Source: Caldifarciminota bacterium (GTDB lineage: Bacteria; Hydrothermota; Tepidihabitantia; SM23-42). Taken from it: DNA of 34,291 bases. Shown piece by piece: positions 1-34,291 of the stretch. The stretch spans positions 910,113-944,403 of the forward strand of contig CP070802.1 in the NCBI GenBank assembly GCA_020343595.1. Direction: 5' to 3'. Below the pieces are notes generated by a model, which worked only from the letters and a program-made list of their open reading frames with translations, was not told where the DNA came from and made no database searches. A program made the position numbers and the translations under genes. How positions within the stretch are numbered: position 1 is the stretch's first letter; the number at the start of each line of letters is the position of its first letter.

Positions 1-17
1 CATCGTTAATGATCCTT
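1..17 (-). other. Possible ribosome binding site and start codon of the next operon gene, cut by the window edge
   Basis: Reading the minus strand past the stop codon of the GlmL-like gene, there is an AAGGAT Shine-Dalgarno-like stretch (positions 17-12) and an ATG at positions 3-1, eight bases later. This would suit a further co-transcribed gene beginning exactly at the window edge. No coding sequence is visible, so nothing can be said of its product. Confidence 0.3.
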
Positions 18-33
18 ATATCGAGCTTGCTGA

Positions 34-1830
34 TTAATGCGGGTAGAGGTCGGTTGCCGCAAACCAGTTGTTGATCGATGCAATGCGCTTTCGTTTGTCT
101 TCTGGTAGTCTGAACGGTCGTCCACGACAATCCAGTATTAATCCTACCATGCCTCCTCTTAAAGTGGTCTGAATTTCTTTGCCCCGTCCATCACCAATGT
201 CGAAACCTTTTTCAGGGTGAATGGTCACTGTAGCTTCTTCTTCTATTCCCAGGGGAATGAGCGTTATTTCACCATACTTTGCCGAGTGTTCCTCGACTTT
301 CCCATTGCCTCTATCTATGTCCATCTTTAGAACACTCGCACCTTCCTTACCTTCGCCGACGGGCGCGATGCACGTGCCGAGCGGTACGAGACAGTCTTTG
401 TTGAAGACTTCGGTTGCCGATTTTTCGTGAACCGTCGAGAGAACACCCAGATGAGGCATCATGAAGATCGAATCGACGGCCAGCCTTGTTATTCCTTCAG
501 GTAGAAATGCATCAATCATCATCAATGCTGCTTGGTTACGGCGGGGGGCATGGGAAAGTATGCCACCCGAACCGATGAGCAGGTTGAGGCCCATGAGATC
601 GATTAGGGTCTCTCCGGTCATTGACTGGCTAAACGCGTCGGAGATCGTTCTTTCTTGTTGAATGCCCTTGAGCCCCACGGCCATTGACTTGTGCTGCTCA
701 AATGCCAGCCGCAATGCCTCCCTGGCGATCGCCTGTTCGATCTTCAGATCTTCCAGGGTGTGGGGTATCGTGGTCGGCCTGATCATCTTGTTCCTTATGC
801 GATTGCGCAGGTCCCTTTCATCGATTTCCATTGGCAGCCAGCGGACTATGTTCGCAATACCACTCTCGGCGAGTACGTTGCTTATCGAATACGACATGCC
901 CAGGTTCGCACTGACCGTCCGGTTGAAGATTTCCTGGAATACTGAGAACACGTCAGTAGTGGCGCCGCCGATATCGACTCCGATCACCGATATCTTTTCG
1001 TTCTTTGCGACCGTTTCAACAAGCAGCCCTACCGCACCCGGTGTGGGCATGATCGGGACGTCAGTTTTGGTCATTAGAGTTTTGTAGCCGGGAGCATGTG
1101 CCATGACGTGTTCCATGAATTGGTCGTGTATTTTGTGTCGGGCGGGGTTGAGATTTTCCCTCTCCAGTACCGGTCGGATATTTTCGACAACGACAAGAGC
1201 GGTATTCTCTTTGAGTGTTTTCAGTATTATTTCACGGGCGTCCTTATTACCTGCGTAGATCACCGGCAGTTGATAGCCGACCCCGAAACGTGGCCTTGGA
1301 TCGGCTGCTTTGATCAGTTCGGCGAGTTCCACGACGTGTGAGACAGTACCCCCATCAATGCCGCCTGACAGAAGGATCATGTCCGGTCTCAGGTTCCTGA
1401 TTCGTTCAATCTTCTGATGCGGCAACCGGCCGTCATTCGAGGCGATCACATCCATCACTATCGCGCCGGCACCTAACGCAGCACGTGCCGCACTCTCTGC
1501 GGTCATGGTCAGAACGACACCGGCGACCATCATCTGAAGTCCACCACCGGCGGAAGAAGTTGAAACATAGAAATCAACACCCTCGCCGTCCTTTACCGTT
1601 TTGATGATCTCTTCGCCGTCGAGGATCTTAACCTTTGAGAGTTCCTCGACTTCCATCACTGCGTTGAGTACGCCTTTTGTGACGTCTTCAAACGGCGCTT
1701 CAACTGTAGTCGGCGCTTCACCACGTACGATCAATCGATACTCATCTCCTCTCTTCTCAATTAGAATTGCCTTAGTTGTGGTGCTTCCACAATCAGTGGC
1801 TAGAATTCTTTTCGGTTCTTTTCCTTTCAT
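34..1830 (-). CDS. GlmL/MutL-family ASKHA ATPase-like protein (glutamate mutase MutL family)
   Basis: This 598-aa protein belongs to the family named after MutL of clostridial glutamate mutase, whose genes often sit beside adenosylcobalamin-dependent mutases or aminomutases; a chaperone or reactivation role is presumed but not firmly established. The actin/Hsp70-like nucleotide fold is visible: a phosphate-1 loop LATDCGSTTTKA near residues 10-21, a second loop IGVDIGGATTDV in the middle, and an adenosine-type motif IGSGG followed by SHAPRR. The DNA-repair protein MutL is unrelated. The ATG start has a strong GAGGAGGAAAGG Shine-Dalgarno site just upstream, inside the end of the preceding gene, so translation is probably coupled. 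No mutase subunit is visible in the window. The substrate enzyme is unknown and may be encoded beyond base 1. Confidence 0.85.
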   Translation of the reverse strand: MKGKEPKRILATDCGSTTTKAILIEKRGDEYRLIVRGEAPTTVEAPFEDVTKGVLNAVMEVEELSKVKILDGEEIIKTVKDGEGVDFYVSTSSAGGGLQMMVAGVVLTMTAESAARAALGAGAIVMDVIASNDGRLPHQKIERIRNLRPDMILLSGGIDGGTVSHVVELAELIKAADPRPRFGVGYQLPVIYAGNKDAREIILKTLKENTALVVVENIRPVLERENLNPARHKIHDQFMEHVMAHAPGYKTLMTKTDVPIMPTPGAVGLLVETVAKNEKISVIGVDIGGATTDVFSVFQEIFNRTVSANLGMSYSISNVLAESGIANIVRWLPMEIDERDLRNRIRNKMIRPTTIPHTLEDLKIEQAIAREALRLAFEQHKSMAVGLKGIQQERTISDAFSQSMTGETLIDLMGLNLLIGSGGILSHAPRRNQAALMMIDAFLPEGITRLAVDSIFMMPHLGVLSTVHEKSATEVFNKDCLVPLGTCIAPVGEGKEGASVLKMDIDRGNGKVEEHSAKYGEITLIPLGIEEEATVTIHPEKGFDIGDGRGKEIQTTLRGGMVGLILDCRGRPFRLPEDKRKRIASINNWFAATDLYPH

Positions 1831-2113
1831 CCCTTTCCTCCTCGAGACGTTCGATCTCGCAGATCAACGCTTCAACATTACTCCGGTCTTCCAGCATCGC
1901 GGCTATCTCTTCGTACTCACGAAAAGAGAATAAAGCTCGATAGAAGGGTTGCATAAAAATCATGAACTGGTTACCCAAAAAAGAGAGCGGCTTAGACGAC
2001 TCTAAAAAGATTATCGCCACCGGGGAAAGGCGATAGTCAATTACCTTTTGGGCAATCTTATTGATCAGAAATTTCTTACGTTCTTCGGTTACTTCGAATT
2101 CTATGTTTTCCAT
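1793..2113 (-). CDS. Hypothetical 106-aa protein between gcvPB and the GlmL-like gene
   Basis: I do not recognise this small protein. It is mixed alpha/beta in character, with a hydrophobic central part (SPVAIIFLESSKPLSF, then NQFMIFMQPFYRALFS) and a highly charged C-terminus rich in Glu, Arg and Lys that looks like a short coiled coil. No signal peptide or cysteine motif is seen. Its start overlaps the end of gcvPB by 13 bases and its end overlaps the GlmL-like gene by 38 bases, which supports it being a real, translationally coupled operon member. Its central hydrophobic stretch could be a buried strand-helix unit rather than a membrane segment. Function unknown. Confidence 0.65.
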   Translation of the reverse strand: MENIEFEVTEERKKFLINKIAQKVIDYRLSPVAIIFLESSKPLSFLGNQFMIFMQPFYRALFSFREYEEIAAMLEDRSNVEALICEIERLEEERDERKRTEKNSSH

Positions 2114-3534
2114 CTTATCTTAAGGTCTTTTATGGCTTTTACCTCATCGAGTCGACGGACCGGCGTATTGTGCGGAGCATTCTTCAGCAAGTCGGGGTTT
2201 TCGCTGGATTCCTTGAGAATGGTCTTCATCACGGCGATGAAATGATCTAGTGTCTCCTTGGATTCACTGTCAGTTGGTTCAATCATGAGCGCTTCACTAA
2301 CGATCAACGGAAAGTATATCGTCGGCGCATGAAGACCATAGTCCAAAAGACGCTTAGCTATATCTAAGGTTCTCAATCCCGCATCCTTCAGTTTTCTGCC
2401 GGATAGAACACCTTCATGCATGCAGTAATCCGTATATGGCAGCAGGTAATCATCCTTCAGTGATTGGATTATATAATTGGCATTGAGGATTGAGGATCTG
2501 GATATATCCTTCAGCCCGTCCTTTCCAACGATGCGCAGGTAAGTATACGCCCTTACCATCACCAGAAAATTGCCGTAGAACGATTGAATCTTACCGATCG
2601 AATTTGGAACATCAAAATTGAGTTGGTAACTCCTTCCGTCACTGACAATCGCCGGAACCGGTAGATATGGTTGCAGATTTTGCCTTACGGCAACGGGCCC
2701 CGATCCGGGCCCACCACCGCCATGAGGTGTTGAAAAAGTCTTGTGGAGATTGAAATGAACGGCGTCGAACCCCATATCGCCGGCCTTGGTGATACCAAGT
2801 AAGGCATTGAGATTCGCACCATCCAGATAGACGAGCCCCCCTTTGTCATGCACAATACGGGTGATTCTTTTGACATTCTTTTCAAACAGTCCGAGGGTGT
2901 TGGGGTTTGTTAACATGAGGCCGGCAACCTCAGGGGTCATCAGTTCGATCAATTTTTCAACGTTAACCAATCCATTGTCGCTCGATGGCAGGGTCAGAGG
3001 TTGAAACCCTGAAAAGTTGACGCTTGCCGGGTTCGTGCCATGTGCTGAATCCGGAACCAGGATGTATTTCCGTGCTTCATTCTTTGTGTTGAAATGGGCT
3101 TTGAACATGCTGATCGCGGTGAATTCACCCTGAGCCCCCGCTGCCGGTTGCAGCGTGATAGCATCCAGGTTCACTATTGCTTTGAGATACTCGCCTAATT
3201 CATACATCAAAGAGAGTGCTCCCTGTATTGTATGCAGGGGCTGGAGCGGATGGATCCTTGTGTATCCATGGAGGCGAGACGTTTCTTCATTGATCTTAGG
3301 ATTATATTTCATTGTGCACGAACCAAGCGGATAGAAATTCTTATCGACATGATGGTTCAAGACTGAAAGGTTGACGAAATGCCTCATCACCTGTGGTTCG
3401 CTCACTTCGGGAAGCGGCGTGACCATCTGCCGTCCATAAGCGTTGGGCAATCTATAGGCGGGGACGTCGGTCGAGGGCAGTGAGTAACCCTTTCTTCCAG
3501 TCCTGGTCTGCTCGAAAATGAGTTCCACCGTCAT
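2101..3534 (-). CDS. gcvPB: Glycine dehydrogenase (decarboxylating) subunit 2, P-protein beta subunit
   Basis: This is the pyridoxal-phosphate-bearing half of the two-subunit P-protein of the glycine cleavage system, which decarboxylates glycine and passes the aminomethyl group to lipoylated H-protein. The 477-aa length fits GcvPB. The PLP-binding lysine is K265 in NLHKTFSTPHGGGGPG, and the N-terminal part contains the typical PLGSCTMKYNPK (residues 69-80) and AAGAQGEF (131-138) motifs. The ATG overlaps the stop codon of the preceding DUF6485 gene as ATGA. The usual partner gcvPA, normally immediately upstream, is absent here, as are gcvT and gcvH. The partner must be encoded elsewhere, or this subunit is used differently. 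No glycine riboswitch is seen upstream. Confidence 0.95.
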   Translation of the reverse strand: MTVELIFEQTRTGRKGYSLPSTDVPAYRLPNAYGRQMVTPLPEVSEPQVMRHFVNLSVLNHHVDKNFYPLGSCTMKYNPKINEETSRLHGYTRIHPLQPLHTIQGALSLMYELGEYLKAIVNLDAITLQPAAGAQGEFTAISMFKAHFNTKNEARKYILVPDSAHGTNPASVNFSGFQPLTLPSSDNGLVNVEKLIELMTPEVAGLMLTNPNTLGLFEKNVKRITRIVHDKGGLVYLDGANLNALLGITKAGDMGFDAVHFNLHKTFSTPHGGGGPGSGPVAVRQNLQPYLPVPAIVSDGRSYQLNFDVPNSIGKIQSFYGNFLVMVRAYTYLRIVGKDGLKDISRSSILNANYIIQSLKDDYLLPYTDYCMHEGVLSGRKLKDAGLRTLDIAKRLLDYGLHAPTIYFPLIVSEALMIEPTDSESKETLDHFIAVMKTILKESSENPDLLKNAPHNTPVRRLDEVKAIKDLKIRWKT

Positions 3535-3728
3535 TTACCCGCGTGAATTCTGGCGAACTTCGCGAACGAACGATCGTAAGTTCTCTCGATATCATCGGGA
3601 AAGCAACATGCCGGCAATTGATGCATATTCAGGTGATAACTCAAACATTCACAACATTTGCCTTTTCTGGAACAAGGTTCATAGCTGCAATTGCAGTTCC
3701 TTACATTATCAGCGGATTTGCATTCCAT
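3531..3728 (-). CDS. DUF6485 family cysteine-rich small protein
   Basis: A 65-aa protein rich in cysteine: CNCSYEPCSRKGKCCEC followed by LPACCFPDDIERTYDRS. This pattern matches what I remember of the DUF6485 family, and the cysteines suggest metal or Fe-S binding. Function unknown. The open frame reaches a TTG at 3734, but the ATG at 3728 is preferred because a near-consensus promoter ends five bases upstream, so transcription should start at the ATG itself and the TTG overlaps the -10 box. The mRNA would be leaderless, and there is no Shine-Dalgarno. It is the first gene of the gcvPB operon and its TGA overlaps the gcvPB ATG. Confidence 0.75.
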   Translation of the reverse strand: MECKSADNVRNCNCSYEPCSRKGKCCECLSYHLNMHQLPACCFPDDIERTYDRSFAKFARIHAGK

Positions 3729-3733
3729 CGTCA

Positions 3734-3761
3734 ATTATAGCAAAAAAAAGGGTGGTGTCAA
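3734..3761 (-). promoter_or_regulatory. Sigma-70 type promoter of the DUF6485-gcvPB operon (leaderless)
   Basis: On the minus strand a perfect TTGACA (3761-3756), a 16-bp spacer with a run of eight T, and a perfect TATAAT (3739-3734) are seen. The ATG of the DUF6485 gene begins five bases after the -10 box, so the predicted transcription start coincides with the start codon. Confidence 0.85.
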
Positions 3762-3794
3762 CTGGACAGAAGTGCGGCACGCTGAGTATTGATG

Positions 3795-3822
3795 TTGACA
3801 AGCCAAAGTCGGTATGTAGAAT
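3795..3822 (+). promoter_or_regulatory. Sigma-70 type promoter of the DUF1622 gene
   Basis: TTGACA (3795-3800), a 16-bp spacer and TAGAAT (3817-3822). It is divergent from the DUF6485-gcvPB promoter, with the two -35 boxes 33 bases apart. Predicted transcription start is near 3829, giving a leader of about 80 nt before the ATG at 3911. Confidence 0.7.
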
Positions 3823-3855
3823 AGATTGTCAGAATCATTGAGATAGTAACACATA

Positions 3856-3881
3856 CCGGCTTGCTCCCGCTGGAAAGCCGG
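3856..3881 (+). other. Stem-loop in the DUF1622 mRNA leader
   Basis: CCGGCTT (3856-3862) pairs perfectly with AAGCCGG (3875-3881) around a 12-nt loop. It lies inside the predicted 5' leader, about 16 nt before the Shine-Dalgarno site. It may be a simple mRNA stabiliser or a regulatory element; I do not recognise a known riboswitch. Confidence 0.5.
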
Positions 3882-3910
3882 ATACCACGTTTCAAAAGGA
3901 GGAGGTGGTC

Positions 3911-4255
3911 ATGGAGATACTGCAGTATGTTTCCAAAACTATCGGAGTCATTGGTATATTCGTTATTTGCTGGGGTGTACTGCTTGGGCTTATTGACTTC
4001 GTCCGAATTGAATTCGATTATCTCCGTGGGAGGAATGTCCGCAACCGCAGATATCTGCTCAGACATCATCTTGGTTCCTACTTGCTGGCCGGGCTTGAAT
4101 TTCTGATCGCCGCCGATATAGTTAGAACAATAGTCGATCCGACACTTGTCGAATTGGCGATACTTGGTTCGATCATTGCGATCAGGACAGCAATTAGCTT
4201 CTTTTTGAACATGGAAATGAAGCATCCACATTACCGAACAGAGGGTGAGTCCTGA
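3911..4255 (+). CDS. DUF1622 family small membrane protein
   Basis: A 114-aa integral membrane protein with about three hydrophobic segments: one near the N-terminus (IGVIGIFVICWGVLLGL), one in the middle (LAGLEFLIAADIV) and one near the C-terminus (LAILGSIIAIRTAISFFLNME). The central basic part NVRNRRYLLRHHLGSYLLAGLE and the C-terminal RTAISFFLNME are what I associate with DUF1622, whose function is unknown. The open frame also allows a GTG at 3905, but a GGAGGAGGTGG Shine-Dalgarno covers 3898-3908 and best serves the ATG at 3911. The gene has its own promoter and stands alone before the transaldolase gene. Confidence 0.8.
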   Translation: MEILQYVSKTIGVIGIFVICWGVLLGLIDFVRIEFDYLRGRNVRNRRYLLRHHLGSYLLAGLEFLIAADIVRTIVDPTLVELAILGSIIAIRTAISFFLNMEMKHPHYRTEGES

Positions 4256-4327
4256 CACTGACGGTGTAATGGAGTTCGAATTGAGTGGATCTAAACGGAA
4301 GTACGTATGACATCAGGAGGAGGTGCT

Positions 4328-5452
4328 GTGAGTAAAACAACGGTTCAGCGGCTCGATGAGTTGGGGCAGAGCGTCTGGATAGACTATATCAGCCGGAAGT
4401 TGCTCGATACCGGAAGGCTGCAGGAACTCATCGATCAGGGGGTGCGCGGTCTGACTTCCAACCCGACCATTTTTGACAAGGCGATAAGCGGCAGTGCTGA
4501 CTATGATCAATCAATTAAGGCATTGAAGGCAGGAAACCCGTCCGTTTTCGAGATCTACGATGAAATAACAATAAAAGATATTCAAGATGCTGCTGATCTC
4601 TTCCGGCCAGTATATGAAGACACAGAGGGCCGGGACGGCTATGTCAGCCTTGAGATCGATCCGCGCCTCGCAAATGATGCTGAAGGGACGATCGCCGAAG
4701 GGAAGCGCTTACACGCTAAGGTAGGACGTCCGAATCTGATGCTCAAGGTTCCGGCCACGGATGAAGGTTGTGCGGCGATCACCGCGCTGCTTGAACATGG
4801 CATAAATGTCAATGCAACCCTGATATTCTCGCTCGAGCACTATCTGAATACGGCCACTGCCTATGTGACAGGTGTCCGGAACTTGCTGACCCATGGTGGA
4901 AATATCAATCGAGTGCACTCAGTCGCCAGTGTTTTTGTGAGCAGGGTCGATACCCTGGTCGATGAAAATATTGATCGATTACTGAATGCATCATCAGGCG
5001 GCACTGAATCGCACAAATTGAAGAGGCTCAGGGGCGCGGCCGCTGTTGCCAACGCAGTGATAATATATGACAAATACCGGCAAGTGTTCGCTAACGCTAA
5101 GTTTGAATCCTTACGCAAGCAGGGTGGCAATGTGCAAAGAGTATTATGGGGTTCAACCAGTACAAAGAATCCTGCCTACAGCGATATAAAATATGTTGCC
5201 GAACTCGTCGGAAAGGGTACGGTCAACACGATTCCTCAGAAGACACTCGAAGCATTTCTCGATCATGGCGAGGTCAGCGAGGTGCTGCCCGGAGATCTTG
5301 GTCAAGCACAGGCGGTCATCGAGGCTCTCGCTGATTACGAAATCGACATTGATCTAGTTTGCGCTCGATTACAGGAGGATGGTGTAATTGCCTTCCAAAA
5401 TTCCTTTTCATCCCTTCTCAAAACCATTGAGGACAAAGTGGTCAGGCTATGA
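4328..5452 (+). CDS. tal: Transaldolase
   Basis: Transaldolase transfers a dihydroxyacetone unit between sugar phosphates in the non-oxidative pentose phosphate pathway. The 374-aa size fits the longer bacterial Tal class. Visible features are SVWIDYISR near the N-terminus, the TSNPTIFDKAI motif, and the Schiff-base lysine in NLMLKVPATDEG (K140 from the chosen start). The C-terminal part has TSTKNPAYSD and a TIPQKTLEAFLDHG stretch typical of the family. An in-frame ATG lies at 4307, but the GTG at 4328 is chosen because a strong AGGAGGAGG site (4316-4324) sits four bases before it and after the ATG. No clear promoter is seen just upstream, so readthrough from the DUF1622 gene is possible. Confidence 0.93.
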   Translation: MSKTTVQRLDELGQSVWIDYISRKLLDTGRLQELIDQGVRGLTSNPTIFDKAISGSADYDQSIKALKAGNPSVFEIYDEITIKDIQDAADLFRPVYEDTEGRDGYVSLEIDPRLANDAEGTIAEGKRLHAKVGRPNLMLKVPATDEGCAAITALLEHGINVNATLIFSLEHYLNTATAYVTGVRNLLTHGGNINRVHSVASVFVSRVDTLVDENIDRLLNASSGGTESHKLKRLRGAAAVANAVIIYDKYRQVFANAKFESLRKQGGNVQRVLWGSTSTKNPAYSDIKYVAELVGKGTVNTIPQKTLEAFLDHGEVSEVLPGDLGQAQAVIEALADYEIDIDLVCARLQEDGVIAFQNSFSSLLKTIEDKVVRL

Positions 5453-5532
5453 AATGAATCTATGTCGGGATTATTCTTTGATATTCACTCGTAGTTCGTA
5501 AATTATATTGTAGATCTAATAGAGGAGGAACA

Positions 5533-6192
5533 TTGAAAGTAGAGAAGATCATCGTTGCCTTTGTCATTCTCGGTTCCTGTATCTTGTTGCTCCAATGTGG
5601 TACGGTTTCATCGGTCAAGCCAATGGGTACTGGCGGCAGGTCGATCGCCTTTTCAGCAGGCGGCCCAGTAGCACCGGTCTTCGATATGGACATACCACTG
5701 CCATATTCTGTGCTCCGCTACCGGTTCGGTCTGAACGATAACACCGACATCCATATTGGTATTCATCCAACGATGGCGCTTTTTGGTAATCTCGCAATCG
5801 ATGCGGGATTAACCAGGCATTTCACACGCAGTCTGGGTATGCGCCCTGGGGTTTCGGCGGGTCTGGCCATCTATGGCTTCTATGATTTCGTGGATCTGAG
5901 TCATATGCGGGTCTATCCGGAAATCTCCCTCATCTTTAGTTATGATATCTTCCGTTCCAGCCATGTGGTGTACCTTGGTGGACAGGGTATGATACAGTTT
6001 GCTGAGCCTTACATCGTGCCCGCCCTTACGGTCGGCGGAGAATTTTCTCTGGGCAAGAGTCTTGCTTTGAGTCTCGAAACGAGGTGGTACGCGCCTACTG
6101 AATCAAGCGATGACCGGGTTGTAGATTTCAAACTCAGACCGTTCGACCAGGGGGCATTGGGTTTTGTCCTGGGACTTGGGTACAAGCTATAG
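5533..6192 (+). CDS. Putative outer-membrane beta-barrel-like exported protein (hypothetical)
   Basis: A 219-aa protein with an N-terminal hydrophobic signal segment (residues 5-20) ending in two cysteines. C16 follows LGS, which fits a lipobox; C22 follows LLQ, which fits it poorly. It may therefore be a lipoprotein, but the cleavage site is uncertain. The rest is made of alternating polar and hydrophobic strands rich in Gly, Tyr and Phe, ending in FVLGLGYKL, which resembles an outer-membrane beta-barrel with a C-terminal aromatic-rich strand. The start is TTG at 5533, supported by GAGGAGGAA just upstream. It is separated by 9 bases from the next gene, a lipoprotein hydrolase, so the two are probably co-expressed. 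No family assigned. Confidence 0.7.
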   Translation: MKVEKIIVAFVILGSCILLLQCGTVSSVKPMGTGGRSIAFSAGGPVAPVFDMDIPLPYSVLRYRFGLNDNTDIHIGIHPTMALFGNLAIDAGLTRHFTRSLGMRPGVSAGLAIYGFYDFVDLSHMRVYPEISLIFSYDIFRSSHVVYLGGQGMIQFAEPYIVPALTVGGEFSLGKSLALSLETRWYAPTESSDDRVVDFKLRPFDQGALGFVLGLGYKL

Positions 6193-6201
6193 GAGGGAGA
6201 C

Positions 6202-7065
6202 ATGAAATCGCAGATTATCATTCTTTGTGTTTTCTTGCTTGTCGGGTGCGTCCGTATAATAAGTCTGGATGATTTTCTCTTTGAACCAACGACCGTCGAT
6301 GAATACCTCAGATACGATGATCTCGTGGAGTGGGGTACTAGATTCATCATTCCGGATTCGCTCGTGGAACCAGTGAACCTAACCTCAATGGACAACAGGA
6401 TCTACGGGTTCTTTGTGAAGGGGAATCCCGATTCGGTGGCAAACAACGCAGTGACCATTCTCTACTGTCATGGCCGAGGTGATAACATTAACCGGTACTG
6501 GGTGCGTGTTGAGTATCTGTGGGAAATGGGATTCAATGTTTTCATATTCGACTATCAGGGCTACGGGATGAGTGAAGGTTCGCCTTCGGGCGAAGCGCTC
6601 TATTCTGATGGACGTGAAGCCTTATACTATGTAAGCACGCATCCTGATGTGGATACGACGAAGATCGTATACTATGGATGGTCCCTGGGTAGTTTTGTGG
6701 CAACTTATCTGGCAGCGGATGTCCGCCATCCAGCAAGTCTCATTCTGGAGGCGGCGATCGCATCGGCCACTGTGCTGCTGCGCGATTCCGCGCTGCTCAA
6801 CATGACCGGTTCCTATGTTGTCGATGCCGATTTTGACAACGAGAGCAGGATCGCCGATATCGGCTCTCCTCTACTTATGATGCACGGCAGGGCAGACGAC
6901 TACGTGGTATTTGAACGGCACGTACCACCGCTCTGGGATAAGGCATTGGAGCCCAAGGAATCCCTCTGGATCGACGGGGCCGAACATGATGATATCCCGG
7001 AGATATTGGGCAGTGTCTATCACAGCACGGTGATTGATTTCCTGGCCAGGCACGTGCTCGAATGA
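6202..7065 (+). CDS. Lipoprotein alpha/beta hydrolase (serine aminopeptidase/BEM46-like)
   Basis: A 287-aa alpha/beta hydrolase carried on a lipoprotein signal: hydrophobic residues 4-15 and a lipobox LVGC with Cys16. The hydrolase core shows an oxyanion-region CHGRGDN (89-95), the FDYQGYGMSEG strand-turn, the nucleophile elbow GWSLGS with Ser161, an acid in MHGRADDYV (Asp232/233) and His262 in DGAEHDDI. The order is that of BEM46/ABHD13-like and serine aminopeptidase-type hydrolases. The substrate cannot be told from sequence. It is expected to be anchored to a membrane facing the periplasm. A GGAGGG site precedes the ATG, and the gene follows the putative beta-barrel gene by 9 bases. Confidence 0.85.
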   Translation: MKSQIIILCVFLLVGCVRIISLDDFLFEPTTVDEYLRYDDLVEWGTRFIIPDSLVEPVNLTSMDNRIYGFFVKGNPDSVANNAVTILYCHGRGDNINRYWVRVEYLWEMGFNVFIFDYQGYGMSEGSPSGEALYSDGREALYYVSTHPDVDTTKIVYYGWSLGSFVATYLAADVRHPASLILEAAIASATVLLRDSALLNMTGSYVVDADFDNESRIADIGSPLLMMHGRADDYVVFERHVPPLWDKALEPKESLWIDGAEHDDIPEILGSVYHSTVIDFLARHVLE

Positions 7066-7094
7066 GGAGGTGAAACGATAATCCCCCTGATTTC

Positions 7095-7122
7095 TTGACA
7101 AAGCTAAACTTCCGGCTATAAT
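7095..7122 (+). promoter_or_regulatory. Sigma-70 type promoter of tRNA-Val and probably the groE genes
   Basis: Perfect TTGACA (7095-7100), a 16-bp spacer and perfect TATAAT (7117-7122). Transcription should start near 7129, five bases before the mature tRNA 5' end. No second promoter is evident between the tRNA and groES. Confidence 0.9.
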
Positions 7123-7133
7123 AGTTGTCTAAA

Positions 7134-7207
7134 GGGCGAATAGCTCAGTAGGCGAGAGCGTCTCCCTTACAAGGAGAAGGTCACCCGTTCAAGTCGGGTT
7201 TCGCCCA
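7134..7207 (+). tRNA. tRNA-Val (anticodon UAC)
   Basis: A full 74-nt cloverleaf can be drawn. The acceptor GGGCGAA pairs with TTCGCCC, the D-stem is GCTC/GAGC, the anticodon stem TCTCC/GGAGA encloses CTTACAA with anticodon TAC, the variable loop is AGGTC, and the T-arm ACCCG-TTCAAGT-CGGGT is canonical. The discriminator base is A at 7207. CCA is not encoded (the next bases are TAC), so it must be added after transcription. Confidence 0.97.
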
Positions 7208-7236
7208 TACATAGCACTCGTAATAAAAAGGAGAGG

Positions 7237-7742
7237 ATGGTGCTTAAGGGTAGAAGAGGTATTAGAGGGGGCCTCAAGCCCCATCTGGAGGATCCCTACC
7301 TTACAAGAAAGAGCTATAAGGAGCCCACCTTATGTCCGCGCTGCGGGTTGGTTTACCGGTACAGGCGCTGGCAGAGAATGCCTGATTTTGACCCGAAGGA
7401 GGCGGTCGGGCGGCACAAATGCCCTGCGTGCCGTAAAGAAGAAGATAGGTACGTGATGGGGATCGTTCACATATCGGGCGGGTTTTTCGAACAGCGGCGT
7501 CAAGAGATGGTCAATATGTTGAGGAACGAGGAGAAAAAGATATTGAACCATAATCCGCTGGACAGGATCATGGGGATCCTTGATGAGGATAATGGTGTGA
7601 GGGTTGAGACCACCTCGGAGAATTTGGCAGTACACCTTGGGCGTACTCTATATCACGCCTATGGTGGAGATGTTGAATACAGATTTTCTGACGAACAGAA
7701 ACTGGCAAGGGTTTTTTGGCATAGAGAAAAAAAGGAGGAAAG

Positions 7743-7746
<4 letters not shown>
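7237..7746 (+). CDS. BCAM0308-family zinc-ribbon protein
   Basis: A 169-aa cytoplasmic protein with a zinc ribbon formed by CPRC (about residues 33-36) and CPAC (about 63-66), followed by a helical stretch ([22 protein letters not shown]) and a C-terminal alpha/beta part containing [21 protein letters not shown]. This arrangement matches what I recall of the BCAM0308 family, whose role is unknown; the second half looks RNA- or ribosome-associated by analogy with NMD3-like proteins, which is only an inference. The AAGGAG site at 7229-7233 is 3 bases from the ATG at 7237 but 6 from the GTG at 7240, so the true start may be the GTG. Its end overlaps the groES ATG as ATGA. Confidence 0.8.
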
Positions 7747-9676
<1,930 letters not shown>

Positions 9677-9691
9677 ATCGAAGGTTTAGGA

Positions 9692-9738
9692 GGTTGGGGT
9701 CAAGGAGGCGCAGGCATTCGAGCCTCCTGACCCTGACT
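9692..9738 (+). terminator. Large stem-loop after groEL (possible terminator or processing site)
   Basis: GGGTCAAGGAGGC (9697-9709) pairs with GCCTCCTGACCC (9722-9733) with one bulged A, and wobble and extra pairs extend the stem out to about 9692/9738. The loop is 12 nt. No U-tract follows, so it is not a classical intrinsic terminator. It could partly end groEL transcripts or act as an RNA-processing or stability element before the FmdB-type gene. Confidence 0.6.
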
Positions 9739-9753
9739 CTCCTTAGCTGTATC

Positions 9754-10035
9754 ATGCCTACATACGAATACGAGTGTAAAGATTGTAGATACCGGTTTGA
9801 AGAATTCCAGAGGATCACCGATAAACCTCTAACTCAATGCCCCCGGTGTAACGGAGAGGTAAGAAGGCTGATCAGCGGTGGTGCTGGTTTGATATTCAAA
9901 GGCAAGGGATTTTATGTGACGGACTATAAGCGTTCACATCTGCCGGAAAGAAAGGAAACAAAGGGCACCCAACTCAAGGAACCTGATGCAAAGCCCAAAC
10001 CGCCGGCCAACGTTCCAAAAGAATCAAAAGAGTAA
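9754..10035 (+). CDS. FmdB-family zinc-ribbon regulatory-like protein
   Basis: A 93-aa protein starting MPTYEYECKDCRYRFEEFQ, the near-invariant beginning of the FmdB putative regulatory zinc-ribbon family. The ribbon uses CKDC (about residues 8-11) and CPRC (about 29-32), followed by the typical VRRLISGG and LIFKGKGFYVTDY segment, then a Lys/Pro-rich disordered tail. The frame is open further upstream to 9694, but those residues are encoded in the stem-loop and are not family-like, so the ATG at 9754 is the start. No good Shine-Dalgarno is seen. Function is not established; family members are small Zn-binding proteins. Confidence 0.88.
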   Translation: MPTYEYECKDCRYRFEEFQRITDKPLTQCPRCNGEVRRLISGGAGLIFKGKGFYVTDYKRSHLPERKETKGTQLKEPDAKPKPPANVPKESKE

Positions 10036-10049
10036 ATTGATCATTTCCT

Positions 10050-10262
10050 GTGCATAACGCCGCAAGATTTTTTGTAATTCTCGGCTTGATATTCCTATCT
10101 ATTGGGCTCGTTTTATTGTTATTCCCTAAGTTTCCTATTTTTAAGCTGCCCGGGGATGTTGTGCTGAAGAAGGACGGTGTTATCTTGATATTTCCGATTG
10201 CTACAGGAATAATCCTGTCCATTGTCCTGACTCTCATACTCAATCTCTTGCTGCGCAAATAA
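10050..10262 (+). CDS. DUF2905 family small membrane protein
   Basis: A 70-aa protein with two hydrophobic helices (FFVILGLIFLSIGLVLLLF and IATGIILSIVLTLILNLLL) joined by a conserved PKFPIFKLPGDVVLKKDG loop, the arrangement I recognise as DUF2905. It begins with GTG at 10050, 14 bases after the FmdB-type gene, and has no strong Shine-Dalgarno. It probably lies in the inner membrane. Function unknown. Confidence 0.85.
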   Translation: MHNAARFFVILGLIFLSIGLVLLLFPKFPIFKLPGDVVLKKDGVILIFPIATGIILSIVLTLILNLLLRK

Positions 10263-10274
10263 CACTGCCCTTTG

Positions 10275-11309
10275 ATGTCCTCAACATTAATGGAAGATCT
10301 GCAAATACATTCGCCCGTATTCTTCTGCGCTGGTGAACCGTCGGGCGATCTCTACGCAGGTCTTTTTGCACAGCAAATCAGGGGACAATTTCCGAATGTG
10401 AAGATTCACGGGGTGGGGGACGGCAGCATGGAGAAGAGTGGCGTGGAGATCGTCATGGGTATCGAAAGACTCGCTGCTTTTGGGTTGAACGACAGTCTGT
10501 CGTCACTGTCATCACATTACTCAAGCTACTTGAAGATCGCCCGGCGACTGGTAGGTTCGAATTCTAGGACCTTTGTTGCCGTGGCATATCCCGGTTTGAA
10601 TATTTTTCTGTGCCGCGTCGCCAAGCGACACGGCATGAAGGTCTATTACATGCTTCCACCGCAGATCTGGGCCTGGGGTCGGTTCCGGGTGAGACTCTTG
10701 AAAAGGTGGGTTGATGCGATCATCTCGTTTCTACCTTTTGAGGCCGGGGTCTACAGAAGCCATGGTTTTGAGACGCTGCTCTTTGACAATCCCCTCGTCA
10801 AATTGCTGCATCAATACAAGAGGCGAAGGCGAAAAAGGCGCATCGGTTTCATGCCCGGGTCGAGGCCTTCACAGATTGCACGGAATCTCTCCGTGGTTCT
10901 GCGTTTGGCAGAATTCATACGAGATCGCCGACCGGATATCGAACTTTGTATGGTGGCTTACGATACGGAGGTTGCTGCGCATCTCAGATGCCGCCAGCGC
11001 TCGCTGCCGGTCATATCCAAGGATCGGTATCAGGTGATGAAGGATTGTGACCTGCTTGTTGTCAGTTCTGGTACTGCCTCACTCGAGGCAGCAGCAATGC
11101 GTATTCCCCAGATATTCTTTCATCATTTGTCGTTCCTCGATGACCTTGTCCTGAGGAAATTCGTTCACCTGGATGAGTTCAATCTTGCTAATCTGTATTA
11201 TGACGAGAAGATTGTTCCGAGCTACATAACCAGTAACGCGCGGCTTCTCGAGCGGCAGCTGAAAGACGCGCTGAAAGACTACCTACAGACGGTAGGAAAT
11301 CCTGAGTGA
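10275..11309 (+). CDS. LpxB-like lipid-A-disaccharide synthase homologue, diverged
   Basis: A 344-aa GT-B glycosyltransferase of the LpxB family. Family landmarks are present: AGEPSGDLYA near the N-terminus, PPQIWAWG, FLPFEAGVY, the nucleotide-sugar region MPGSRPSQI and the SSGTASLEAA donor-site motif. Several expected residues differ: the E. coli motif GIDAPDFN, which holds the essential Asp98, reads AVAYPGLN here, and the RFIGH equivalent reads LLFDN. The protein may still act in lipid A or related glycolipid synthesis, but loss of the acidic residue questions that. Start codons TTG 10272, ATG 10275 and ATG 10290 are all possible and none has a clear Shine-Dalgarno. No other lpx gene is nearby. 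Confidence 0.75.
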   Translation: MSSTLMEDLQIHSPVFFCAGEPSGDLYAGLFAQQIRGQFPNVKIHGVGDGSMEKSGVEIVMGIERLAAFGLNDSLSSLSSHYSSYLKIARRLVGSNSRTFVAVAYPGLNIFLCRVAKRHGMKVYYMLPPQIWAWGRFRVRLLKRWVDAIISFLPFEAGVYRSHGFETLLFDNPLVKLLHQYKRRRRKRRIGFMPGSRPSQIARNLSVVLRLAEFIRDRRPDIELCMVAYDTEVAAHLRCRQRSLPVISKDRYQVMKDCDLLVVSSGTASLEAAAMRIPQIFFHHLSFLDDLVLRKFVHLDEFNLANLYYDEKIVPSYITSNARLLERQLKDALKDYLQTVGNPE

Positions 11310-11340
11310 TCGGCTCTTTGGCTGTAGGATCCTGCGGTAG

Positions 11341-12219
11341 CTATTCTGGCTGGTTGGCTATTTTCCGTACATCGGCAGCGATTGCTGCCTTCAGGCTTTC
11401 ATCGTCGACGAAATGCTCAATGCCTCGGATACGTTCCACAAACTCGATGCGCACGGTCTCTCCATAGAGATCTCCGGAGAAATTGACGATGTGAACTTCG
11501 AGGAGATCGTGACGACAGAACAACGCACCTGAGTATTTACGGCCGGCAGCACTGATCTTCACCGTGTATACGCCATCCAAGGGTAGTAGCTTGTTTGACG
11601 GTGCTGGTATGTTGATGGTCGGAAATCCGAGCTTCCTGCCTCTGCCCTTTCCATTGATCACCCTTCCTGATGCCGAGTACTGGCGTCCCAGTAGCCGGTT
11701 TGCCGCCTTAACGTTTCCTAACAAGAGCAATTCACGTATCCGCGTGCTCGATATTGTACCTTCATCGCCTATCTTTGGCATGACCTCGACCTTGAACAGA
11801 CCGCGAGCCAGGTTTGTTAGAATGTCGGCATTACCTTCTCGCATGTTGCCAAAATGGAAGTTTTCACCGACGACTACTATTGCGGGTTTTATCTGAAGAT
11901 CGATCAACTTTACGAATTTCTCCGGCGTGTATCGCGAGAATACATCGGAGAAAGTGAAATAGTAAATGAAATCAATGCCGAGTTGCTCGAAGATCTCTTC
12001 CTTCTCCTCCCGCGGGGTCAGGCAGCAGATCGGCGTCTTTTTTAGAATGAAGAATGGTAAAGGGGAGAAGGTTATTATCCCAACTCTCTGATCTTTACCG
12101 GCCAGCTGCTTCAATCTCTTGACGATCGCCTGATGCCCTCGATGTACGCCATCGAAACTCCCGATGCCACAAACCGCTTGCTGCGTGATCGGGTCGCTTT
12201 TGTCGGTCAGCACTAACAT
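11341..12219 (-). CDS. ribF: Bifunctional riboflavin kinase/FAD synthetase
   Basis: RibF phosphorylates riboflavin to FMN and adenylylates FMN to FAD. The N-terminal FAD synthetase (nucleotidyltransferase) domain shows GIGSFDGVHRGHQAIV with the HxGH-like motif, and FSPLPF; the C-terminal kinase domain has the typical GKGRGRKLGFPTINI and the DGVYTVKI stretch. From the chosen ATG at 12219 the length is 292 aa, normal for the family. The frame is open to 12306, but the extra 29 residues lie inside truB and are not RibF-like. The start overlaps the truB stop region by seven bases. It is the last gene of the proS-led minus-strand operon and is convergent with the LpxB-like gene. Confidence 0.95.
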   Translation of the reverse strand: MLVLTDKSDPITQQAVCGIGSFDGVHRGHQAIVKRLKQLAGKDQRVGIITFSPLPFFILKKTPICCLTPREEKEEIFEQLGIDFIYYFTFSDVFSRYTPEKFVKLIDLQIKPAIVVVGENFHFGNMREGNADILTNLARGLFKVEVMPKIGDEGTISSTRIRELLLLGNVKAANRLLGRQYSASGRVINGKGRGRKLGFPTINIPAPSNKLLPLDGVYTVKISAAGRKYSGALFCRHDLLEVHIVNFSGDLYGETVRIEFVERIRGIEHFVDDESLKAAIAADVRKIANQPE

Positions 12220-12884
12220 GCCATTTCCTGCAAGATCGTTCCCAAACTGGACGCCTGCGATACGTCGTGCTCCCCAATCCGTGTTCTCCTGAGAGTCAGC
12301 AAGCATGCTCCTGGACCGATTGCCTTTCCGAAGTCATGTACGAGTGAACGGATATAAACGCCTTTGCCCACAACTGCTCTGAATTTCAGGAGCGGTGGGT
12401 CAGCAAGTTCGATGTCAAATGATTTTATGAATACCCGGCGTGGATTGACGGATATGAATTCATTCTTCCGACTCAGCTCATAAAGTCTTCTTCCACCGCG
12501 TTTGAGGGCAGAGAATCGCGGTGGAGTCTGCTGCACGACACCCACGAATTGCCGAGCAAGACGGTTTAACGTACTCAGATCCAGGTCCGTCTTCGAAGTT
12601 ATAGCCGATACCTTGAGCGATCCCGTGATATCGTAGGTGTCGGTGGTTGTGCCGAGGAGAATTTCACCAGTGTATTCTTTATCCAGCTTTTGGATAGAAT
12701 CAAACTGCTTGGTGGCCCGATCGAATAGTAGTATCAATAGACCACTGGCGAAAGGGTCCAACGTTCCTGCATGCCCAACTTTCTTTCTACTCTTCTGCAA
12801 TATTCGTACGATCTGGAATGAGCTGAAGCCGACTGGTTTGTCAACCAGAAGAAACTGTTTCTTCGTATCATCTACTGTCACCAT
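12213..12884 (-). CDS. truB: tRNA pseudouridine(55) synthase TruB, short form
   Basis: TruB makes the universal pseudouridine 55 in the T-loop of tRNAs. The catalytic aspartate is D43 in GHAGTLDPFASGLL, and KEYTGEILLGTTTDTYD and the GVYIRSLVHDFG segment are further family motifs. At 223 aa it is clearly shorter than E. coli TruB (about 314 aa): the protein ends soon after the catalytic core and lacks a C-terminal PUA-like domain. The ATG at 12884 is 8 bases after the nrnA stop and has no strong Shine-Dalgarno. The order rbfA-nrnA-truB-ribF is a common bacterial arrangement. Confidence 0.95.
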   Translation of the reverse strand: MVTVDDTKKQFLLVDKPVGFSSFQIVRILQKSRKKVGHAGTLDPFASGLLILLFDRATKQFDSIQKLDKEYTGEILLGTTTDTYDITGSLKVSAITSKTDLDLSTLNRLARQFVGVVQQTPPRFSALKRGGRRLYELSRKNEFISVNPRRVFIKSFDIELADPPLLKFRAVVGKGVYIRSLVHDFGKAIGPGACLLTLRRTRIGEHDVSQASSLGTILQEMAC

Positions 12885-12892
12885 TATTGTGA

Positions 12893-13849
12893 TCAGCTGT
12901 GTTCCTTAATCTCACGCAGTATTGCGGTGAGTATTTCTTTCTTTGCTTCGGGGATTGTTTTTTGTAGCCGGAGACCGGCGGCGAGGCGATGTCCTCCGCC
13001 TCCGTAGCGACGTGCAAGCTGGTCGACGTCGATGACGCCGTCGCTCCGAAGACTTATTCTCGTACCGCCCTTTTCTTCGCGGAGGAACATGGAGACCCTG
13101 ACTCCCCTTATCGCTTCAAGAAAGGAAATGAAGTTCTCGGAATCGGACATTTCGGCGCTGCTCCGCTCGAGCATATCCTGAAAGAGATACATCATTGCCA
13201 CACCGTCCTTGACTTCAATCGTACTCAAGACCTTAGTCAGGAGGGCCGTGCCGCCGAGCGTTTTTGCGTTCAGCTTCTTTACCAGAAGGTCTGGTCTCAC
13301 CCCCAGGCCGACGAGTTCACTTGCGATCTGCAATGACTCCTTCGTCGTGTTAGCGTATACGAAGCCACCGGTTTCATTATATATGCCGCAGTAGAATATT
13401 TCGGCAAGGGATTTGCTGACCTTTATCTTGAGGCGTTTGAAGATGAAATATATGATCTCGCACGCAGATGAAGCTGTCTGATCGATGATCCGTAATGTGC
13501 CGAACGAATTGTTGCTCCGATGATGATCGATATTGATGATTGTTTTGTCCTTTAGATCCTGCTCCGTGATTTCCGGGAAGATTCTTGAAATGCCTGCGGA
13601 ATCTACGGCAATCAGCAAGTCGAAATCAGGTGCCTTACGCGTGAACTTGAGATTACCCAGCAGAAACTGGTATTTGGCCGGGATGCGCGAATGGCAGAAG
13701 AGTACTGGCTCTTTCCTGCGGTAGTGTTTGACGAGATATGCTGACGCCAGGGCGGCGGCGATACCATCACCATCTGGATCACGGTGTGTGGCGATGACGA
13801 TTCGTTTACTGCTCTTTATTATCCTGACTAATTTCGTCAATGAGTGCAT
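12893..13849 (-). CDS. nrnA: DHH/DHHA1 phosphoesterase, NrnA-like (oligoribonuclease/pAp phosphatase)
   Basis: A 318-aa DHH-family enzyme that likely degrades nanoRNAs and/or 3'-phosphoadenosine 5'-phosphate in a Mn-dependent way. Metal motifs are visible: HRDPDGDG (22-29), VDSA with Asp83, and the signature DHH at 108-110. The usual TDTG of motif IV reads NETG (158-161), so the metal aspartate is replaced by glutamate. The C-terminal DHHA1 domain has GGGGHRLAAG. The ATG at 13849 overlaps the end of rbfA by 44 bases and is preceded by GGGAAG. The gene lies between rbfA and truB as in many bacteria. Confidence 0.93.
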   Translation of the reverse strand: MHSLTKLVRIIKSSKRIVIATHRDPDGDGIAAALASAYLVKHYRRKEPVLFCHSRIPAKYQFLLGNLKFTRKAPDFDLLIAVDSAGISRIFPEITEQDLKDKTIINIDHHRSNNSFGTLRIIDQTASSACEIIYFIFKRLKIKVSKSLAEIFYCGIYNETGGFVYANTTKESLQIASELVGLGVRPDLLVKKLNAKTLGGTALLTKVLSTIEVKDGVAMMYLFQDMLERSSAEMSDSENFISFLEAIRGVRVSMFLREEKGGTRISLRSDGVIDVDQLARRYGGGGHRLAAGLRLQKTIPEAKKEILTAILREIKEHS

Positions 13850-14144
13850 CTATTTTCTTCCCGTATTCATAGCTGTTATCGATCTTAAATTCAATATCAG
13901 GTATATACTTGATTCTTACGCGGTTGGCCAATTCTGTGCGTATGTAGCCCTTTGCCCGGTTGAGTGTGGTCAACGCTACGTCCTTATCTTTCAGACTTGA
14001 GAAGTATACGGTTGCTTTCTTCAGGTCACTGCTGACGTCAACCGTAGTTACCGTTACCAGTCCGAGTCTGGGATCCTTGATCTCGTGCTCGATTATATCG
14101 GATACCGCACGGATCATGACAGAAGCGATTCGGTCTTTTCGCAT
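13806..14144 (-). CDS. rbfA: Ribosome-binding factor A
   Basis: RbfA is a KH-fold 30S assembly factor that acts on the 16S rRNA 5' region. The 112-aa protein starts MRKDRIASVMIRAVSDII and has EIKDPRLGLVTVTTVDVSSDLKKA, the family core, followed by RVRIKYIPDIEFKIDNS. The ATG overlaps the stop of the DUF503 gene by one base (TAATG). Its end overlaps nrnA. Confidence 0.96.
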   Translation of the reverse strand: MRKDRIASVMIRAVSDIIEHEIKDPRLGLVTVTTVDVSSDLKKATVYFSSLKDKDVALTTLNRAKGYIRTELANRVRIKYIPDIEFKIDNSYEYGKKIDALIDEISQDNKEQ

Positions 14145-14437
14145 TATATTATGGTGATGTCATAATTCAGCAGTGATACACCACGGAAGTTTTCCACATA
14201 ATTCAACGCTGTACGTAGTGATGAATCTACGTGCTGCCTGCTATTACCACAGGTGACCATTCCGAGTTGTGTGCGCTGCCACAGTGATAGATCCCCGAAT
14301 TCACAAATTGCCACATTATGGCGATTCTTCAACTTTTCCTTCAGGCTGACGACAATACGTCTCTTTTCCTTCAGTGATTGGCAGTTTTCGATGTGCAGAT
14401 CGAGGTCACACCGACCGACGAAGAATCTATCTGACAT
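14144..14437 (-). CDS. DUF503 (YlxP-like) family protein
   Basis: A 97-aa protein with the DUF503 hallmarks: an N-terminal strand FFVGRCDLDLHI followed by CQSLKEKRRIVVSLKEKLKNR, then NVAICEFG and LGMVTCGN. The family is usually found between infB and rbfA, as here, and has been linked to ribosome assembly by gene context only. The ATG overlaps the infB stop region by 11 bases, and the stop overlaps the rbfA start by one base, so all three are translationally linked. Confidence 0.9.
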   Translation of the reverse strand: MSDRFFVGRCDLDLHIENCQSLKEKRRIVVSLKEKLKNRHNVAICEFGDLSLWQRTQLGMVTCGNSRQHVDSSLRTALNYVENFRGVSLLNYDITII

Positions 14438-16514
14438 CCTTGCCGGCGTGTTCCTCGATCTTATAGAATTGCATCACATCATCCTTCTGGATATCAGAAA
14501 TATCCTCGAGCCCAATACCACATTCATAACCAGCGGCAACTTCTTTCACGTCTTCCTTGAACCTTTTCAGTGATACAACCTTGGCAGTAGCTATCTCTTT
14601 CTTTTCACGCATCAGGTGGGCGATACAATTTCTCAGGACCTTGCCGTCTTTCAAGTAACATCCGGCGATGACACCTGCCCGGGGAATATTGAATACTTCA
14701 CGCACCTCGGCTTCGCCGATCAGGATTTCCTGCAGTTTCGGCTCGAGCATTCCGAGCATAGCGGCTCTCAGGTCGTCGAGCGCCTCATATATCAAACGGT
14801 AGGTCCGTATCTCTACACCTTCACGTTCGGCACTTTCCATTGCGTTTGCGTCCGGACCAACATGAAAACCGACGCATACTGCGCCGGACACTTCGGCGAG
14901 CAAGATATCCGAGACATTTATCTTACCAACGCCCTTATGTACAACTCTGACTGATACCTCTTCAGTAGTCAGTTCCTGCAGTTTCTCGTCGAGTGCTTCA
15001 GCAGAACCTGCAGTATCGGCCTTCAGCAGGATTCTGAGTTCCTTTGTTTCACCCGCTTGGATTTTCTCCTGGAGATTGAGTAGTGTGAGTTTTGACTTGG
15101 GCGCCAACCGCCGGCTACGGTCCATTAGTTCACGCTGCGCTGCGAGTTCGCGCGCCCGATGTTCGTCGTCAACCGCGAGGAATATCTCACCGGCCTGGGG
15201 CAACCCGCTGAAACCGAGGACGAGAACCGGTGTTGAGGGACCTGCTTCGCTCACCTTATCATATTTCTCATCGAGCAGCTCGCGGACTCTTCCGAAATGG
15301 GGTCCGCATACAAATGGATCGCTCTTGCTCAACTTTCCTTCCTGTACCAGAATCGTTGATACATTGCCCTTTCCGCGGTCGAGCCGTGCTTCGAGTACTA
15401 CTCCCTTTGCGCTCTTATTAACGGGTGCCTTCAGGTTCAATTCTTCCGATTTGACCAATATCGCATCGAGCACGTCGGGTATGCCCTTGCCTTTAAGTGC
15501 CGAAACCTCGACGCAGATCGATGGGCCGCCGAAGTCCTCAATGACCACATTTGCTTTCGCGAGTTGTGTTTTGACCAAATTGACATTCGAATTCGGCAGA
15601 TCGATCTTGTTGATGCAGACAATTATCGGGACATTGGCCGCCCTTGCATGATCGATCGCCTCAACGGTTTGGGGCATTACCCCATCATCGGCCGCAACGA
15701 CCAGAATGACGATATCCGTTACCTGGGCACCCCTTGCCCTCATTGCCGTGAATGCTTCGTGACCCGGTGTATCCAAAAAGGTTATTATTTTTCCGTGATA
15801 AGCCACTTGATACGCGGCCATTTTTTGCGTGATCTTACCATATTCCTTCTCGGCGACATTGAGTTTTGTGATCGCGTCGAGTAGAGTTGTTTTACCGTGA
15901 TCGACATGACCCATGACGGTGACCACGGGCGGGCGGTCGATCGATTCGATTTCTTCTTCGGTCTTTACCTGTTCTTCGATCGATACCGCTTTGATCTTGC
16001 AGCCCAGTTCATCGCAAATGACCGAGATGGAATCGATGTCAAGACGCTGGTTAAGACTGACCATTAACCCGAGATCCATGCATTTCTTTATGACCTCGCT
16101 GACCGGTTTACCCACTGCCTGGGCAAGTTCGGCGACGGTCATGAAGTCCGTAACTTCAACAACCTTTTCTTCGGGTTTGGCTTCGACCTTCTGCGGCATT
16201 TCACGTTTGTAGTGTTTTTTAGTTTCGCGTTTCTCTAGTTTTGCAAGTGTCGATTTTACCTTCTCTTTGATCTCTTCTTTGTTAATCTTCTTCTTCTTCT
16301 CTTTTGCTCTCGGCTTTGAATAGCGTCGGGTAAATTCCTTCCTGACGCGTTTCTTCTCTTCCGATATTTTCGATTTAATCTTCTTGATTTCTTCGTCGGT
16401 CAACGCCGACATGTGCCCCTTGGCCTTGATCCCGATCTCCTCAAGTAGTTTTATGAGAGCAGCACTTGATAGTCCCAGGCTCTTTGCGACGCTATGAACC
16501 TTCTTGGCCGGCAT
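14427..16514 (-). CDS. infB: Translation initiation factor IF-2
   Basis: IF-2 is the GTPase that places fMet-tRNA on the 30S subunit. The order is an IF2N-type helical module (residues 1-30), a Lys/Arg/Glu-rich linker (40-120), a second IF2N module (122-180), then the GTPase domain with G1 GHVDHGKT (202-209), G3 DTPGHE, G4 NKID and G5 SALKGKG, and the C-terminal beta-barrels. The 695-aa length is on the short side. The G2 region reads [11 protein letters not shown] where most bacteria have GITQHIGAYQV, so two usually conserved residues are changed. The ATG overlaps the end of nusA by 23 bases. The ylxR and ylxQ genes often found between nusA and infB are missing. Confidence 0.97.
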
Positions 16515-17772
16515 CTTCGGTCTCCTTTTCTTCCTTCGGTCTCAATGTCTCCAGTAATTCTTGCACGGCATCATCGTCCAGCGAGAGGAGGAATTTCAGT
16601 TCATCGACCGGTGCGTTGATGACCGTGAGTATATTCGTATATCCTTTCTCGATCAGAGCTTTCTTGAGTTTCTTGTTCAGCAGTTTGACATCTTCGATCT
16701 TCATATTGGCGAGTTCTTTTTCCTTTATTTCCTTTTCGTATTCGGACACTTTCTTTATTTCGATATCGACCTCACATAATCTCGATGCCAGGTCAACATT
16801 GACACCGTTCTTGCCGATCGCTTTCGAGTAATCGTCGTCCGGTACGATCGCGAGCACGTGGCCTTCGGCAAGAGAGATCACCTCTTTCACTTTCGCCGGT
16901 GAAAGGCTGCGCGAAACCTGTATGGTCGGCTCCTTACTCCACTGAATGACATCTATTCGTTCGCCGGAGAGTTCTTTGACCACCGATTGAATGCGGCTGC
17001 CGCGGTACCCGACACAGGCTCCGATCGGATCGACCTTCGGATCGATCGTCTGAACAGCGAGTTTTGCGCGGACGCCTGGTTCGCGGACGATCTTGACAAC
17101 CTGAATGATGCCATCTTTAATTTCCGGTATTTCGTAGAAGAGCAGGCGTTCAAGGAATTTGGGGTCGGTCCTCGAGAGAATGATCTTGGGTCCCCACTGT
17201 GCCCGGTCGACGCGATGGACGACCGCGCGGATCGGGGAGTCCAGCCGGTAATGCTCTGACCTCATCATTCCGTAGCCGGGTATGACCGCTTCCACGGGGC
17301 CGAGATCAACGAGGATTTCGTTGCGGCTGACCACCTTCACGATGCCCTTGACGATCTCACCGATTTTCTTCTCGTACTCGGTCAGGATTCGGTTCCGTTC
17401 TGCCTCGCTGACTTTTTGCGTCAATGTCTGCTTGACCATTTCAATTGCAGTCCTGCCCAGATCTCCGATCGGAATCGGAATGCGAAAGACGTCACCTGTC
17501 TTGTAGCTTTCTTTCGTTTGCTGCGCTTCCTCCAATGTGATCTCCGTCTCCGGATCGGCGACTTCCTCGACGACTTTTTTTGTTATGAATATCTTTATGT
17601 CACCGGTTGATTTGTTGACGGTGACTTCTGATTCAGTGTTCTTACCGAATTTTCTTTTCATCCCACTTTCAATTGCTTCGGCAAGTGATTGCATTACATA
17701 GTCGAATTTAACGCCGCGCGCCCGGGCGACTGCTTTCATATTTTCGATTATCAGCTTAGTGTCATTTGTCAT
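16492..17772 (-). CDS. nusA: Transcription termination/antitermination factor NusA
   Basis: NusA binds RNA polymerase and nascent RNA and modulates pausing, termination and antitermination. The 426-aa protein has an N-terminal polymerase-binding domain (1-125), an S1 domain starting near IVKGIVKVVSRNEILVDLG, and two KH domains with VDPIGACVGYRGSRIQ and AIGKNGVNVDLA as GXXG-type loops. A short C-terminal helix-hairpin-helix-like tail follows, with an acidic end. A GAGGAG site precedes the ATG, four bases after the rimP stop. Confidence 0.97.
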   Translation of the reverse strand: MTNDTKLIIENMKAVARARGVKFDYVMQSLAEAIESGMKRKFGKNTESEVTVNKSTGDIKIFITKKVVEEVADPETEITLEEAQQTKESYKTGDVFRIPIPIGDLGRTAIEMVKQTLTQKVSEAERNRILTEYEKKIGEIVKGIVKVVSRNEILVDLGPVEAVIPGYGMMRSEHYRLDSPIRAVVHRVDRAQWGPKIILSRTDPKFLERLLFYEIPEIKDGIIQVVKIVREPGVRAKLAVQTIDPKVDPIGACVGYRGSRIQSVVKELSGERIDVIQWSKEPTIQVSRSLSPAKVKEVISLAEGHVLAIVPDDDYSKAIGKNGVNVDLASRLCEVDIEIKKVSEYEKEIKEKELANMKIEDVKLLNKKLKKALIEKGYTNILTVINAPVDELKFLLSLDDDAVQELLETLRPKEEKETEDAGQEGS

Positions 17773-17776
17773 GTGT

Positions 17777-18217
17777 TCACTCCTCGACTACATTTGCTCG
17801 TTTGATCGACGCGAAGGGTATGATACGTTCATCTTTTCCTGATGCCACAACGACTCCGTTATTCTCGGTACCTCTTAGGTATCCCCTGATCTTTGTATTT
17901 CCAGTATCGATTTCAACAACGTTGCCGACCGCCCAGGTGAAGTGCTCAGGCTTTTTGAGAACGCGTTCGACGCCTGGCGAGGATACTTCAAGCGTGTAAG
18001 GAAAGTCCAATAATTCTCTTTCGTCGAGTTCGCGTGAAATGATCTTGCTTGTCTTCTGGCAGTCTCCGATCGTGACATTTCCTTTTTCTTTGTCGATGTA
18101 GACCCGTAGCGTCCGTGATATATCATTGTACTCAAAATCATAGAATCTCAATCCAATATCTCTGACGATCTCGTCGATGGTCCGTGCGATCTGGTCAAGA
18201 TCCAAATTCCTATCCAT
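17777..18217 (-). CDS. rimP: Ribosome maturation factor RimP
   Basis: RimP assists 30S subunit assembly. The 146-aa protein has the N-terminal alpha/beta domain (GLRFYDFEYNDISRTLRVYIDKEKG) and the family motif LDFPYTLEVSSPGVERVLKKPEHF, followed by a C-terminal SH3-like barrel (VVEIDTGNTKIRGYLRG). Its start overlaps the proS stop region by 8 bases. Position just before nusA-infB is the standard one. Confidence 0.95.
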   Translation of the reverse strand: MDRNLDLDQIARTIDEIVRDIGLRFYDFEYNDISRTLRVYIDKEKGNVTIGDCQKTSKIISRELDERELLDFPYTLEVSSPGVERVLKKPEHFTWAVGNVVEIDTGNTKIRGYLRGTENNGVVVASGKDERIIPFASIKRANVVEE

Positions 18218-19928
18218 TGATTCTCCGATAAAGCATATCTCTAATCTCGATGCATTTCGTTACCAGCTCGGTCTTGCTCGCTGTTATTATTTCACCTGTT
18301 TCTCTTATGCAGATATCGAGCTGATTATTCTTGATACCCTTAGGGCCAACCGTAATACGGATGGGGATGCCGATTAGATCTGCATCGTTGAACTTGATTC
18401 CAGCCGATATATCCCGGTCGTCTATAATAACCGAGAATTCAGCTTTAGTCAATAACTCGATCGCTTCCTTGCTCGTACTCGAGACGATATCTTCGTGCGG
18501 ATTCAGGATCGTAAGGTGAATATCAAAGGGCGCTATCGATATCGGCCATACGGCACCGCGGTCATCGCTCTTTTGCTCACAGGCACAGGCCATTATTCGT
18601 TCGAGACCAATTCCGTAGCTTCCCATTATTATCGGTTTTGAGTTGCCCTTTTCATCCAGAAAATTCGCACCCAGGCTGATCGAGTACTTGGTGCCGAGTT
18701 TGAAGATATGTCCGAGTTCCAGCGCACTTTCGATAAGCATTTCACCGTCGCATTTTGGACATCGGTCGCCGGATTTGACCTTCCTGATATTTACGTATTT
18801 ATCTATCTTGACGTCACGGTCCAAGTTCAACCCCCGGACATGATAGCCATCCCGATTTGCACCGGTAATCATGCCCCGTGCGCCGCGCAGCAGATCATCC
18901 GCGTATATCGTCAGTCTTTCCATACCGACCGGCCCAATGTATCCAGGTTGGGCTCCGAAGGTTGCTCTGATCTGTTCAGCGCTTGCCGGTTGGTAGTCGT
19001 GTCCAACCAGCCGTTGGATCTTGTCCTCACTTATCTCGTAATCGCCCCGGATCAATAGTAGTACCGGGTCTTTTCCGGCCGCGGTGAAGAAGATGCTCTT
19101 CACAAGATTCTGAGGTGAAACCCTGAGGAATTGTGTCACTTCCTCGACGGTGCGTTTTTCGGGCGTTGCAATCTGCTCGATCGGAAGATCATCGAATGAC
19201 GCAGGTTCTCCCTTACCATCGGCGATCTGCAGATTTGCTCGATAATTGCATTGCCGGCAGATGGCAAGCTGGTCTTCACCGCCAGCGACGGTGGCCATGA
19301 ATTCCTTGGATTCACCGGTTCCCATCAAACCGCCGGATGCATCGACGACAACGAAATCCAGGCCGCATCTCTTGAAGATCTTCTCATATGCTCGCTTGTG
19401 TAGGTTGAAACTATTGTCCAACCCAGCCTCATCGCAATCGAGGCTATAAGAATCTTTCATGATGAATTGTCTCGATCTAATTACCCCTGAACGCGGTCTT
19501 GGTTCGTCACGAAATTTCGTCTGTATTTGGTACCAGATCTGGGGTAGGTCCCGGTAGGACCGGATCATGTTACGCGCGGTGTCAGCGACAATCTCCTCAT
19601 GGGTTGGACAGAGACAATACTCGCGGTCTTTGCGGTCTTTCAGCTGGAACATATCATCTCCAATCTCCTGCAAGCGGCCTGACTCCTCCCAAAGTTCCTT
19701 GGGTGAGATCGCGGGCATGAGTAACTCCTGTCCACCTATCCCATCCATCTCCTCCCGGATGATATTACTGATCTTCAGAAGAATACGCCAGCCGAGTGGC
19801 AAATATGTGTGAATCCCTGAGGCGACCTGTCTTATGAAACCGCCACGCAGTAGAATGCGATGGCTCTTGGACTCGGCTTCCTTGGGATCTTCACGCAGCG
19901 TGGCGATCAATGATTTGTCAAATTTCAT
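18210..19928 (-). CDS. proS: Prolyl-tRNA synthetase (bacterial type, with editing insertion)
   Basis: A class II aminoacyl-tRNA synthetase that charges tRNA-Pro. The 572-aa length matches the bacterial form with an INS editing domain (about residues 220-390). Class II motif 2 is seen as FRDEPRPRSGVIRSRQFIMK and motif 3 as GSYGIGLERIMA; the C-terminal anticodon domain follows (HEDIVSSTSKEAIELLTKAE). An earlier landmark is YLPLGWRILLKISNIIREEMD. The ATG at 19928 lies seven bases after a -10 box, with no Shine-Dalgarno, so the transcript should be essentially leaderless. It heads the nine-gene operon running to ribF. Confidence 0.97.
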   Translation of the reverse strand: MKFDKSLIATLREDPKEAESKSHRILLRGGFIRQVASGIHTYLPLGWRILLKISNIIREEMDGIGGQELLMPAISPKELWEESGRLQEIGDDMFQLKDRKDREYCLCPTHEEIVADTARNMIRSYRDLPQIWYQIQTKFRDEPRPRSGVIRSRQFIMKDSYSLDCDEAGLDNSFNLHKRAYEKIFKRCGLDFVVVDASGGLMGTGESKEFMATVAGGEDQLAICRQCNYRANLQIADGKGEPASFDDLPIEQIATPEKRTVEEVTQFLRVSPQNLVKSIFFTAAGKDPVLLLIRGDYEISEDKIQRLVGHDYQPASAEQIRATFGAQPGYIGPVGMERLTIYADDLLRGARGMITGANRDGYHVRGLNLDRDVKIDKYVNIRKVKSGDRCPKCDGEMLIESALELGHIFKLGTKYSISLGANFLDEKGNSKPIIMGSYGIGLERIMACACEQKSDDRGAVWPISIAPFDIHLTILNPHEDIVSSTSKEAIELLTKAEFSVIIDDRDISAGIKFNDADLIGIPIRITVGPKGIKNNQLDICIRETGEIITASKTELVTKCIEIRDMLYRRING

Positions 19929-19935
19929 AACTTGT

Positions 19936-19964
19936 AGTATATCACAAAATCATGAATATGTCAA
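19936..19964 (-). promoter_or_regulatory. Sigma-70 type promoter of the proS operon (leaderless)
   Basis: On the minus strand TTGACA (19964-19959), a 17-bp spacer and TATACT (19941-19936). The proS ATG follows seven bases later, so the predicted leader is about 0-1 nt. It is divergent from the deoC promoter, with 16 bases between the two -35 boxes. Confidence 0.8.
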
Positions 19965-19980
19965 TACACGCGAGATGTCC

Positions 19981-20008
19981 TTGACTTTTGAAACCAAAAC
20001 ACTAAAAT
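19981..20008 (+). promoter_or_regulatory. Sigma-70 type promoter of deoC (leaderless)
   Basis: TTGACT (19981-19986), a 16-bp spacer and TAAAAT (20003-20008). The deoC ATG begins six bases after the -10 box, placing the expected transcription start at the A of the ATG. Confidence 0.75.
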
Positions 20009-20014
20009 CTAACC

Positions 20015-20680
20015 ATGGATGATCTAAACAGGTTGATTGACCAGACCATTTTGAAACCTGACGCGACCGGTGCGGACATTCAGAATTTCATCAAAGATGT
20101 GGAGAAATACAGGTTCTGCGCTGCGGTGGTCAATCCCTGCTGGGTTTCTGCCCTGGTCGGCAATCTGCCGGCTGATATTAAAGTTTGCAGCGTGGTCGGG
20201 TTTCCTTTTGGTGCCTCGACTACCCGCACCAAGGTTTACGCAGCTGAGGATTTGGTCAGCATGGGATGTGATGAGATCGACATGGTCATGAACATCGGTA
20301 GATTCAAGGAGAAGGATTTCAAGTACGTTGGGAAAGAGATAAAGATGGTTAAGGAAGCCTGTTCAGACCGGGTCCTCAAGGTGATCATCGAAACCTGTCT
20401 ACTCGCCACCGATGAGAAAAAAGCCGCGGCAAACATTGTTCTGGAAAGTGGGGCGGATTTCGTAAAGACGTCGACAGGCTATTCGGTGCGCGGCGCAGAA
20501 ATCGATGATGTAAGACTGTTACGTTCAGTCGTTGGCCCTGATTTCGGTGTCAAGGCTTCAGGCGGCATCCGAACCTATGAGCAGGCCCTGACATTCATTA
20601 CCGCCGGTGCCAACCGAATCGGGACATCCAGCGGTGTGGCAATAGTTCGAGCCGCGGCCCTGGCAATGGGTGCGGAATAG
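20015..20680 (+). CDS. deoC: Deoxyribose-phosphate aldolase
   Basis: DeoC cleaves 2-deoxyribose 5-phosphate to glyceraldehyde 3-phosphate and acetaldehyde in deoxynucleoside salvage. The 221-aa TIM-barrel protein has the Schiff-base lysine K151 in ADFVKTSTGYS, the proton-relay lysine K180 in GVKASGGIRTYEQ and the aspartate D89 in CDEIDMVMNIG. No Shine-Dalgarno precedes the ATG; the promoter ends six bases upstream. It appears monocistronic, since a new promoter precedes rpsU. The stretch downstream (20681-20796) holds no gene, only a weak 5-bp hairpin. Confidence 0.97.
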   Translation: MDDLNRLIDQTILKPDATGADIQNFIKDVEKYRFCAAVVNPCWVSALVGNLPADIKVCSVVGFPFGASTTRTKVYAAEDLVSMGCDEIDMVMNIGRFKEKDFKYVGKEIKMVKEACSDRVLKVIIETCLLATDEKKAAANIVLESGADFVKTSTGYSVRGAEIDDVRLLRSVVGPDFGVKASGGIRTYEQALTFITAGANRIGTSSGVAIVRAAALAMGAE

Positions 20681-20796
20681 CGAGAATTACCAATTCATAC
20701 GAAATTTAAGGAGTTTATCGGCGCCATTAAAGAAGATTCTCTGTAGCCTGGGCAAGAAATAACCTCCGAAATACCGTAACTTTTCCAATTGACCCC

Positions 20797-20824
20797 TTGA
20801 CAAATCACGATTTTTCAATATAAT
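20797..20824 (+). promoter_or_regulatory. Sigma-70 type promoter of the rpsU-mutS2-dnaG-rpoD operon
   Basis: Perfect TTGACA (20797-20802), a 16-bp spacer and perfect TATAAT (20819-20824). Predicted transcription start is near 20831, leaving a leader of about 36 nt with a strong AAAGGAGGTG site (20849-20858) eight bases before the rpsU ATG. Confidence 0.9.
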
Positions 20825-20866
20825 TAAGTAACAAACAGAAATATCCCGAAAGGAGGTGCCAATTTA

Positions 20867-21061
20867 ATGACAAAAGTCACAGTTTATGATGGTGAATCTT
20901 TTGACAATGCCCTGCGTCGTTTCCGCAAGTCAGTGGAACGAGCCGGTATCTTGAGGGACGTCAAGCGACATGAAGTTTACGAAAAACCGAGTGAAAAACG
21001 TAAGAGACGTCTAATTTCGGCGCGTAAGAAGGAATGGAAGCGACAAAGGGAGGAGTTATAA
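20867..21061 (+). CDS. rpsU: 30S ribosomal protein S21
   Basis: A 64-aa basic protein with the S21 pattern FDNALRRFRKSVERAGILRDVKRHEVYEKPSEKR, followed by a Lys/Arg-rich tail. S21 binds the 30S platform near the 3' end of 16S rRNA and takes part in initiation. It has the strongest Shine-Dalgarno of the window. It is the first gene of the macromolecular-synthesis operon, and mutS2 begins inside or right at its 3' end. Confidence 0.96.
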   Translation: MTKVTVYDGESFDNALRRFRKSVERAGILRDVKRHEVYEKPSEKRKRRLISARKKEWKRQREEL

Positions 21062-23025
21062 CCCGAACCCATGCCGAGGACGTCTTAGAACTGCCTAAAA
21101 TCCTCAGATCACTTTCCAATTTCTGCTGTACTGGCCCAGGTAAGAACAGGGCGCTGGATTTGCGTCCCCTGGCTGACCAGGAGGCAGTAGAGCTTGAATT
21201 AGAGAAAGTCCAGAAAATAGATCGAACAGGAGAATCGGCCGATTTCTTTGTGCCTTTTGAGCCTGGAGATTTGCAGTCCAGGGTCAATGCAGAGGCTTTC
21301 CTCACTCTCGGGGATTTCATGGAATTGAGGAAATTCTTCAGTTCTGTTCGTTCTTTGCGAAATGAGTTCAAAACCAGCCGGCTGCAGGAGTTTTTTGCCG
21401 ATCTGCACGATCACGGTGCTCTCCAGCATGAACTGGATAAAAGGATTGATGATAGCGGCGTCATGAAGGATGATGCGAGCCCCAAACTGGCGCAGATCCG
21501 CAATCGGAAGAAACGCGTCAACCAGAGGTTGAGGGACTGCCTGAACAATATGCTTAGGGCGCAGCCAGGTATGTTCACCGAACCAATTGTTGTGGAACGG
21601 GCAGGGCATTTCGTACTCCCGGTTCGCAGTAATTTCAAAAAACAGGTAAGGGGAATTATCCATTCTTTCTCTAACTCGGGGGAGACGGTGTTCATTGAGC
21701 CTGAAGCCGTTGCCGAGGACGCTGCTCTTGTCATGGAACTCGATGAGGAAGAACGTCTCGAGATCGAGGCGATTCTTCGCCAGCTCACCGATCTGATACG
21801 GAGTAATGTGAATGCTATCGAGGATGATATTGATTGTGTCGTGGACCTGGACCTGCTTTTTGCCAAAATGCGGTTCGCCAGAGACTTGCGCGCAAGTCGG
21901 CCTGTGTTTGACCGGGGGCTGCGTATGTTTAACGCGTTTCATCCGGTACTCAAGCGCATCAACGAGCAGGTTGTACCCCTCAATCTCGAATTGAATTCAG
22001 GCAAGCGAGTGCTCCTGATTTCCGGCCCCAATGCAGGCGGCAAGACCGTGGTACTTAAGACAGTTGGCCTGGCTGCCTTGATGGCAAAGTGCGGCCTTTT
22101 CATACCGGCCGATGAAGGCAGTTCCCTGCCATTCTTCGGTGAGATCTACGCCGATATCGGCGATGAACAGAGTATTGAATCACAGCTGTCTACTTTTGCA
22201 GCGCATCTGAAGCAGATCAAAACAGCACTCGAAGGTAACGGTAATTCACTCGTGCTGCTTGACGAATTGATGAGCCAGACGTCGGTTGAAGAAGGCTCGG
22301 CACTGGCTGCTGCTGTCCTTGATGAATTGAGCAGGGCAGAGAATGTGGTTTTGGCCACAACCCATAATGAGAATCTCAAGATATTTGTGAGCAACCGAAA
22401 CGACATGCTCAATGCCGGGATGGAATATACGGATAGGCCAACCTACCGGCTCATCCTCGGTGTACCCCAGCCGAGCAACGCAATGCATTTAGCGCGTGCC
22501 CTCGGTATTAAGCAAGTCGTTTTGGATAAGGCATCGTCGTACCTTGACGAAGATAAGGTTTCTCTGAACAGACTCTTTGAAGACCTTTCAAAGGAACACA
22601 AGCTTGTCGAGGAAGAGCGCAAGAGATTGGCCGACCTTGTATCGAGCTATGAGTCGAAACTCTCTGCCTTCAATACCAAAAAGAAGCAAGAATCTGATGA
22701 AATGAAGGCGAAGTACCGGAATGAATTGAAAAAGGCAAAGAGAGACATTGAGCGATTGATCAAAGACTTGAGAAAGGAAGGTCCTAGACCGGATACGATA
22801 CATAAGACACGTAGTTTTTTTAACGATAGGATGGAAACTGAGAGGCAGGCAGAGCCGTATCACCCCGGTGTCGGTGAATTGGTGAGAATTAGGGAACTAC
22901 GGAGGATCGGTCAGGTCGTCGCTGAAAAAGGCGGCAAATACAAAATAAGTCTTGAGAACATCTACTATTGGGTAGAACCTACCGATATTGAATCGTTAAA
23001 AGAGAGAGGAGGAACGCGGGGTTGA
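21034..23025 (+). CDS. mutS2: MutS2-family ATPase lacking the Smr domain
   Basis: A 663-aa MutS2-type protein. Family members act on recombination intermediates or on stalled, collided ribosomes; they are not mismatch repair MutS. The core helical region (to about 310) is followed by the ATPase domain with Walker A GPNAGGKT (331-338) and Walker B LVLLDE (D410, E411), then a long charged coiled coil (about 510-600) and a KOW-like end (VGELVRIRELRRIGQVV). The usual C-terminal Smr nuclease domain is absent: MutS2 is typically near 780 aa. The stretch after Walker B reads LMSQTSVEEG, not the common LGAGTDPxEG. The only standard start is ATG 21034, overlapping rpsU by 28 bases; a GGGAGGAG site at 21048-21055 instead points to a possible ATA start at 21058. 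Confidence 0.9.
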   Translation: MEATKGGVITRTHAEDVLELPKILRSLSNFCCTGPGKNRALDLRPLADQEAVELELEKVQKIDRTGESADFFVPFEPGDLQSRVNAEAFLTLGDFMELRKFFSSVRSLRNEFKTSRLQEFFADLHDHGALQHELDKRIDDSGVMKDDASPKLAQIRNRKKRVNQRLRDCLNNMLRAQPGMFTEPIVVERAGHFVLPVRSNFKKQVRGIIHSFSNSGETVFIEPEAVAEDAALVMELDEEERLEIEAILRQLTDLIRSNVNAIEDDIDCVVDLDLLFAKMRFARDLRASRPVFDRGLRMFNAFHPVLKRINEQVVPLNLELNSGKRVLLISGPNAGGKTVVLKTVGLAALMAKCGLFIPADEGSSLPFFGEIYADIGDEQSIESQLSTFAAHLKQIKTALEGNGNSLVLLDELMSQTSVEEGSALAAAVLDELSRAENVVLATTHNENLKIFVSNRNDMLNAGMEYTDRPTYRLILGVPQPSNAMHLARALGIKQVVLDKASSYLDEDKVSLNRLFEDLSKEHKLVEEERKRLADLVSSYESKLSAFNTKKKQESDEMKAKYRNELKKAKRDIERLIKDLRKEGPRPDTIHKTRSFFNDRMETERQAEPYHPGVGELVRIRELRRIGQVVAEKGGKYKISLENIYYWVEPTDIESLKERGGTRG

Positions 23026-24707
23026 TCGAGCAGGAGAAGATCGAAGAGATCAAACGACAGACCGATATTGTCGATGTCATTGGTCGATATGTCCAATTGA
23101 AGAAGTTGGGCAAGAATTACCGCGGCCTCTGTCCTTTTCACAGCGAAAAGAATCCGTCATTCTATGTGAATCCTGAAAAGGGTATCTACTACTGTTTTGG
23201 CTGCAAAAAGGGTGGTAACGCCATTAATTTCCTGATGGAATATGAGAAGCTCGATTTTCCCGATGCGATAAAACGTCTGGCCAAGAATTTGGGTATCGAG
23301 ATCGATACCACCAAGGGTTTGAGATACAAGGAACTCTATGAGGCGAATGAACTGGCTTGCCAGTTCTATGCTCAGTGTTTGTCAAAAGACATTGGCCGAC
23401 GAGGCCAGGAGTATTTGACCAGAAGGAGCATTAAGCTCGATAAACTCCAGGATTTCCGTCTCGGTTATGCGCCGGCTTCGGGCGGCCTTACCACCTTCAT
23501 GCGACAAAAAGGTGTTTCACCGGCGCGCCTGCAGCAGGCCGGACTGGTCTCGACCAACCGTGAACTCTTCCGGGATCGTCTGATCTTTCCAATATTCAAT
23601 CTGTCCGGTAGAATAATAGGCTTTGGCGGGCGAGGTATCGACGATTATATTCAACCCAAGTATCTCAATTCTCCAGAGACCCCGATATTCAAGAAGGGTG
23701 AGGGCCTTTACGGCCTGTATCAGTCAAAGGAGCAAATAAGGTCAACGGGTGAAGTGCTGCTCGTCGAGGGTTATTTCGATTTGTTGAGCATTTATCAGTA
23801 CGGTTTTGATAACATATGCGCTCCACTCGGGACTTCATTGACCGAACAACAGGCACTGCTTCTTTCACGGTTTGCCCGCAAGGGGATAATACTCTTTGAC
23901 GGTGACCTGTCCGGGATAAAGGCGGCGCTGCGGGCTATCGGTCTACTGATCGACGCGCAGGTGGATGTCTTCGTAACGCTCCTGCCGGAGGACTCAGACC
24001 CGGATACTTATATCAATGCGCACGGTGCCGATGCCCTTCATGAATTGATCCGTGGCGCCGTCGATTTTTTTCATTTTTACCGTGGTGTCGTTAAGACGGA
24101 TACCGTGGCGCAGGAGATCTCTTTAATCAAGGATCTGATCCAGATCATCGGTAAAATCAAAGACCCGATACGCTACGACCGGTATCTCAAGCATGCTGCC
24201 CATGTTTTTGATATCCCGGTTGATACAATACAGCGAGAGATCGACGGGAGACCAAAGGCACCGAAACAGCCAGTCCAGACTACCAGAATTTCCCAGGAAG
24301 AAGAGCTCATGGCAATGGTTCTGAACGGTCATGAACATATTGCACTGGTCAAGAAGTATTTGAAACCAGGTGATCTGGTCGAAGATGGCATCAAGAGGTT
24401 ATACAAGAAATTGTTGAAGGCTGAGAATTTTGACATCACTGATTTGTCAGAGATCGTCGATGAGGCTCTGAGGGAAAGACTCCTTGCCGGGATCATGCGG
24501 GGCGAGCCGGTTTCCAGAGATGGCATACTGGGAGCAATAAAGAAATACAAAGGCCAGGTGATGGAGCAGAGGCTCATAAAGAAACAGAATGAAGCCTATA
24601 AACGCGGCGATGAAGCAGCAGGAGAACAATATAGCAAAGAACTCCTGGCATTGAAGAGAGAATTATTGAATATCAATGCCGAAGAGACCGCCGGCGAAGA
24701 GGAGTGA
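23022..24707 (+). CDS. dnaG: DNA primase
   Basis: DnaG makes RNA primers for DNA replication. The 561-aa protein has the N-terminal CHC2 zinc finger (C37, H40, C58, C61), the RNA polymerase domain with RDRLIFPIFNLSGRIIGFGGR, and the TOPRIM fold with VLLVEGYFD and LFDGDLSGIKAALRA. The C-terminal part (about 430-561) is helical and probably binds the replicative helicase. It starts with TTG at 23022, overlapping the mutS2 TGA, and has a GAGAGGAGGAA site upstream. It is part of the rpsU-dnaG-rpoD operon. Confidence 0.97.
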   Translation: MIEQEKIEEIKRQTDIVDVIGRYVQLKKLGKNYRGLCPFHSEKNPSFYVNPEKGIYYCFGCKKGGNAINFLMEYEKLDFPDAIKRLAKNLGIEIDTTKGLRYKELYEANELACQFYAQCLSKDIGRRGQEYLTRRSIKLDKLQDFRLGYAPASGGLTTFMRQKGVSPARLQQAGLVSTNRELFRDRLIFPIFNLSGRIIGFGGRGIDDYIQPKYLNSPETPIFKKGEGLYGLYQSKEQIRSTGEVLLVEGYFDLLSIYQYGFDNICAPLGTSLTEQQALLLSRFARKGIILFDGDLSGIKAALRAIGLLIDAQVDVFVTLLPEDSDPDTYINAHGADALHELIRGAVDFFHFYRGVVKTDTVAQEISLIKDLIQIIGKIKDPIRYDRYLKHAAHVFDIPVDTIQREIDGRPKAPKQPVQTTRISQEEELMAMVLNGHEHIALVKKYLKPGDLVEDGIKRLYKKLLKAENFDITDLSEIVDEALRERLLAGIMRGEPVSRDGILGAIKKYKGQVMEQRLIKKQNEAYKRGDEAAGEQYSKELLALKRELLNINAEETAGEEE

Positions 24708-24765
24708 GGTTTCGGTAAACATATTACGGTATGATTGGTCAAAATAATGTTCAGAAAAGGAGATT

Positions 24766-26349
24766 ATGAAGGTCAAAAAAGAGCTTTTAAAAACCAAAGA
24801 TTCTAAGAAAATTATTGAAAAGGCGAAGTCCGAAGGAAGTATTTCGCTCAATGAGGTCGACAAGCTGATCCCGGAGGGCGCGACGGCCAAAGATATCGAC
24901 CAGATCCTGGATACACTATCAAATTACGGCATCACCATTGTACAGGAAGGCAAGGAACATGTTGGACGTCGGCGCCCGAAGACTACGCTCAGACCCGAAG
25001 AACCAATCCGTGCATATTTCAAAGAACTTGCCAAGTATGACCTGCTGACCAAGGAGGAGGAATACGAACTGGCAGTCAAGATCGAAACCGGTTACCGGAT
25101 GATCGAGCGGCAGTTCTTGCCCTACCCGTGTACGATCAATAAACTGATCGAAGTGTGCAAACAAGTTGAGAATTGCCATCGCAGTCTCGACCAGATCTCC
25201 AGAGTGGAAATCGAAGCCATGATGGACAAACGCGCTTTCTGGGCTGAACGGCAACGATTTGTGCGGCGGGTGAAGTCGATTGAGCGAGACTATAACTCAC
25301 TGCTCCATCTCTACAGAAAGACAAGACGTGACAAATCCAAGACGCTCGGGTGGCGGATTTTTGAAAAGGAAGAAAGAATACTACGCAAGGTCAATGTTCT
25401 ATCGCTGCAGCATGCTGTGGTCAATGCTGCGATACAGGCTTTTAAGGAGAACATTGCGCGTTTGGAGAAGGTGCTGCGTACCCTGCCCAGGTTGCGCAAC
25501 CCCGATGAGATAAAGCAATACAAGAAGGACAAGAAACTGCTTACGGCCGCTCTGGGTGGCGACCACGATCACCTGTATGAGACATCGCGTATCGTAAAGG
25601 CATGGGAAGACCTGATCAATCGAGCACGCCAGCGAATGATCGAAGGCAATATGCGTCTTGTCATATCGATCGCCAAGAAGTACGTCAACCGAGGACTGGA
25701 GTTCGCCGATCTCGTCGGCGAAGGTAATAATGGTTTGATCAAGGCGGTTGAGAAATTCGATTACCGCAAGGGGTATAAATTCTCGACCTATGCTACGTGG
25801 TGGATCCGTCAGGCAATAACACGTGCGATCGGAGACCAGGCGAGGACGGTCAGGGTGCCCGCTCATATCCTTGACACGATGAACAAGGTCGCTCGCGCAC
25901 AACGTGATATGATACAGGACCTCGGCAGGGATCCGACCGTCGAGGAGATCGCAGACCGATTGGATATACCCACGGACAAAGTCAGAATGGCGCATAACAT
26001 TGCGTTGATACCGATTTCTCTTGATAAGCCGATCGATGATGAAGAGTCGAGTTTTGTAGGTGATTTCATCAGTGACCCAATGGGTGATTCGCCCTCAAGG
26101 CGTGCGGCGATATCGATTCTCAAGGACCGCTTTAACGATATCTTGAGGGACCTGCCAAAAAGGGAAGAGAAGATCATCCGGCTGCGTTTCGGTCTCAACG
26201 ATGGTCTACCCAGGACGCTTGAAGAAGTGGGCAGGATGTTCAATATAACGCGCGAGAGAGTAAGACAGATCGAGGCAAAGGCATTGAAGAAACTGCGCCA
26301 TCCGACTCGATTGCGCAAGCTGCAGATGTACAAGGACCTGATCAACTGA
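24766..26349 (+). CDS. rpoD: RNA polymerase primary sigma factor (sigma-70/RpoD)
   Basis: A 527-aa housekeeping sigma factor. After an N-terminal region 1.1-like segment (1-60), region 1.2 begins at [25 protein letters not shown] long non-conserved insertion follows, then regions 2.1-2.4 at about 284-367, with [26 protein letters not shown] and [17 protein letters not shown]. Region 3 follows, and region 4.2 has a helix-turn-helix [24 protein letters not shown] (about 483-506). Such a factor would read the TTGACA/TATAAT promoters seen across this window. An AAAAGGAGA site precedes the ATG. A stem-loop spans its stop codon. Confidence 0.98.
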
Positions 26350-26354
26350 TCAGG
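26337..26354 (+). terminator. Stem-loop spanning the rpoD stop codon
   Basis: CCTGATCA (26337-26344) and TGATCAGG (26347-26354) form a perfect inverted repeat separated by two bases; the rpoD TGA is inside the right arm. No U-tract follows, so termination here is uncertain, but it sits exactly at the operon end. Confidence 0.4.
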
Positions 26355-26408
26355 GTCATTCCACCTTTCATTCGTTTTGCTGCGCTGCTTTGTGGCTGTT
26401 CAAGTCGC

Positions 26409-26436
26409 TTGACACTTCTTTCGTTCTGTATATAAT
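26409..26436 (+). promoter_or_regulatory. Sigma-70 type promoter of rpsT (leaderless)
   Basis: Perfect TTGACA (26409-26414), a 16-bp spacer and perfect TATAAT (26431-26436). The rpsT ATG starts six bases after the -10 box, so the expected transcription start is the A of the ATG. Confidence 0.9.
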
Positions 26437-26442
26437 TGGCAC

Positions 26443-26697
26443 ATGAAAAGGTCAATCAGCGTTCTTAAAAACATCCGGAAGTCAACCAACAGGCGGATCG
26501 TCAACCGAAATAAGAAGAGGAAGTTAAAGGAAGCAATCAAGAAACTGAAGAAACTTCGTACAAAGAGGTCCGCCATGAAAGCTTATCCTGGCGTCCAGGC
26601 GATTATTGACAAGTCGGTCCAGGATAGGATCATTACCAAGAATACTGCTGCGCGTCATAAGGCGCAGTTAATGAAGCACATAAGCACCCTTAAATAA
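26443..26697 (+). CDS. rpsT: 30S ribosomal protein S20
   Basis: An 84-aa very basic helical protein with the S20 pattern SVLKNIRKSTNRRIVNRNKKRK at the N-terminus and VQDRIITKNTAARHKAQLMKHI at the C-terminus. S20 binds 16S rRNA in the body of the 30S subunit. The gene is monocistronic with its own promoter and no Shine-Dalgarno: the start codon is expected at the very 5' end of the mRNA. A 6-bp stem-loop follows about 30 bases downstream. Confidence 0.96.
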   Translation: MKRSISVLKNIRKSTNRRIVNRNKKRKLKEAIKKLKKLRTKRSAMKAYPGVQAIIDKSVQDRIITKNTAARHKAQLMKHISTLK

Positions 26698-26727
26698 CCT
26701 CAGGGGTCAGTTCTGGCCCTAAGTTCA

Positions 26728-26743
26728 AGGGAATATTTTCCCT
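26728..26743 (+). terminator. Small stem-loop between rpsT and the alpha-2-macroglobulin gene
   Basis: AGGGAA (26728-26733) pairs with TTCCCT (26738-26743) around a TATT loop. No run of T follows. It may end the rpsT transcript weakly or belong to the leader of the next gene. The promoter of the next gene is not clear; TATTAT at 26753-26758 is a possible -10 without a good -35. Confidence 0.35.
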
Positions 26744-26777
26744 ACGCATTTGTATTATATTTCAGAAGGAGGTTATA

Positions 26778-29700
26778 ATGAAAAAGATCATACTTATCAT
26801 CATAATAGTGACTTCGTTGAGTATCGTGTCCGGAGTAAATCTGGACCGTCAACCCGATGCGCTGCGCATCGAGGTACCGGTTGAAGACATGAAGGGATCA
26901 TTCGGGAGGATCGATGTCGATATTGTTGACGTGAATGATGAAGTCATCGGTAGCGCTCATAAATATGTTTATGTTGGGACGGATTACCATTCAGTGGTGT
27001 TCAAGGTGGAATTGCAGAAAGAGCCGCGCGATAGGGAACTACTGCGGGTTGCGGTCAGATTCAAGGGAGAAGAGCTCATCTATTCTTTGTATCAGCTGGA
27101 GGACCGGATGATAGTCCAGGTTCTCGGCCAGAATGAATTCATCCGTGGCATAGTGGTCAGTCATCGAGTCATCGTACACAACCAGAGGAATAATGCTCCG
27201 ATTGATGGTGCACGCGTGAGAGTGACCATGAAGACCGGCACCGAAGAAAAAGTGGTCTTCGAGGGCGTCACGGACCGGACCGGGTCCTGCGAGACGAATT
27301 TCGAATTGCCCCAGGATGTGAAGGAAGCCGATCTCAGTTTCGACATTGCATCTACTTTTGGAAAGGATCGATACGATACAAGCATCCGTATTCTGAGCGG
27401 TAATTTGACCTACCTGGTTACTGACAAGCCGGTCTATCAACCCGGTCAGACGATTCATATTAGATCACTTTCTCTACGCCGGCCAGATCTTAGGCCGGTC
27501 GGTAAGAGAGCAGTCCTGTTTGAAGTTGAGGACAGCAAGGGGAATAAGGTCTACAAAGAGGATGTTGAGACCGATACGTTTGGCGTTGCGTATGCAAGAT
27601 TCGTGCTCGCCGATGAAGTCAATTTTGGCGATTATACGATAAGAGTGATTCTTGGGAACGATAAGGTAGAGAAGAATGTCAACGTTAAGAAGTACGTACT
27701 GCCGAAGTTCAAGATCGTACTGACGACGGAGAAGGAATACTACATGCCAGGTGAGGAGATTGAGGGTGACGTGGTGGCAGAGTATTTCTTTGGTAAGCCC
27801 GTTGCCGATGGTAAGGTGAGGATCACGACCTACAAGTTCGATATCGGTTTTCAGCAAGAAGCTGTCGTTGAGGGTCGCACTGACAAGGAAGGCCGCTTCC
27901 ACTTCCGCTACCGTTTGCCTGATTACTTCGTCGGCCAGCCGTTAGAACAGGGCGACGCCTTTGTCCGTCTCGATGTCGAGGTGATAGATCCGACAAATCA
28001 CAGCGAGAAGGTTTCGGCAAAGAAAAAGATCGTGGATGATATCATCAGCCTCGCGGTCATACCCGAGGGTGGATTCCTACGGCCGAATCTCGAAAACCGT
28101 CTTTACGTACTTGCAACTTATCCTGATGGTTCACCGTGCCTTGCGAAGGTCCGGATGCATGTCGGTGGCGTGCGGCTCGATGCTCGGACGGATGACTATG
28201 GAATTGCCGAATTCGCGGTGACTCCACGTGACCCGAAGACCCTCATCGAAGTCAGCGCCGTTGACGACAAGGGCGAGAGTGCTTCCGTTGAGAAGACTTT
28301 TGAACTGGATACGGCTCAGGACCAGATCATATTGAGAATGGCACGTGGCATATATAATGTCGGCGACGCAGTCGACCTACGCTTCCTGACTACCAAACGG
28401 TCAGGTCGTGTTTATTTTGATGTCATTAAAGATAACCAGACGGTCATGACCAAGTCCGTTGACGTCAGGAATCACCGAGGGCGCTACAAACTGCACCTGA
28501 CGCCCGACCTCAGTGGTTCGATCTGGCTCCACGCTTACATCGTGACTCGGGCAAGCGATATCGTGCGTGATACGCGTTTCTGCTATGTCAATGCCGCCGA
28601 CGACCTACATATCAAAGTGAGCACTGGACAGGATGAATATGCTCCGGGCGAGGATGGTGAGATCTCTTTCACCGTTACCGGTCAGGATGGTCGGCCGAGG
28701 GTCGCTGCGCTGTGCGTGGCGGTCGTGGATGAGGCGGTCTTTGCGGTCTCTGAGCTGCAGCCTGGCCTCGAAAAGGTGTACTTCAAACTCGAAGAAGAGA
28801 TAATGAAACCGCGCTATGAAATTCACGGGTTTACACCGGTAAGTATTGTGGAGATGAAAGCGAGGGAAGCGCGGGCTGAGAATGTCATGTTCTCAACCCT
28901 GGTTCCTAAAGACCACTATCCGGTGAGTTACACCACGCCTCAAATCGTCACCGAGAAGATACAGGAGGCATTCTTCACGAAATTGGAGGAAGCCAGATTC
29001 AAGATATATGAAGCCCAGAATGAGTATTTCCAGAAGCACGGCGAGTATCCCAAAAGTGAGGAAGCCATTGATCTTTTCATCAAAGAAGGCATGCTAATGG
29101 AAAAAGAATTACTCGATCCGTGGGGCAGGAGATACCACGTACGCTCGCCCGAAGAATATTTTCAATACTTTACGATCGCGTCGGCCGGGCCAGACGGGAT
29201 TATTGACAACAATGATGACGTGAACGAGATGATGTGGGATGAAGGGATATTTTTTGCCGAGGAAATGGATGCAATGTTGCCGGCGGCAGCAGGTGTTCGA
29301 GCCAGGAGGGCAGTGCATATCAAGAAGTCGGGAACAGGAGTGCAGCAGCCGGAAAAGGAACCGCGCGTGCGCGAGTTCTTCCCGGAAACCTTCGTGTTCG
29401 AACCGGCGCTCATTACCGATTATGACGGTACAGCAAGGCTCAGTCTGACCATGCCTGATGCGATAACGACCTGGCGCATAACGACGTTTGCGTCGTCTTC
29501 GCACGGTGAGTTGGGTTCGATCCTCGCACAGCTCCGCGTATTCCAGGACTTCTTTGTCGACATTGACCTGCCGGTTGCGCTTACCGAAGGGGATGAGATC
29601 TCGATACCGGTCGCGCTCTATAATTATCTGCCCAGGGAACAGGAGATAAGGCTTGTGCTGCAGAGTGAAGAGTGGTTCGATATCCTCCAAGAATCTGAGA

Positions 29701-31457
29701 TCGTCAGAAAACTCGCAAAGGATGAGGTGGGCGTTGCGTATTTTCCGATCCGGGTGAAGACGATCGGCTACCATTCGATACTGGTGAGGGCCTATGGCGA
29801 GGTTAAGTCAGACGCGATCAAGCGCACCGTTGCCGTCATGCCCGATGGGAAACTATACGAGGACATTGTTTCAGACCGACTGACTGACCGGGTGTTGAAG
29901 AACATCTCATTCCCGGCAAACTCTATCGAAGGAGCTAACTGGATGGGCCTGAAGATCTTTCCGGGAATTTTTTCGCAGGTCGTTGAGGGTCTCGACAAAT
30001 TGCTGGGCGTTCCGTTCGGCTGCTTTGAGCAGACGACATCGGTCACCTATCCTAATATATTGATACTAAATTACCTCAGACAGACCGGGCAGATAAAACC
30101 GGAGACTGAAATGACAGCAGAGGAATACATCAGTCTCGGTTATCAGCGTCTGGTGACATTTGAAGTACCTGGCGGAGGTTTCTCCTGGTTCGGTGATGCA
30201 CCGGCAAACAAGATACTGACCGCCTATGGTTTAATGGAATTCAATGACATGGCTCGTGTCTATGACATAGACCAGCGGATCATTGACCGCACGGCAGAGT
30301 GGTTAAAGGACCAGCAGAACAAAGACGGTTCCTGGTTGCCAGATGCACAGTACCTGCATGCCGAATCATGGGGTAACATTCAGAAGAGCGAAATTCTTCC
30401 GACCGCTTACATCTGTTGGGCACTTGGTGAGATCGGTGATCGCGGCTCTGCCGTGCAAAGTGGTTTGAACTTCTTGAAGAATAATCTGAACGCTGCCAAG
30501 GATCCATATATGCTCGCGCTCGTAGCGAATGCCTTCGTTTCGATCGAGCCGAATTCGGCGACGACGGTCGACGTACTGAAGCGCCTCGTGGGTATGGCAA
30601 AACGCGATAAAGACGCGGCATATTGGTCTTCAGATTTGCCTTCCATAACCTTTACGCGCGGTGCGGGAGCGGATGTTGAGGCGACCGGACTCGCTGCGTA
30701 TGCTTTGATCAGATCAGGCAAGTATACGGATGTCGTGAGCGAAGCATTGACGTATCTGATTCGTGCCAAGGACAAATCTGGCATATGGTACACGACCCAG
30801 GGTACGATCATCGCATTGCGCGCGTTCGTTGCCTCATTGGGCAGCACGAGTGAGGATGTCGATGCCAGGCTGACGGTCATCGTCAACGGGCAGAAAGTGT
30901 CGGAATTCAAGGTTGACAAAAGCAATGCCGACCTCATGCATCAAGTTGATCTGGGAAGCAAAATCGGCGCTCAGAACACCGTCGAGGTCGTTGTCAAGGG
31001 CGAAGGAAGTTTCCTCTACGAGATCGTGAGCAGGTACTATTTGCCGTGGGAGATCGTTCCCAAAGGCGACAAACCTCCGTTTGCCATCGACGTCAAGTAT
31101 GATCGGACCGATCTTCAGATTAACGATATCGTCGACGTTGATGTCGAGGTCCAGCTGAAGCGGCCAGGTCGTGCGCAGATGGTGATGGTTGATCTCGGGA
31201 TCCCGCCTGGCTTTGATGTTCTGACCCCAACCCTCGATGCACTCGTTGGCAAGAAGATCCAGAAATACAGCATAACGCCGCGACAGATCATCATTTACCT
31301 CGATGAGGTCGTATTTGGCGCGCCGGTCAAGATCTCATACGGGCTCCAGGCGAAATACCCGATCCGGGCTAAGGTGAGGGCTTCGCAGGTCTACGAGTAC
31401 TATAATGTTGAGGACAAGGCATTCAAACCACCAATTGAAATAAAAGTTGCCATGTAA
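26778..31457 (+). CDS. Bacterial alpha-2-macroglobulin with thioester and pseudopilin-like insert
   Basis: A 1559-aa secreted protease-trap protein. The signal peptide (residues 1-20, KKIILIIIIVTSLSIVSG) has no lipobox cysteine, unlike E. coli YfhM, so the mature protein is probably soluble in the periplasm or exported. A string of MG-type beta domains follows, including the YVTDKPVYQPGQTIHIRSLS type of motif. The region that normally holds the bait sequence (about 690-870) carries a GspG-like segment, then the MG6/MG7 boundary FFPETFVFEPALITDYDG and the TTWRITTFASS stretch. The thioester motif is intact, GCFEQTTS with Cys1082 and Gln1085, followed by the helical thioester domain and C-terminal receptor-like domain. 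AAGGAGG precedes the ATG. The pbpC partner (PBP1C) seen beside many bacterial homologues is absent. Confidence 0.95.
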   Translation: MKKIILIIIIVTSLSIVSGVNLDRQPDALRIEVPVEDMKGSFGRIDVDIVDVNDEVIGSAHKYVYVGTDYHSVVFKVELQKEPRDRELLRVAVRFKGEELIYSLYQLEDRMIVQVLGQNEFIRGIVVSHRVIVHNQRNNAPIDGARVRVTMKTGTEEKVVFEGVTDRTGSCETNFELPQDVKEADLSFDIASTFGKDRYDTSIRILSGNLTYLVTDKPVYQPGQTIHIRSLSLRRPDLRPVGKRAVLFEVEDSKGNKVYKEDVETDTFGVAYARFVLADEVNFGDYTIRVILGNDKVEKNVNVKKYVLPKFKIVLTTEKEYYMPGEEIEGDVVAEYFFGKPVADGKVRITTYKFDIGFQQEAVVEGRTDKEGRFHFRYRLPDYFVGQPLEQGDAFVRLDVEVIDPTNHSEKVSAKKKIVDDIISLAVIPEGGFLRPNLENRLYVLATYPDGSPCLAKVRMHVGGVRLDARTDDYGIAEFAVTPRDPKTLIEVSAVDDKGESASVEKTFELDTAQDQIILRMARGIYNVGDAVDLRFLTTKRSGRVYFDVIKDNQTVMTKSVDVRNHRGRYKLHLTPDLSGSIWLHAYIVTRASDIVRDTRFCYVNAADDLHIKVSTGQDEYAPGEDGEISFTVTGQDGRPRVAALCVAVVDEAVFAVSELQPGLEKVYFKLEEEIMKPRYEIHGFTPVSIVEMKAREARAENVMFSTLVPKDHYPVSYTTPQIVTEKIQEAFFTKLEEARFKIYEAQNEYFQKHGEYPKSEEAIDLFIKEGMLMEKELLDPWGRRYHVRSPEEYFQYFTIASAGPDGIIDNNDDVNEMMWDEGIFFAEEMDAMLPAAAGVRARRAVHIKKSGTGVQQPEKEPRVREFFPETFVFEPALITDYDGTARLSLTMPDAITTWRITTFASSSHGELGSILAQLRVFQDFFVDIDLPVALTEGDEISIPVALYNYLPREQEIRLVLQSEEWFDILQESEIVRKLAKDEVGVAYFPIRVKTIGYHSILVRAYGEVKSDAIKRTVAVMPDGKLYEDIVSDRLTDRVLKNISFPANSIEGANWMGLKIFPGIFSQVVEGLDKLLGVPFGCFEQTTSVTYPNILILNYLRQTGQIKPETEMTAEEYISLGYQRLVTFEVPGGGFSWFGDAPANKILTAYGLMEFNDMARVYDIDQRIIDRTAEWLKDQQNKDGSWLPDAQYLHAESWGNIQKSEILPTAYICWALGEIGDRGSAVQSGLNFLKNNLNAAKDPYMLALVANAFVSIEPNSATTVDVLKRLVGMAKRDKDAAYWSSDLPSITFTRGAGADVEATGLAAYALIRSGKYTDVVSEALTYLIRAKDKSGIWYTTQGTIIALRAFVASLGSTSEDVDARLTVIVNGQKVSEFKVDKSNADLMHQVDLGSKIGAQNTVEVVVKGEGSFLYEIVSRYYLPWEIVPKGDKPPFAIDVKYDRTDLQINDIVDVDVEVQLKRPGRAQMVMVDLGIPPGFDVLTPTLDALVGKKIQKYSITPRQIIIYLDEVVFGAPVKISYGLQAKYPIRAKVRASQVYEYYNVEDKAFKPPIEIKVAM
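28970..29245 (+). other. GspG/pseudopilin C-terminal-like domain inside the macroglobulin bait region
   Basis: Residues about 731-822 of the macroglobulin read like a type II secretion major pseudopilin head. There is an amphipathic helix ending in FQKHGEYPKSEEAID (compare LDNGRYPTTEQGL in GspG), then LLDPWGRRYHVRSP with DPWG at 780-783, then FTIASAGPDGIIDNNDD, which matches the YSLGPDG..DD calcium loop of GspG. The hydrophobic N-terminal helix and prepilin cleavage motif of true pseudopilins are absent. It lies between the MG6-type strand with VVDEAVFAVSE and the MG6b-type FFPETF motif. Confidence 0.75.
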
Positions 31458-31469
31458 TAGGTATCTCTG

Positions 31470-31494
31470 GGGCCGGGCAGTTCGTGTCCGGCCC
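31470..31494 (+). terminator. Stem-loop after the alpha-2-macroglobulin gene
   Basis: GGGCCGG (31470-31476) pairs perfectly with CCGGCCC (31488-31494) around an 11-nt loop, 13 bases after the stop codon. Only TT and a mixed sequence follow, so it is a strong hairpin without a proper U-tract. It is the likely 3' end of the macroglobulin transcript. Confidence 0.6.
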
Positions 31495-31507
31495 TTCCAT
31501 ATACTCC

Positions 31508-31535
31508 TTGACGCAATCCAATATCTAGATATAAT
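31508..31535 (+). promoter_or_regulatory. Sigma-70 type promoter of the rpsF-ssb-rpsR-rplI operon
   Basis: TTGACG (31508-31513), a 16-bp spacer and perfect TATAAT (31530-31535). Predicted start near 31542 gives a leader of about 80 nt before the rpsF ATG. Confidence 0.85.
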
Positions 31536-31561
31536 AGAGCAATAGAATATTGCGCTAGCGA

Positions 31562-31576
31562 AACGCGCTGCGCGTT
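31562..31576 (+). other. Stem-loop in the rpsF mRNA leader
   Basis: AACGCG (31562-31567) pairs with CGCGTT (31571-31576) around a CTG triloop, about 20 nt downstream of the predicted transcription start. Many bacteria control this operon by S6:S18 binding to a leader RNA; whether this hairpin is part of such an element cannot be decided by eye, and I do not see its conserved core clearly. Confidence 0.45.
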
Positions 31577-31621
31577 AAATAAATTGGCGACAAACAAAGG
31601 ATAGATAAAAGGACGAAGAAT

Positions 31622-31915
31622 ATGAGAAATTACGAAGCAATGTTCATTTTTCATCCGGAATTATCTGATGATAAAGTAGAACAGAGCCTTCATGCTGTCG
31701 AGAAGATCATCAAGGATAATGCTCAGGGAGACTTGAAGACCGAGAACCTGGGCAAAAAGACACTCGCCTATCCGATCAGAAAATTGAACGAAGGATACTA
31801 TGTGAACTACCTCTTTGAGGCACAACCGGCCGCCATCGACAAGATCAGAGCAGAGTTGAAGCACAGCGAAGATATTTTGCGTTTCATTATCTTTGTAAAG
31901 GATTCAAAAAAATGA
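31622..31915 (+). CDS. rpsF: 30S ribosomal protein S6
   Basis: A 97-aa protein with the S6 pattern MRNYEAMFIFHPEL at the start, LGKKTLAYPIRKLNEGYYV in the middle and LKHSEDILRFIIFV at the end. S6 pairs with S18 on the 30S platform. AAGGA lies eight bases before the ATG. Its TGA overlaps the ssb ATG as ATGA. Confidence 0.96.
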   Translation: MRNYEAMFIFHPELSDDKVEQSLHAVEKIIKDNAQGDLKTENLGKKTLAYPIRKLNEGYYVNYLFEAQPAAIDKIRAELKHSEDILRFIIFVKDSKK

Positions 31916-32343
31916 GCGATCTTCGATTAGGGTATCTTAATTCGGTTCAGCTGATCGGTAGGTTGGTTGCTGATCCTGAGCTGCGGTATACGCAGAAGGG
32001 TGCGCCGGTTTGCGATTTCCGTATCGCTTCGAGCCGTCGTTATAAGAATCGGGAGACCGGCGAGCAGCAGGAGGAGACACTATTCATCAACGTCGTTGCC
32101 TGGCGGCGGCAGGCCGAGCTGGCGAACGATTTCCTAAATAAGGGTAGTGCAGTTTTGATCGAGGGCAGACTGAGGTCACGCCAATGGGAATCAGCTCAGG
32201 GAGAGAAACGTTCGGCGATCGAGGTCGTGGCGCGTCGCATTCAATTCCTTGATTTACCACCATCAGGTACAACGACAACAGAGCCAACGTCCGATTCAGA
32301 TGAAGAATTGAAGGACGATGGTGCGGTTGACACGCCATTCTAA
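31912..32343 (+). CDS. ssb: Single-stranded DNA-binding protein
   Basis: A 143-aa SSB with an N-terminal OB fold (NSVQLIGRLVADPELRYTQKG, then FINVVAWRRQAELANDFLNKGS and VLIEGRLRSRQW) and a disordered acidic tail ending DDGAVDTPF. The final acidic-Pro-Phe tip is the usual docking site for SSB partner proteins, here with T in place of the common I. It sits between rpsF and rpsR, a widespread arrangement. Confidence 0.96.
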   Translation: MSDLRLGYLNSVQLIGRLVADPELRYTQKGAPVCDFRIASSRRYKNRETGEQQEETLFINVVAWRRQAELANDFLNKGSAVLIEGRLRSRQWESAQGEKRSAIEVVARRIQFLDLPPSGTTTTEPTSDSDEELKDDGAVDTPF

Positions 32344-32358
32344 CGCGAAAGGAGAGAA

Positions 32359-32562
32359 ATGCGGAAGAAGTGTCGTTTCTGTAAGGAACATATGGACGAA
32401 ATCAGCTACAAGGATACCTCAATATTGAAGGGTTTCATCAACGAACGCGGTAAGATACTTTCATCCAGGATCACGGGCGTGTGCTCTTTTCATCAACGCC
32501 GGCTTTCACAGGCTATCAAGAGGGCACGCGAGATCGCTTTACTGCCTTACGAGACAAGATGA
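32359..32562 (+). CDS. rpsR: 30S ribosomal protein S18
   Basis: A 67-aa protein with [15 protein letters not shown] at the N-terminus and [34 protein letters not shown], the S18 core. The CxxC plus C and H in VCSFH make it a likely zinc-binding (C+) form of S18. AAAGGAGAG precedes the ATG. The TGA overlaps the rplI ATG. Confidence 0.96.
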
Positions 32563-33008
32563 AAGTAATACTCCTCAAACCAATGGACAGAATCGGCAAG
32601 CCCTTTGATGTAGTCGAGGTGAGCGATGGTTTTGCAAGGAATTTTCTCATTCCCAGAAAGATTGCCATGAAAGCCACCCCTGGAAATCTCAGGGGCTTGG
32701 AGAAATCCAAGAAGAGATTCTCCAAACAGATGGACAAGATCCGTTTGATGAGCATGGACCTTGCCGAACGGATAAACAACCTTTCGGTGAAAACGACCAT
32801 CAAAACGGGCATGGATGGTAAGGCGTTTGGTAGTGTTACGTCCGCAGACCTCGCGTCACTGCTGCAGGCCGAGGGAGTCGAGGTCGAAAAGAAAGATATA
32901 ATGCTGAAGGAACCCTTGAAGCAGCCGGGTGTCTATGATATCAAGGTTCACCTTGGAGAAAACATAGAAGCAGTATTCAAGCTTGCGTTGTTGGAAGAAG
33001 GGGTGTAG
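32559..33008 (+). CDS. rplI: 50S ribosomal protein L9
   Basis: A 149-aa protein with the L9 N-terminal domain ([36 protein letters not shown]), a connecting helix and a C-terminal domain ([17 protein letters not shown]). L9 binds 23S rRNA and helps keep frame. The frame is open to 32481, but the residues before 32559 lie in rpsR and are not L9-like; the ATG at 32559 forms ATGA with the rpsR stop. Confidence 0.96.
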
Positions 33009-33492
33009 GATTCTCGAGGTTTTTGTAAACGCGGTCATCGAAGACCAGCAATGGCACACTTATGTAGTACTTCTCAAAGAAAAATTCGGTGAAAGAACAC
33101 TTCCAATATGGATTGGCGAAAGCGAGGCCATGGCGATAGCCCTCACCCTTGAGGGGGTGAAGCCCAAGCGTCCTCTAACACATGATCTTCTAAAATCGAT
33201 CCTCGACGCTTTCCAGGCAAAGGTGTCGAAGATCGGTATCGTTGATCTGAAAGAAGAGACATACTATGCCAAGATATTTGTCGAACTTGATTCAAAGGTC
33301 TTCGCGATCGACGCTCGTCCTTCCGACTCGATCGCCCTTGCATTACGTACGAAGAGTAGTATATGGGTCAATGATGAGATAATAAATCACAACGGCATCG
33401 TGCTGCAGGGTGACAAGACCGTTGATGAGTTGAAGAGGCGTCTGCGTAACACCAAACCCGAATCATTTGGTGAGATTGATTTCAATAAGTAG
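32983..33492 (+). CDS. Bifunctional nuclease family (DUF151) protein
   Basis: A DUF151/BFN-type protein with LPIWIGESEAMAIALTLEGVKPKRPLTHDL and the RPSDSIALALRTKSSIWV core; plant and bacterial members have been reported as nucleases. The family usually begins close to an M-x-E-V-x-V strand. Here that strand is ILEVFVNAVIEDQ with no methionine. The only standard in-frame start is TTG at 32983, inside rplI, giving 169 aa. An ATT at 33010, seven bases after AAGGGG, would give the family-typical 160 aa. The true start is unresolved. The gene directly follows rplI and is likely in the same transcript. Confidence 0.85.
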   Translation: MRCWKKGCRILEVFVNAVIEDQQWHTYVVLLKEKFGERTLPIWIGESEAMAIALTLEGVKPKRPLTHDLLKSILDAFQAKVSKIGIVDLKEETYYAKIFVELDSKVFAIDARPSDSIALALRTKSSIWVNDEIINHNGIVLQGDKTVDELKRRLRNTKPESFGEIDFNK

Positions 33493-33506
33493 TATCAGAA
33501 AGAAAT

Positions 33507-34241
33507 TTGAAACCAAGAAGAAACATCATCGACCTTGGTAAACTTTCGCCTACCGAGCGAAAGATGGTCAACGAAATACTCCAGATCAAGGAAAGAGAAG
33601 TGAATAAGGTAATGATACCGAAGAACGAGGTCGTTGCCCTAGCATACGACAGGACGCTCCATGAGGCTGTCGCTACGTACAAGAAGTATCATTACTCCAG
33701 ATATCCGATCTACCTTGATGAGTTTGATCGGATCGTTGGCGTTCTTCATATCAAGGATATCATTTCGTTCTGGAATGATTTTCGGGATTACCCTGTTGTC
33801 GAATTCGTCCGTTTGCCTCACTTTGTTTATGAGGATAAATCCGCCCTGAGTGTCTTTTTAGAGTTGCAGAGATTGAGATTATCGCTGGCGGTTGTGATCG
33901 ACGAATTCGGGGGCGTTTCGGGGATCATTACGGTTGAGGACTTGATCGAAGAGATCGTCGGCGACATCGAAGATGAATTCGACAAGAAGAAAAAGCCTTT
34001 GATCGAGAAGATATCCGAGAGTGAGTATTATTTGAATACGAGGATGGAAATAGACGACTTCGCTGAGAAATTCGGCGTATCAATAGATGAAGATGATGTA
34101 TCGACAGTAGGCGGTTTGATCATCAAATATGCAGATCGTATACCGCGGGTCGGGGAGGAGATCGAGTACAGGAATTTTACATTCAAGATAATCGAAGCAA
34201 CCCGCAGGAAAATCAGCAAAGTCCGACTCAAAATCCACTGA
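33507..34241 (+). CDS. CBS-domain CorC/HlyC-like protein without membrane domain
   Basis: A 244-aa protein with two CBS domains (first around MIPKNEVVALAYDRTLHEA to IKDIISF, second ending in VVIDEFGGVSGIITVEDLIEEIVGDIEDEFD) and a C-terminal CorC_HlyC domain (YYLNTRMEIDDFAEKFG, TVGGLI, RVGEEIEYRNFTFKI). It lacks the DUF21 membrane part of CNNM/MgpA-type transporters, so it resembles E. coli CorC (YbeX). Role is probably in divalent-cation handling or ribosome-related functions; the evidence for either is by family only. It starts with TTG at 33507 with a weak purine-rich site upstream. Confidence 0.85.
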   Translation: MKPRRNIIDLGKLSPTERKMVNEILQIKEREVNKVMIPKNEVVALAYDRTLHEAVATYKKYHYSRYPIYLDEFDRIVGVLHIKDIISFWNDFRDYPVVEFVRLPHFVYEDKSALSVFLELQRLRLSLAVVIDEFGGVSGIITVEDLIEEIVGDIEDEFDKKKKPLIEKISESEYYLNTRMEIDDFAEKFGVSIDEDDVSTVGGLIIKYADRIPRVGEEIEYRNFTFKIIEATRRKISKVRLKIH

Positions 34242-34280
34242 CGAATCTGTGATTCGTCGATTCACCTGGTGCTTCAGCAC
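34240..34280 (+). terminator. Two stem-loops at the end of the CorC-like gene
   Basis: The first, GACGAATC/GATTCGTC (34240-34247 and 34251-34258) with a TGT loop, overlaps the stop codon. The second, GTGC/GCAC (34269-34272 and 34277-34280) with a TTCA loop, is followed by ATTGATTTTGT, a fair T-rich tail. Together they probably end the rpsF operon transcript. Confidence 0.5.
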
Positions 34281-34291
34281 ATTGATTTTGT

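Follow-up and report, generated by a model that had tools for sequence, protein, structure and literature searches.

Start-codon-adjacent sigma-70 promoters and a predicted leaderless gene class in candidate phylum WOR-3

The genes proS and deoC lie back to back in the window (the whole 34,291-nt stretch of DNA analysed here), separated by a gap of 86 bp that holds two divergent sigma-70-type promoters whose -35 boxes are 16 bp apart. On the minus strand, proS (prolyl-tRNA synthetase, 18210..19928; NF006625/TIGR00409), with a predicted leaderless start at 19928, is preceded by the 7-nt interval ACAAGTT (19929..19935), a TATACT -10 box with an extended TG (TGA-TATACT, 19936..19941), a 17-bp spacer and a TTGACA -35 box (19959..19964), of which TTGAC is kept in the genomes of the order. 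This layout, TTGACA-17-TATACT-7-ATG, matches the consensus at 11 of 12 positions. On the plus strand, deoC (deoxyribose-phosphate aldolase, 20015..20680; TIGR00126), with a predicted leaderless start at 20015, follows a TTGACT -35 box (19981..19986, TTGACT in eight of eight genus members), a 16-bp spacer and a TAAAAT -10 box (20003..20008), i.e., TTGACT-16-TAAAAT-6-ATG with 10 of 12 matches. The box positions agree with a preliminary description of this DNA, which placed the ends of the two sigma-70 -10 boxes 7 nt (proS) and 6 nt (deoC) before the ATG, and its statement that both genes do without a Shine-Dalgarno (SD) sequence was borne out, as no SD-like sequence was found upstream of either ATG.

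The same pattern had been described for two further genes of the window, and it is indeed present there. Both rpsT (ribosomal protein S20, 26443..26697, plus strand; TIGR00029, PF01649) and a gene for a Cys-rich DUF6485 protein of 65 aa (3531..3728, minus strand; PF20095, E 4e-9) are predicted to be leaderless, and each has a TTGACA-16-TATAAT promoter with 12 of 12 consensus matches, ending 6 nt before the rpsT ATG at 26443 (promoter at 26409..26436, plus) and 5 nt before the DUF6485 ATG at 3728 (promoter at 3734..3761, minus). The contrast case is rpsU (PF01165), with an equally perfect 12/12 promoter (20797..20824, plus) but 42 nt from the -10 box to the ATG at 20867 and an AAAGGAGG SD. For rpsF, a TTGACG-16-TATAAT promoter lies ~86 nt upstream of the start (window 31508-31622), and no leader family was matched in this interval at the Rfam gathering threshold; across the window, a tRNA was the only known RNA element matched in Rfam. 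With rpsU and rpsF leadered, and rpsT and the DUF6485 gene -10-adjacent, both modes thus occur side by side in the window.

Judging from its close ProS homologues, which come from candidate division WOR-3 genomes, the source genome (2.37 Mb in one contig) is a member of the candidate phylum WOR-3, and the relatives compared with it make up one genus, family, and order around it. We sampled 40 stretches of 20 kb from it which, together with the window, amount to 834 kb or 35% of the genome (GC 48% in this sample). In a test independent of gene calling, we took every ATG that opens an ORF of 60 aa or more and counted it by its distance after promoters with at least 10 of 12 consensus matches. 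Such ATGs numbered 19, 32, and 17 at 5, 6, and 7 nt after the -10 box, compared to 0–2 at 0–4 nt, 1–4 at 10–14 nt, and ~3 per position beyond 25 nt, i.e., 68 ATGs at 5–7 nt where ~10 would be expected from the distant background (Poisson p ~3e-33), and four permuted motif pairs used as a control on the same 834 kb gave no peak at 5–7 nt. Leader lengths are accordingly bimodal, with a first group at 5–7 nt, a dip at 10–14 nt, and SD-compatible lengths from 15 nt upward. A promoter with at least 10 of 12 matches was also found 5–7 nt before the start of 53 of the 670 called genes (resampled upstreams: mean 0.5, maximum 4), and before 2 of 3593 internal in-frame ATGs. The test proposed in the preliminary description, namely a peak at 5–7 nt in the -10-to-start distance, was therefore sharply positive in this genome, and it was so across the order as well (see below). 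Strong promoters prefer a 16-bp spacer, with 157 such cases vs. 25 with 17 bp among the 210 sites scoring at least 11/12.

We evaluated the size of the class with an EM start model of two signals (SD or -10), in which spacing is learned from the data and the -35 box is not used for classing. Applied to the 670 genes, this model returned 317 SD-led genes, 95 -10-adjacent genes (14%) with a spacing peak at 5–7 nt, and 258 genes with neither signal, these fractions being estimates from 35% of the genome, made with a home-made gene finder that misses small genes and with home-called starts. A -35 box with at least five of six matches to TTGACA accompanies 55 of the 95 -10-adjacent genes vs. 8 of the 317 SD-led ones, and the spacer in these -35-bearing -10-adjacent genes is mostly 16 bp. 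An SD-like 4-mer occurs in only one of 69 strict leaderless cases vs. 325 of 575 other genes, and strict leaderless genes start mostly with ATG (56/69) and otherwise chiefly with GTG (12/69). Like proS, lysS and thrS belong to the predicted leaderless class of this genome. By gene context, the -10-adjacent share is 28% at divergent heads, 25% at same-strand gaps of 40–99 bp, and 7.5% at gaps below 40 bp. Leaderless starts had been put forward as a repeated pattern at operon heads, and this stands as a tendency involving a sizeable minority of heads but not as a rule, since SD-led heads are the commoner type (61 vs. 36 leaderless among divergent heads; rpsU is SD-led too). Overall, roughly one gene in seven appears to be of the leaderless type, in a class conserved within WOR-3 and standing beside an AGGAGG-type SD class.

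These promoters are, very probably, ordinary housekeeping-sigma promoters placed such that the start codon falls at the transcription start, which would make the mRNA leaderless. RNA polymerase would bind the TTGACA/TATAAT-type boxes and start transcription ~6–8 bases past the -10 box, and the first base of the mRNA would then be the A of the AUG or lie up to two bases before it. With leader and SD both absent, the ribosome would have to recognize the 5′-terminal AUG itself, and initiation would presumably follow the leaderless route known from other bacteria (70S or IF2-assisted). As the choice of transcription start may shift by a base or two, some mRNAs could carry leaders of 1–3 nt. A closely related reading, which we consider rather unlikely, is that the class has very short leaders (1–5 nt), its mRNAs starting on a base other than the A of the AUG, with functionally the same SD-independent initiation. 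It would fit the presence of offsets of 5, 6, 7, and in some cases 8–9 nt, and the fact that at 7 nt (proS and part of DUF6485) the canonical +1 is the T before the ATG, whereas the general preference for a purine (YR) start favors the A of the ATG and the offsets are tightly grouped at 5–7 nt, with 6 nt the commonest.

The GTT directly before the proS ATG (19929-19931) is near-invariant, being found in 25 of the 26 order genomes (L122-L147). It is not general among leaderless genes with 7-nt spacing, and is seen in several DUF6485 orthologs with this spacing; possibly, it reflects a start-site (YR) constraint. As for the ribosome, loss of S1 as the cause of leaderless starts is not supported, since a 583-aa frame carrying several S1 domains is present in the genome; this protein, together with the AGGAGG SDs found elsewhere, points to a mixed initiation system in which leaderless and SD-led genes would coexist. 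A 16S rRNA gene, sought for its anti-SD tail, was not found in the single-contig 2.37-Mb assembly, which may be without its rRNA operon.

The -10-to-start arrangement is kept among relatives. In 26 of 26 order genomes at 62–100% identity, the interval between TATANT and the proS ATG is exactly 7 nt (by direct reading of the sequences; an automatic choice of the best hexamer gave 24 of 26), the -10-to-ATG distance of rpsT is 5–6 nt in 25 of 25 order genomes, and that of the DUF6485 gene is 5 or 7 nt in 24 of 24, all three being counts of orthologs that are phylogenetically non-independent. In a more distant family (L149-L151, ~51% identity), TATAAT lies 6 nt before the proS ATG. The most telling case is S20: where its N-terminus is ~3 codons longer (L195-L197 and L206), the promoter is found 5–6 nt before the new ATG; it has thus moved with the extended start, and the constraint acts on the distance from promoter to start codon. 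The arrangement is therefore conserved across the whole order, and is old there. For deoC, the 8 genus members keep a distance of 5–6 nt from the -10 box to the start, including the GTG starts of L154 and L161, and outside the genus the gene is located elsewhere, mostly without a -10-adjacent promoter. The back-to-back pairing of proS and deoC is likewise limited to the genus, with a gap varying from ~79 to 330 bp, so that no constraint on the arrangement is visible and a special role for it was rejected. The divergent pairing thus looks recent and incidental, and the leaderless proS old.

If the ATGs had been mis-called, the promoters would be real but translation would proceed from downstream, SD-preceded starts behind a leader of normal length, a scenario we regard as highly improbable. 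The first residue of ProS aligns to M1 of 2j3l, a solved bacterial ProRS, and residue 4 of DeoC aligns to residue 6 of 5dbu. A further case is GlmS, an N-terminal-nucleophile amidotransferase whose catalytic Cys2 is required and hence fixes Met1: the protein begins MCGI and aligns with M1 of 4amv, and glmS (L088:442-2268, minus strand) is in the -10-adjacent class, with a TACAAT -10 box ending 6 nt before ATG-TGT, an arrangement shared by the GlmS-like starts in G147 and G148. Only 3 of the 69 strict cases offer a start preceded by an SD in the 30 codons that follow, and SD-led genes do so at the same frequency (19 of 317). The -10 box also follows the ATG where S20 is extended. On the other side, an SD precedes an alternative start 5–9 codons downstream in two of the 69 strict cases, L096 (minus, 5784 in reverse coordinates) and L108 (minus, 1834), and the called starts of these two may be mis-set. 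The preliminary description had named SD-preceded true starts located further downstream as one finding that would overturn its reading; this was hence not what we found, and the start codons of the class appear to be the true ones.

That the main transcription comes from other, upstream promoters, with the -10-like boxes at the ATGs being fortuitous AT-rich sequence, is scarcely credible: -10-like hexamers are common in AT-rich intergenic DNA, and additional upstream promoters giving leadered transcripts would be compatible with the sequence, but reversed and permuted patterns yield almost nothing, 55 of 95 genes have a -35 at the right spacing from the -10 box, 53 cases were observed vs. 0.5 in resampled upstreams, and the spacing is kept over ~60% protein identity while the flanks diverge.

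The distribution of such promoters was evaluated by scanning genomes for TTGACN16-18TANAATN5-7ATG, a strict pattern that misses leaderless genes without a -35. The source genome as a whole contains 123 matches at 5–7 nt, 27 at 11–13 nt, 31 at 25–27 nt, and none for the reversed pattern, and the corresponding ranges for each of 27 order genomes are 83–174, 12–45, 17–45, and 0–3. Families f3-f9 of the same class have 38–108 matches, and family f10 mostly 11–47 (73 in one larger genome); in the phylum's other classes, most counts are 0–50. Outside WOR-3 (Ignavibacteria, Acidobacteria, KSB1, TA06, and others), the genomes reached through the ProS search gave 0–12 matches, usually no more than the reversed control. 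The highest counts being in the order, the leaderless-type class would be strongest there; low counts elsewhere are no proof of absence, because the strict pattern skips leaderless genes that have no -35. Within the class, the counts fall several-fold in family f10 (G103-G120) compared to families f1-f2, a contrast suited to asking what goes along with gain or loss of the leaderless type.

Genes with a Pribnow-like box ~10 bp upstream of the start in place of an SD (“TA-led” genes) were reported in 207 of 953 genomes, and make up ~20% of genes in Actinobacteria and ~40% in Deinococcus-Thermus (Zheng et al., 2011, PMC3160421). The WOR-3 class resembles these in that the box takes the place of the SD and that genes of this type and SD-led genes occur in one genome, but its share of ~14% of called genes is lower than in either of these two groups, and the groups that Zheng et al. 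(2011) list mention no WOR-3 genome. In Deinococcus-Thermus, reporter assays identified a -10 motif ~6–7 bp upstream of the ORF as the promoter for leaderless mRNA, the spacing being required, and most genes adjacent to this motif have no classical -35 region (Zhong et al., 2025, PMC12340547). The short, set distance before the ORF is common to both, whereas more than half of the WOR-3 class (55/95) has a near-consensus TTGACA and a 16-bp spacer. In Mycobacterium tuberculosis, about a quarter of the genes with a primary transcription start are leaderless, including 7 of 14 aminoacyl-tRNA synthetases, with no conserved -35 and no leaderless ribosomal protein (Cortes et al., 2013, PMC3898074). 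Aminoacyl-tRNA synthetases are similarly part of the predicted WOR-3 class (proS, lysS, thrS), but here rpsT is predicted to be leaderless behind a 12/12 promoter, and ATG starts dominate. More broadly, leaderless transcription is predicted for 21.6% of the bacterial species in a representative set, a figure which the StartLink authors quote from Lomsadze 2018 (PMC9581028). We found no literature joining leaderless initiation with WOR-3 or Stahlbacteria, or WOR-3 with Shine-Dalgarno, in a search that left most subscription journals outside. Computationally, there is strong support for a real class which would bring the known leaderless phenomenon to a new lineage, and whose distinctive traits are near-consensus -35 boxes with 16-bp spacers and a (predicted) leaderless ribosomal-protein gene.

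An uncultured phylum would thereby join Actinobacteria and Deinococcus-Thermus, in which most work on leaderless genes has been done. In practice, gene finders that rely on an SD will misplace the starts of operon-head genes in genomes of the WOR-3 order. Near-consensus promoters are found on the predicted leaderless rpsT, several tRNA synthetases, glmS, pfkA, and others, and their presence on core genes and a ribosomal protein opposes the view of leaderless mRNAs as weakly or conditionally used. We tentatively suggest, as a possibility that may well not hold, that leaderless initiation is a main mode of strong expression for core genes in this order, rather than a minor route that is weak or tied to stress. 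If so, the translation apparatus would be tuned for efficient 5′-AUG initiation, a trait falling sharply in sister families, and these families, with far fewer such promoters, offer a natural comparison for the ribosome features that accompany the class.
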